Shown here piece after piece: positions 1 to 50,123 of a stretch of 50,123 nt of DNA; within the stretch, counting starts at the first letter, position 1; every line of letters begins with the position of its first letter. This DNA is from Candidatus Omnitrophota bacterium. Its GTDB lineage: Bacteria; Omnitrophota; Gorgyraeia; Zapsychrales; Zapsychraceae. Both the position numbers and the translations under genes were made by a program. A model generated the notes under the pieces. The model made no database searches. It was not told the DNA's origin and was given only the letters and a program-made list of their open reading frames with translations. The stretch covers positions 1-50,123 of the forward strand of contig JAHFGL010000013.1 of the NCBI GenBank assembly GCA_023247445.1. Reading direction: 5' to 3'.

Positions 1-659
1 ACATCCCCTGTTCCCGGTGGCATATCGATAAATAAATAATCGAGTTCACCCCAGGCCGTGTTGAGTAAAATCTGCTGGACGTAACGGGTAACAATCGGCC
101 CGCGCATAACCGCTGGCGCATCACCTAATAAAAATCCAAACGACATAATTTTTAAATTATTTTTTTCAACGGGGATTAGCTGTTTCTTCTCGTTGACATA
201 GATTTGCGTGCCTACTAGATTAAATAGCGTTGGAATAGATGGCCCATGAATGTCCACATCAACCAACCCGACCCTAAATCCTCGCGATGCAAGTTCTTGG
301 GCAAGATACGCCGCAACAGTTGACTTACCAACGCCCCCCTTACAAGATGAAACTGCAATAATTGATTTAACTTGCGCCAGTGCGGCTGTCGTTGGAGTTG
401 ATGGCGCAGGAGATCTCTTCATCGATGTCATATGAATGTTAACTTTTGTGACGCCTGGAATTTTTGTAACAGCCTCTTTTGCTTGTCGTTCAAATTCGCC
501 TTTGATCGGGCACGCTGGCGTTGTCAGCACAATATCAAAAGAAACTTCTCCTCCATCAATTTTGATATTTTGGACAAAGCCCAGCGTGACAATATCCCGT
601 TGAAAATCAGGGTCGATGATGTGTTTGAGGCTATTTAAAATGTCTTTTTCTGTAATCAT
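1..659 (-). CDS. mrp: Mrp/NBP35-family Fe-S carrier P-loop ATPase (3' end outside window)
   Basis: Reading leftward from an ATG at 659, the translation starts MITEKDILNSLKHIIDPD, an N-terminal MIP18/DUF59 domain, followed by a Pro/Thr-rich linker and the deviant Walker A motif SCKGGVGKST. VDVDIHGPS and FIDMPPGTGD (Walker B region) follow before the window edge. The family binds and transfers Fe-S clusters to apoproteins in the cytosol. The gene begins 6 nt after the stop of the upstream PP-loop gene, so the two are probably co-transcribed. No Shine-Dalgarno is visible. The C-terminal CxxC expected for the family lies outside the window. Family assignment is firm; the client proteins are unknown. 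Confidence 0.93.
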   Translation of the reverse strand, partial: MITEKDILNSLKHIIDPDFQRDIVTLGFVQNIKIDGGEVSFDIVLTTPACPIKGEFERQAKEAVTKIPGVTKVNIHMTSMKRSPAPSTPTTAALAQVKSIIAVSSCKGGVGKSTVAAYLAQELASRGFRVGLVDVDIHGPSIPTLFNLVGTQIYVNEKKQLIPVEKNNLKIMSFGFLLGDAPAVMRGPIVTRYVQQILLNTAWGELDYLFIDMPPGTGD

Positions 660-665
660 GGGAGA

Positions 666-1694
666 TTAAACGCGCAACTTTTCAATTTCAACTTCAGAAA
701 TTAGATTTGCATTGATGGAATAAACGGTGTTCTTATCTTTGACGTACCAATATTTTAATTCTTGTGGAGAATCGTTTTTATAGCGCGAAAACTTTTGGAT
801 AAGCCCAGCTGCAAGCGCTAAGATTTCATTAGGGGGATTTGTTCCTTTAAGAATTAGCGTTGGCCCCATTTGATCCGGCATTTGCATGATGATGTCGTCA
901 GAATGGGCATAACGAATAAGCGATGTGTTTTCTTCTTCATCGCGACCGAGGATTACTTTAAAATTTTCATTGATACGAAAATGTCGTCCCCATTTTAACG
1001 CGATTGTTTCACGGAAATTTCGATAGCCATGGACGAAGGTGTCTTTAATTCGTCGGGCAAAGTCTTGATTCGTTAGTAAACATCCTCCCGCGGGTTGGCT
1101 GTATCCGGTAATATTATTCGCTTGGGCAATTAACACTTGCTCGCGGCGCGAACGGCCGTTAAGCCTTAAAAGTTTTTGGCGATCAATCAAACCTTCTTGT
1201 TCGGGAATAGTTGGCTCGAGCAGCTGAGCGCATAATGGTCGCACGAGTCGTCCTTGTAAACCAGAGCCTTCTTCAATCCATTTCATACTATGGCGCATCT
1301 GTGACATTTGACGTTGGCCCAAGACCTCACCAGTAAAAACAAAGTCAGCGCCAATTTGATCCATGTAAACACGCGCGCGCGTAAACATATGAATACGGCA
1401 ATCAACACAAGGATTCATCGCCGAGCCGTAGCCGAATTTTGGATTTTTTACAACCTCTAAATAACGTTCGTCCAATTGCAATGTGATAAATTTTATCTCA
1501 AGCTGCATCGCCGCTTCAATGGCCTTAGTTTTATCACAGCATCCCCAGGGCATGGCAAAGTAAACTCCATAAACATCGACGCCAAGATCTTTCATAATCT
1601 TGGCCGCAACGGTACTATCTAGTCCACCGGAGATAAGTCCAACGGCTTTGACTTGTTTTTTGGAATTATTCATATGTGAATTGGTTTGAATCAT
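666..1694 (-). CDS. PP-loop ATP-pyrophosphatase, MnmA/ThiI-like tRNA thiolation family
   Basis: 342 residues. The PP-loop SGGLDST (residues 22-28) marks an N-type ATP pyrophosphatase that adenylates its substrate. NPCVDCR (Cys96, Cys99) and GYSQPAGGCLLTN (Cys205) resemble the cysteines that relay sulfur in tRNA thiouridine synthases. The C-terminal ~130 residues are a separate domain I cannot name. Proteins of this type are usually annotated as MnmA-like or ThiI-like, and the exact tRNA target cannot be read from sequence. The start is ATG 1694; Met8 is an alternative. A promoter lies at 1721-1749, and mrp follows 6 nt downstream, a sensible partnership of sulfur and Fe-S handling. Confidence 0.8.
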   Translation of the reverse strand: MIQTNSHMNNSKKQVKAVGLISGGLDSTVAAKIMKDLGVDVYGVYFAMPWGCCDKTKAIEAAMQLEIKFITLQLDERYLEVVKNPKFGYGSAMNPCVDCRIHMFTRARVYMDQIGADFVFTGEVLGQRQMSQMRHSMKWIEEGSGLQGRLVRPLCAQLLEPTIPEQEGLIDRQKLLRLNGRSRREQVLIAQANNITGYSQPAGGCLLTNQDFARRIKDTFVHGYRNFRETIALKWGRHFRINENFKVILGRDEEENTSLIRYAHSDDIIMQMPDQMGPTLILKGTNPPNEILALAAGLIQKFSRYKNDSPQELKYWYVKDKNTVYSINANLISEVEIEKLRV

Positions 1695-1720
1695 CGTTTT
1701 TCTCTAAAAATAACTTGCTC

Positions 1721-1749
1721 ATAGTATCTGATTTAGACGGAAAATTCAA
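1721..1749 (-). promoter_or_regulatory. Sigma70-type promoter of the PP-loop-mrp operon
   Basis: On the minus strand, -35 TTGAAT (1749-1744), a 17-nt spacer and -10 TACTAT (1726-1721). The start codon is 26 nt further on at 1694, giving a leader of about 20 nt. Confidence 0.55.
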
Positions 1750-1792
1750 GCGGATTATATACGCAAAATTAAATTTTAAAGGTAAATTATTC

Positions 1793-1822
1793 TTGATTTC
1801 CGTGAGGATTTTATGTTACTAT
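1793..1822 (+). promoter_or_regulatory. Sigma70-type promoter of ilvBN
   Basis: -35 TTGATT (1793-1798), 18-nt spacer, -10 TACTAT (1817-1822). Transcription would start around 1829-1831, exactly at the ATG at 1831. That makes the mRNA leaderless and would leave the upstream ATG at 1813 untranscribed. Confidence 0.5.
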
Positions 1823-1830
1823 GTGCGCCT

Positions 1831-3567
1831 ATGAAAAATACATCTTCACAAAAATCTATGACGGGTGCTGAAGCGCTTATTCGTTGCCTTGAAAATTATG
1901 GTGTCGAATATATCTGGGGCCTTTCTGGCGGTGCCGCCATTCCTATCTTTGATGCCCTCGTTGGATCAAAAATTAAATTAATCTTAGTGCGTCATGAACA
2001 AGGCGCAACGCATATGGCTGATGGTTATGCCCGTGCCACCGGAAAACCAGGTGTGGTGCTTGTGACCAGCGGTCCCGGGGCCACCAACACGGTCACTGGT
2101 ATCATGACGGCGCATATGGATTCTGTGCCAATGATTGTTTTAACTGGGCAGACGATCTCTCCTATGCTTGGGAAAGATGCTTTCCAAGAATCTGATATTT
2201 TTGGCATAACGATGCCTGTTGTTAAACACAGCTATTTAGTTAAAGTCACCAACGATATTCCTCGCGTTATTAAAGAAGCGTTTCATATTACAAATACAGG
2301 ACGTCCTGGGCCTGTCTTAATTGATCTTCCTAAAGACGTGACCTCCGCTACCTTTACTGGAACGACACTTGACCCAAAAATGGATATCCCTGGCTATAAA
2401 ATACCAGCCAAGCCCAAGAAGTCTGATATTCTTAAAATGGCAAAATTATTTAAAGGTTCTAAGCGTCCGGTTTTGCTCGTTGGCCACGGAGCTGTTATTG
2501 CGCGCGCTGGCGATGCTATTAAAAAATTAGCTTATAAATTAAAATCTCCCGTAACCAATACTCTTTTGGGTAAAGGTGAATTTCCTGAAACAGATCCTCT
2601 TTCTTTGGGAATGCTCGGAATGCACGGCACCGCGTATGCGAACTTGGCCTTAACACGCTGCGATTTAATTATGTCGATTGGTTCGCGTTGGGATGATCGT
2701 ATTAATGGTAACCCGGCGAAATTTTGTATTGGCGCTAAAAAATTGCATATCGATATTGATGCCGCGGAAATTAACAAAATTTTAAAGCCCGATGCCTATT
2801 GCATTGGGGATGCTCGAGAAATTGTGGAAGAATTGGTTAAATGTGTTGATACGCTGGACACCAAAGAATGGCTTAAAGAATTAGACGGCTACAAAGCAAA
2901 ATATCCATTAAATTCCGCCTCGAGCGAAAAAGGTTTAACGGCGCAATATGTGCTTCATGAACTTCAAAATGTGACACAAGGTCGGGCTATTATTTCAACC
3001 GACGTTGGTCAACATCAGATGTGGTCGGCGCAATTTAATTTAGCGATTAAAGGAACGCGTTGGCTCTCTTCCGGTGGTGCGGGAACAATGGGATTTGGTT
3101 TTCCGGCTGCGGTTGGTGCGCAATTTGGTTGTCCAAAAGATTTGGTGGTTGCTGTTGTCGGTGACGGTGGATTTCAGATGACGCTATCAGAACTTGCCAC
3201 TGTTTTTATTCATAAACTTCCAGTCAAGGTTTTGATTATTGACAATAAATATTTAGGCATGGTTCGTCAGTGGCAGGAACTCTTCTTTGAAAATCGTTTG
3301 TCTGGTGTTGATCTTGAAGGAAATCCTGACTTTGTGAAATTAGCAGAAGCTTATCACATTAAAGGTGTTCATATTGATAAGGCTGAACATGTCCGTGCGC
3401 GCTTAGAAGAAGCGATCAATTTCCCTGGACCGGTTGTTATTTGGGCGGAAGTTATTAAGGGAGATAATGTGTTCCCAATGATTCCCGCAGGCAAATCTGC
3501 GTACGAGATGATTATCGAACCACCTCATCGTGATACAAAATTAGAAAAACCAACAGGAAGTACTTAA
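1831..3567 (+). CDS. ilvB: Acetolactate synthase, large (catalytic) subunit
   Basis: ThDP/FAD enzyme that condenses two pyruvates to acetolactate (or pyruvate with 2-ketobutyrate), the first common step of valine, leucine and isoleucine synthesis. Seen: the N-terminal pyrimidine-binding region with catalytic Glu in RHEQGATHMADGYARATG, TSGPGATN, and the ThDP-Mg motif GDGGFQM followed by DNKYLGMVRQWQ. About 578 residues, normal for the family. The in-frame ATG at 1813 adds six residues (MLLCAP) and has a weak TGAGGA four bases upstream; I prefer 1831 because the promoter's -10 box overlaps the earlier codons. ilvN follows after 4 nt. Confidence 0.95.
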   Translation: MKNTSSQKSMTGAEALIRCLENYGVEYIWGLSGGAAIPIFDALVGSKIKLILVRHEQGATHMADGYARATGKPGVVLVTSGPGATNTVTGIMTAHMDSVPMIVLTGQTISPMLGKDAFQESDIFGITMPVVKHSYLVKVTNDIPRVIKEAFHITNTGRPGPVLIDLPKDVTSATFTGTTLDPKMDIPGYKIPAKPKKSDILKMAKLFKGSKRPVLLVGHGAVIARAGDAIKKLAYKLKSPVTNTLLGKGEFPETDPLSLGMLGMHGTAYANLALTRCDLIMSIGSRWDDRINGNPAKFCIGAKKLHIDIDAAEINKILKPDAYCIGDAREIVEELVKCVDTLDTKEWLKELDGYKAKYPLNSASSEKGLTAQYVLHELQNVTQGRAIISTDVGQHQMWSAQFNLAIKGTRWLSSGGAGTMGFGFPAAVGAQFGCPKDLVVAVVGDGGFQMTLSELATVFIHKLPVKVLIIDNKYLGMVRQWQELFFENRLSGVDLEGNPDFVKLAEAYHIKGVHIDKAEHVRARLEEAINFPGPVVIWAEVIKGDNVFPMIPAGKSAYEMIIEPPHRDTKLEKPTGST

Positions 3568-3571
3568 TTTT

Positions 3572-4072
3572 ATGGAATCTCAAAAATCAAATATTCATAC
3601 AATCAGTTTTTTAGTGGCCAATAAACCCGGGGTTTTAGTGCGGGTGGCTCAGGTTTTTGCCCGACGCGGATATAATATTGATTCACTTGTTGTCTCTGCA
3701 ACGGTTAATCCTAAATATTCACGGATGACCATAACCGCAACAGGTAATGTCGAAACGCTTGAGCAAATTATTAAACAATCAGCTAAGCTTATTGATGTGA
3801 TTCATGCCAGTGAACATACAGGCATTGACTCCGTGACGCGTGAATTTGCTCTTTTTAAGGTCAAATGTCCTTCCAATAAAAAGACGAGTATTATTAAGGC
3901 CCTTAAGAATAAAGCCCATGTGGTTGATGAACATCAAAGTACATTAATTATTGGTAAAACGGGTACAACGGAAGATTTGGATTTATTGGAAACTGAACTT
4001 AAAAAATTTGGTATTATTGAAATGGTTCGTTCAGGTAAGCTTGTGATGGCAACGGGCAAAGAAACGACTTAA
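3572..4072 (+). CDS. ilvN: Acetolactate synthase, small (regulatory) subunit
   Basis: 166 residues. An N-terminal ACT domain (residues ~7-80; SFLVANKPGVLVRVAQVFARRGYNIDSL) is followed by the C-terminal ALS small-subunit domain. The subunit activates IlvB and normally confers valine feedback inhibition. It starts 4 nt after the ilvB stop with no separate ribosome-binding site, so translational coupling is likely. Its stop overlaps by 4 nt the stop of the convergent gene on the other strand, with no terminator between them. Confidence 0.95.
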   Translation: MESQKSNIHTISFLVANKPGVLVRVAQVFARRGYNIDSLVVSATVNPKYSRMTITATGNVETLEQIIKQSAKLIDVIHASEHTGIDSVTREFALFKVKCPSNKKTSIIKALKNKAHVVDEHQSTLIIGKTGTTEDLDLLETELKKFGIIEMVRSGKLVMATGKETT

Positions 4073-4488
4073 TTCTTTTCGTCAGCTAAACTGCAGGGCA
4101 TTATCTTCGGTAGTTCCTTCGGCGGCAAAATTACTTGAGCAATTTCGATTTCCTCGTCGTTATAATCAACAGATGTAATCTGGCAGCGGTTTTTGTCAAT
4201 GGACTCATCGTCTGTACCTATATACTGCGCAATGGCGGAGCGAAGAGCATCCCATTCGGAATAAAGAATAAATTGAGATTCGTCATCTTTGGGTGACAGA
4301 TCTTTTGTAACTTGGTCAAAGGAAAGCTTAAGGATTTCCTGCAGATCTCGACCAGCGCAATACTTCGACAAACCGGTCCCTCCATCAATTTCCCGTCCGC
4401 AGGTGATTTTAGCGTAATCAAAGGAAATAAATTTTTCGTCATGATTAATTTTAATTGAAATACTTGATGAGCTGTCTGAACAGGGCAT
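4069..4488 (-). CDS. Degenerate NifU/IscU-like scaffold-fold protein
   Basis: 139 residues. ITCGREIDGGTGLSKYCAGRDLQEIL resembles the IscU/NifU segment around the second cluster-binding cysteine (FGCGxAIAS...KGKSLDEA), and FILYSEWDALRSAIAQYIG resembles the HCSxLAxxAIxxAI helix but has Leu-Tyr where His-Cys should be. Only one of the three usual ligand cysteines (Cys30) aligns; Cys44 is extra. It may keep the fold without being a standard Fe-S scaffold. Convergent with ilvN (4-nt overlap). No Shine-Dalgarno is seen before ATG 4488. Fold assignment is by eye; function unknown. Confidence 0.55.
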   Translation of the reverse strand: MPCSDSSSSISIKINHDEKFISFDYAKITCGREIDGGTGLSKYCAGRDLQEILKLSFDQVTKDLSPKDDESQFILYSEWDALRSAIAQYIGTDDESIDKNRCQITSVDYNDEEIEIAQVILPPKELPKIMPCSLADEKN

Positions 4489-4497
4489 TTTCTTGCG

Positions 4498-4663
4498 TTG
4501 AATGTTTAAAGTTTAAGGTTTAATGTTAACTGAAATGTGATTGAGGCTAGTATAGTGTTGAGGAAGTTTTTAGGCAAGCATTATAGTGATGTCATAATAT
4601 TAAAGGCTTTTAAATATTTCTAAGAGCCGTTAACTTTAAACTTTACACCTTAAACTTTAAGCC
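4498..4663. repeat. AT-rich foldback (inverted-repeat) element between the NifU-like gene and nrdB
   Basis: The left arm (about 4501-4530) contains TTTAAAGTTTAAGGTTTAA and ends in GTTAAC. The right arm (about 4628-4662) begins GTTAACTTTAAACTTTA and ends CCTTAAACTTTAA, an imperfect reverse complement. About 100 bp of non-coding DNA separates them. It looks like a small non-autonomous foldback repeat. It fills the 182-bp gap; nothing else was seen there. Confidence 0.5.
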
Positions 4664-4670
4664 ATTAGGT

Positions 4671-5717
4671 TTACCACTCAAGAGCCCCACCGGTTTGGTA
4701 TTCGGTGACACGGGTCTCGAAGAAGTTTTTTTCCTTCTTTAGGTCAATGACTTCGCTCATCCAGGGGAATGGATTCTCAGCGCCGTACTGTTTTGGCAGT
4801 TGCAGGCGTTCAAAGCGGCGGTCAGCAATGTATTCAATATATTCTTTAAGATTTTTGGTGTTTAATCCTAGAATGCCATTGGGCAAACATTCTTCGGCGT
4901 ATTTGTGTTCGAGTTCAACGGCGCGCTTAATAAAAGAAATAATCATCTCTTTGTAGGAATCCTCCCAAACTGAAGGATTTTCAGCAATGATGGTATTGAT
5001 CAAATCAATGCCAAAGTTCATGTGAATACTTTCATCGCGCAAAATGTATTGAATTTGTTCACAGGTTCCTGGCAGACGATTCTGACGGCCAAAGGAAAGC
5101 ATCGTGACAAAACCACTATAGAAGAAAATTCCTTCGGTAATAACATAAAAGCCAACAAGATTTCTGATAAAATTTTGTAATCCTTCTTTTGTTTTGCTAT
5201 CAACAGTTGTGTCCATAATCCCATCCGTGCAGCTCATGGCATACTGGTCCTTGTTATAGATAGCCTCAACTTCACGATACATGTTAAACATTTCCCCTTC
5301 ATTGAGTGACAGGGATTGGACAATGTATTGAAAGGTGTGGACGTGAATCGCTTCCTCAAAGGCCTGGCGCAGAAGATATTGACGGCATTCGGGATTATCG
5401 ATGATTTTATAGACAGCTAAAACAAGATTGTTGCCAACGAGTGTTTCAGCGGTAGCAAAAAAACCAAAGGTGCGTTTAATGATATGACGTTCTTCGGCGG
5501 TGAACCCCTTGGGATCTTTCCATTGTTCGATATCACGTTGCATGGAAACTTCCGTTGGCATCCAAGAATTTGCGCAACCATCAAGATAATAGTTCCATGC
5601 CCATTTATATTTGATAGGAACAAGTTGGTTGCAATCAACTGTTCGATCGTTGTTAATAATTTTTTTACTGTCAGCGGTTACGCGCTGTTTTGACATTTTA
5701 AAACAAGAATCGCTCAT
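4671..5717 (-). CDS. nrdB: Ribonucleotide reductase beta subunit, predicted class Ic (Mn/Fe)
   Basis: 348 residues. Metal-ligand set by alignment: Glu91 (TAETLVGNN), Glu122 and His125 (FEEAIHVHTF), Glu195 (VITEGIFF), Glu229 and His232 (RDESIH). The residue four after the first His, normally the radical Tyr, is Phe129, and the first ligand is Glu instead of Asp. These are the two hallmarks of class Ic NrdB of Chlamydia trachomatis, which uses a Mn(IV)/Fe(III) cofactor instead of a tyrosyl radical; all positions are offset by +2 from the chlamydial numbering I recall. Tyr340 lies in the C-terminal tail that contacts NrdA. The gene is 12 nt downstream of nrdA with AGGAG before ATG 5717. Confidence 0.96.
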   Translation of the reverse strand: MSDSCFKMSKQRVTADSKKIINNDRTVDCNQLVPIKYKWAWNYYLDGCANSWMPTEVSMQRDIEQWKDPKGFTAEERHIIKRTFGFFATAETLVGNNLVLAVYKIIDNPECRQYLLRQAFEEAIHVHTFQYIVQSLSLNEGEMFNMYREVEAIYNKDQYAMSCTDGIMDTTVDSKTKEGLQNFIRNLVGFYVITEGIFFYSGFVTMLSFGRQNRLPGTCEQIQYILRDESIHMNFGIDLINTIIAENPSVWEDSYKEMIISFIKRAVELEHKYAEECLPNGILGLNTKNLKEYIEYIADRRFERLQLPKQYGAENPFPWMSEVIDLKKEKNFFETRVTEYQTGGALEW

Positions 5718-5729
5718 GGGAGGCTCCTT

Positions 5730-8700
5730 CTACTGACAGGCTTCGCAATCTTCTTTAGGTTCGGCACTTGATTTGGGTGCAGTTGCCGTTACGGTTGATG
5801 ACGGTGTTGATGTTGCTGTACTTTGTTTTTCGGTAACGTGTCCAAATTCATCACGTTCTCTTTGTCCAACAACGTTGCCATATTTTGCAATATCAAGCGT
5901 ACTTTTCTCGATGCGTGTGGCGCCCATTGAGCGCAAGTAGTAAGTTGTTTTGAGCCCGCGTTCCCAGCCGAGCATATACATGTCACTTACTTTTTTACCA
6001 CTTGGTTTTGCTTGATATAGATTGAGTGATTGTCCCATGTCGATCCATTTTTGTCGACGGCTGGCAGCTTCAATCAACCATTCATAATCAATTTCAAAGG
6101 CCGTGGCATATTTGGCTTTAATGGTATCAGGAATACGATTAATCTCTTGAATGCTGCCATCAAAATATTTTAAATCATCGATCATCTCTTTATCCCAAAG
6201 GTTTAATTTTTTCAAATCATTAACTAAATATTCGTTAATGACCGTAAATTCTCCAGAGAGATTGCTTTTGACAAAGATGTTTTTATAAACTGGTTCGATG
6301 GAAGCGGTAACGCCAACAATATTGCCAATGGTAGCTGTCGGCGCAATCGCCATAATAAGACTATTACGTAACCCACTCTTTTTGATCGCATCACGAACAG
6401 GTTTCCAATCCATTTTTGAAGAACGATCGAGACTTAAATACCCACCACGTTCTTTTTCTAATGTGTCTAAGGTGTCGATGGGCAGTAGTCCGCGATCCCA
6501 TTTCGATCCGCGATAGGAAGAATACGTCCCACGTTCGGCCGCTATGCTGACAGAAGCTAAAATCGCATAATACGAAATTGCCTCCATGCTTTCATCAGCG
6601 AATTGAACAGCATCAAGTGAGGCATACGACATGTTTTGGATATAAAGGGCATCTTGAAAGCCCATAATTCCCAGTCCAATCGGGCGATGCTTTTGGTTGG
6701 CGATTTTTGATTCTATCGTCGGATAATAATTAATATCAATAACGTTGTCTAACATTCGAACAGCCGTTTGAACAGTTTCTTTTAATTTGGTTAGATCAAT
6801 TCCTTGCGGCGTTGTGTGTTCTGCCAAATTAATAGAACCTAAATTGCAAACAGCGGTTTCATCTTTTGAGGTGTTAAGAAGAATTTCGGTACAAAGATTT
6901 GAGCTATGGACAACTCCCACATGATCTTGGGGGGATCGAATGTTTGATGGATCTTTCCATGTGATCCAAGGATGCCCAGTTTCAAAAAGCATGGTTAACA
7001 TTTTTCGCCATAGATCAACGGCAGAAACCACCTTAAAATTTTTTATTTTTCCGTCTTTGGCGAGTTGTTCATATTCTTCATAGCGTTTTTCAAATTCTTG
7101 TCCGAAGATATGGTGTAGATCAGGGGCCTCATGCGGACTTAACAGTGTCCACTGGGCATTTTCTTTGACGCGTTTCATAAATAGATCAGGGATCCAATTG
7201 GCGGTGTGCATGTCATGAGTTCGGCGACGATCATCCCCTGTATTTTTTCGTAACTCTAAAAATTCTTCGATGTCTAAATGCCAGGTTTCAAGATATGCGC
7301 ACATCGCTCCTTGACGTTTGCCACCTTGATTAACCGCAACGGCCGTATCATTGGCGACTTTTAAAAATGGAATAATTCCTTGGCTTTTGCCGTTGGTTCC
7401 TTTGATCCGCGAACCCATTGAACGGACATTGGTCCAATCATTACCTAACCCTCCACTCCATTTTGAAAGCATGGCATCATCTTGGATGCATTTGAAAATA
7501 TGCAAGAGATCATCTTCAACAGTAGTCAAAAAGCATGATGACAATTGTGAATGGCGTGTGCCGGAATTAAATAGCGTTGGGGTTGATGACATGAATCGGA
7601 AGGTTGATAAAATATTGTAAAATTCGATAGCGCGTTGATTGCGTTCTTTGCCTTCGGCACGGGCTAGGCCCATCGCGACTCTCATCCAAAAAACTTGTGG
7701 GAGTTCTAATCGTCTTTGATCCCAGTGGATAAAATAGCGGTCATAAAGGGTTTGCAGCCCCATGTATCTAAAAAGAAAATCACGTTTAGGTTTTATATTG
7801 TTTCCTAACAATTTTAAGTCGAACTGTAAAAGATCGGGACTTAATAGTTCCAACTCAACAGCTTTATGGATATATGATTCAAAATAGATGGCGTATTCTG
7901 TCTTGATTCTTTCGAAACTAACCGGGTATCCTAAGGCTTCTTGATATTCTTTAAAGAGTAAAAGTCTCGCCGCAACGAAGGTGTAACCTGGATCGATTTC
8001 AAGGAAGGCCTTGGCCGCCATGATATTCGAGGCTGCAATTTTTTCTTCGGTGATACCATTAAAATAATTCTTGATCGCTTCTTTTAGAATCTTTTCTGAA
8101 GAAACATTTTCTAATCCCTGACAGCAGGTTTCAATCTGAAAACGAATTTCATCGAGATTAATCGGTTTCTCTTGTCCATCGGTGGTTTTGTAGAAAATAT
8201 CTTTGACTAAATCGGCGGAAATGGTTGTTGGTTCAGCAGGTTTTTGGGCACGTCTAATGCGAGCGCGTTCTTCACGATAAATAATATATTTGCGGGCCAC
8301 GTCATGATAGCCAGCCTTCATTAAATTCTTTTCAACTAAGTCCTGAATTTCTTCAATATGAACTGATTTTCCATTGGGCCAAAGGCTTTGGATTTCGGTA
8401 ACGACATTGCGGGAGACCTCGTGAACTTTATCGAGAAGTGTTTCAGTTAAGATGCCACCATTAATGGCGCGAAAGGCTTTGGCAATAGCGAGGGTAATTT
8501 TTTCTGGCTTAAGCGAAACAATTTTACCGTCGCGCTTGGTTATCGAGTAAAGTTCAAATAAGTTTCGTCGAGCGGCATGTTGTTTGCGGTAATTGGCGTA
8601 AAGCTCTGCAGCATCTTTGTATCCATTTTCAAAAAGTTGGCGGATAACCTCATCTTGAATTTCTTCGACATTTAAATGATCTTTATTTTGTCCACGTTCT

Positions 8701-8903
8701 TTAAGAACCGCCACAACACAGCGATTAACTTTTTCAACCCCCTGCATAACCTCAATGGGTAGTTCAACCTCACGCGGCAAACTCATTTGATCTTTAAAGG
8801 CATTTTCGATCGCCTTTTTAATTCTCATTTCATTATATGCAACAATCTGTCCGTTTCGTTTTTGAACTTTCATCTCCAATCCAGTTGTTGTTTCATGCGA
8901 CAT
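5730..8903 (-). CDS. nrdA: Ribonucleoside-diphosphate reductase alpha subunit with three ATP-cone-like domains
   Basis: 1057 residues, far longer than the ~760 of E. coli NrdA because of three ATP-cone-like segments (~11-105, ~119-210, ~232-320; starts VQKRNGQIV, ITKRDGKIV, TTDGQEKPI). Catalytic core: Cys457 (QLSSCFL), Cys671 and Glu673 (SNLCTEI), Cys686 (AVCNLGSINL); the C-terminal redox pair is in CEACQ. Chlamydial NrdA has a similar length and cone array, matching the class Ic beta subunit downstream. It reduces NDPs to dNDPs in the cytosol. GGAGGA precedes ATG 8903. The promoter and NrdR boxes lie about 180 nt upstream, giving a long leader. Confidence 0.96.
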   Translation of the reverse strand: MSHETTTGLEMKVQKRNGQIVAYNEMRIKKAIENAFKDQMSLPREVELPIEVMQGVEKVNRCVVAVLKERGQNKDHLNVEEIQDEVIRQLFENGYKDAAELYANYRKQHAARRNLFELYSITKRDGKIVSLKPEKITLAIAKAFRAINGGILTETLLDKVHEVSRNVVTEIQSLWPNGKSVHIEEIQDLVEKNLMKAGYHDVARKYIIYREERARIRRAQKPAEPTTISADLVKDIFYKTTDGQEKPINLDEIRFQIETCCQGLENVSSEKILKEAIKNYFNGITEEKIAASNIMAAKAFLEIDPGYTFVAARLLLFKEYQEALGYPVSFERIKTEYAIYFESYIHKAVELELLSPDLLQFDLKLLGNNIKPKRDFLFRYMGLQTLYDRYFIHWDQRRLELPQVFWMRVAMGLARAEGKERNQRAIEFYNILSTFRFMSSTPTLFNSGTRHSQLSSCFLTTVEDDLLHIFKCIQDDAMLSKWSGGLGNDWTNVRSMGSRIKGTNGKSQGIIPFLKVANDTAVAVNQGGKRQGAMCAYLETWHLDIEEFLELRKNTGDDRRRTHDMHTANWIPDLFMKRVKENAQWTLLSPHEAPDLHHIFGQEFEKRYEEYEQLAKDGKIKNFKVVSAVDLWRKMLTMLFETGHPWITWKDPSNIRSPQDHVGVVHSSNLCTEILLNTSKDETAVCNLGSINLAEHTTPQGIDLTKLKETVQTAVRMLDNVIDINYYPTIESKIANQKHRPIGLGIMGFQDALYIQNMSYASLDAVQFADESMEAISYYAILASVSIAAERGTYSSYRGSKWDRGLLPIDTLDTLEKERGGYLSLDRSSKMDWKPVRDAIKKSGLRNSLIMAIAPTATIGNIVGVTASIEPVYKNIFVKSNLSGEFTVINEYLVNDLKKLNLWDKEMIDDLKYFDGSIQEINRIPDTIKAKYATAFEIDYEWLIEAASRRQKWIDMGQSLNLYQAKPSGKKVSDMYMLGWERGLKTTYYLRSMGATRIEKSTLDIAKYGNVVGQRERDEFGHVTEKQSTATSTPSSTVTATAPKSSAEPKEDCEACQ

Positions 8904-9055
8904 GAGAAAGATCCTCCGTAAAATTTGTATAAATAATATTTATATCAATTCTTAGATTGTTTTTTTGTTTGCTGTTTTGTTTTTTGGTTATATTTCGTGG
9001 CGAGAAATGTTTGTTTTCTGATAACTGCAGGGTCATGATCTGTGTCCTAAAACTA

Positions 9056-9095
9056 CTATATATTGAAGAAAAGTTTGCTTATGTACTAGATATAG
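9056..9095 (-). promoter_or_regulatory. Tandem NrdR boxes upstream of nrdAB
   Basis: Box A core CTATATATTG (9056-9065) fits the NrdR consensus CwAtATaTwG exactly; box B core CTAGATATAG (9086-9095) has one mismatch. The cores are 30 bp apart, about three helical turns, the arrangement NrdR tetramers bind. Box B overlaps the -10 element of the nrdA promoter, as expected of a repressor site. The nrdR gene itself is not in the window. Confidence 0.7.
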
Positions 9096-9120
9096 TATTT
9101 ATTTCCGATAGTTCAGTCAA
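9092..9120 (-). promoter_or_regulatory. Sigma70-type promoter of nrdAB
   Basis: On the minus strand, -35 TTGACT (9120-9115), a 17-nt spacer and -10 TACTAT (9097-9092). Transcription would start near 9085 and run through a leader of about 180 nt before the nrdA ATG at 8903. The rest of the 8904-9204 gap holds an AT-rich inverted repeat near 8930-8946, with no gene visible. Confidence 0.65.
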
Positions 9121-9162
9121 GGGCAAATTTAGAAATTTTTAGTTATTTTTTTGATTTGAATG

Positions 9163-9193
9163 CCTCGTCCCTGATTTTACATCAAGGACGAGG
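9163..9193. terminator. Stem-loop downstream of the SOD gene
   Basis: Perfect 8-bp arms CCTCGTCC (9163-9170) and GGACGAGG (9186-9193), extended by TGA/TCA across one mismatch. It lies 11 nt beyond the SOD stop on the minus strand. There is no U-tract directly after it in that direction, so it may be a weak or Rho-assisted terminator, or an mRNA-end stabiliser. Confidence 0.45.
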
Positions 9194-9204
9194 TCAAGGT
9201 GAAA

Positions 9205-9828
9205 TTATTTTTTAGCGGATTGATATAATTTTTCGACAGCATCCCAATTGACAACATTCCAAAACGCAGCCACATAATCAGGACGACGATTTTGATATTT
9301 TAAATAGTAAGCATGTTCCCAAACATCGATACCAAGAACAGGTGTACCTTTAAGATCAGAAACATCCATCAAAGGATTATCTTGATTTGGTGTTGAGCCA
9401 ATGACGAGCTTCCCTTCTTTTACAACAAGCCACGCCCATCCACTTCCAAAACGTCCAACGGCGGCTTTGCCAAATTGTTCTTTAAAGGCATCGAAGCTTC
9501 CAAAAGTTTTGTTGATTTCGTCAGCAATTTTTCCTTTTGGTGCGCCACCAGCTTTAGGGCCGATGATATTCCAGAAGAATGAATGATTCCAGTGTCCGCC
9601 GGCATTATTGCGAACAACACCTCTGATGTCTTCCGGAATTGAAGCAATTTTGCTGATTAAATCTTCAAGACTTTTTGAGGAAAGATCAGCCTTGCCTTCA
9701 AGGGCTTTATTCAAATTATTAATGTAAGCCGCATGATGTTTGCCGTGATGAATTTCCATCGTCATAGCATCAATGTGGGGCTCAAGCGCGTTAAGCGGAT
9801 AAGCTAACGTTGGTAATGTAAAAGCCAT
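9205..9828 (-). CDS. sodA: Superoxide dismutase, Mn type
   Basis: 207 residues of the Fe/Mn SOD family. Metal ligands His27, His82, Asp168 and His172 ([20 protein letters not shown]). The second-sphere pattern AGGHWNH together with Gln149 in PNQDNPL is that of manganese enzymes; iron enzymes usually carry the Gln in the AAQxWNH position. No signal peptide, so cytosolic. GGAGAG lies upstream of ATG 9828. It starts 18 nt after tpx, so the two antioxidant genes probably share a transcript. Confidence 0.95.
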
Positions 9829-9846
9829 GGGGTTCTCTCCTTAATA

Positions 9847-10365
9847 TTATTGAACTTTTTTAAGAGCGTTTAAAACTTCATCGTAATTTGGTTCGGTGGT
9901 AATTTCTGGAACGATTTGTTTATAGGCAACGGCACCTTTTGTATCAACGATAAAAATAGCGCGGATAAGTAAGCGTAAACCTTTAATTAAAACACCATAT
10001 TTTTCACCGAAGTTAGCGTCGCGATGATCTGATAATGTTTTAAGTTTATCCACACCGGTGGCCCCACACCATCTTTTTTGGGCGAAAGGTAAATCCATAC
10101 TGATCGTGAGAATCACAACATCATTTCCTAAATTAGCTGCTTCTTTATTAAATCTTTTTGTTTGCAGATCACAAATACCTGTATCAAGCGAAGGAACAAC
10201 GGAAAGGATAACTTTTTTTCCTTTCAGTGAAGATAATTTGAATTCAGAAAGATCATTGGCGGTCAAGGTAAACTCTGGTGCCATTTGGCCAACTTCAATT
10301 TCCCTTCCAGCAAGCGTCACTGGATTGCCCTTCATCGTTACTTTTGTCGCAAAAGTTGAAGACAT
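9847..10365 (-). CDS. tpx: Thiol peroxidase (Tpx, atypical 2-Cys peroxiredoxin)
   Basis: 172 residues from ATG 10365, chosen because AGGAGT ends 7 nt upstream; an upstream in-frame ATG at 10392 would start inside a dispersed repeat. Peroxidatic Cys65 (LDTGICDLQT) and resolving Cys100 (KRWCGATG) are both present. It reduces H2O2 and alkyl peroxides using thioredoxin; a thioredoxin reductase is encoded at 20734-21669. It lies between aqpZ and sodA on the same strand, separated from aqpZ by repeat copy A. Confidence 0.94.
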   Translation of the reverse strand: MSSTFATKVTMKGNPVTLAGREIEVGQMAPEFTLTANDLSEFKLSSLKGKKVILSVVPSLDTGICDLQTKRFNKEAANLGNDVVILTISMDLPFAQKRWCGATGVDKLKTLSDHRDANFGEKYGVLIKGLRLLIRAIFIVDTKGAVAYKQIVPEITTEPNYDEVLNALKKVQ

Positions 10366-10386
10366 TGTTAGGACTCCTTTTTTTAT

Positions 10387-10460
10387 CGTCATTCTGAGCG
10401 TTAGCGAAGAATCTCAAAATATCGAAGAGATCCTTCGTTACTTCGGTCCTCAGGATGACG
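10387..10460. repeat. Dispersed palindromic element, copy A
   Basis: A 74-bp element in the tpx-aqpZ gap bounded by CGTCATTCTGA and TCAGGATGACG, with internal inverted segments (GAAGAATCTC, GAGATCCTTC). The same ends recur at 16091-16239 and 47901-47976, and a half copy lies inside menE. The first ~35 bases are nearly identical to the 47901 copy. Confidence 0.75.
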
Positions 10461-10473
10461 AGGTTTAAATTTA

Positions 10474-11133
10474 TTATTCTAAAGTTGTACGATATGTTAC
10501 AGCTGCTAAAATTCCACCAACAATAGGCCCGACCCAATATATCCAAAGATTTTGTAATCCTCCACCAAGTAACGCTGGCCCTAGATGTCGTGCTGGATTC
10601 ATCGCGGCGCCAGTAATTGGACCACCGATTAAAATATCGAGCGCGACAGTTAGTCCAATAAAAAGTCCGCCAACTTTTGGCGCACGCTTATCAACAGCGG
10701 TTCCATAAACAACAAAAACCAAAAAGAATGTTAAGATGATTTCCGTAAGTAATCCCATACTGGCAGAAATATTGGCCCCAAGTGCTGGAGTCCCCATACC
10801 GACGGCCATAAGCGCATCATGCGGCATACATAGTTTAATAAGGAAGGCCGCAAAAATAGCCCCTAAACATTGCGCGATCACATAACCGAAGGTGTTAATT
10901 GCATCAATCTTTTGGGCTACAAATAAGCCGATCGTAACGGCCGGGTTAAAATGTCCACCACTGATAGCTGCGGTTGCACTTACCATAACGGCGATCGTGA
11001 GTCCATGTGCGAGGGCAATGCCAACTAATCCCGATTGACCGCCAATAATGTAGTTGCTGGCGATCGCGCCAACGCCAACGAAAATCAAAGCAAATGTTCC
11101 AATAAATTCAGCAATAAGTGCTTTAACATTCAT
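10474..11133 (-). CDS. aqpZ: MIP-family aquaporin (AqpZ-like water channel)
   Basis: 219 residues, six predicted membrane helices. Both half-helix signatures are present: GGHFNPAVTIG in the first half and MNPARHLGPALLGG in the second. The short length and the Arg directly after the second NPA favour a water-selective channel over a GlpF glycerol facilitator. GAGGAAAT precedes ATG 11133 and a clear promoter lies at 11187-11214. It may be the first gene of an aqpZ-tpx-sodA unit. Substrate selectivity is inferred. Confidence 0.88.
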   Translation of the reverse strand: MNVKALIAEFIGTFALIFVGVGAIASNYIIGGQSGLVGIALAHGLTIAVMVSATAAISGGHFNPAVTIGLFVAQKIDAINTFGYVIAQCLGAIFAAFLIKLCMPHDALMAVGMGTPALGANISASMGLLTEIILTFFLVFVVYGTAVDKRAPKVGGLFIGLTVALDILIGGPITGAAMNPARHLGPALLGGGLQNLWIYWVGPIVGGILAAVTYRTTLE

Positions 11134-11186
11134 AATTATTTCCTCATTTAAAAAATTGTTAATAATTCTAGTGATTGAGTGTTTTT

Positions 11187-11214
11187 ATCTTACTCAAATT
11201 ATTATATTTGTCAA
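11187..11214 (-). promoter_or_regulatory. Sigma70-type promoter of aqpZ
   Basis: On the minus strand, -35 TTGACA (11214-11209), a 16-nt spacer and -10 TAAGAT (11192-11187); leader about 45 nt. Confidence 0.6.
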
Positions 11215-11267
11215 TAGAAACGACAGGGTGAAAAGTTTTTTCAATCAATATTTTTGTTTAGATGAGC

Positions 11268-11295
11268 TTGTTGTGCGCTTACTTTATGTTATAAT
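11268..11295 (+). promoter_or_regulatory. Sigma70-type promoter of the hotdog thioesterase
   Basis: -35 TTGTTG (11268-11273), 16-nt spacer, consensus -10 TATAAT (11290-11295). The gene's ribosome-binding site GAGGAG is at 11326-11331, 6 nt before ATG 11338. Confidence 0.6.
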
Positions 11296-11337
11296 CAACG
11301 CCAGTTAGATAAAACGTCATTTCACGAGGAGAAAAAC

Positions 11338-11751
11338 ATGTATACGTATCAAGTAAAGATTAAACTTCACGACACCGATGCCGCTGGATTATTATTTTTT
11401 AGTCATCAATTTGAGCTCATCCATGATGCCTATGAGGCGCTTTTGGAGAACATCGGTTTCGGGTTTGCAGAACTCATCAAAAATAAAAATTATTTTCTTC
11501 CCATTGTTCATGCCGAGTCCGATTATAAGCTCCCTCTTTTTGTTGGCGATTTAATTGAGATTCAAGTGACCGTTGAGAAAGTTGGGAACACCTCCTTTAC
11601 CTTCGCCTATAAACTTCTTAATGCCAAACAACAGCTTGTTGGCACCGCCCGCACCGTTCATGTCACCATGGACAAGGCCACAAAGAAAAAGATCCCTCTT
11701 CCCAAAGAAATGCGTGTGAAGATCGATGATCTTTATTCTGTAGATCATTAA
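11338..11751 (+). CDS. menI: YbgC/4HBT hotdog thioesterase, probable DHNA-CoA hydrolase
   Basis: 137 residues, a single hotdog domain. The motif HDTDAAGLLFFSHQFELIHDAYE carries the catalytic Asp and the Gly and Phe positions of the YbgC/4-hydroxybenzoyl-CoA class, to which cyanobacterial DHNA-CoA thioesterases belong. The neighbouring menE, C, A, B, D, F and G genes lack any other thioesterase, so hydrolysis of 1,4-dihydroxy-2-naphthoyl-CoA is the likely role. It is transcribed toward menE and ends 5 nt from the menE stop. Hotdog enzymes are promiscuous, so the substrate is inferred from context. Confidence 0.72.
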   Translation: MYTYQVKIKLHDTDAAGLLFFSHQFELIHDAYEALLENIGFGFAELIKNKNYFLPIVHAESDYKLPLFVGDLIEIQVTVEKVGNTSFTFAYKLLNAKQQLVGTARTVHVTMDKATKKKIPLPKEMRVKIDDLYSVDH

Positions 11752-11756
11752 CAAAT

Positions 11757-13133
11757 TTATGATGCTTTTCTGTGATGTGCTTTGGAAAGAATTTTTCGAT
11801 TTAATTTCAAATTTTTCTTGTTTAAAGGGTTTGGCCACGGCAGAAATTGATCGGGGATTTTGAATTTAGGGAGATGGTTTTTTAGATGTTGAATGATCTG
11901 CGCATTGGTTAAGAAGCTTGCCTTAGTTCTCTTAATAAATGCCACGGGTCTAAAGCCGAATTCTTTACTCTTAACTGGAACAACGATAGCTTGTTCAATC
12001 CCTGGTATTTGAAGTAAATACTTTTCAATTTCTTCCGGTTGGATGTTCTCGCCGCCGGAGATGAACATGTTGTCTTTACGACCGATCACGCTAAGATATT
12101 TACCTTTAGTTAAACGTCCCAAGTCGCCCGTGTGAAACCAGCCTTGATGATCTAACGCAAGCTCAATAGTTTTTCCTTTGATGTATCCTTTAAATAAAGT
12201 CTTTCCTTTAACAAGGATCTCTCCCTCTTTTGAAATTCTAAACTCACGGTAGTTTAAAATTTTAACACGATTGAATTTTAATTTTTCTGAGGTCGCCACT
12301 TGCGATGACATTTCGGTTAAGCCATAAGAAATATAAATAGGTAAGCGCAGTCGCTTTGATTGCGTTAAGAGTAATTCAGGAATTGAACTCCCTCCCACGA
12401 GAATAGCTTTAAGTTTTTTAAGAACCTTTGCATTAGGTTTTTTTTGTAACAAGCGATAGAGTTGCGTTGGCACAACTGAGACATGTGTAATTTTATAACG
12501 GTGAATGTTTGTTTCTAACTTTTGTGATGGATCGGCAATAACAACCGTTCCTCCCCCTAACAGCGCACGAAATAAAATGCTTAAGCCACCAACGTGATAA
12601 AGTGGTAACGATAAAAGCCAACGGTCTCCTTTCTTAAAGGGAATGTGTTCATTGGAGCCTTTGGCACTGAAGTAATGATTGCCGAAGGTGTGAACGGCTG
12701 CTTTTGGTTCACCGCTGGTGCCTGAGGTAAAAATGATTGTGGTTGGTTGATTCAAGGAGTAAGTAAATGATTTTTTTAGAGATCCTTCAGTCGCTATCGC
12801 TCCTTCAGGATGACGAAGCGTGAGAACATATTGACATCTAAGTTTCTTAATTTGTTTTTTTAAATTTTTTTGCGGTAAACGTGTACTTAATAAACACGCC
12901 ACTGCCTTTATCCGCCACAAAGCGAGCAGCATAATTAGATATTCAGCAGAATTTTGACTGACAATGTCCACACGATCGTTTGGTTTTATTCCACGTTTCG
13001 CTAAATAATCAGTCATCGCACAAACGCGCTGATGAAATTCCTGGTAAGTTAAAGATTTATTTTGATCAATGATGGCGGGATGATTTGGAAATATCTGAGC
13101 GTTTGATTGGAGTGGACAAGGAATGGAATTCAT
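11757..13133 (-). CDS. menE: o-Succinylbenzoate-CoA ligase
   Basis: 458 residues of the adenylate-forming family. The ATP-binding motif IIFTSGTSGEPK, YGLTEMSSQ, the hinge region FHTGDLGRL and C-terminal GGENIQPEEIE are all present. It activates OSB with CoA for MenB. Just before the ATP motif, residues near 115-130 read RHPEGAIATEGS, which is a translated piece of the dispersed palindromic element (12778-12815). The frame is intact and all catalytic motifs are present. It is the last gene of the men cluster, 63 nt after menC, with a foldback repeat between. No Shine-Dalgarno is seen. Confidence 0.93.
   Translation of the reverse strand: MNSIPCPLQSNAQIFPNHPAIIDQNKSLTYQEFHQRVCAMTDYLAKRGIKPNDRVDIVSQNSAEYLIMLLALWRIKAVACLLSTRLPQKNLKKQIKKLRCQYVLTLRHPEGAIATEGSLKKSFTYSLNQPTTIIFTSGTSGEPKAAVHTFGNHYFSAKGSNEHIPFKKGDRWLLSLPLYHVGGLSILFRALLGGGTVVIADPSQKLETNIHRYKITHVSVVPTQLYRLLQKKPNAKVLKKLKAILVGGSSIPELLLTQSKRLRLPIYISYGLTEMSSQVATSEKLKFNRVKILNYREFRISKEGEILVKGKTLFKGYIKGKTIELALDHQGWFHTGDLGRLTKGKYLSVIGRKDNMFISGGENIQPEEIEKYLLQIPGIEQAIVVPVKSKEFGFRPVAFIKRTKASFLTNAQIIQHLKNHLPKFKIPDQFLPWPNPLNKKNLKLNRKILSKAHHRKAS
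12778..12815. repeat. Dispersed palindromic element, half copy B inside menE
   Basis: Reverse-complemented, this 38-bp segment matches 16091-16127 for 37 consecutive bases. It is translated in frame within menE as RHPEGAIATEGS. It falls in a linker just ahead of the TSGTSGEPK motif, where an insertion could be tolerated. Confidence 0.85.
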
Positions 13134-13137
13134 CGTG

Positions 13138-13197
13138 GGGTCAAGGGTCAGGTAGCAAGGGTCAGGGTTTTGACCCTTGTCCCTTACTACTTGCCCC
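13138..13197. repeat. GGGTCA-rich foldback repeat between menC and menE
   Basis: The left half contains repeated AAGGGTCA units plus GGTAGCAAGGG; the right half contains their complement (TGACCCTTGTCCCTTACTAC). The same family occurs at 15163-15232. It occupies nearly all of the intergenic gap. Confidence 0.6.
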
Positions 13198-14285
13198 TAC
13201 TTTATTTCTTTCAACAATTCAAAATTTATATCCTTCGATTGAATCATTTTATCTTTGATGTTGAGCTTGCCATGGGAAATGGTGAGTTTTTCTTTGAGGA
13301 GATCTTGCTTGAACCATTTAAAGGTATCAATTCCCGCCGTGTAATCACGAAGTGAGCTGCCAGCAATTTGGGCGAGGCACAGTAGCCCAAGTGATGATTC
13401 ATAGCTTGAACTTAAAACATAATCAATGGCAAATTTTTTGGCATGGTTAATAAATTTCCAGGTCCGTTCAATCCCACCTAAAATTGTCGGTTTAAGGATT
13501 AAAACATCAACGCCATCTAGGGATTGGATTTCTTGCAGGCTTAAATGATTTAAGGATTCATCAAGAGCTACCGGAATGAGCGTCTTCATAAAGAATTCTG
13601 GAATTTTTGTTGTGTCCTTAAATGGTTCTTCAATATAAATAACCGCGGCACACCCAATCTCTTCGCCTAATTTAACCGCCTTTTTAAAATCGAGCGCCTG
13701 GTTTGCATCTAAGTGCAGCATCGCCTGGCCATTGATAATGGATTCTGCTGTTTTGATTTTATCAATTTCTTCCTCAATGTTTTTATCAATTTTTAATTTG
13801 ATCGATGTAAATCCTTGCGCGATGAGTTCCTGAGCTTGTTTTTTAACCTGGTCTTTGTTGCCTTGAATGAGTCCACTGATTTTGATTTCATCATGATGGT
13901 GATCAGAGAGCAATCGGTTAAGTGGGATCTTTTTTGTGTTTGCCATGAGGTTTAGCACCGCCATTTCAAATCCAAAACGAACTGATGGTTTAAGTCCAAA
14001 TTCATTAAGCCATGCATCAAATTTGCCATCAAGTTTTTCAACGTGACCAGAAATATCTTTTTTTCTTAGCGAATTTTTTAGAAATAGCGCCTGCTCTCTT
14101 GCTTCTTCCAATGTCTCTGAACTTAAGCCAGGCAGCGGCGCAATCTCTCCAAATCCTTCGTGTCCATGACTTGAAATGAGTTGAATAATTAGTCCATCAC
14201 GGACAGTCATCTTATGACCACGAATGGAGATGGTTTCGGTTAGCGGCAAACTGTATTGATAAAGATTGATGGTTGCGATGTTCAT
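13197..14285 (-). CDS. menC: o-Succinylbenzoate synthase
   Basis: 362 residues of the enolase superfamily. Catalytic Lys pair in SIKLKI, metal ligands in HLDANQAL, YIEEPFK and ALDESL, and the second catalytic Lys in ILKPTILGG. It dehydrates SHCHC to o-succinylbenzoate. I use ATG 14285, which overlaps the menA stop as ATGA, a classic translational-coupling junction; an upstream in-frame ATG at 14300 adds five residues inside menA. menE follows after a repeat. Confidence 0.94.
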   Translation of the reverse strand: MNIATINLYQYSLPLTETISIRGHKMTVRDGLIIQLISSHGHEGFGEIAPLPGLSSETLEEAREQALFLKNSLRKKDISGHVEKLDGKFDAWLNEFGLKPSVRFGFEMAVLNLMANTKKIPLNRLLSDHHHDEIKISGLIQGNKDQVKKQAQELIAQGFTSIKLKIDKNIEEEIDKIKTAESIINGQAMLHLDANQALDFKKAVKLGEEIGCAAVIYIEEPFKDTTKIPEFFMKTLIPVALDESLNHLSLQEIQSLDGVDVLILKPTILGGIERTWKFINHAKKFAIDYVLSSSYESSLGLLCLAQIAGSSLRDYTAGIDTFKWFKQDLLKEKLTISHGKLNIKDKMIQSKDINFELLKEIK

Positions 14286-15160
14286 AATTTCCAAATCCAT
14301 CCAATAGAAAATAAAATGCTATAAATTAATAATAACTGTCCGGTTGAGGCGAGTGCTTTATTTAGAGAAGGTCCATCAATTTTTGAGGCAACGGTTTTGA
14401 TTGTTGGAATTGCGATTAAACATGTAATCACAGCAACAAGGATTTGAACATGATCGTCAGTAATGGTGTAAATAAGAACGGGCATAAGTGACGCAGCCAA
14501 AATACAAAATAAATATTCAGAGATTGCAAACGAACGGCCGAAACGAACGGCCAATGTATTCTTTCCTGATTTTCGATCGCTATCGATGTCACGTAAATTG
14601 TTGATTGCTAAAATGGCTGTTGCAATTAGTCCAGGTGCGATGCCAGCGGCAATGACAGCCAAGTTTATTTCAAAGGTTTGAACATAATAAGTTCCCGCGA
14701 CCGCAACCGGTCCGAAGAAAACGAAAACAAAAATATCCCCGAGCCCCATGTAACCTAACGGCTTTGGTCCAGCGGTATAGAGAAGTCCAGATAAAATCGA
14801 GAAGATGCCAATAGTGGCTATCGGCCAGCCGCCGCGAAGGACGAGCAAATAGCAAATGATTGCCGATACGCTAAATGCAATGGCTGTTGCGATAATCATG
14901 GCTTTTGGACTTATCAGTCCGGCTTGGGTCACGCGTGTTGGGCCGATGCGTTCGTTATTGTCAGCGCCGTTTTTAAAATCAAAATAATCATTGGCCAGAT
15001 TTGTTCCGATTTGAATCGAGAGCGCACCCAAAAGACAGAGAATTGCTGTTGGCAAATGATATGGTCCATCACCAAAGGCCATGGCCGTGCCAATGAGAAC
15101 AGGACAAATCGATGCTGATAAAGTTTTGGGCCGAATGGCCATGAGCCAATGTTTTAGCAT
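14282..15160 (-). CDS. menA: 1,4-Dihydroxy-2-naphthoate polyprenyltransferase
   Basis: 292 residues, UbiA superfamily, about 8-9 membrane helices. Prenyl-diphosphate/Mg motifs NDYFDFKNGAD and RDIDSDRKSGKN are both present. It attaches the isoprenoid chain to DHNA, giving demethylmenaquinone, in the inner membrane. The frame can be opened six codons earlier from a TTG at 15178, but that segment belongs to a foldback repeat, so ATG 15160 (MLKHWLMAIRPKT) is preferred. Overlaps menC by 4 nt. Confidence 0.94.
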   Translation of the reverse strand: MLKHWLMAIRPKTLSASICPVLIGTAMAFGDGPYHLPTAILCLLGALSIQIGTNLANDYFDFKNGADNNERIGPTRVTQAGLISPKAMIIATAIAFSVSAIICYLLVLRGGWPIATIGIFSILSGLLYTAGPKPLGYMGLGDIFVFVFFGPVAVAGTYYVQTFEINLAVIAAGIAPGLIATAILAINNLRDIDSDRKSGKNTLAVRFGRSFAISEYLFCILAASLMPVLIYTITDDHVQILVAVITCLIAIPTIKTVASKIDGPSLNKALASTGQLLLIYSILFSIGWIWKL

Positions 15161-15162
15161 GT

Positions 15163-15232
15163 TGGGGTCATGGGGCAAGGGTCATGGGTCAACAGCGTTC
15201 CTTGCTACTTGACCCTTGTCCCTTGACCCTTT
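15163..15232. repeat. GGGTCA-rich foldback repeat between menB and menA
   Basis: The left arm has GGGGCAAGGGTCATGGGTCA; the right arm has TTGCTACTTGACCC and CTTGTCCCTTGACCC, imperfectly complementary. Same family as 13138-13197, so the two copies bracket menA-menC. The repeat abuts the menA start codon and leaves no Shine-Dalgarno there. Confidence 0.6.
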
Positions 15233-15234
15233 AA

Positions 15235-16068
15235 TTATGGTCTTTTCGGAAATTTTGAAAAATTTGGTTTACGTTTTTGAACAAATGCATTACGTCCTTC
15301 CTGCCCTTCTTCGGTCATGTAAAATAACATCGTCGCGTTGCCGGCCAACTCTTGCAATCCTGCTTGGCCATCGCAATCAGCATTAAGCGCTGCTTTTAAA
15401 CAACGAATGGCAATCGGCGAGTTCGCTAAAATTTCCTTGCACCACTTAACCGTCTCTTCTTCTAATTTTGCGTACGGAACAACGACGTTCGCTAAACCCA
15501 TTACAAGCGCCTGGGCTGCATTGTATTGTCGGCATAAAAACCAAATCTCGCGCGCCTTTTTTTGTCCAACGATTCTAGCCATGTAACTGGCCCCATAGCC
15601 GCCGTCGAAAGATCCCACTTTTGGTCCGGTCTGACCAAAGATAGCGTTGTCGGCCGCGATTGTGATATCACAAAGCATTTGTAAAATTTGTCCGCCGCCA
15701 ACCGCATAGCCAGCCACCATCGCAATAACTGGTTTTGGACATGTGCGAATTTGCCTTTGGAAATCTAAAACATTTAACCGATGAACACCTTGTTCATCTT
15801 TATATCCACTATCGCCACGGATTTTTTGATCGCCACCAGAACAGAATGCTTCTTTGCCTTCGCCTGTTAAGATAATGACGCCGATTTTTTCATCGTTACG
15901 TGCTTCATTAAGTGCCTCGGCCATTTCAAAAACAGTTTTTGGTCGAAAGGCATTACGCACCTCTGGCCGATTAATCGTAATCTTTGCGATCCCGTCAAGT
16001 TTTTCATATTTAATATCGGTGAAAGTTCCGGCTTTGATCCAGAAAGATTTCTTAGTTATTTTTGTCAT
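15235..16068 (-). CDS. menB: 1,4-Dihydroxy-2-naphthoyl-CoA synthase
   Basis: 277 residues of the crotonase family. Highly characteristic MenB motifs [28 protein letters not shown] and [16 protein letters not shown]. It closes the second ring of OSB-CoA to give DHNA-CoA. Upstream, a 149-bp palindromic element fills most of the gap to menD; downstream, a foldback separates it from menA. Start ATG 16068 has only a weak AGAGGAT upstream. Confidence 0.96.
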
Positions 16069-16090
16069 TTTTATCCTCTGTTATGTGGTC

Positions 16091-16239
16091 CGTCATCCTG
16101 AAGGAGCGATAGCGACTGAAGGATCTCCGAAGAGATCCTTCGCACCAACTTTCCTTAATGGTTTTAGATGAAGTTGGTACGTACTGACTTCATCTAACTA
16201 TAAATATTGAAAAGTCAGTACGCTGCGCTCAGGATGACG
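16091..16239. repeat. 149-bp palindromic MITE-like element, copy C, between menD and menB
   Basis: Outer ends CGTCATCCTGA (16091-16101) and TCAGGATGACG (16229-16239) are perfect inverted repeats. Inside are further pairs: GGATCT/AGATCC, CCAACTT/AAGTTGG and GTACTGAC/GTCAGTAC. It looks like one palindromic element into which another inverted repeat has been inserted. It carries no gene. It sits inside the men operon, so it must be transcribed through. Confidence 0.75.
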
Positions 16240-16243
16240 GTCA

Positions 16244-18037
16244 TTATTTAAACTTCTCACTTAACGCCACGGCGATTTTCTTTTGTAAATCATGATGAAT
16301 CGCAACATTCTGTTCACGATTGGCTATGACTTCAATGATGGTCGATGTTTTGCCGCTTACCGCTTTTTGATAAAAATTTTTAAATTCTGTTTTTGTCTTG
16401 GGTTGCGCGTAATTTAAGTTAAACAGTTTGGCCGCCGATTCAAAGGACAGATTATGAGGCGTACCAAAGAATTTTTCAAATAATTTATTGGAATGCGCAA
16501 TCGGCAAAAACGAGAAGATCCCTCCTCCGTTATTGTTAATAACAACGATGACGAGGGGCTTCTTTAAGTCTTTGACCATGGCCAATGAATTAAGATCGTA
16601 CAGAAACGCTAAGTCGCCGATGAGCAAGGTCACAGATTTATTTAACCCGACCGTAAATCCACACACACTTGCGATTGTTCCATCAATACCGCTGGCTCCG
16701 CGATTTGCGCCAATCTCAATGGCATTTCCTTTAAAGTCAGCATACATATCCATTTCACGCACGGGCAAACTGCTCGCTAAAAATAATCCCGTATTTTTTG
16801 GAATCAATTGGCTGATTAAACGTGCGACCTCGGGTTCGCTTAACTCATGCGGCGTTTCAAATAATTCACTTGAGGTTTCAAGAAAGTTATTGATCGTTTC
16901 TTCAACAACCTTATTGGCATTTTGCAGATGCGATAAAAAGGTGTTTTCTTTTCGTTGTGACAATTTTTCAACGATCGCCTCACAGAAAAGGTTGACCTTT
17001 GTCTGTAGTCGGGTCGTGACAATATGTGTGGGATCGTTACGTAGTGGATGATTTAAAACCATCAAATATTCTTTGGGCCGATGATGATCAATATATTCGT
17101 ACCAACGCTTTGAAGTAATACGACCACCAAGATGAATCACGCCATCAACCGTTGAATGTTTTGCGAAGTGATCGGAAAGTAATATTTGATCAAAATACGA
17201 AATGATATTTTTGTTGTTCTCTCCGAGGCGAAGACCTGAGCTGATGTCTGGAAAAATTGGCCAGTTTAAGGCCTGGGCTAACTTTAAAGCGCCCTCACGA
17301 TCTTGTTGCGTGCCAAGTTTGCCGACAACAATAATCCCTGATTTGATTGCATTGATTTTTTCAACAATTGGTTCAATGTCGTTTGTCGCAATCGTTGGCT
17401 CTGGCGCAACATACTGTGTATAAACTTTATCATCATCAAGCCAACGTTTGATCGATCGGATATAATGTTCTAGATTTAAGTTTGATTTGGTCGGCGCAAG
17501 CGGTTCGCGGAACATGCAATTAAGATGAACCGGTCCGGGAGGATTTGATCTAGCGCGAAAGATCGCTTGATTGATCGTTGTTAAAATAAATTCTGGCTTA
17601 ATTTCTTCTGTCGGACAGGGAATATCGAAATGCCAACGCACATATTCGCCAAAAATTTTTACCTGATCAATGACTTGATTGGCACCGGTCATGCGTTCTT
17701 CCGGCGGACGATCCGCCGTTAAAATAATAAGTGGGATTTTTTTCTTGGACGCTTCAATAACCGCCGGTAACATATTGGCCACGGCAGTACCGGAGGTTGA
17801 AATAAGAACGCATGGCTTTTTAGTCGCGGCAACATATCCCAAGGCATGAAACGCTGTGCCGCGCTCATCGAAATGAACATGACTACTTGCTTTAACATTA
17901 AATCCAACGGCCATCGAAAGCGGTGATGATCGCGATCCCGGTGAGATACAAAAATAATCCACACCATTTCGCACAAGCTCTTCGACCATAAGCATGCTCC
18001 AACAATAATTTATATTGGGGGCGGTAGCAATGTTCAT
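16244..18037 (-). CDS. menD: SEPHCHC synthase (2-oxoglutarate decarboxylase of menaquinone synthesis)
   Basis: 597 residues, ThDP enzyme. N-terminal ISPGSRSSPLS, HVHFDERGTAFHALG (catalytic Glu region), ADRPPEERMTGANQVIDQ and the ThDP motif GDLAFLYDLNSL with NNNGGGIFSFLP near the C-terminus are typical of MenD. It adds the succinic semialdehyde-ThDP adduct to isochorismate. Its ATG overlaps the menF stop by 4 nt (ATGA), so the two are translationally coupled. Confidence 0.96.
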   Translation of the reverse strand: MNIATAPNINYCWSMLMVEELVRNGVDYFCISPGSRSSPLSMAVGFNVKASSHVHFDERGTAFHALGYVAATKKPCVLISTSGTAVANMLPAVIEASKKKIPLIILTADRPPEERMTGANQVIDQVKIFGEYVRWHFDIPCPTEEIKPEFILTTINQAIFRARSNPPGPVHLNCMFREPLAPTKSNLNLEHYIRSIKRWLDDDKVYTQYVAPEPTIATNDIEPIVEKINAIKSGIIVVGKLGTQQDREGALKLAQALNWPIFPDISSGLRLGENNKNIISYFDQILLSDHFAKHSTVDGVIHLGGRITSKRWYEYIDHHRPKEYLMVLNHPLRNDPTHIVTTRLQTKVNLFCEAIVEKLSQRKENTFLSHLQNANKVVEETINNFLETSSELFETPHELSEPEVARLISQLIPKNTGLFLASSLPVREMDMYADFKGNAIEIGANRGASGIDGTIASVCGFTVGLNKSVTLLIGDLAFLYDLNSLAMVKDLKKPLVIVVINNNGGGIFSFLPIAHSNKLFEKFFGTPHNLSFESAAKLFNLNYAQPKTKTEFKNFYQKAVSGKTSTIIEVIANREQNVAIHHDLQKKIAVALSEKFK

Positions 18038-19425
18038 CGGCCAAACACCTTTAAGAAGCTGCTGATTTTATATTCAATTTCTTCCCACTCTTTTTCTGCT
18101 GTTGAACCAGTGACAATGCCAGCGCCAGCATAAAGTGAAAGTTTGTTTTGATCAACGAGTCCAGATCGAATCGCGACGGCAAATTCAGCTGTGTCATATC
18201 CAACGTAACCGATCGGCGCCGCGTACCAGCCACGTGAAAATGGTTCAAGTTTATTAATCGCCGGCAAGACCGATTCTCGTGGAGCACCTCCTACAGCTGG
18301 CGTCGGATGTAGATGGCTAATGAGCTCATCATTTCCAATATTTTTTTGTAAGGTGCCTCGAAATTTTGTCAAAAGATGCTGCCCTTCATTTAATTTAATA
18401 ACGGTGAATGTCTTGTCGCAGTCTAATTGTTCGCAGAAATCTTTTAATGTTTTTTTGATTTCTTTAACAACAATATTGTGTTCATTAAGCAGTTTTGGCG
18501 AATTCAAGAGATCTTCTTCAAACTGGCGTTCATCATTGGGATTTTTCCCTCGTGGCATTGTTCCTGCCAACGCCTCGGTTTCGATTCTATTTTCTGTTCG
18601 TTTAAATAATCGTTCCGGACTCGCCCCCAAAAATGCATGGTGATCACTTGTTTGAAAACAAAAATGAAAACAATTCGGCGTCATGTCTTTTAAATGTTTG
18701 ATAAGCGCAATGGGGTTAATTGGGCGATCAAAATCAAATATCGTTTTACGCGCCAGAACCACTTTTTCATATTTTGTTTTTCCGTTTTGATCGATCAGTT
18801 GAGTTAAAAGTTTATTCCAACTGTCACGGTCAGGAAAATCATGACGTGATTGAACTTCTGGCGGTGGACGCTTGTAGATTGTTTCTTTTGAAAAATTAAC
18901 GGCCTCGCAAGTTTTTAGAATTTTTTTGATATTGTCTTCAGTAATTTCATCAATAACGATATTAAAAGCGAACAGCGTTTTGCCCTGTGCTGATAAAAGT
19001 TCAAATTGTGGGATAACAAATCGATAGTGTCCAAAATCTTTCCACTCTGTGTCTAAAGAGGTGTCATTAAAGCTAAATCCGCCGTAGTAACGTAACTGCG
19101 AATTGTCAGATGACAAATGATCTTCCATTGCGTCAAATAGTTCTCGGTAGTTGACCGCGCCTTGCCCCTCACAAATATGAGCGGCACCGATACCACCTAC
19201 TTCAAAATCATGCTGACGATTGGACCAGTAAATTTTGTTTGAAGTGTTTTGATTATTAAGCCAGGTTAAAATATCTAAATGTTCCGTGAGAAATTCAAAA
19301 CGTAAAATTGTTGGATTGTTGCCAATAGCCGCAACCTTATGAGGCAGTTGTCCAATTTCGCGTAGCATGTGTTCTTTAATATCTTTAAGCGGATAGGTAG
19401 TGTCATTGCGAAATAGTGTAATCAT
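18034..19425 (-). CDS. menF: Isochorismate synthase
   Basis: 463 residues of the chorismate-binding family. ASPERLFKR, ALAGTMPRGKN, LTKFRGTL and HLHPTPAVGGAPRES form the conserved active-site set. It converts chorismate (made by AroC, encoded at 48974-50038) to isochorismate, the entry step of the pathway. Encoded 3 nt after menG, overlapping menD by 4 nt. Confidence 0.95.
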   Translation of the reverse strand: MITLFRNDTTYPLKDIKEHMLREIGQLPHKVAAIGNNPTILRFEFLTEHLDILTWLNNQNTSNKIYWSNRQHDFEVGGIGAAHICEGQGAVNYRELFDAMEDHLSSDNSQLRYYGGFSFNDTSLDTEWKDFGHYRFVIPQFELLSAQGKTLFAFNIVIDEITEDNIKKILKTCEAVNFSKETIYKRPPPEVQSRHDFPDRDSWNKLLTQLIDQNGKTKYEKVVLARKTIFDFDRPINPIALIKHLKDMTPNCFHFCFQTSDHHAFLGASPERLFKRTENRIETEALAGTMPRGKNPNDERQFEEDLLNSPKLLNEHNIVVKEIKKTLKDFCEQLDCDKTFTVIKLNEGQHLLTKFRGTLQKNIGNDELISHLHPTPAVGGAPRESVLPAINKLEPFSRGWYAAPIGYVGYDTAEFAVAIRSGLVDQNKLSLYAGAGIVTGSTAEKEWEEIEYKISSFLKVFGR

Positions 19426-19428
19426 TGG

Positions 19429-20154
19429 CTATTTCTCTCCGACATAAATTGAGGCAATACCAAAAAGAAGTGGATGATCGACGACACGCGTAAATCCAGC
19501 GCTACGCATTAGATCACAAAATTTTTCACCGTAAGGAAAGTCTTCAATGGTTTGGTTTAGGTATCGATATGCTTTATAGTGACCGGTAAAAATCCATCCA
19601 ACAACAGGCACTACGTTACGTAAATAAAATAGATGAAGCCCACGAATGACGATATTTTTTGGTAACGAAAATTCTAAAATGATCGCGCGACCTTGTGGAT
19701 TTAGCACTCGAAACATTTCCTTTAAAACGCGTGTTGGATTTTCCATGTTTCGAATACCAAAAGAAATTGTTGCCCCATCAAAGGTTTTATCATTAAAGGG
19801 AATTTGGTGCGCGTCGCCGCGTTGAAGAATGATTTGTTTTGCAAGGCCTTCTTTGGCAACTTTTTCTTCGCCAATAGCCAGCATCTTCTCAGCCATATCA
19901 ATGCCATAGCCAGTTTGAATATTTGAATTGGTTTTAAATAGCGTAATCAAAACATCCGCTGTGCCTGTTGCCAAATCTAAAATCTTTTGATTGTCTTTGG
20001 TGGGAAGATATTTAGCTAGTTGTCGTCGCCAATGGATGTGTAAGCCAAACGATAATAAATGATTTAATAAATCGTAGCGCGGCGAAATGTCGTTGAACAT
20101 TTTCCAGGATTCGGATTTTGGCAGGGCTAACTTTTCTTTGGCAATATCCATCAT
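19429..20154 (-). CDS. menG: Demethylmenaquinone methyltransferase (MenG/UbiE)
   Basis: 241 residues, class I SAM methyltransferase. FNDISPRYDLLNHLLSFGLHIHWRR, SAM-binding LDLATGTADVLI, ISFGIRNMENP and the C-terminal FPYGEKFCDLMRSAGF are the UbiE/COQ5 signatures. It performs the last step, methylating demethylmenaquinone. It is the first gene of the men operon. The start is a tandem ATGATG at 20154 without a Shine-Dalgarno. The promoter is at 20188-20216. Confidence 0.95.
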   Translation of the reverse strand: MMDIAKEKLALPKSESWKMFNDISPRYDLLNHLLSFGLHIHWRRQLAKYLPTKDNQKILDLATGTADVLITLFKTNSNIQTGYGIDMAEKMLAIGEEKVAKEGLAKQIILQRGDAHQIPFNDKTFDGATISFGIRNMENPTRVLKEMFRVLNPQGRAIILEFSLPKNIVIRGLHLFYLRNVVPVVGWIFTGHYKAYRYLNQTIEDFPYGEKFCDLMRSAGFTRVVDHPLLFGIASIYVGEK

Positions 20155-20187
20155 AAGATGTTGGCTAATAACGTTTAAAGATGGCCC

Positions 20188-20216
20188 ATCCTAACATAAT
20201 TGACGGATAATTTCAA
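20188..20216 (-). promoter_or_regulatory. Sigma70-type promoter of the men operon
   Basis: On the minus strand, -35 TTGAAA (20216-20211), a 17-nt spacer and -10 TAGGAT (20193-20188). The leader to menG is about 27 nt. The remainder of the 20155-20355 gap holds one palindrome (20257-20285) and no gene. Confidence 0.55.
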
Positions 20217-20256
20217 ACGAGTTTTAGCGGCTTATTAAGGTTAGTGACTGTGGACA

Positions 20257-20285
20257 TTGAGGTGTCGCAATGTGCGATACCTTGA
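20257..20285. repeat. Short palindrome related to the ORF6N-gene palindromes
   Basis: AGGTGTCGCA (20260-20269), a 3-nt ATG loop and TGCGATACCT (20273-20282) pair with one G-T mismatch. The flanks continue partly as TTGA/TTGAA. Layout and core (TCGCA-3 nt-TGCGA) match the palindrome at 39943-39969. Confidence 0.45.
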
Positions 20286-20355
20286 AATGCTTCAGTTTAA
20301 GGGGAAAATATTTTCAACTTTAATCATTGTTTCAGATGAGGCATCAGGGACATTT

Positions 20356-20721
20356 TTATGAGGTTGTTTCATTTTTAATCTTTATTTTGAATAAATAAAA
20401 AACAGTCCAAACAAGGCCTCCAATTAGGAGGAAAATTATCCAATAACCATCTTCTGCTCGAACAACAGGTGATTTTGAATAATCATTTTCTGCGATAATG
20501 GCAATGGTGACCACGATGGTAAAGTAGTAAATTATCATAACCCACTTAGCCCAATTTTTTTTATAAATAAAGCCTAGGTTCGCAAGAATTGGAGTCCCAA
20601 TTACAAAGAATATAGGAGCATTGGAGGGTTTTATAGAATGCCAACTTGTTATTAGCAAGAAAATAATTAGCAAACAATTAAGCAAAAAGATAATTTTAAT
20701 GCCCAAAGGCAAATTTTTCAT
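20356..20721 (-). CDS. Small four-helix integral membrane protein of unknown function
   Basis: 121 residues with four hydrophobic segments (~9-28, ~36-52, ~58-78, ~92-112) and a short charged tail KIKIKNETTS. There are no motifs I recognise and the family cannot be named. It starts 12 nt after trxB, so it is probably the last gene of that transcript. It is plausible as a real gene because the length, hydrophobic pattern and co-linear position hold together. Confidence 0.6.
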   Translation of the reverse strand: MKNLPLGIKIIFLLNCLLIIFLLITSWHSIKPSNAPIFFVIGTPILANLGFIYKKNWAKWVMIIYYFTIVVTIAIIAENDYSKSPVVRAEDGYWIIFLLIGGLVWTVFYLFKIKIKNETTS

Positions 20722-20733
20722 TTTATAAACAGT

Positions 20734-21669
20734 TTAATGTCCGGATAGATACTTTTCTGCTTCTAATGCGGCCATGCAGCCAGAGCCAGCCGCGGTCACC
20801 GCTTGGCGATAAATTTTGTCTTGCACATCGCCGCAGGCAAAGACACCGGGGACATTGGTCTTCGTTGTCCCGGGAACAGTTTTGATATAGCCAGTTTCAT
20901 CGAGCTCGATCTGGCCATTAAGAAAGGATGTGTTGGGAAGATGACCGATTGCGTAAAACAATCCACCGGCATCGATCTTCGACTCTTGATTGGTTTTATT
21001 ATTTTTGATTTTAACAGCAGCTAAAGATTTTTCGCCAACGGCTTCGGTCAGTTCAGTATTCCACATGATTTCAATTTTGGGATTAGCGCTCACCCTTTCT
21101 TGCATTGCTTTGGAGGCACGTAAGACATCCCGTCGGACAAGAAGAATAACTTTACTGGCATATTTTGTTAGAAATGTAGCTTCCTCTCCCGCGGAATCAC
21201 CGCCGCCAACAACAACAAGCACCTTGTTTCGAAAAAACGGTAGTGCCCCATCACAAACCGCACAGGCGGAGATTCCTTTTTGCCAAAATTTTTCTTCGCC
21301 GGGAACGTTCATCCGTTTCGCGGTTGCGCCTGTTGCGATAATAATTGATTTTGCCTCGACAACTTCATTGCCAGAAAAAACTTTAAATGGGTTTGATTTT
21401 AAATCGACTTTGTCAACGGTAAGGGTCTTAATGCGGGCGCCACATTTGATCGCTTGTTCTCGCATCTTAACCATAAGCTCTGGTCCAGAGACGCCTTCAG
21501 GAAATCCTGGATAGTTTTCTACCTCAGTCGTCGTTGTTAATTGTCCTCCGGCCGCGACTCCTCCTGCCAACAATCCTTCGTAAACTAATGGATTTAATTT
21601 TGCCCGACCGGCATAAATTGCTGCGGTGTGTGCGGCAGGACCTGAACCAATGATGATTAAATTTTCCAT
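20734..21669 (-). CDS. trxB: Thioredoxin reductase
   Basis: 311 residues. FAD motif [18 protein letters not shown], redox pair Cys136-Ala-Val-Cys139 (SACAVCDGA), NADPH motif [11 protein letters not shown] and C-terminal VFACGDVQD. It reduces thioredoxin for peroxiredoxins such as Tpx. It lies 63 nt downstream of korB, with a hairpin between them that may partly terminate kor transcription. Confidence 0.95.
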
Positions 21670-21689
21670 ATTAAATTAGAGAATAGAAA

Positions 21690-21722
21690 ATGGAAGATCG
21701 ATTTTTATCATCAATCTTCCAT
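21690..21722 (-). terminator. Possible weak terminator between korB and trxB
   Basis: 9-bp perfect arms ATGGAAGAT (21690-21698) and ATCTTCCAT (21714-21722). In the direction of the kor genes the hairpin is followed by TTTCTATTC. It is AT-rich and short, so read-through to trxB is likely. Confidence 0.4.
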
Positions 21723-21732
21723 CTTCAAATTG

Positions 21733-22653
21733 TTATATTTTATACCCATCCAACAATTGTGCCCGTGATCGAGGCTTAGCCTGTTTGACAAGATCATGCA
21801 TAATGCTGTCGTAGCGAGGCTTATTGGAATTTTGATAGAATAAACCAAAATAAGGCCTTGGACTGCAGGCAAACTTGAAGGCGGCTTCTAAATTCGATGG
21901 ATCATGTTCGATGACTTCTGTTTTGTCAGCGATGCGTTTATCTGGCGCGATTCCCTTCTCATGTTTTAGAAAAGAAAACCAGCTTGAGGTTTTATGATCA
22001 AAATTGTTGGGATCAAAGTGCGGACAACGCTGTGAAATGTGAACAAGCGCAAATCCAGGATGAGCAAACGCTGCTTTTAAGGTGCTCGCCATATGATCAG
22101 GAATCCAGTCGGCGGTGCTCGCGACAAACGATGCCCCTGCTCCTAACGCTAAACGCAAAGCACCAATTGGATCAAGATAAGTTCCTTGTGGCTGCGTCAT
22201 CGTGGTGTGGCCTTTACGTGTCGTCGGCGAAGTTTGATTCTTGGTTAAGGCATACAATTCGTTGTCATATAAAACAAAAACGCATTTAAAATTTTTATTG
22301 ATCCCGTGGATGAAATGATTTCCGCCGATGCTTAAGGTATCGCCATCGCCGGCATGAATGAAAAGATTTAAATCAGGTCGAGATAAAGCGAGTCCCATGG
22401 CGACAGTAATCGGACGTCCGTGGATCGAGTGCACGCCATAGGCGTTGATGTAATTTGGTGCTCGGCCAGAACATCCAATACCTGAGACATTGACGGTTTG
22501 TGCGGCGGAAATCTGGGTATCAACCATAAAACGTTTAACACCCATCAAAATTCCAAAATCGCCGCAGCCTACACACCATCGTGGATTTTCAGTTTGTAAA
22601 TCTTTAATCGTCAGCGGTTGACTAGACGGTGACGGTTGCGTTTGCGTGACCAT
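21733..22653 (-). CDS. korB: 2-Oxoacid:ferredoxin oxidoreductase, beta subunit
   Basis: 306 residues from ATG 22653, chosen because AAAGGAG ends 7 nt upstream; the frame is open 27 codons earlier inside korA. WCVGCGDFGIL and GIGCSGR carry Fe-S cluster cysteines, and HAGDGDTLSIGGNH is the ThDP-binding motif. With KorA it oxidatively decarboxylates 2-oxoglutarate (or a related 2-oxoacid) and reduces ferredoxin, or runs reductively. It overlaps korA by 32 nt. The exact 2-oxoacid is inferred from family resemblance. Confidence 0.9.
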   Translation of the reverse strand: MVTQTQPSPSSQPLTIKDLQTENPRWCVGCGDFGILMGVKRFMVDTQISAAQTVNVSGIGCSGRAPNYINAYGVHSIHGRPITVAMGLALSRPDLNLFIHAGDGDTLSIGGNHFIHGINKNFKCVFVLYDNELYALTKNQTSPTTRKGHTTMTQPQGTYLDPIGALRLALGAGASFVASTADWIPDHMASTLKAAFAHPGFALVHISQRCPHFDPNNFDHKTSSWFSFLKHEKGIAPDKRIADKTEVIEHDPSNLEAAFKFACSPRPYFGLFYQNSNKPRYDSIMHDLVKQAKPRSRAQLLDGYKI

Positions 22654-24460
22654 GTAAAATCTCCTTTGCTTTTTGCTTAATAATTTTAGGTCGAATCGGT
22701 CGACCCGTTGCTTCGCAAATAATTGATTTAACATCGACTAAAGTCTGTGAACGAAGTAACATCGCCAGTGGCGCTGGTTTAATCTCATCGCCGTAGGCAA
22801 CTTCAACGGTAACTACTTTCTTAAATTTTTTGAAAATTTCGGTTAACATTAAAGGCAGCGGAGAAACAATTTTTAAATGTAACCCTGAAATTGGTAAACC
22901 TTCTTTTTTACAGACGTAAATAGCTTCTTCAATTGCGCCTCGTGTGCTGCCCCATCCCACAACGAGAACTTCATTTTCTTCATTACCAAACATCTCCGGT
23001 TTTGTTAAAGCACGGGCAACCGTATGGACTTTTTCATTACGGATTTCATGGGAGTGTTGATTCGTATTAGCAGAATAATTGACATTTCCTTTAGAGTCGG
23101 TATTTAAACCCGTCACCCGTCGCATATGCCCAGGAGTTCCAGGGTTTGCTTGATCATCGCGAACCATTTCAATTTTGTCCGGTAAACGATTAATGTGAAA
23201 ACGTTCAAGGACGAAATCTTTGATTTCATTGACATCATTCATCTCAGTCACTTGAGGCTTGGTGATAACTTTATAGCTGTTCGCCGTCTGAAAATCGCTC
23301 ATAATGAAAACTGGTAGACGTAATTTTTCTGCCAAGTATCGGGCCATTTGTGGGGCATAAAAACAATCAATGACATTGGCAACGCTGATAATTATTTTTG
23401 TGTTATCGCCATGACTTCCAAAAGCAGCAGCGAGTAAATCAGATTGTTCAGTTTTTGTTGGCATTCCTGTCGATGGACCAGAACGTTGGGCGTCGATAAT
23501 AATAAGGGGAATTTCGGCCGCTGAGGCATAGCCAATGAATTCTTGTTTAAGCGATAATCCTGGCCCCGACGTACACGTGACCGATGGAACACCGCCAAAA
23601 TAGGAACCGATCGCGGTACCAATGGCACTGATCTCATCTTCGGCCTGATGGACGATCCCGCCATACGATGGCAAGACTTTAGCGAGTGTGTGCATGATTG
23701 AAGACGCTGGCGTAATCGGATATCCACTAAATAATTTGATGCCAGCATCGATAAGGCCCATGCTGAGAGCTGAGTTTCCATCAATAAGAATCTTCTCTCC
23801 CGTTTGATTTTCCGGTGAGCCATCAACTTGATATGAAAAGTGAACATTGTCTTTGGCGAATTGATAACCTTGGTGAAAAATTCTGATATTTTTTTCAAGA
23901 ATATCTTCTTTGAGTTTTTTAAAGGTGAGCTTGATTTCATCGACAACACTTTGTTCTGTCATGCTGTAAATCCACGTCAGCATGCCAAGATAAAACATGT
24001 TAGTCCCTTTGCCACCCATCGCTTTAATCGCATCTTTAGCTTCAGTGGTAATTTCAAACGGATAAATATTTAGCCCAAGCTTGGTAACACGTTTACAGGC
24101 TTTTTCATAAGATTCTTGGTTGTCTTCTTTATCTCCCATATCCAAGAGCACTTTGCAGTTTGGATTATGTTCATCGTCATCTAATCGACGATCAAGAACA
24201 ATTTCATGGGAAGCGATAATGACATCGGTGTCGTTACCAATGTTGGTAATGTCGAAATCCGCGACGCGAATGATAACTCCGGATAGCGCTGGGCGTGTAC
24301 GTGGTGGTGGACTAATTTCGGCAGGAATCATTGGCTCAATGTAAACATATTTACCCGCTTTCGCGAAGGCTTGAACAAGGACGTCGCCAGCTTTTTGGGC
24401 CCCAAAACCGGCATCCATTAATAGTTCGAACCGTGCGACACTAACTTTATCAACTGACAT
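22622..24460 (-). CDS. korA: 2-Oxoacid:ferredoxin oxidoreductase, fused gamma-alpha subunit
   Basis: 612 residues. The N-terminal ~190 residues are the gamma (POR/KOR gamma) domain (RFELLMDAGFGAQKAGDVLVQAF); the rest is the alpha subunit, with FSGYPITPASSIMH, TCTSGPGLSLKQE and DAQRSGPSTGMPTKTEQSD. This gamma-alpha fusion is common in KorA. There is no ferredoxin domain. AGAGGAG lies just ahead of ATG 24460 and a promoter at 24506-24533. It heads a korA-korB(-trxB) operon. Confidence 0.92.
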   Translation of the reverse strand: MSVDKVSVARFELLMDAGFGAQKAGDVLVQAFAKAGKYVYIEPMIPAEISPPPRTRPALSGVIIRVADFDITNIGNDTDVIIASHEIVLDRRLDDDEHNPNCKVLLDMGDKEDNQESYEKACKRVTKLGLNIYPFEITTEAKDAIKAMGGKGTNMFYLGMLTWIYSMTEQSVVDEIKLTFKKLKEDILEKNIRIFHQGYQFAKDNVHFSYQVDGSPENQTGEKILIDGNSALSMGLIDAGIKLFSGYPITPASSIMHTLAKVLPSYGGIVHQAEDEISAIGTAIGSYFGGVPSVTCTSGPGLSLKQEFIGYASAAEIPLIIIDAQRSGPSTGMPTKTEQSDLLAAAFGSHGDNTKIIISVANVIDCFYAPQMARYLAEKLRLPVFIMSDFQTANSYKVITKPQVTEMNDVNEIKDFVLERFHINRLPDKIEMVRDDQANPGTPGHMRRVTGLNTDSKGNVNYSANTNQHSHEIRNEKVHTVARALTKPEMFGNEENEVLVVGWGSTRGAIEEAIYVCKKEGLPISGLHLKIVSPLPLMLTEIFKKFKKVVTVEVAYGDEIKPAPLAMLLRSQTLVDVKSIICEATGRPIRPKIIKQKAKEILHGHANATVTV

Positions 24461-24505
24461 GGTAACTCCTCTAAAATTTATAGTTATACGTTTAGGTGAT
24501 AAGCT

Positions 24506-24533
24506 AATATATCACTCTGCAAGCACTTGGCAA
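24506..24533 (-). promoter_or_regulatory. Sigma70-type promoter of korAB
   Basis: On the minus strand, -35 TTGCCA (24533-24528), a 16-nt spacer and -10 TATATT (24511-24506); leader about 40 nt with a good Shine-Dalgarno. Confidence 0.55.
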
Positions 24534-24629
24534 TACTAAATTTAAGTTTTTATTGACTTATCTTGAATCAAATTTCTTGTAGTCAATATTGGCCGTTCTT
24601 GCCTGCTGTAATTTTGCTTGTAGAAAGGC

Positions 24630-25730
24630 CTATCGGAGATCAGTTCGTAGCTGCGGTCGTAATTCTTTAAGACCCTTAATTAGGGTTTGATCAACATAGG
24701 AAGATTTAACTGCGGCAGTCTGTTCATTAAGAAGAAGGTCTTCTATGCTGTGATCAGATTCAACGCTAAATCCAGCATCCTTAATCATTTGTAAAGTTTT
24801 TGCGCGGTTATCCCCTTTTGTATTTAAATATCCATCTAAAAATAGCGAATTCGCTGGATATAGTGCCATCACTTCCATGCTGCGTAAATGTATTTCTCGT
24901 CCAGCGGCCACACGAATTTCTGCTCTGGGGTTGAGAAATCGAAACAGGCAAAGGATTCGTAAACAAAAGTTTGGTGTAAGTTCTGATGTTTCTTTGAGTG
25001 TATTTCCAGCAATGGGAATTAAAAAATTAATGGGAATCGATTCGGCCTTCATTGAACGCAGCGTGTAAGCCACCTCAATAATGTCAGCATGCGTTTCTTT
25101 CATCCCTACAATCATTCCCGAACATAATTGAATCCCGGCGCCACGGGCGGCTTGCAATGTATTGAGGCGATCTTGATAAGTATGCGTCGTGCAAATTTCT
25201 GGGTAATGACGTTCGGATGTGTTTAAGTTATGATTTAGTCGATCAAGCCCAGCTTCTTTTAACACACGCGCTTTTTCATTATCTAAGAGTCCAGTTGAAA
25301 CACAAATTTCGATAGGGTATTTTGATTTGATATCGCGAATGAGTTGTGCCAAATGTTCAACACGTTTTTTGGTTGGCCCTCTCCCAGCAAAAACCATACA
25401 ATAGCGGTAAGCGCCTTTTTCGTAGGCATTCTTAGCCTCGGCAATAATTTCATGATCGGGCTTTAATGGATATTCTTCGATAGCGGCATCGGAGGTTTTC
25501 GCCTGGGCGCAGTAATGACAATCTTCCGGGCAATAACCATTTTGGGTGTTGTTAATGATGTGGACTTTAACACCTTTTCCAGTGAATTTCGTTCGGACTT
25601 CATATGCGGCGTTAAGTAAAGGAAGCAACGCAATCTCAGATGAAGTTAAGATTTGATGCGCAATATTTTTTGAGACGATTTCTTCGTTAATGCTTGTGTC
25701 GGCTAGTTTTTGATAAAATTCATGATTCAT
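24630..25730 (-). CDS. bioB: Biotin synthase
   Basis: 366 residues, radical SAM. CPEDCHYCAQ supplies Cys67, Cys71 and Cys74 for the 4Fe-4S cluster; NHNLNTSERHYPEICTTHTYQDR, CSGMIVGMKET and AGREIHLR are BioB signatures, including the Arg and Cys ligands of the auxiliary 2Fe-2S cluster. It inserts sulfur into dethiobiotin. No other biotin gene is nearby. Only 10 nt separate the -10 box from ATG 25730 and there is no Shine-Dalgarno, so the mRNA may be almost leaderless. Confidence 0.96.
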   Translation of the reverse strand: MNHEFYQKLADTSINEEIVSKNIAHQILTSSEIALLPLLNAAYEVRTKFTGKGVKVHIINNTQNGYCPEDCHYCAQAKTSDAAIEEYPLKPDHEIIAEAKNAYEKGAYRYCMVFAGRGPTKKRVEHLAQLIRDIKSKYPIEICVSTGLLDNEKARVLKEAGLDRLNHNLNTSERHYPEICTTHTYQDRLNTLQAARGAGIQLCSGMIVGMKETHADIIEVAYTLRSMKAESIPINFLIPIAGNTLKETSELTPNFCLRILCLFRFLNPRAEIRVAAGREIHLRSMEVMALYPANSLFLDGYLNTKGDNRAKTLQMIKDAGFSVESDHSIEDLLLNEQTAAVKSSYVDQTLIKGLKELRPQLRTDLR

Positions 25731-25740
25731 AATGAAGGCT

Positions 25741-25769
25741 ATTCTAATATAAAAATTTTAATAATGCAA
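25741..25769 (-). promoter_or_regulatory. Sigma70-type promoter of bioB
   Basis: On the minus strand, -35 TTGCAT (25769-25764), a 17-nt spacer and -10 TAGAAT (25746-25741). ATG 25730 is 10 nt beyond the -10 box. No BirA-like operator was recognised. Confidence 0.5.
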
Positions 25770-25814
25770 TTTATTGTCAGTGATTTTTTAAGGGTAAATA
25801 AACAAAAAATTGGC

Positions 25815-25842
25815 TTGTAAATATGGCTCTATCTTGTATACT
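25815..25842 (+). promoter_or_regulatory. Sigma70-type promoter of the 25853 gene
   Basis: -35 TTGTAA (25815-25820), 16-nt spacer, -10 TATACT (25837-25842), 10 nt ahead of ATG 25853. It supports the later start codon. Confidence 0.5.
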
Positions 25843-25852
25843 TTGGGTATCC

Positions 25853-27694
25853 ATGAGTAACTCGATTCATACCTTTCATGTTCCTGTGATGGGGACTGGT
25901 TTTTCCATCGATACACCCATCAAGGTCGCCCAGTATGGCATTTCTTCTGTAATCTCCATTGTTGATGACTGTCTTGTTGAGGAAATGCGTAAATACTACT
26001 GCGATTCTACTGGGGAATCCTATGCCCCAATTACCAAATATGATGAAGATTATCGGGCTAGGCGAATTACTGAATATCTTAATTTAGTTGACCGCATTGT
26101 TAAACAAAAATTTGATGTTGTTAAAAACTCCTGTTTTGAAGTTGGCAGCGAAATCACCAAATACTTTGAACTTCTTCCAGACCATTCTCCTCTAAAATCC
26201 CTTTATGTCAAGATGCTAAAAGTAGCCGATCTTGAGCTAAAAAAGAAACTTCAAGATGATTTACGGGCTCAAATGAAACCCGGAAGCATTGATGTCAATA
26301 TTATGACAAAACTGGATCGAACTAATTATGGCCCCGGTGATAAAGAGCTTCCGATGGAATATTCAGATGCACTGGCCGCTTTGCGTGGATATGCAAAAAG
26401 CACATTAAGTTCTGCCATTGTTTTTTCTGCTGGAATTAACCGCCGTCTTTATAGTTATGCTGAGAAGTTTAAGGATTTTTACGCTGACGCGACAGGAACA
26501 ATTAAAAAGAGAATTATTTTAAAGGTAAGCGATTATCGTTCCTCGATTATTCAGGGGAAATTCTTTGCTAAAAAGGGTCTGTGGATTTCTGAATTTAGAG
26601 TTGAATCTGGTTTAAACTGCGGCGGGCACTGCTTCCCTGCTGAAGGATTTCTAATGGGACCAATCTTAGATGAGTTTAAAAGATGTAAGAAAGATTTAGT
26701 TCAATCTTTACATGCGGTTTATACGGAAGCTTGCAAGGCAAAAAATGAGCCAGTTTTTGAACAACCTCATCCGGTTCGCATTACCGCTCAAGGGGGGATT
26801 GGTACTTATAATGAAGATCAGTTTTTGTTTAAACAATATGAAATAGATGGGACTGGATGGGCGACTCCCTTTCTTCTTGTGCCTGAAGTAACGAATGTGG
26901 ATCCTGCAACATTGGCGAAGCTATCAGCAGCCACTGAAAAAGATACGTATACCAGTGATATTTCTCCCCTTGGTGTTCCATTTAATAATCTTGCCGGTAA
27001 TTTAAGTGATGAAGAAAAAATGCGCAAGGTTGAAAAAGGGCGTCCTGGAAGCGCTTGTCCAAAAGGATATTTAGTTTCGAATACTGAATTTACGCCTAAG
27101 CCAATTTGCACTGCTTCCCGTCAATATCAGAAGTTAAAAATCGATGCTCTTAATTTAATGAATTTGGCGCCGACCGCGTATAAAGAAAAATTCGATGTGA
27201 TTATTAAGAAAGCCTGTATTTGTAATGATCTAAGTGAAAGCCCTTTGATTAATCACAACATTGGAAATCCTGCTGTGAAACGTTTTACGGCTGTCTGCCC
27301 TGGTCCAAACATTGCGTATTTTTCAAAAATTGTCACACTTCGCGAAATGGTTGATCACATTTATGGACGATTAAATCTTCTGAATTCTGGTTATCGACCA
27401 AATATGTTTATTAAAGAATTAAAAATGAATGTGGAATATTTTTCGAGAGAAATTACAAAGTGTCTTCCGAAACCAATGGACAGACAGATTGCGTATTTAC
27501 AGGAGTTTAAGAAAAATTTATCTGAAGGAATTGAATACTACAAAGATCTTTTTCCTCAGATGGTTAATGAATCTGCTGAATACCGCACGAAATGTTTGGA
27601 AGAATTAGAATACTTCAAACAGAAGTTAGACGAAATTATTAAGTCCCACATAGAAATCTTCTCTCAACCTTCAGCGCTATTAGCTTCAGTTTAA
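25853..27694 (+). CDS. Large conserved protein of unknown function, possible TIM-barrel metalloenzyme
   Basis: 613 residues from ATG 25853 (an upstream ATG at 25823 lies within the promoter). I do not recognise a named family. The N-terminus HVPVMGTGFSIDTPIKVA and several dense motifs look strongly constrained: KVSDYRS, ESGLNCGGHCFP (Cys256, Cys260), ITAQGGIGTYNED, GWATPFLLVPEVTNVD, SPLGVPFNNL and RPGSACPKGYLVSNTEFTPKPIC. Cysteines 402, 419, 455, 457 and 482 (KACICNDL, AVCPGPNI) could bind an Fe-S cluster or Zn. The Gly-rich QGGIGT and alternating hydrophobic strands suggest an alpha/beta barrel; this is inference. The C-terminus (~530-605) is helical, coiled-coil-like. No signal peptide. Convergent with thiC (3-nt gap). 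Confidence 0.8.
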   Translation: MSNSIHTFHVPVMGTGFSIDTPIKVAQYGISSVISIVDDCLVEEMRKYYCDSTGESYAPITKYDEDYRARRITEYLNLVDRIVKQKFDVVKNSCFEVGSEITKYFELLPDHSPLKSLYVKMLKVADLELKKKLQDDLRAQMKPGSIDVNIMTKLDRTNYGPGDKELPMEYSDALAALRGYAKSTLSSAIVFSAGINRRLYSYAEKFKDFYADATGTIKKRIILKVSDYRSSIIQGKFFAKKGLWISEFRVESGLNCGGHCFPAEGFLMGPILDEFKRCKKDLVQSLHAVYTEACKAKNEPVFEQPHPVRITAQGGIGTYNEDQFLFKQYEIDGTGWATPFLLVPEVTNVDPATLAKLSAATEKDTYTSDISPLGVPFNNLAGNLSDEEKMRKVEKGRPGSACPKGYLVSNTEFTPKPICTASRQYQKLKIDALNLMNLAPTAYKEKFDVIIKKACICNDLSESPLINHNIGNPAVKRFTAVCPGPNIAYFSKIVTLREMVDHIYGRLNLLNSGYRPNMFIKELKMNVEYFSREITKCLPKPMDRQIAYLQEFKKNLSEGIEYYKDLFPQMVNESAEYRTKCLEELEYFKQKLDEIIKSHIEIFSQPSALLASV

Positions 27695-27697
27695 ACC

Positions 27698-29518
<1,821 letters not shown>

Positions 29519-29548
29519 TCAGATAAAAATTTCTTTAACAGCGAGGCC

Positions 29549-29577
29549 ATTATAGTACATGGATTTTTGGAAAGCAA
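29549..29577 (-). promoter_or_regulatory. Sigma70-type promoter of thiC
   Basis: On the minus strand, -35 TTGCTT (29577-29572), a 17-nt spacer and consensus -10 TATAAT (29554-29549). Confidence 0.65.
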
Positions 29578-29629
29578 TTTGAATTATCCCAGATTTTGTA
29601 CGCACACACAAATAATGCATAAAAGGGTG

Positions 29630-29733
29630 CGTCCAAAATTCGGGGATTACCCAGCCTAAATCGCTGAATCTCTTCGAGATTCAGCCAGGCTGCCCTTCGG
29701 GCGAATTTTGCTTTGCAAAATTCGGGATTATGG
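29630..29733. repeat. Cluster of palindromes between thiC and the CFI-tail operon
   Basis: Contains AGCCT..AGGCT enclosing GCTGAATCTC-ttc-GAGATTCAGC, then GCCCTTCGGGC, then CGAATTTTGC-tt-GCAAAATTCG. A direct repeat AAAATTCGGG..ATT occurs at both edges. No coding potential was seen. It may be a small mobile repeat or a structured non-coding region. Confidence 0.5.
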
Positions 29734-29741
29734 TGAAAAAT

Positions 29742-29776
29742 AAACACCCGATGTTGTTTATGAACATCGGGTGTTT
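29742..29776 (-). terminator. Strong intrinsic terminator of the CFI-tail operon
   Basis: 14-bp perfect stem AAACACCCGATGTT / AACATCGGGTGTTT (29742-29755, 29763-29776) with a 7-nt loop, followed in the minus direction by ATTTTT. It lies 18 nt beyond the stop of the 29795 gene. Confidence 0.85.
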
Positions 29777-29794
29777 AAGTAAATTAATTTGAAA

Positions 29795-31864
29795 TTATTT
29801 ATTCATGATCCATTGTGAAAATTTAACCAGCGGCGTTAAGGCCGCTCGAACACCAGTTCGTAGATTTGAATGTTTCGCCAATTTATCAGCAATTGGCGGG
29901 CTGGTGTGGTAATACCAATCAACAAACGCCCTGCCAGCTTTATTTTGCAGTAAAACTCCATTGCGAAAATTACGTAGTGCATCTACTTCTTTAGCCATCG
30001 GGGACCCATATGCCGCGGTCGCAATAAAACAATTGCTGTTACTTAAGGTAAAATTATTTATGGGAAAAGCTGATTGCGTTATCAGCTGAAAACTTTGTGA
30101 TGCCGGATCTACACGTCCTTGAGGAATAATAACATTAACTGAATAATCACCAGCGATCACATTATTAAATCGATAGCGACCGTTAGCGTCTGTCATTGTT
30201 GATTGAATAATTTGTCGCTGGGCATCGTTGATATGTAAATCTACCCTTAAATTGTTCTTACGGGTGGTTTCAACCTCCGGATTGGTTACGACGTATCCTT
30301 GGATACTTTTTTGTTGTCCAACGGCCTGAATCCATTCTCCACTACTCATCTCAGCCATTGATTGCTGCAACCCTGAAGCAACAGGTCTTTTGGAAGCATT
30401 ATCAATCGCAGTTACTAATTCGTTTATTGTAACGCTGCCATCTCCATTGCGATCTATGCGTGATAATTCATCGGAAGTCAGCTGAGTATTTCCTAAAGCT
30501 GAATTGACACCCTTGACTAGCTCATCAACGGTCACAATTCCATTTTGATTAAAATCCCCCCACAGCCTTCCGCATGTAGCCCAATAATTTGGGATATGAG
30601 CATCGTAGACGTAAAGCGTGGTATTGGAATTGTTCCCAGGTTTAAAATAAAACCTCACGAACTCTTCACTACTTTCATTTGATAAAAATTCGTAAGTGAA
30701 ATCTTGGGATAATCCGGGGATAGAAAATTGACGGATTATTTTAAAAACAGATTCTGACGCACTAGGAATGGATTTTGTGAATTGTACTAATTCAAGTTTT
30801 CCTTCACCCACACATACGGCATATTCTTCATTAAGGTGTTTGCACTCTTCATACTCGACGTACCCTAATGGATCGCCTGATGGTTGTAGGAGGCTGCTGG
30901 AATCAGCGAGAAATCCCTCTGCAGAGATATTAACAAAATAATATCCATAATCGCGATCATTCATTAACAAACGGTTATTTTCAATGTCAATGAGCGCAGA
31001 ACTTAAGTGATCGGGGAAATAGCCCATTCGTTTTGAACTATAACCATCTGGATTATCGCGGAAATTAATTGTTGGGATATTTGTATTAATGTCATCAGGG
31101 TTAATGGCCAATATGGCTGTTTCATTTTGATTATAGTTTGCTAAAGAGACATATATTCGATGTGCAAAGGGATCATAGTCAATACCACCGGGGTGATCTA
31201 ACCGATCCGAAGAATAACTTTTATCTATAAATTTTGTTTGAGTCAATTTGCGGGCAACGGCATTGTTTAGATTTAATGGATCAGTAAGATCAAATTTAAT
31301 GATGTATCCTCGGGTGCCATTTAAATCAATCATTGAGTGATAAAAAGTATTATTAATTTTAACAAGACCTTGGGAGTGATGTGTGTCAAAGGGAACCGGA
31401 ATTTCCGCGACTTTAGTCCAGGCTGGAAAATCATCTATTTTTTTAAGAAGGTCGGTATCAGTACAAACAGATGATTGTGTTGTCATTGAATCCAAAGGAT
31501 TGTAAATATAATCTCGATATCGCCATCCATTGGTGGTTGATGTATTGTAATAGTAAAGTCGAACATAAATTGGCACCTTCTGTGAAAAGAATGTCACGTG
31601 CTGAACAGTTATTTGGTTGTTTTGGATGTCTTTTTGAGCAAAAATATCTGACCCTCTTATCTGATGTCCAATTGTAATTGCATAATGAGTATAGGCTGGG
31701 TTTGTCGTCCATTGAAATTGTATAGTATCAGAGGCAAGTTGCGCCCTCTCTGCGGGTTGAATAATATGCGGAGATTCTATGGCCCATGCGTAACCGATAA
31801 ATAAATGACTGACAATCATCAGTGTGGCGGTGATGAAAAATAATTTTAAAAGTAATTTATTCAT
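29795..31864 (-). CDS. Secreted EF-hand/dockerin-like protein with CFI-type C-terminal tail
   Basis: 689 residues from ATG 31864 (2 nt after the stop of the upstream gene; six more codons are open upstream). Signal peptide at ~1-28 (MNKLLLKLFF...GYAWA). An N-terminal fibronectin-like segment is followed by a probable beta-propeller-like region (~130-420; HHSQGLVKI, DHPGGIDYDPFAHRIYV). Then come two calcium-binding loops of dockerin/EF-hand type (GDFNQNGIVTVDE at ~436, DRNGDGSVTINE at ~471), a carboxypeptidase-regulatory-like beta domain (~535-605) and the tail CFIATAAYGSPMAKEVD (612-689). The tail is about 75 % identical to that of the preceding gene's product. Probably exported and surface- or envelope-associated; role unknown. 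Second gene under the c-di-GMP riboswitch. Confidence 0.85.
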   Translation of the reverse strand: MNKLLLKLFFITATLMIVSHLFIGYAWAIESPHIIQPAERAQLASDTIQFQWTTNPAYTHYAITIGHQIRGSDIFAQKDIQNNQITVQHVTFFSQKVPIYVRLYYYNTSTTNGWRYRDYIYNPLDSMTTQSSVCTDTDLLKKIDDFPAWTKVAEIPVPFDTHHSQGLVKINNTFYHSMIDLNGTRGYIIKFDLTDPLNLNNAVARKLTQTKFIDKSYSSDRLDHPGGIDYDPFAHRIYVSLANYNQNETAILAINPDDINTNIPTINFRDNPDGYSSKRMGYFPDHLSSALIDIENNRLLMNDRDYGYYFVNISAEGFLADSSSLLQPSGDPLGYVEYEECKHLNEEYAVCVGEGKLELVQFTKSIPSASESVFKIIRQFSIPGLSQDFTYEFLSNESSEEFVRFYFKPGNNSNTTLYVYDAHIPNYWATCGRLWGDFNQNGIVTVDELVKGVNSALGNTQLTSDELSRIDRNGDGSVTINELVTAIDNASKRPVASGLQQSMAEMSSGEWIQAVGQQKSIQGYVVTNPEVETTRKNNLRVDLHINDAQRQIIQSTMTDANGRYRFNNVIAGDYSVNVIIPQGRVDPASQSFQLITQSAFPINNFTLSNSNCFIATAAYGSPMAKEVDALRNFRNGVLLQNKAGRAFVDWYYHTSPPIADKLAKHSNLRTGVRAALTPLVKFSQWIMNK

Positions 31865-31866
31865 GT

Positions 31867-34494
31867 TTATTCCCGTATCCATTGACTAAACCTAACCAAA
31901 GGTGTTAACACTGCCCGCACGCCAGCGCGAAGATTGGGATATTTGGCCAATTCATCAGCAATCGGTGGGCTGGTGCGGTAGTACCAAGCCACAGATTCTT
32001 GACCAAATTTTGTTTTTAATAAAACTCCATCACGAAAATCGCGTAACGAATCCACCTCTTTGGCCATCGGACTTCCGTACGCGGCGGTGGCGATGAAACA
32101 CGAATTGGTAGTCGCCGTATTTTGATTAGCTTTTAAAGAAAAATTTGTAGTCGTCTTATCAACATCGTTGACTACTATTGTTTCCATAGCCCCTTCAAAG
32201 AAATATCCTGAGGGGGCCATAGGTTTGATTTGATATGTCCCGTTTTTTATATTAACAAATTGAAAACGACCATCAGCTGTTGACCTAGTTTTTGAAAAGA
32301 TTTCATTTCCATTATATGAACGAAGCTGCACTTCAAGATTATTGAGACTATATGTCGTTAACGTAGTTAATTGCCCGGAAATTTTACTTGTGCCATCGGA
32401 AAATAACTGCGCCCAGCGTCCGTCAAAACCGCCATTTTGCGCTAGATGCCATCCCGTTGGTAAAAACTCTCCTGTTCCTTCGTGGCTGACTTCATAATCA
32501 ACATCGCAGCCATTAAAACCACAATCAAAAATATTTTTAAAGAAATCATCTAAATCTGCCCACCCTTTAAAAGACAACATTGTAAGATTATCAAGAAGTC
32601 GATCTCCTTCAAATTCAATAATGTCTCCTAAATTTTGACCATCAATTGCAATCCTTAGAATATGCATCTCAATGTCCGGGGTTCCTGGAGGATCTACGGG
32701 GAGATCTGCATACCATGACCCTGCCATAGGACCGACCCCTTCTCCCATTATTTCGGCACCAAAAAACCAATTTGAAAAACCTTCAATCCCATCTCTCATT
32801 CTTTGTGCCCAGACAATTGCTTCAGAATCATCTATCTTTGTATTGTTAGTACCATAAAAATGATTTGATAAACCTACTAAAGCTTGTCGTGCCATCTTTA
32901 AATATCCCCAATCCCCTGGAGCGGGCATTTTATCTAGGGCTTCAGAGGAGAGAAGGTCACTTAGTAATCTAATATTTTCCGCTTCGGTTCGTAAACCCTT
33001 TTCAGAAAATTTATCTACCTCTTCAAGCATATCTTTAACTTTTAATTTTCCTAGATGGCGGGATATGAAAATCGAGTGGGGATATTCCAAGAGAACATCT
33101 TGATCACTGTGTCCCTCAACATCAATATGAACATCGGCAACTTTTCCACCCCCATGATGCGCATAGTAAGTATGCTGGTCAATATCAAACCATTGTTGGT
33201 CAAAGCTCCACCAATTTCCACACTGTAAGTTATACCAATCCATCCCCATTGCGAATTCTAAGCCACATGCAGCATTATTACCTATATAAGACCAAGTAAA
33301 ATCATTCGCCATTCCTGCCACGTAAGTTCCCCAAAACCAGGGTTTGGTAAGATAAATCTGTGATTTTTGATTCCATTTTCCATTATCAAACTCATTTGAA
33401 TAAAAGAATTTTCCTCTGGGAGCAGTATTACCTAATGTTTGTCCTTTTTCATCCTTAAGGGCGTCTGGAACCCATAACACCATACCCGGGATAAGATCAC
33501 TTAGCTGAACCTCTCCCTGAATATTAAACAAAATATCCGCAATATCTTGCAATTCATAAGTAATACGTGGCACATTAGGTAAATCATCAACCTCATCAAT
33601 TTTTAGCCTTGAAGTAAAACTTGCCGCATTATATTGAGTAATCGCCTTGGCTTTCCAATAACTAACAGCTTCGGGATCACTTTCAGGGACAAAAACATAA
33701 TGAAAGGTTTGGTCCTCGACTCTGCGGTGGACATCAACTTTATTGACATTTTGTGTATTTAATTCATCTAACAATTTAAATCCTAAATGGGAAGTTGTAT
33801 TGACTAAGTCATTGTTTTGATCCTCCCAAAGGATTAAATGTTTACCATAAGCCGTTTCATGAAAATTTAGTAGAGCACCGTTAGGAGAATTAACGAGTAT
33901 GTGACTTTCCTGATCGGAGATGACAACATAATTAATTCTTTCTCCATGGCCAGGGTCGCCATTATGAGTTCGACTTCCCTTATACTGTATTGGAAAATCC
34001 AAGCGGATCTCAATTCTTCGCCAATTATGAATACGCTCATCCCCTTCTCCTTCTTTAACGGCATGATAAACATGGTAAATAAGAACAAGGCTTTTTCGAT
34101 GATGAATACCCTCTACGTCCTCTGAAAAAACTTGATCCCAGCTAGGTCTGCCCGCTTGTGGAGTGTTAAATTCGAGTAAAGCCGTATAAATGGTTGGTCG
34201 GATTTGCCATTGTGAATGCTCTCCATTAATATATTCATCTAAATGTTGGGTCCAATTTACTCTATTATTAGAGAAATTACTGTCTCCATCAAAATAGAAA
34301 TTTGTCATCCAGTAGCGGCCATACTCACTGACCCTTGTTTCATTCGCTTGTTTTAGAATGATAGGAGAATAATATTCAATGAATTTTTTTCGTTGATTAT
34401 CCGAAAGTGTCCAGGAATAGTCAATTTCTTGGGCGTAGGCTAGATTATGGGAACATGTAAAAAGAGAAAGAAGAAAGATAAAACAAAAACCCAT
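31867..34494 (-). CDS. Large secreted protein with CFI-type C-terminal tail, under c-di-GMP riboswitch control
   Basis: 875 residues from ATG 34494 (MGFCFIFLLSLF...NLAYA, a signal-peptide-like start, though without Lys/Arg). The reading frame stays open 40 codons further, from a TTG at 34614, but that DNA is the riboswitch aptamer, so the extension is an artefact. The central part (~25-690) matches nothing I can name; it is rich in Trp and Asp and has a His-rich patch (HTYYAHHGGGKVADVHIDVEGHSDQD). A carboxypeptidase-regulatory-like domain (~705-785) precedes the CFIATAAYGS tail (799-875). Exported, probably envelope-associated; function unknown. First gene of a two-gene operon. Confidence 0.82.
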   Translation of the reverse strand: MGFCFIFLLSLFTCSHNLAYAQEIDYSWTLSDNQRKKFIEYYSPIILKQANETRVSEYGRYWMTNFYFDGDSNFSNNRVNWTQHLDEYINGEHSQWQIRPTIYTALLEFNTPQAGRPSWDQVFSEDVEGIHHRKSLVLIYHVYHAVKEGEGDERIHNWRRIEIRLDFPIQYKGSRTHNGDPGHGERINYVVISDQESHILVNSPNGALLNFHETAYGKHLILWEDQNNDLVNTTSHLGFKLLDELNTQNVNKVDVHRRVEDQTFHYVFVPESDPEAVSYWKAKAITQYNAASFTSRLKIDEVDDLPNVPRITYELQDIADILFNIQGEVQLSDLIPGMVLWVPDALKDEKGQTLGNTAPRGKFFYSNEFDNGKWNQKSQIYLTKPWFWGTYVAGMANDFTWSYIGNNAACGLEFAMGMDWYNLQCGNWWSFDQQWFDIDQHTYYAHHGGGKVADVHIDVEGHSDQDVLLEYPHSIFISRHLGKLKVKDMLEEVDKFSEKGLRTEAENIRLLSDLLSSEALDKMPAPGDWGYLKMARQALVGLSNHFYGTNNTKIDDSEAIVWAQRMRDGIEGFSNWFFGAEIMGEGVGPMAGSWYADLPVDPPGTPDIEMHILRIAIDGQNLGDIIEFEGDRLLDNLTMLSFKGWADLDDFFKNIFDCGFNGCDVDYEVSHEGTGEFLPTGWHLAQNGGFDGRWAQLFSDGTSKISGQLTTLTTYSLNNLEVQLRSYNGNEIFSKTRSTADGRFQFVNIKNGTYQIKPMAPSGYFFEGAMETIVVNDVDKTTTNFSLKANQNTATTNSCFIATAAYGSPMAKEVDSLRDFRDGVLLKTKFGQESVAWYYRTSPPIADELAKYPNLRAGVRAVLTPLVRFSQWIRE

Positions 34495-34521
34495 TCTCTT
34501 CCAATTTAGGGAATGGGTTTT
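34486..34521 (-). terminator. Intrinsic terminator of the riboswitch expression platform, overlapping the start codon
   Basis: On the minus strand, 11-bp perfect stem AAAACCCATTC / GAATGGGTTTT (34521-34511, 34496-34486) with a 14-nt loop, followed by TTTTTGTTTT. The start codon ATG (34494-34492) lies in the 3' arm and the weak GGAAGAG ribosome-binding site in the loop. The hairpin could therefore act on both transcription and translation. Confidence 0.85.
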
Positions 34522-34532
34522 ACAAGTTTTAT

Positions 34533-34614
34533 TTCGTCTCGGTAACCAGGCTATCCGCATGGGATCCTTAGGTTTTGCGCCCACGGCTTGCGCTCGTGTT
34601 TGCCTTTTCGTCAA
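34533..34614 (-). ncRNA. Cyclic-di-GMP-I (GEMM-I) riboswitch aptamer
   Basis: On the minus strand: GGCAAAC (34604-34598); a hairpin CACGAGC-GCAA-GCCGTG with a GNRA tetraloop and one bulged A; GGCGCAAAACC (consensus GGACGCAAAGCC); the tetraloop-receptor-like CCTAAG; an ATCC/GGAT helix; and GGTTACCG. These elements, in this order and spacing, match the GEMM-I consensus and the Vibrio cholerae Vc2 aptamer. An intrinsic terminator follows 11 nt later, so binding of c-di-GMP probably controls transcription elongation into the secreted-protein operon. Whether it is an on- or off-switch cannot be told by eye. Confidence 0.9.
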
Positions 34615-34647
34615 ACTGTCAAATAATTAAACTTTAATAAAGGATAA

Positions 34648-34661
34648 CATGCAGCTGCATG
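34648..34661. repeat. Perfect 14-bp palindrome upstream of the riboswitch
   Basis: CATGCAGCTGCATG, about 35 bp ahead of the aptamer, close to where the promoter of the CFI-tail operon should lie. It could be an operator. The remaining 34615-34793 gap shows no gene. Confidence 0.35.
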
Positions 34662-34793
34662 AGCGAGTATGGGACAATGCGTAGAATTTAAGATATTTTT
34701 ATGTGGTTTAAGAAGGATTGGATACAACTTTACGACGGGGAAAATAGATTTACTGTTTTTTGAAGAAAACGGTTTCTAAAGGGAGGATTTTGC

Positions 34794-35156
34794 TTAGCTA
34801 AATGAGGTTCCGCAGCCGCAGCTGGATTTGGCGTTTGGATTTCGGTATTGAAAGCCGCTTTCTTTGAGGGTATCCACATAATGGATTTCGATTCCGTTTA
34901 AGAAGCTCAAGCTTTCTGGGTTGATAATAATTTTAAGGTCGCCCTGCTGGACCACAACATCATTATCATACGGAGTTTTTTGAAATCGCATATCATATGA
35001 AAGTCCGGCACATCCGCCTGTCGTAACTCCAACGCGAAGGCAAGACCCTTCCTTGCCTTCTTTAGCCATCATGAGTTTAATTTTCTCAATGGCCGCCGGG
35101 GTTAAGCGAAGTGGCGTTGATTGCGTCGTCTGATTAGTTTGATTTTGGTTATCCAT
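34794..35156 (-). CDS. erpA: HesB/IscA-family iron-sulfur cluster carrier (ErpA-like)
   Basis: 120 residues. LTPAAIEKIKLMM, LRVGVTTGGCAGLSYDM and the C-terminal NAKSSCGCGTSFS give the three conserved cysteines of A-type carriers. It hands Fe-S clusters to apoproteins such as BioB, ThiC or Kor. ErpA and IscA cannot be separated confidently by sequence. The -10 box TATATT lies 10 nt before ATG 35156 and no Shine-Dalgarno is present. Confidence 0.88.
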   Translation of the reverse strand: MDNQNQTNQTTQSTPLRLTPAAIEKIKLMMAKEGKEGSCLRVGVTTGGCAGLSYDMRFQKTPYDNDVVVQQGDLKIIINPESLSFLNGIEIHYVDTLKESGFQYRNPNAKSSCGCGTSFS

Positions 35157-35166
35157 AGCTAGTAAG

Positions 35167-35194
35167 AATATATCACATCAGTTAATTAAGTCAA
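35167..35194 (-). promoter_or_regulatory. Sigma70-type promoter of the erpA-like gene
   Basis: On the minus strand, -35 TTGACT (35194-35189), a 16-nt spacer and -10 TATATT (35172-35167), overlapping the stop codon of the FIST gene. ATG is 10 nt beyond the -10 box. Confidence 0.55.
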
Positions 35195-36357
35195 TTTTTG
35201 GGGTAGAAAAGCGCGATGCTATCGGTAAAGCCGTGCAAGAAATTTTTTCCGCCAATGGGTCCAATTTCTCCCGCACAAAAGAATCCAGCCGCCGGCATGG
35301 GGCCAAGATAATTTTGGATAATCGAAATATCATGATTCTTTTGGTGAAACAACCCTTCTCCTCGGCCGTTACACGAAAAGACTAAAGCTCCCTTTGGTTT
35401 ATTGAGAAGATTATTTTTTTGATGAGTTGATAAAAGCTCGCTTAAATCCTCGGTTGCGGTATGCGCATCACGGACATGAAATTGAATCGTTTGTCCTGTT
35501 TTAATGTAGTCGCCAATTGCGCCTGCCCCAAGATTTTGATCGATGCCCATGAGTCCACGAATCAAAAAATCTCCACGTTTATATCCATGTTTGTATTCAT
35601 CCATCGCGATCCCGACAAAAATGGCTTCTTGGGCTAAGAGTTTATCTCGAGCGGAAGATTTTTCTAAAACACCTTCAAGGATTTCAATAAATGGTTTTCC
35701 AGCGACTTCAAAGATTATATTTTGTTCGCCTTTAGTCACGATGTAGGTTTCGCCAATCGGACGGCAACCTTGCGAAACAACCGTGTCGACACGAATATCT
35801 CCTGTCAAAATAACCCCTACAACTCCTTCATTATAAAAATCACCGTTAAGCGACAGAATATTTTGGTTTGGCTCTGATGCGGCGCTGGCAATGCCACCGA
35901 TAATTGGCTGCCGTGGATAAGCCTCATCAATTTTTTCTAAGAAGACATTCATGTCAAACCGAAACGGATCTGGAAAGGCAATAAAGACTGGATTCTCATT
36001 TGGAAAGACCTCAAAAAATTGATAACAGTCTTTTTTGTTTTTTAATCGATCGAGATCTTCCTGATCGACACTAAAAGGAACAATTTTAACACCAGGCAAT
36101 TTGGCATAAATCACAGAGACAGCGGACTGATATTCTATTTCTTCGTTCGAACCAATAATGCCAGCACACGTGCACCCCAGGAGGTTTTGCACCACGCTTT
36201 TTTTATTGAGCCCTTCAATAACATTTTTGATAAACGGAAATTTGGCTTGCGTAAAAAAGAGGATTCCTAGATCGTAGGCACTATCGATTCCTTGGGTTAA
36301 ATCTTGAACAATTTGATCAATCTCGGTTGCGCGTGATGTGCGATTAATAAATTCCAT
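35191..36357 (-). CDS. FIST-domain sensory protein
   Basis: 388 residues. An N-terminal FIST_N domain (~20-215; LLGCTCAGIIGSNEEIEYQSAVSV, IIGGIASAA, GVVGVILTGD) and a C-terminal FIST_C domain (~220-375; ALVFSCNGRGEGLF, AAGFFCAGEIGPIGG). FIST proteins are predicted small-ligand sensors that often feed signal-transduction systems; here no kinase or cyclase domain is attached. No signal peptide, so cytosolic. A TATAAT box sits 7 nt before ATG 36357, suggesting a leaderless mRNA. Confidence 0.88.
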   Translation of the reverse strand: MEFINRTSRATEIDQIVQDLTQGIDSAYDLGILFFTQAKFPFIKNVIEGLNKKSVVQNLLGCTCAGIIGSNEEIEYQSAVSVIYAKLPGVKIVPFSVDQEDLDRLKNKKDCYQFFEVFPNENPVFIAFPDPFRFDMNVFLEKIDEAYPRQPIIGGIASAASEPNQNILSLNGDFYNEGVVGVILTGDIRVDTVVSQGCRPIGETYIVTKGEQNIIFEVAGKPFIEILEGVLEKSSARDKLLAQEAIFVGIAMDEYKHGYKRGDFLIRGLMGIDQNLGAGAIGDYIKTGQTIQFHVRDAHTATEDLSELLSTHQKNNLLNKPKGALVFSCNGRGEGLFHQKNHDISIIQNYLGPMPAAGFFCAGEIGPIGGKNFLHGFTDSIALFYPKN

Positions 36358-36364
36358 GAGTTGT

Positions 36365-36370
36365 ATTATA
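36365..36370 (-). promoter_or_regulatory. -10 element of the FIST gene
   Basis: TATAAT on the minus strand, exactly 7 nt before the start codon. No convincing -35 was found at 16-18 nt. Confidence 0.4.
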
Positions 36371-36414
36371 TGAAGTAATTTACGGTTTAGATATAGTATT
36401 TTAAAAAAATGTCA

Positions 36415-36684
36415 TCAGAGACGGGACAATAACTTTACATAATCATCGTGTGAACCTATCCAGAACCAAATTATTTCATTTTCATTTTGGATCCCAATGG
36501 CACGGTACCCAATATTGATTCGAACGGAATAGATGGGTTTTGTGGAGTGAACACGTTTTAAACGTAGACTAGGATAAAAGGGGTCTTTTTTAAATTGTTT
36601 ATATGCGTCTTTGGCTTGCTGCTGTGTCTTCTTTGGTAATTCGGCAAAGGCTTTTCGAAAACGTTCGGTTGTATGAGAAATCAT
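36415..36684 (-). CDS. RelE/ParE-superfamily toxin
   Basis: 89 residues. FRKAFAELPKKTQQQAKDAYKQFKKDPFYPSLRLKRV followed by YSVRINIGYRAIGIQNENEIIWFWIGSHDDYVKLL has the RelE-like fold pattern (two helices, then a beta-sheet with a conserved Arg and a C-terminal hydrophobic strand). Such toxins usually cleave ribosome-bound mRNA. It overlaps the upstream antitoxin gene by 4 nt, the usual arrangement of type II modules. Confidence 0.82.
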   Translation of the reverse strand: MISHTTERFRKAFAELPKKTQQQAKDAYKQFKKDPFYPSLRLKRVHSTKPIYSVRINIGYRAIGIQNENEIIWFWIGSHDDYVKLLSRL

Positions 36685-36899
36685 AAACTGTCAAGATCAA
36701 GTGGGCGAGTTTTCTTTTTTTTGTGCTCCTTCAATGCTTCATCCGCTAGTTTTTCTAGCGTATTCTCAGACTCAGCAAAAGCTTTGTCCCAACTTTTCTC
36801 AGAAGAAAGCTCTTTTAATAACCATTTCGCTAATGCATTTTGTTCTACTTCAGGAAGTTTTTCTACCTGAGCGAATACTTTCTCTAATAGTTGTGTCAT
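36681..36899 (-). CDS. Antitoxin of the RelE-type toxin
   Basis: 72 residues from ATG 36899, preceded by GAGAGG 8 nt upstream (a GTG three codons earlier is also open). The protein is acidic and helical; LLEKVFAQVEKLPEVEQNALAKWLLKEL is typical of small antitoxins paired with RelE-like toxins. The C-terminal half, rich in Lys and Glu, would wrap the toxin. A -10 like TATACT lies about 20 nt upstream. No obvious operator palindrome. Confidence 0.78.
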   Translation of the reverse strand: MTQLLEKVFAQVEKLPEVEQNALAKWLLKELSSEKSWDKAFAESENTLEKLADEALKEHKKKKTRPLDLDSL

Positions 36900-37000
36900 A
36901 ATTGTCACCTCTCTTGCGTCAAGTATAACATTTGATTATTGTAAAATCCATTTCTTAAATTAATTCTTAATTGATTTTTATTCCATGCCATCGCACAAAT

Positions 37001-37429
37001 TTATGTCGATGGTGCGCGGAGCATCAGGATTGGGATGCTCGTCCGATGCCGGATATCCTCGGCGACACTGCCCAAGATGAGATCTTTGACGAAGCGATGT
37101 CCGTGCGTTGACATGGCAATTAGATCACAAGATTCTTTTTGTGCAATATCAAGAATAAGTTTCGATGGTTCTCCAGCAACTAGGTAAGCTGTCACAGAGA
37201 ATCCATTTTGCGTTAATTCATTTTTTCGCGATTCTAAATAGATACGGTCTTTTTTTATTTCTTCAGAGTCTTGTAAGTTAAGTTGTTCTTGGAATCGAGC
37301 CACATAACCATCAGCTACGTGAACCAAAATAATTTTAGATTGCATTAATTTCGCCAGCGGTCGGATATGTTTTAAAATTGTTTCATCAGCGGCTGAATTA
37401 TCTAACGGAATTAAAATTTGTTTATACAT
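37001..37429 (-). CDS. Universal stress protein (UspA family)
   Basis: 142 residues from ATG 37429, which has a strong GGAGGG just upstream and overlaps the mntH stop by one base (TAATG); a longer frame exists but runs inside mntH. YKQILIPLDNSAADETILKHI, IILVHVAD and the C-terminal GxxG9GS-like STHGHRFVKDLILGSVAEDI form the ATP-binding Usp fold. USPs downstream of Nramp transporters are common in metagenomic lineages. Function in metal stress is inferred. Confidence 0.88.
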   Translation of the reverse strand: MYKQILIPLDNSAADETILKHIRPLAKLMQSKIILVHVADGYVARFQEQLNLQDSEEIKKDRIYLESRKNELTQNGFSVTAYLVAGEPSKLILDIAQKESCDLIAMSTHGHRFVKDLILGSVAEDIRHRTSIPILMLRAPST

Positions 37430-38769
37430 TATTTCCCTCCTAAGTACATCATTGCTGTCTGAAATAAAAGATATAGGTTTAATGATACAATCACCGCGGT
37501 AATACACCAAGATAAAATTATCAGCCATGTGGCATTGGTAAATGGGCCCATTTTTCGTCGGTCACTGGTAAAGATTACTAGCGGAACAACCGCAAAACTT
37601 AACTGTAATGACAATATAACTTGCGACAGAATAAGTAAGTTTCCAACCCCTTTTTCTCCATACAGGGCCGCCACAATAACCGCGGGAACGATTGCCACAA
37701 GACGTGTGAGTAATCGACGCATCCATGGGCGCAAACGGATATTTAAAAATCCTTCCATGACAATCTGTCCAGCAAGAGTCCCTGTCAACGTTGAATTTTG
37801 GCCGGAGGCTAAAAGCGCGACCGCAAATAATATACTGGCAAATGGCGCTCCTAAGACGGGTGTTAATAATTTAAACGCGTCATTGATGTCCGCTACATCT
37901 TGATGCACTGTTCCGTGAAAAGCAGCCGCGGCGAGAACAAGAATCGCGGCATTGATGAAAAAGGCACAAAGTAACGCCGCTGTTGAATCAATCGTAGCAA
38001 ATTTGATAGCCATTTTTTTGCCCGGATCATTACGTTCAAAGGCTCGAGTTTGGACAATGCTAGAATGTAAATATAAATTATGTGGCATGACCGTCGCCCC
38101 TAAAATCCCGATGGCGATATAAAGCATTTCTGGATTAAATAAAACTTGCGGTTGAGGCAAAAGGCCAGGAAATACTGCTGACCATTGCGGTGAAGAAACA
38201 ACCATTTCATAGGCAAAGCAACTGCCGATAATCACAATTAAGCTGGCGACTATGCATTCAAGAAGACGAAATCCTTTATTCTGTAGATAAAGGATGATCA
38301 TAACATCACATGCTGTCAATAAAACTCCCATGACCAATGGAATGCCAAACAATAAATTAAGCGCAATGGCGGATCCGATGACCTCCGCCAAATCACAGGC
38401 AGCAATAGCTAGTTCACATAAAATCCACAAAAAATACGACACAGGTTTTGAATAATGGTCACGGCAGGCCTGCGCCAAATCACGACTGGTGACGATTCCC
38501 AGCTTTAGCGATAAATGTTGGAGAATAATCGCCATAAAATTTGAAATTAAAATGACCGATAATAATGTGTAGCCAAATTTTGCACCGCCCGCTAAATCCG
38601 TTGCCCAGTTTCCGGGATCCATATATCCAACGGCAACCATAAGCCCCGGCCCGGCAAAAGCTAAAACTTTTCGTACCCAGCTCCCATGCAAAGGAACTGG
38701 AATTGTTGAATTGACTTCCCGTAAACTGGGTATTTTTAAATCTTGCTTCCATCCTGATTGTATTGACAT
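37429..38769 (-). CDS. mntH: Nramp-family divalent metal (Mn2+/Fe2+):H+ symporter
   Basis: 446 residues from ATG 38769, with GAGGAAAT upstream; earlier in-frame ATGs fall inside fur. About 11 membrane helices. The metal-binding motifs DPGNWATD in helix 1 and [10 protein letters not shown] in helix 6 are complete, including the Asp, Asn and Met that favour Mn2+. It imports manganese across the inner membrane. It sits between a Fur-family regulator and a Usp gene on one transcript. Confidence 0.93.
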
Positions 38770-38786
38770 AATTTCCTCATTCTTTT

Positions 38787-39239
38787 TTATTGTTGGCATT
38801 TGGAACATAGGCCATAAAAATGCATCTCGTGGCCAAGTATGGTAAAACCTTTTTTTGCAAGGAAAGGTTGATAGATGATGTCTTCATTTAGATCCGGGAA
38901 TTCCAACACATCATGACATTTAATACAGCGGGCATGATGGTGGCGCTTCTCATCGTAGATATGCTCAAAGTGATGATGTTTTTCACCGTACGCTGTTTCG
39001 CGAATGATTCCCGCTTCTAAAAGATCATGTAAATTGCGATAAATCGTTGCTCGGGAAACTTTTCGTTTCTTTTGCTTACACTTTTTTACAAGTTCTTCCG
39101 CGGTAAAATGCCCATGTGCATTCATTGCCTCATCAAAGACGGATTTACGTCCTTGCGTAAATTTTTGTCCTCGTTTCTCTAGAAACTTTTGATATTTAAC
39201 GCGTTCATCTAAGATTTGCGCGTGATTGTTCTTTTGCAT
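38787..39239 (-). CDS. Fur-family metal-dependent repressor
   Basis: 150 residues from ATG 39239 (a GTG three codons earlier is also open). The winged-helix part [37 protein letters not shown] is followed by [21 protein letters not shown] and a second CxxC at CSKCQQ (structural Zn). Fur, Mur, Zur and PerR cannot be separated by sequence alone; co-transcription with mntH favours manganese control (Mur-like). It ends 17 nt before mntH. The -10 box is 7 nt before ATG, with no Shine-Dalgarno. Confidence 0.88.
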
Positions 39240-39246
39240 ATGAGAC

Positions 39247-39274
39247 ACTGTATCATTTAAAGAGTGGAAGTCAA
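39247..39274 (-). promoter_or_regulatory. Sigma70-type promoter of fur-mntH-usp
   Basis: On the minus strand, -35 TTGACT (39274-39269), a 16-nt spacer and -10 TACAGT (39252-39247). ATG 39239 is 7 nt further, at the expected transcription start. Confidence 0.55.
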
Positions 39275-39309
39275 ATTTATTTTTTTGTTTTATTATTTTG
39301 TCGAGTGGG

Positions 39310-39864
39310 TTAAGCGGTGCGCCATTTAATGGAGCAGCCCATGGAAGGCATTTGTTTAGGCGAGATTGCTAAGTTTTTGGAATGATTGGTCAGGGCTTCT
39401 TTTAATTCTTCACGGATGACTTTCTTCTCTTCTTGCCAGTTGTCATCAATACGGCCGTGGTAGATGAGCTCTTTATTTTCATTAAATAGATAAATGTCCG
39501 GTGTACATTGAGCCTTAAACGTTTTTGCGATCGCTTGCGTATCATCCACTAAGTAGGGAAAGTTAAGCCCCCACTCTTTGATTTTCTTTTTCATCTCTAC
39601 TGGTGAATCTTTTGGATAGTCTGGATGAATATTCGGGTTAATAGCAACAGTGTTGATCTTTATCTCTTTGGCATAGTTGGCTAATCGAATCACGCGCGGC
39701 CAGACAGCTAAGGCATACGGACAATGATTACAGGTAAAAATTACGAGGAGTCCGCGCTGCCCAAATGCTTCACTTCCCTTACATTCTTTACCACTCGGAT
39801 CTTTTAAATTAAATTCCGGCATCTTGGTGCCTAAGGGAATTAAGATGGATTCTAGTAGAGCCAT
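39310..39864 (-). CDS. Thioredoxin-fold redoxin with CNHCPY motif
   Basis: 184 residues. FNLKDPSGKECKGSEAFGQRGLLVIFTCNHCPYA has the AhpC/TSA-redoxin layout with a CxxC pair, followed by INPNIHPDYPKDSP and TPDIYLFNENKELIYHGRIDD. The family is widely found as a cytosolic thioredoxin-like protein of unknown client. GGAAAG precedes ATG 39864, and a promoter lies at 39901-39928. No signal peptide. Confidence 0.85.
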   Translation of the reverse strand: MALLESILIPLGTKMPEFNLKDPSGKECKGSEAFGQRGLLVIFTCNHCPYALAVWPRVIRLANYAKEIKINTVAINPNIHPDYPKDSPVEMKKKIKEWGLNFPYLVDDTQAIAKTFKAQCTPDIYLFNENKELIYHGRIDDNWQEEKKVIREELKEALTNHSKNLAISPKQMPSMGCSIKWRTA

Positions 39865-39900
39865 ATATTCTTTCCTTAATATTGCTTTATCGATATGAGG

Positions 39901-39928
39901 ATTATACTAAGGTCTTTTAGAGTTTCAA
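39901..39928 (-). promoter_or_regulatory. Sigma70-type promoter of the redoxin gene
   Basis: On the minus strand, -35 TTGAAA (39928-39923), a 16-nt spacer and consensus -10 TATAAT (39906-39901). Confidence 0.55.
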
Positions 39929-39942
39929 AGTGTTCTTTTATA

Positions 39943-39969
39943 TTCAAGCTCGCAATTTGCGATCTTGAA
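39943..39969. repeat. 27-bp palindrome, extragenic copy downstream of the ORF6N gene
   Basis: TTCAAGCTCGCA - ATT - TGCGATCTTGAA: 12-nt arms with one mismatch and a 3-nt loop. It has the same 12-3-12 layout as the palindromes inside the neighbouring ORF6N gene. Confidence 0.75.
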
Positions 39970-40004
39970 GCATAAATTTTAATATCGCAAAATAAGGCTT
40001 TAAA

Positions 40005-40625
40005 TTATTCGTATTTAACATGAAATCCGATACCACGATTTGGTTTTACATCTTCTTTCATTAAGCGGCGGATGGCTTCTAGAATAATTTGAATTTCTTC
40101 GTCATGCTTGCCAACTTTAAGTTCAAGGTCTTTTAATTTTAAACCCAATTCTTTGTGAGTGGTTAAAGCCTCTCTAATTAAAACAAATGCCCGCATGATC
40201 GCGATATTTACCAAAACAGCCCGGCGACTTTTTAGAACACTTGATAACATTGCTATCCCTTGTTCCGTAAAAGCGTAAGGGAGATATTTTAGGTGGTGTC
40301 CTTGTCTTTTCAAGATCACAAATTGTGACCTTGAATTAGAGCTTTTTTTGTTTAAGATCACATTTTGTGATCTTAAAACTATGTCTTTTTCGTTTAAGGT
40401 CACAATTTGTGACCTTAAAGAATCAGCTTCCTCCCATGTCAATTGAAACATAAAATCATCAGGGAATCTCTCTAGATTGCGTTTAACTGCTTGGATTAAA
40501 ATTCTAGGTTCAACTTGGTAGATTTCGGCAAGATCAGTGCTCAACATCACTTTGTGCCCGCGTAGAATAAATATTTTTTCTTTAATAATTTCAAGTGAAG
40601 CCGATTTTTCTTTATTCTTTTTCAT
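40005..40625 (-). CDS. ORF6N-domain DNA-binding protein with palindrome-encoded internal repeats
   Basis: 206 residues. The N-terminal ORF6N domain (~8-125; IFILRGHKVMLSTDLAEIYQVEPRILIQAVKRNLERFPDDFMFQL, then YLPYAFTEQGIAMLSSVL) is of a type frequent in phages and in free-living candidate lineages. The usual single LRSQ motif is expanded to three units (LRSQIVTLN, LRSQNVILN, SRSQFVILK; residues ~70-110), each encoded by a palindrome. The C-terminus is coiled-coil-like. It presumably regulates transcription; targets unknown. A GGGG-rich hairpin directly before ATG 40625 could hide its ribosome-binding site. Confidence 0.85.
   Translation of the reverse strand: MKKNKEKSASLEIIKEKIFILRGHKVMLSTDLAEIYQVEPRILIQAVKRNLERFPDDFMFQLTWEEADSLRSQIVTLNEKDIVLRSQNVILNKKSSNSRSQFVILKRQGHHLKYLPYAFTEQGIAMLSSVLKSRRAVLVNIAIMRAFVLIREALTTHKELGLKLKDLELKVGKHDEEIQIILEAIRRLMKEDVKPNRGIGFHVKYE
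40311..40333. repeat. Intragenic palindrome 3 of the ORF6N gene
   Basis: CAAGATCACA..TGTGACCTTG around a 3-nt centre, with one mismatch. On the coding strand it spells SRSQFVIL. Confidence 0.8.
40351..40377. repeat. Intragenic palindrome 2 of the ORF6N gene
   Basis: TTTAAGATCACA (40351-40362), TTT, TGTGATCTTAAA (40366-40377): perfect 12-nt arms. It encodes LRSQNVILN. Confidence 0.85.
40393..40419. repeat. Intragenic palindrome 1 of the ORF6N gene
   Basis: TTTAAGGTCACA (40393-40404), ATT, TGTGACCTTAAA (40408-40419): perfect 12-nt arms. It encodes LRSQIVTLN. Confidence 0.85.
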
Positions 40626-40631
40626 AAATAA

Positions 40632-40663
40632 AAAATCCCCTTTCGTTAAATAAATTAAGGGGA
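40632..40663 (-). terminator. Hairpin with U-tract directly upstream of the ORF6N start
   Basis: On the minus strand, ATCCCCTT and AAGGGGAT pair around a 14-nt AT-rich loop and are followed by TTTTT just before ATG 40625. It would end transcripts coming from the PEP-CTERM gene. Its 3' arm also contains the only Shine-Dalgarno-like sequence of the ORF6N gene. Confidence 0.55.
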
Positions 40664-40684
40664 TCGAGAGTGGTTGTATTTAAG

Positions 40685-40800
40685 GAGAAAGCGAGGCGGG
40701 CATCGCTTCCAGGTTGTCTTTTTTTTTGCGATGGCACGAAGCCATCAGCTAATAGCGGGAGCATTTATTATAACGGTTGGGTTGCAGCGAACGATTAGTC
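40685..40800. other. Structured intergenic region without a gene
   Basis: Between the ORF6N and PEP-CTERM genes. Holds hairpins AAGCGA/TCGCTT (40689-40708) and GATGGC-acgaa-GCCATC (40730-40746), with a run of nine T between them. The G+C is higher than in the other gaps. No match to a riboswitch class I know. Confidence 0.4.
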
Positions 40801-40820
40801 TCCTCGCGCCTTCTTGAGCT

Positions 40821-41735
40821 CTACTTAATTTTTCTCAAGAAAGAGCCACCAAGTAACCCAAAACTCATAAGGGCTAAGGAGAGCGGTTCTGGGACAGCTC
40901 CTGCAGGTGGTTCTGAAGAAACAAAATGAAGTCCATTATCGTTATGGATATCAACGTACTCACCACTGTAGAAAGCTCCATAGATCTCATTACGATCGTG
41001 GAATTTAATAAATTCATTGGGGGCATAAACAATGCCGTACCAAGTATTATCATTATGGGCGCTCCATTTTCCATAAAGCTCCATATAAATATCACTGGCT
41101 GAACCACCGGTTAAAACAAAATTATTAGAATCATGAATATCAAAATCTCCTGTTATATAAATATTAACAGGTCCACCGGTAAGATCGATATTAATGGTAT
41201 TACCATTATTTAAGTCAATACTATCAAAATAATAATCTCCTGAAATGAGATCTAACGTAAGAGTGCCGCCCTGGGTTAAATCCCCATAGGAACCAGGCGC
41301 CAAAGCTCCACCTGTTGTAACATTAGCTCCACCAGAAACAAATACAGTTGGTGTAGGTAAAGCAATGGGAGTAAAGGTATTTGGTACCCCACCGCTACTG
41401 GTCGTGCCAGTAACAGTATTGCCTGAATTAAGTGTAACACTACCATTAAAGGTAGCATCTCCATTAACAGTATTGTCATCATGAAGCGTCAAATCACTTC
41501 CTCCCATAACACCACGGGTTAAATTATCATCATGAATTTTAACCTCATTATTACTTCCAATAAGGCCGGCATCAAGGGTATTGCGGTCGTGCAGCGTCCA
41601 ACTTCCAACATCATTTTGATAAATGAAATAATCGGAAAGATTAAACGCATATGAATTATTGGGCAATATGAATAATAAAACTGGAAGGATAATATAAAGC
41701 ATTTTGGGGAACATGTTTTTATAGTTATTGTTCAT
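40821..41735 (-). CDS. PEP-CTERM surface protein with HDxN repeats
   Basis: 304 residues. The N-terminal signal segment is ~10-30 (MLYIILPVLLFILPNNSYA). The body is a repetitive beta-rich domain in which HD(R/D/S)N or HNDN recurs (LHDRNTLDAG, IHDDNLTRG, LHDDNTVNG, IHDSNNF, AHNDNTW, FHDRNEIYG, IHNDNGLHF). The C-terminal sorting signal is at 281-304: VPEP, a hydrophobic helix and the basic end LRKIK. An exosortase, not encoded here, would process it during export to the surface or matrix. AAGGAG precedes ATG 41735, with a promoter at 41782-41810. Confidence 0.9.
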   Translation of the reverse strand: MNNNYKNMFPKMLYIILPVLLFILPNNSYAFNLSDYFIYQNDVGSWTLHDRNTLDAGLIGSNNEVKIHDDNLTRGVMGGSDLTLHDDNTVNGDATFNGSVTLNSGNTVTGTTSSGGVPNTFTPIALPTPTVFVSGGANVTTGGALAPGSYGDLTQGGTLTLDLISGDYYFDSIDLNNGNTINIDLTGGPVNIYITGDFDIHDSNNFVLTGGSASDIYMELYGKWSAHNDNTWYGIVYAPNEFIKFHDRNEIYGAFYSGEYVDIHNDNGLHFVSSEPPAGAVPEPLSLALMSFGLLGGSFLRKIK

Positions 41736-41781
41736 CTTTCTTCTCCTTATAACAGTGAGTATTGATTTAAGTAATATTGCA

Positions 41782-41810
41782 AATATAGATGATGATGCTT
41801 AATTCGTCAA
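41782..41810 (-). promoter_or_regulatory. Sigma70-type promoter of the PEP-CTERM gene
   Basis: On the minus strand, -35 TTGACG (41810-41805), a 17-nt spacer and -10 TATATT (41787-41782); leader about 45 nt. No sigma54 -24/-12 pair was seen. Confidence 0.6.
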
Positions 41811-41881
41811 CGGGACATAATAGGACGATCTAGGTCAGCTGAAGTGGCGGTGAAGGTCAGTTTACTCTGTAATGCTTTTTG

Positions 41882-41911
41882 TCCAATTCAGCCGGCACCG
41901 GCTGAATTGGA
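41882..41911. repeat. Perfect 30-bp palindrome downstream of the ABC exporter
   Basis: Arms TCCAATTCAGCCGG and CCGGCTGAATTGGA with a 2-nt loop. No T-tract follows on either strand, so it is not a classical terminator. It lies 46 bp beyond the permease stop. Confidence 0.7.
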
Positions 41912-41957
41912 GTGTAACACGTCCAGACATCATACCGTGGCCCGAGTTTTTTACGAT

Positions 41958-42728
41958 TTAGTTTTTTAACTTATATCCCGTCTTAAACATCCATTGAACC
42001 AAAAAAATGCAGGCGGCGAGGAAGGCAAAAATCATGACGAGACTTACCGCAACGCTAACGTCAGAGGTTTCATAGAAGCTATAACGAAAGCCACTGATTA
42101 GATATACAACGGGATTGGCAAGCGACACCTTCTGCCAAAAATCGGGCAGCATATTGATTGTATAAAAACTGCCGCCTAAAAATGTCAGTGGTGTGATGAC
42201 TAATATTGGAATAATTTGTAGCTTTTCAAATCCATCCGCCCAAATCCCAATGATAAAACCAAAGAGGCTGAAGGTCACTGAGGTCAGAATTAGGAAGAAC
42301 AGCATTAGAAATGGATGTTTAATTTGAAGCGGCACAAAAAATCCAGCGGTTCCTAAAATAAGGATTCCTAAAATAATCGATTTGGTTGCGGCGGCTCCAA
42401 CAAATCCAAACAGGATTTCGATATACGAAATCGGTGCGGAAAGGATCTCATAAATCGTTCCGGTAAATTTTGGAAAATAAATCCCGAAGGACGCATTTGA
42501 GATGCTTTCGGTTAAGACCGAAAGCATGATCAACCCCGGGACAATGAAAGATCCGTAACTGATGCCATCGATCTGAGTGATGCGCGAGCCGATTGCGGAG
42601 CCGAAAACGACAAAATACAATCCGGTTGAGATGACCGGTGAGGCTACACTTTGTCCGAGCGTGCGAAACCAGCGGGCCATTTCAAATTTATAAAGCGCGT
42701 AAACTGCGTGCCAGTTAAGTGTCATCAT
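41958..42728 (-). CDS. ABC-2-type exporter permease (YadH-like)
   Basis: 256 residues with six membrane helices. [28 protein letters not shown] and [41 protein letters not shown] closely resemble E. coli YadH, which also has 256 residues. It overlaps the ATPase gene by 4 nt. The substrate of YadGH-type exporters is not established. Confidence 0.9.
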
Positions 42729-43645
42729 TTTTTCACCAATTCAATAAAAATTTCTTCCAGCGAATCTTCTTTGGTGTGGATATCTTTATAGGAAACCCCG
42801 GAGAGCGAAAGTTCCGCCAAAAGTTTTGCAATCCCATTGTCTTCTTTTGCCGAATCATACATATAGGTTAGTTGCGTTCGATCTGTATTTAGCTTCAACG
42901 ACCAGGGACTAAGTTTTGCGGGGATCTCTGTGAGGGGATTTTTTAAATCCAAAATTAACTGCTTACGCCCCATTTTCTTCATCAAATCATTTTTATTTTC
43001 TGTGATAATAATTTCACCATGGTTAATAACACCAACGCGGTCAGCCATCTCTTGCGCTTCCTCTAAGTAGTGCGTGGTCAGAATTATTGTCACTCCCGTT
43101 TTTTGTAATGCACCTACATGCTCCCACATGTCTTTCCTTAAATTAACATCGACGCCAGCGGTTGGCTCATCGAGAAATAAAACTTTTGGTTCATGCGACA
43201 ATGCTTTTGCGATCATGACACGCCGCTTCATCCCACCGGAAAGTGTTCGAATAGTATTTTTCTTTTTATCCCACAATGATAATTGCTTGAGGATTTCTTC
43301 AATGTAAGGTTTGTTGGGTGCTTTACCAAAAAGTCCGCGACTAAGTGTTACGGTATCCCAAACGGTTTCAAAGGCGTCGGTGGCAAGCTCCTGAGGAACA
43401 AGTCCGATTAAAGAACGCGTGACGCGAAAATCTTTAATGATGTCGTAGCCATCGACTAGAATCTGTCCATTGGTGGGATTAACAATCCCGCAGACGGTAT
43501 TAATTAAAGTCGTCTTTCCAGCGCCGTTTGGCCCCAAGAGCGCAAAAATTTCTCCACGACGAATTTCAAGGTTAATGTTTTTCAGCGCCTGAAATTTTCC
43601 TGAATAAATCTTGTTTAAATTTTTGATTGAAAGGATAGAACTCAT
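42725..43645 (-). CDS. ABC exporter ATP-binding protein (YadG-like)
   Basis: 306 residues. Walker [11 protein letters not shown]-loop VPQE, signature LSGGMKRR, Walker [13 protein letters not shown] and switch His in [15 protein letters not shown]. The C-terminal ~80 residues are the DrrA-type accessory region, ending in the [15 protein letters not shown] often seen in exporters. It powers the permease encoded immediately downstream. Its length matches E. coli YadG (308). Confidence 0.93.
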
Positions 43646-43692
43646 GGTTACTTATCTTTTAATTATTTTAAATAATCTCGGCATGAACTGCT

Positions 43693-44184
43693 CTAATCTA
43701 AACAATAAATATTATCTACCACCCCATGCTTTACAAATGGGAGACATCCTTTTGTCACAATAAATTCTGAGCAATGTCCGCTAGTTGAAATTGATTTCCC
43801 GCTGTTTAAAGCCTTTTCTTGTTCTGGGGTTAGTGACGCAATACACTCTCCTTCGCAATCTCCATTATCCTGGCAATCTTTTCCAACATCGCTTGCTTTA
43901 AAGTTACATTGCTGCTGTGGAAATAGTCCAAGCACGGTCCAATATCCTCCCGTACGCTCACAATATTCTTTCGTAATCTCAGGGCCAACCGGCTGCCACC
44001 CATTTGAATTTTTACCGCACACTTCTTCAACTGTTTTTCCTTCGGGGGCAGAATCACACATCATAAAATCACAAATCTTGCCACTTCGAGCTTCACATTC
44101 TTCCTTCGACTTATAATAATCGCCCCCAGCGAAAGATAAGTTAACCAAACCTAAAAGAATCAATATAAAAAAACATCGACTCAT
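43693..44184 (-). CDS. Small secreted cysteine-rich protein
   Basis: 163 residues with a clear signal peptide (MSRCFFILILLGLVNLSFA). The mature part has about twelve cysteines, spaced as in disulfide-rich domains (KDCQDNGDCEGECIA, GHCSEFIVTKGCLPFVKHG, IYCLD). I do not recognise the family. Probably periplasmic or secreted. It starts 26 nt after the MscS-like gene on the same strand, so the two may be co-transcribed. Confidence 0.75.
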   Translation of the reverse strand: MSRCFFILILLGLVNLSFAGGDYYKSKEECEARSGKICDFMMCDSAPEGKTVEEVCGKNSNGWQPVGPEITKEYCERTGGYWTVLGLFPQQQCNFKASDVGKDCQDNGDCEGECIASLTPEQEKALNSGKSISTSGHCSEFIVTKGCLPFVKHGVVDNIYCLD

Positions 44185-44210
44185 AATTTCTTCTTTAATT
44201 GATCAGTGCG

Positions 44211-44717
44211 CTATTTGGGATGAACAGTAATTTTATCCCCGGTGATTTTGGCATTTGGGACAATGACACGTTTGTTATCTTTGGTTGTGATGATGGTGCT
44301 AAAGATTTGAATTTCGGTAACGATTCCCTCCGCTCCCCCGGCTTCGATATAATCGCCCAAACGAAAGGGTTGAAAAATAATCATCATGACGCCTGCCGCA
44401 AAGTTGGACAGCGATCCTTGCAGCGCCAAGCCGATGGCTAACCCTGCCGCACCGATGATAGCCAAAAAAGAATTAGTTTCAACGCCAATTTTGTTAAGCG
44501 CCGCGATTACCACAAAGGTAAGAATTGTAAAATAAGTAATATTTTTCCCAAAGACCGCAAGGGTCTTCTCCACTTTCGCTTTAATCAGAACATTTTCGGC
44601 TATATCAGAAGCAATCCGCGCCGCCCATTTCCCAATAAAGAAAATAGCTAAGGCCATGACAACATTGATACTTCCTTGAATCAAAAATCCATAAATTTTA
44701 TCGAGATTTTCTTGCAT
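44211..44717 (-). CDS. Short MscS-family mechanosensitive channel
   Basis: 168 residues against ~286 for E. coli MscS. Two N-terminal helices (~10-30, ~55-75) are followed by the pore helix with the Gly/Ala pattern GAAGLAIGLALQGSLSNFAAGVMMIIFQPFRLGD and the beta domain ending KITVHPK. The lower alpha/beta vestibule is missing, and no remnant continues after the TAG. AAGGAG precedes ATG 44717. It may form a minimal channel, or it may be a truncation that still folds. Confidence 0.85.
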   Translation of the reverse strand: MQENLDKIYGFLIQGSINVVMALAIFFIGKWAARIASDIAENVLIKAKVEKTLAVFGKNITYFTILTFVVIAALNKIGVETNSFLAIIGAAGLAIGLALQGSLSNFAAGVMMIIFQPFRLGDYIEAGGAEGIVTEIQIFSTIITTKDNKRVIVPNAKITGDKITVHPK

Positions 44718-44811
44718 ATTTTCTCCTTCTTTCGTACGGTTTTTAATTATGTGATGGATTATATACTGCGCTTCAAATCATCCGCAACATTTATTTCTAT
44801 AAATAGAAAAA

Positions 44812-44841
44812 TTGGGCAAAAATCATTAAATGTTTTATATT
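44812..44841 (+). promoter_or_regulatory. Possible promoter of the PQQ-propeller/dockerin gene
   Basis: -35 TTGGGC (44812-44817), 18-nt spacer, -10 TATATT (44836-44841); GAAAGG lies ahead of ATG 44870. Confidence 0.35.
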
Positions 44842-44869
44842 TGAACCAAGGTAAAGAAAGGTTAAAATC

Positions 44870-47077
44870 ATGAAATTTATGCGATACACTTCTTTATTAA
44901 TATTAATTTTAGCTCTAATGATTAGCCTTCACGCGACTCAAGGCTTTTGCGCCAATCAATGGTCGATGTATAAAGGCAGCCCCGATCACAGAGGCTTTAA
45001 CGCGCCAGAGAATCTTAACCCGCCTTTACAATTGAAATGGTCTTGGACAAGTAACTCGACTGATCAAGCAATCGCGATTGAATCTTCAGCACTCATCTAT
45101 AAAAATAAAGTTTTTATTGGAACTATACATGGCCCTCTTGAGCCTCCATCAATAAAAAGTTTTGACCTTACAACTGGTAATATGCTGTGGCATTACTTCT
45201 TTGGTGTGTTGGGAAGTGAAAATGCCGCGTATGCCACTCCAGTTATTTATAATGATAAAATTTATGTGCCTAACTGGGATGGGTATCTCTATTGTTTTAA
45301 TGTGGATAATCACGATCCCGTGTCGCCGGCAGATCCAGCTGTTACGTATATCTGGCGGACAAAGATTGTCAGAGATGGAGAAAGTAGAGGTTTGCGGTCA
45401 TCACCGGTTATTAAAGATGACACGATTTATATTGCTACCGTTGAAGGGAACACGACTCCATTTACATCAAGAATTGTGGCCCTGGATATTAATTCAGGAG
45501 TCATTAAAAGTCAGTATGAATTTGCCGATGGGTTAACGGCGATCTCTTCTGCGGCCATTGATGGGAATCAACTTGTTATTACCGTCATGCCCTATTATCA
45601 AATGGGTGGTAGGATTATCAAATTTGACATTTCTAATTCTACTTCTCTTTCAAACGGGCCTGTCTGGAACTATTCATTGGGTGCCGATGAGTGGGGGGCC
45701 TCTTCACCTGTTATTTATGAAGGTGTTATTTATTATCTAACGTCTAAACAAACTACAAACAAAACAGTGCTTTATCTAATTGATTTAACCAGTGGGAATC
45801 AAATAACATCTTATGAAATTAATGAATATACGTATTGGCCATTTACAACACCGAGCATCGCCTATGGTAATATTTATATTCCTGTTCAAACAAAATTAGT
45901 CAGTCTAAATATCGCATCGCTGCTTGATCAAGATCCATTAACGGATCCTCTCTCTTGGGAATATCAGCTACCTTTATCCGCTCACTGTAATAGTAATGAT
46001 CCTTGTAGCAACGAATTTCAAGGTTCCTCTCCTATTGTGGCTAATGGACTGGTTTTCATTGGGGTCGGAGACGTAACCGGTGGGAAATTTATCGCAGTTG
46101 ATGCTTTTACTGGAGAAAATAAATTTTTATTCGAAGGACCAGCTGGCTATGAACATTATGGGATGGGATATTCCATCGCGACACCAGCCGTGGCCGAGGG
46201 CAAAGTCGTTTTCGCTTCGGCTCACGATTTCCCTTGGTCAGGTTTATATGTTTTTGAATCGGCCATTGCCAATAATAATCCTCCAGTCTTTCAGAACGCT
46301 TTTGATGATAAACATTCGACATTACGAAACGGTGAAAATGGTTTGGAAGATATCTTGGGATTCGACAATGATACGATCGATAATGTTAGCATTGATTTTG
46401 TTTATGATCCGGCCAAGGCCGTAGGGAATTGGCTTTCGCTGGATGCTAATCACCCCTCGGGCAACCCAACGACGCAGAGAGTTTATTATGATGTTAATAA
46501 CGCAACAAAGCTGGGAAATTATCCTTTAACTTTTCGAGTCAAAGATTCCAGAGGCGCTTACTATATAGATGAAGTCAATGTGCATATTAAGGCCAACACG
46601 GCGCCAGTTATTTATTCTATAAATTCTACCTCAGTCAACGAAGGTCAGGCTTCTTCTCTTCTTATTAAAGCAGCTGATAGTGATAAGGACCCCTTGACCT
46701 TTACTTCTCAATCGTTACCCAGCGGTGCTAAATATTTACCTTTAGGAGATGTCTCGCAGAGCGATACTATTTCTTCCATAGACGCATCTTTAATTCTTTC
46801 CTATCTTGTGGGAAAAAGCGTTTTTACTCAAGAGCAAAAATTGCTTGCTGATGTTACTCAGGATGGAACGATCTCATCGCTTGATGCTTCGTACATTTTA
46901 CAGTTTCTAGCGGGCAAGCGAACATCATTCAATACGTACTATTTATTATGGACACCGAGCTTTAGTCAGGCTGGGAATTATACCGTTAGATTAAATGTCT
47001 CCGATGGAGCTCTCGCTAGCTTTAAAAATGTTAACATTGAAGTCAAAGATGTGAACGTAAATAAGAAAAAGAGATAA
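44870..47077 (+). CDS. Secreted PQQ-type beta-propeller protein with dockerin inserted in an Ig/cadherin-like domain
   Basis: 735 residues. A signal peptide (~1-28, ends GFCA) is followed by PQQ-like propeller repeats (~30-470; SPDHRGFN, LDINSGVIKSQYEF, VDAFTGENKFLF). A first Ig-like domain (~480-570) precedes a second one that starts at NTAPVIYSINSTSVNEGQ. Within the second, a type I dockerin pair (GDVSQSDTISSIDASLILSYLVG, ADVTQDGTISSLDASYILQFLAG; ~626-684) interrupts the usual run from LPSGAKY to WTPSFSQAGNYTVRLNVSDG. It is probably extracellular and calcium-binding; the ligand is unknown. It is divergent from the mscS gene. Confidence 0.85.
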   Translation: MKFMRYTSLLILILALMISLHATQGFCANQWSMYKGSPDHRGFNAPENLNPPLQLKWSWTSNSTDQAIAIESSALIYKNKVFIGTIHGPLEPPSIKSFDLTTGNMLWHYFFGVLGSENAAYATPVIYNDKIYVPNWDGYLYCFNVDNHDPVSPADPAVTYIWRTKIVRDGESRGLRSSPVIKDDTIYIATVEGNTTPFTSRIVALDINSGVIKSQYEFADGLTAISSAAIDGNQLVITVMPYYQMGGRIIKFDISNSTSLSNGPVWNYSLGADEWGASSPVIYEGVIYYLTSKQTTNKTVLYLIDLTSGNQITSYEINEYTYWPFTTPSIAYGNIYIPVQTKLVSLNIASLLDQDPLTDPLSWEYQLPLSAHCNSNDPCSNEFQGSSPIVANGLVFIGVGDVTGGKFIAVDAFTGENKFLFEGPAGYEHYGMGYSIATPAVAEGKVVFASAHDFPWSGLYVFESAIANNNPPVFQNAFDDKHSTLRNGENGLEDILGFDNDTIDNVSIDFVYDPAKAVGNWLSLDANHPSGNPTTQRVYYDVNNATKLGNYPLTFRVKDSRGAYYIDEVNVHIKANTAPVIYSINSTSVNEGQASSLLIKAADSDKDPLTFTSQSLPSGAKYLPLGDVSQSDTISSIDASLILSYLVGKSVFTQEQKLLADVTQDGTISSLDASYILQFLAGKRTSFNTYYLLWTPSFSQAGNYTVRLNVSDGALASFKNVNIEVKDVNVNKKKR

Positions 47078-47210
47078 GTAAGAGCATTCGATGACATCCG
47101 TACACTAAATCGCTTCTTTCTCCCACTTGTTATATCAAATTCTTTAATTCATTTTATTAGATTAAAAGAGTAATCGGACAGCCAGATTTTGTCAGCGCAG
47201 GAATTTACTG

Positions 47211-47238
47211 TTGTACTAAAATTATATTTTTGTATAAT
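47211..47238 (+). promoter_or_regulatory. Sigma70-type promoter of the MBL hydrolase gene
   Basis: -35 TTGTAC (47211-47216), 16-nt spacer, consensus -10 TATAAT (47233-47238), 7 nt before ATG 47246. It argues for a leaderless transcript and against the earlier TTG start at 47189. Confidence 0.6.
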
Positions 47239-47245
47239 GGTTCCA

Positions 47246-47890
47246 ATGAAACTACCTCAACATTTAATTCTTAAACAATTTGAGATCGGCCCACTAAATA
47301 ATTTTCTCTATTTTCTCGGTGATGAACGCACTAAAGAAATAGCGGTCGTTGATCCGGCCTGGGATGTGGATTTTTTGTGTGATGAAGCAGAAAAGAATGG
47401 TTACAAAATTGTCAGTATCTTTTTAACACACGGACATCCTGATCATGTTAACGGTCTTAAAGAGATACTCGCGCGCCACGATGTTCCGGCTTATATCTCA
47501 AAGCATGAAGCTGATTTTTATAAACCAAAACACAAAAATTTGATCGAGATTGACGATCGCGCGAAGTTAAAGATTGGTGGCATTGAATTTGAATGCATCT
47601 TAACCCCCGGCCACACCCCGGGTTGTCAGTTGTTTAAACACCAGGATGTTGTCATTGCCGGTGATACGCTATTTATCGATGGCTGTGGCCGCTGTGATTT
47701 GCCTGGCGGAAGCGCTAAAGTAATGTACAACTCGCTTTATAATATTGTTTTAAAACTTCCTGACTCAACGATCATCTTCCCTGGTCACAATTATGGCGAA
47801 ACCCCTTACGCCACCCTCGCCTCGCAGAAGAAAACAAATCCTTATTTACAAGCCACCAGTTTAGAAGATTTTCTTTCGACGCGGATGTAA
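47246..47890 (+). CDS. Metallo-beta-lactamase-fold hydrolase (glyoxalase II-like)
   Basis: 214 residues from ATG 47246; in-frame starts at 47189 (TTG) and 47237 lie inside the promoter. Metal motifs THGHPDH, GHTPGC, AGDTLFIDGCGR and FPGHNYG form the binuclear site. The layout resembles glyoxalase II and persulfide-dioxygenase-like MBL proteins. The substrate cannot be decided by eye. Cytosolic. Confidence 0.88.
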   Translation: MKLPQHLILKQFEIGPLNNFLYFLGDERTKEIAVVDPAWDVDFLCDEAEKNGYKIVSIFLTHGHPDHVNGLKEILARHDVPAYISKHEADFYKPKHKNLIEIDDRAKLKIGGIEFECILTPGHTPGCQLFKHQDVVIAGDTLFIDGCGRCDLPGGSAKVMYNSLYNIVLKLPDSTIIFPGHNYGETPYATLASQKKTNPYLQATSLEDFLSTRM

Positions 47891-47900
47891 GTCTGATCAC

Positions 47901-47976
47901 CGTCATTCTGAGCGTTAGCGAAGAATCTCAGAATATTTAAGAAAGGTTGAGATCCTTCACTTCGTTCAGGATGACG
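47901..47976. repeat. Dispersed palindromic element, copy D
   Basis: 76 bp from CGTCATTCTGA to TCAGGATGACG, between the convergent MBL and SDR genes. The first ~35 bases match copy A at 10387 almost exactly. It could double as a bidirectional terminator-like structure. Confidence 0.75.
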
Positions 47977-47977
47977 A

Positions 47978-48844
47978 TTATTTAATTCCTTTAAATAATG
48001 CAGATTGAATGATCCAACTGTAAAGGCGGAACGGTAGGTATTTTCGCAGACGATACATGACTAAACTTTCGATATCTGGAATATTACGGAAGGCAGAATT
48101 CTTGGCGGAAATAAGTTTTTCAATTAGGGCCGGAATTTCCTCAGGGTCTTTGTGACAATCATTAATGTAGTTCATTACTTTTCGTTTTAAATGTTGTGAG
48201 TAGGGATAATATGGACTTTGCGGATTATCAAAATCTTTGGCGTAACGCGCGTTTTCGTGAAAGACTTTCGTATTGTAGGTCCCCGGCTCAATTAAGTGAA
48301 CATCAATCCCAAAAAGTTTTAATTCGTAGCGCAGGCTCTCACTAAAAGCTTCCAGTGCCCATTTGCTTGCGTTGTATGCGCTAAACGCCGGCGATGTTGA
48401 GAACCCAGCGACACTTGAGATATTAATAATCTTTCCCTGACCACGTGGACGCATGAAACGAATGGCGTGGCGTGTGACATTTTGAACGCCAAAAAAATTT
48501 GTTTCCATCTGGCTGCGAATTTCTTCTTCGGTTAAATCTTCAAAAAATCCGCCAATGCCATATCCGGCATTATTAACCAAGACTTCAATATATCCGTATT
48601 TCGTGGCAATTGTTTCAAAGGCCTTATCAATTGATTTTTTGTTTGTCACATCAAGCGCAATGATATCGACTCTTCCTTTGCGGTGAATGACTTCGCTTAA
48701 TAAAGGTCCTTGTTTATTGAGATCCCGCATCGTGGCAATGACTTTATGACCTTTAGCGGCAAGACGGGCGGCAGTTAATAATCCAAATCCACTCGAGCAT
48801 CCGGTAATTAGAATAATTTTTGGTTGAATGTTTTGTGTAGGCAT
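47978..48844 (-). CDS. Short-chain dehydrogenase/reductase
   Basis: 288 residues of the classical SDR family. The cofactor motif GCSSGFGLLTA, NNAGYGIGG, the active-site Ser in INISSVAGFS and Tyr-Lys in YNASKWALEAFSESLRYEL are present. The Arg in MRDL after the second strand suggests NADP(H). The C-terminal ~50 residues are hydrophobic/basic. The substrate is unknown. It ends 2 nt from repeat copy D. Confidence 0.9.
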   Translation of the reverse strand: MPTQNIQPKIILITGCSSGFGLLTAARLAAKGHKVIATMRDLNKQGPLLSEVIHRKGRVDIIALDVTNKKSIDKAFETIATKYGYIEVLVNNAGYGIGGFFEDLTEEEIRSQMETNFFGVQNVTRHAIRFMRPRGQGKIINISSVAGFSTSPAFSAYNASKWALEAFSESLRYELKLFGIDVHLIEPGTYNTKVFHENARYAKDFDNPQSPYYPYSQHLKRKVMNYINDCHKDPEEIPALIEKLISAKNSAFRNIPDIESLVMYRLRKYLPFRLYSWIIQSALFKGIK

Positions 48845-48862
48845 GTGTTTTATCGCACCGCG

Positions 48863-48966
48863 TTGTCATACCCGTCCCGTGTTATGTCATTCCCGCGGAA
48901 GCGGGAATCGATTCACGGGATAAACTTCAGCGGGTATCTAGATCCCCACTTTCGTGGGGATGACAA
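48863..48966. repeat. Second palindromic repeat type between the SDR gene and aroC
   Basis: Ends TTGTCAT and ATGACAA frame a ~104-bp element holding CATTCCCGCGG-AAGCGGGAAT and ATCCCCACTTTCGTGGGGAT. It resembles the widespread TCATTCCCGCGAAAGCGGGAAT-type repeats of many environmental genomes, distinct from copies A-D. Confidence 0.7.
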
Positions 48967-48973
48967 TGTGAGA

Positions 48974-50038
48974 TTACGAAATCGTCTTTTGCAACATGAG
49001 TGCATCAACTAAGGTAAGGGCAATCATAGCTTCCACAACTGGAACAACGCGCGGGCAGATGCACGGATCATGGCGACCTTTGACTTCGATTGTGGCATCT
49101 TTGGATTCCATTGAAACAGTTTTTTGTGGTTGAGCAATTGACGATGGAGGTTTTACCGCGACGCGTAGCACAATATCTTCGCCATTTGAAATTCCGCCTA
49201 AGATTCCTCCGGCATTATTCGTTACAGTTCCGACTCGATCGCCATCCATATAAAATTTATCGTTGTGTTCGGAGCCGAGCATTTGGGCGGCTTTAAATCC
49301 TGTTCCAAATTCAATACCGCGGATCGTGCCAATTGACATCAGCGCATAGGATAAGCGCGCGTTTAGTTTATCAAAAACAGGATCACCAAGACCGGCTGGT
49401 GCACCGTGGATAATCGCCTCAATAATTCCACCAACAGAGTCGCAATTAAGTCGTGCTTCTTCAATTTTGGCAATCATCGCCTCCGCCATCTCCATATCTG
49501 GCGCGCGGACCATATTTTTTTCAATGACGGCAAAATCTTTTTTCTTGGCATAAATTCCAGCAACGGCAAGCGTGTAAGCAATCACTTTTATTCTGTACTG
49601 ATCTAATATTTTTTTAGCGACCGCGCCTGCAGCTACACGACATGCTGTTTCTCGTCCAGAAGACCTTCCCCCACCTTGATAATCACGAATGCCATACTTT
49701 TTAAAGAAGGTGTAATCAGCGTGGCCGGGACGAAATAAATTTTTAATGTTGGAATAATCTTTCGGCCGCATGTCCTGATTACGAATAAGAAGTGCGAGTG
49801 CTGTTCCCGTTGTTTTTCCTTCAAAAACACCAGAAAGAATTTCAACTTTGTCGGATTCCTGACGTTGGGTTGTGATTTTACTTTGACCTGGCCGACGGCG
49901 GTCTAAATCAAATTGAATATCATCTTCCTTTAAGGAAATGTTTGGCGGGCAGCCGTCAATGACAACGCCAATGGCCGGTCCATGGCTTTCGCCGAAGGTT
50001 GTGACTTTAAAAACTTGTCCGAAAGTGTTTCCTGCCAT
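48974..50038 (-). CDS. aroC: Chorismate synthase
   Basis: 354 residues. Signatures GESHGPAIGVVIDGCPP, RRRPGQSKITTQR, PGHADYTFFKKYGIRDYQGGGRSSGRETACRVAAGA and HDPCICPRVVPVVEAM are complete. It forms chorismate from EPSP with reduced FMN; chorismate feeds both aromatic amino acids and MenF. It starts one base after the ilvD stop, so the two are co-transcribed. Confidence 0.97.
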   Translation of the reverse strand: MAGNTFGQVFKVTTFGESHGPAIGVVIDGCPPNISLKEDDIQFDLDRRRPGQSKITTQRQESDKVEILSGVFEGKTTGTALALLIRNQDMRPKDYSNIKNLFRPGHADYTFFKKYGIRDYQGGGRSSGRETACRVAAGAVAKKILDQYRIKVIAYTLAVAGIYAKKKDFAVIEKNMVRAPDMEMAEAMIAKIEEARLNCDSVGGIIEAIIHGAPAGLGDPVFDKLNARLSYALMSIGTIRGIEFGTGFKAAQMLGSEHNDKFYMDGDRVGTVTNNAGGILGGISNGEDIVLRVAVKPPSSIAQPQKTVSMESKDATIEVKGRHDPCICPRVVPVVEAMIALTLVDALMLQKTIS

Positions 50039-50039
50039 A

Positions 50040-50123
50040 TTAACTGTCGGTTACCGCTCCAAGAGATGCTGATGTCACTTCCTTAAAGTACTTATACAAC
50101 ACACCCTGAGTATAGCGTGGTTT
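50040..50123 (-). CDS. ilvD: Dihydroxy-acid dehydratase, C-terminal end (rest outside window)
   Basis: The 27 codons before the stop at 50040 read as the end of IlvD: RYTQGVLYKYFKEVTSASLG followed by AVTDS, compared with the usual RYTxGVLAKYAKLVSSASxGAV. IlvD acts downstream of IlvBN and IlvC in branched-chain amino acid synthesis. The 1-nt gap to aroC suggests one operon. The call rests on a short tail only. Confidence 0.75.
   Translation of the reverse strand, partial: KPRYTQGVLYKYFKEVTSASLGAVTDS

Follow-up and report, generated by a model that had tools for sequence, protein, structure and literature searches.

Introduction

Autoregulatory helix-turn-helix (HTH) repressors with palindromic operators include lambda CI and Cro, TetR and the controller proteins of restriction-modification systems. 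They resemble the ORF6N proteins described here in having a dyad-symmetric site, in the co-evolution of helix and operator and in probable autoregulation; however, their operators are located in promoters, whereas in the ORF6N genes the constant site is part of the sequence that codes for the DNA-binding domain. For the latter arrangement the nearest precedent is lambda O, a DNA-binding protein with specific sites inside its own coding sequence, where four 19-bp direct iterons and an A-T rich segment within the O gene are used for replication (PMC4488673). The lambda O sites are replication iterons, however, and not a single palindrome in the DNA-binding domain as in ORF6N, and to our knowledge no family-wide residue-base code has been described for lambda O. 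The Rickettsia palindromic elements are also palindromes read in frame inside protein-coding genes, but these elements occur in unrelated genes, whereas those of ORF6N are restricted to ORF6N loci and vary with the specificity of their host protein.

ORF6N is included in the ‘Bro network’ of Bro-N and KilA-N phage and virus proteins (PMC10111431). The domain is rarely named in the open literature that was searched, and one herpesvirus use of the string evidently means something else. That search, which left most subscription papers uncovered, returned no palindrome in ORF6N genes, no comparable intragenic operator and no recognition code. HTH autoregulators with operators are already known, as is one classic precedent for self-contained sites; within the literature searched, the combination of an operator placed in the DNA-binding domain throughout a family and a code that can be read from sequence appears to be new.

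Results

An ORF6N gene with three palindromes in its coding sequence

The window is the entire 50,123-nucleotide stretch of Candidatus Omnitrophota bacterium DNA that was analysed. The window ORF6N protein matches the Pfam profile with 107.8 bits (curated cut-off 27.8), its residues 17-130 corresponding to profile positions 2-86 of 86. Palindromes are typed below by their half-site letters. The features concerned are the following, in window coordinates.

40005-40625, minus strand: gene for the ORF6N protein, 206 aa (Pfam PF10543, E 3.5e-31)
40479-40508, minus strand: codons of the predicted recognition helix, residues 40-49, with code residues R41, I42 and Q45 (from the AlphaFold HTH helix 40-49 and the columns covarying with the palindrome)
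40393-40419, minus strand: intragenic palindrome 1, TTTAAGGTCACA-AAT-TGTGACCTTAAA, perfect, TCACA type as Gln45 predicts
40351-40377, minus strand: intragenic palindrome 2, TTTAAGATCACA-AAA-TGTGATCTTAAA, perfect, TCACA type
40309-40335, minus strand: intragenic palindrome 3, TTCAAGGTCACA-ATT-TGTGATCTTGAA, one arm mismatch, TCACA type
39943-39969, no strand: extragenic palindrome, TCGCA type, one mismatch, 35 nt past the ORF6N stop codon
39901-39928, minus strand: promoter-like site TTGAAA-16-TATAAT (11/12, consensus match only), before a redoxin-like gene at 39310-39864
20257-20285, no strand: lone intergenic palindrome, AGGTGTCGCA / AGGTATCGCA, TCGCA type, about 100 nt upstream of the ubiE start codon

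Each intragenic palindrome is 27 bp long, with 12-nt arms and a 3-nt centre. The preliminary description of this locus had reported three in-frame palindromes of this layout, a fourth just downstream and a weaker fifth at 20257-20285, and all of this held, the fourth being extragenic and the fifth intergenic. Its claim of a tripled LRSQxVxL unit held only in part. The encoded peptides are SLRSQIVTL, VLRSQNVIL and NSRSQFVIL, with RSQxVxL as the common unit, and the leading L is missing from the third.

The window gene is a lone chromosomal gene with redoxin, Fur, Nramp-like and PEP-CTERM protein genes as neighbours. A palindrome of this design is absent upstream of it, so an own-type operator in its own promoter was not met. 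The palindrome at 39943-39969 lies just upstream of the promoter-like site of the redoxin-like gene, with its centre approximately 62 nt before the predicted transcription start. Elsewhere in the window, a perfect palindrome of another design, with 12-nt arms (CCAATTCAGCCG-GCAC-CGGCTGAATTGG), is found in intergenic DNA at 41883-41910, and two small overlapping genes on the minus strand (36415-36684 and 36681-36908), a ParE-like toxin gene (PF24732) preceded by a 75-aa ORF, are likely to form a toxin-antitoxin pair. Finally, the PADLOC profiles for the candidate defence gene PDC-S05 match the window protein (E 3.3e-53) and so cover the ORF6N family; the defence assignment is a PADLOC candidate only, and there is no evidence here on a defence role.

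The palindromes of this genome are located at ORF6N loci

With up to three mismatches allowed, the consensus given in the preliminary description had 4 matches in the window, against 0.08 expected by chance. This consensus, AAGRTCACA, is nevertheless too narrow, as the specificity letters differ gene by gene. There are six ORF6N genes in the genome. In each, a palindrome occupies the same position, flanked by the FMFQL strand and the PYAFTEQG motif, with half-site letters that differ among the six paralogues (TCACA, TCGCA, TGCCA or TTCCA). The genome-wide site count that the preliminary description had called for was run with the core pattern GGTNNCANNNTGNNACC (GGTNNCA-N3-TGNNACC), which has 7 sites in the 2.29 Mb genome, 7/7 at ORF6N loci; the reversed core pattern, used as a control, has 1 site. 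Detailed palindrome scanning covered 442 kb of the 2.29 Mb, with stretches of 392 kb taken. It recovered six perfect CA-N3-TG palindromes with 10-nt arms, all at ORF6N loci, and the sole copy of the design away from these loci was the one at 20257-20285. Chance palindromes are ruled out by the window expectation, the genome pattern counts, the 442 kb scan and the codon shuffles described below. A repeat spread through the genome is likewise ruled out, the sites being almost exclusively at ORF6N loci in the core-pattern count and in the 442 kb scan.

The palindrome is conserved as DNA across the family

Relatives were collected from the same class, from 80 loci of approximately 20 phyla (including Bacteroidota, Elusimicrobia, Acidobacteria, Verrucomicrobia, Planctomycetota and Desulfobacterota), from the rest of the phylum, from plasmids and from viral contigs. 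The comparison among related ORF6N genes, also called for in the preliminary description, found the palindrome in 158/162 distinct genes of the first set (~20 phyla) and in 64/64 held-out genes; 19 genes have two to four. Nearly all loci missed by the gene parser also have one, and an expected-type half-site is retained in three genes without a palindrome and in one with a poor palindrome. The family design is TTGARRTNNCA-N3-TGNNAYYTCAA. On a Treponema saccharophilum plasmid (L277), the ORF6N gene has a variant half-site, TTGAGGTCGAA, and is situated between genes for a DNA methyltransferase and a type I restriction subunit S.

When codons were resampled synonymously, the real palindrome scored above all 40 shuffles in 149/162 genes (mean 11.8 vs 4.4). 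As a control, only 10/118 random ORFs of the genome beat all of 20 codon shuffles, against 35/40 ORF6N genes; Phage_pRha, tried as a control family, returned only ORF6N genes again. No base of the half-site varies more than the one at -3 (A 41%, G 31%, C 25%), and still only 1/158 genes leave it unpaired. Arm mismatches comprise 24 G-T and 30 A-C, with no G-U preference. Moreover, translation passes through the palindrome in either of two frames: one yields LRSQIVTS and the second EVVANCDHL or ELVTNCDRF (VVANCDH, VVTNCDH and LVPNWHQ are among the second-frame peptides), and 113 distinct heptapeptides occur at its centre. Arms that vary yet stay paired, that beat codon shuffles, that lack a G-U bias and that are read in two frames show that it is the DNA, and not the peptide, that selection keeps at the palindrome. 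Purely protein-level conservation of LRSQ is ruled out by the codon shuffles and the second reading frame, and the lack of a G-U bias favours duplex DNA over an RNA hairpin.

Residues of the predicted recognition helix predict the half-site letters

The mutual information between the dinucleotide at (-4,-3) and the protein columns peaks at the predicted recognition helix, where the top two columns reach an excess of 1.21 and 1.06 nats (median 0.01). With this helix numbered T-1-2-L-N-5-6-V-K-R-N, the residue at position 5 goes with the half-site as follows: Gln with TCACA, Glu with TCGCA, Arg with TGCCA, Lys with TTCCA and Leu with TTTCA. The correspondence at (-4,-3) is complete for Gln and CA (53/53), Glu and CG (44/44) and Lys and TC (14/14). 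Arg is found with GC in 19 genes and with alternatives in others (TC 3, CC 2, GA 2, AC 1), and Leu with TT in 3 and TG in 1. Two further positions behave similarly. Lys at position 1 is accompanied by G(-6) in 129/129 genes, against 15/72 without Lys, and Arg at position 2 by G(-3) in 65/65, against 3/136 without Arg. The code is right in 140/142 training genes. Arg and Lys are known to prefer G, Gln A, Glu C and aliphatic residues T, and the pairs of the code agree with these preferences.

The prediction rule was fixed before further regions were fetched and before any held-out locus was read. It was right in 60/64 held-out genes, whereas shuffles gave a mean of 19 and a maximum of 31. Two of the misses (L233 and L252) have two palindromes each, and the finder was centred at the wrong place; the other two, L218 (Gln with CG) and L262 (Leu with TG), are real exceptions. 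L262, like L157 (also Leu with TG), fits only after the code is extended. In a second new set, from viral contigs, 23/24 readable genes were right when Leu/TG and the Arg alternatives were counted as allowed. The code also holds in the second reading frame, where the peptide differs. Tree-independent pairs on well-supported branches, taken from a tree built without the helix and without the palindrome, all run in one direction (Gln/CA 7:0, Glu/CG 11:0, Lys1/G(-6) about 11:0). Most other branches of the tree are weak, so its figure of 85 switches is not to be read as an exact number.

Structural models place the code residues in a helix-turn-helix

AlphaFold models of the protein of L172, an Algoriphagus relative with a single palindrome (pLDDT 82.6), and of the window protein (78.9) both contain an HTH, and the code residues sit in its second helix, at residues 36-45 in L172 and 40-49 in the window protein. 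In the latter model, helices 29-36 and 40-49 are followed by a strand, a helix and a strand. The palindrome codes for the end of the post-HTH helix and the flexible loop before the next strand, and the tripled loop of the window protein contains segments with pLDDT < 50 (78-82 and 96-106). A PDB sequence search found no structure of an ORF6N protein, and a search of NCBIfam returned no model. The best PDB fold matches are the DNA-binding domains of SKI/SNO/Dachshund proteins, and these are weak (E 0.17, TM 0.59 by target length). In the AlphaFold models ORF6N has the HTH fold with a recognition helix, although the PDB matches are weak, and its specific DNA binding is inferred from the residue-base code.

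Extra palindromes in genes and flanks

All 19 genes with two to four palindromes keep at least one of their own type. A further 73 palindromes flank ORF6N genes at a distance of up to 300 nt. Of these, 49 are no more than 200 nt upstream of a start codon, and some form arrays with a spacing of 24-42 nt. The flanks of L033, L239, L263, L006 and L229 have two to four adjacent 27-bp palindromes of mixed specificity types, mostly upstream. Only 24/73 flanking palindromes are of the type of the gene they flank, which is no better than shuffles (upstream 19/52, with 15.2 ± 3.1 expected; downstream 5/21, with 6.3 expected). This means that simple operator duplication is not the whole story, and the own-type counts lend no support to flanking copies being operators of the gene beside them. 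Another idea, that the copies are debris of ORF6N genes, fits a few cases only (e.g. L139 and L188).

The genome encodes Glu, Gln, Arg and Lys types, and a possible reader exists for each flanking site; with all four types present this would be expected anyway and is not evidence. The palindrome at 39943-39969 is of the TCGCA type, so its expected reader would be a Glu-type paralogue (e.g. L006 or L007) and not the product of the window gene, in the absence of binding data.

A related arrangement in Bro-N genes

Bro-N genes of the same phylum were picked as a negative control and proved to have a palindrome at the analogous position, after an HTH-like helix. It scores at least 6 in 39/40 genes, and in 34/40 it beats all 40 codon shuffles (8.7 vs 4.2). 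The half-site sequences differ from those of ORF6N, and the half-site type goes with the helix type (YWRVLKKRL with GTTACA, YWRKLKERL with GTGACA). One example is in the same genome as the window (G000:C27:22844-23125, in L381). The sample is small, consisting of 40 genes that are partly close relatives (loci L336-L405), and a Bro-N recognition code is no more than a possibility suggested by it.

Discussion

The palindrome of the ORF6N genes, its conservation at the DNA level, its covariation with specificity residues and the predictive power of that covariation are shown by the data above. The explanation that fits best is that ORF6N proteins are HTH dimers that bind the palindrome in their own gene, most probably for autoregulation. 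We regard this as likely, with both binding and regulation inferred and no binding, expression or structure data at hand. In the proposed mechanism, the cognate site, approximately TTGARRTNNCA-N3-TGNNAYYTCAA, is embedded in the codons of the protein's own DNA-binding domain, in those for the flexible loop just after the HTH, and a dimer would sit on the palindrome, each half-site taking one recognition helix. The variable bases would be read by helix positions 1, 2 and 5: Lys1 would contact G(-6) and Arg2 G(-3), while position 5 would read (-4,-3), with Gln specifying CA, Glu CG, Arg GC, Lys TC and Leu TT. At position 5, Gln is predicted to contact A(-3), Glu C(-4) and Arg G(-4). Dimer binding is an inference that we hold with high confidence even without binding data, and direct base contacts are also inferred.

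Placing the site inside the coding sequence means that protein and site are inherited and transferred together; the two would diverge in step and never travel apart. Negative autoregulation is the most likely role: a dimer bound about 210 nt after the start codon would block or modulate transcription of the gene that encodes it. Autoregulation by the intragenic site is inferred, with moderate confidence and no expression data, from the contrast between own-type sites, kept by every gene about 210 nt in, and the inconstant promoter copies. Palindromes beside the genes, mostly no more than 200 nt upstream and often of another type, would allow paralogues to regulate each other and some neighbours. 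Repression and cross-regulation have less support than dimer binding, and the present inference, made from sequence alone, does not separate repression from activation or from some other use of binding at the palindrome.

The preliminary description had offered two readings of the locus. The first, that the protein binds the sequence, has strong support, in the absence of binding data, from a recognition code that succeeded in two held-out tests; its extension to autoregulation through the gene's own coding DNA is still an inference. The second, that the gene hosts an expanding palindromic repeat, is partly right, as 19 genes contain at least two palindromes and additional copies flank many loci. 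What comes first, however, is that almost all genes of the family have one palindrome, and the elements do not spread to unrelated genes.

Among the alternatives, the one that survives best is that the palindrome is a site for replication, recombination or transposition of a mobile element, and not an operator. In its favour are the lambda O precedent, with an origin within the O gene (PMC4488673), the tyrosine integrases or recombinases that adjoin ORF6N genes on several plasmids (L273, L275, L281 and L282), and the observation that two loci of one genome share little beyond the gene itself (L099 and L104, both in genome G025, where the common part is the gene plus ~20 nt upstream at ~86% identity, which would fit movement or conversion of the gene on its own). 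Against it, the window gene is chromosomal and solitary, with redoxin, Fur, Nramp-like and PEP-CTERM genes around it, neither a replication partner nor a catalytic domain was seen, and there is usually a single palindrome and not a set of iterons. Judged by these neighbours and by a single palindrome per gene as the family rule, the window gene does not qualify as a self-contained origin of the lambda O kind. We consider this alternative unlikely.

A selfish palindromic mini-element of the Rickettsia kind, inserted in a tolerant loop and expanding there, with the host protein incidental, would account for the extra in-frame copies in 19 genes, the flanking arrays with 24-42 nt spacing and the disordered loop. 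It would not account for one fixed place in virtually every ORF6N gene of ~20 phyla, nor for the lack of sites in other genes of this genome (7/7 core sites at ORF6N loci, with one intergenic copy elsewhere in 442 kb). The letters of the palindrome are, moreover, predicted by the helix of the same gene; this code largely refutes the model, which is very improbable.

An mRNA hairpin acting in attenuation or translational control has in its favour that arms of at least 12 pairs with a 3-nt loop would fold, and that one copy is terminator-like, although on the strand opposite the gene. Set against this are the mismatches without G-U preference (24 G-T, 30 A-C), an Rfam search in which no family reached its curated score, and the consideration that pairing alone would not tie bases to a recognition helix, and there is very little to recommend the idea. 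Covariation internal to the protein, in which helix residue 5 packs on loop residues and the palindrome follows from the amino acids, draws on the type-specific peptides of the common frame (SQxV, SQxA, CQxG, FQxG), but can be all but dismissed on the grounds that the same code holds in the second frame with a different peptide, that the palindrome disappears when the same peptide is recoded by codon shuffling and that the loop is flexible in the AlphaFold models.

A bolder version of the autoregulatory reading is that self-encoded targets are a general ORF6N/Bro-N design, an address tag in each reading frame, and that mixed arrays of tags form a network of cross-repression or incompatibility. 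This is offered tentatively, and we would lean slightly against it at present. If it were true, residents would silence incoming or neighbouring genes of matching type, much like a phage immunity system carried inside the repressor gene.

The arrangement also poses an evolutionary question, in that the same DNA serves as codons and as a site read by the product, with both changing together. A residue-to-base code as clean as this is uncommon among bacterial regulator families, and every gene is its own training example, as it contains the site. The family may thus offer natural HTH proteins, ready for use, whose specificities are orthogonal and predictable. For a very widespread domain of unknown function, sequence alone now gives a predicted DNA target member by member, and if Bro-N shares the design, the targets of many phage and mobile-element regulators would become readable.
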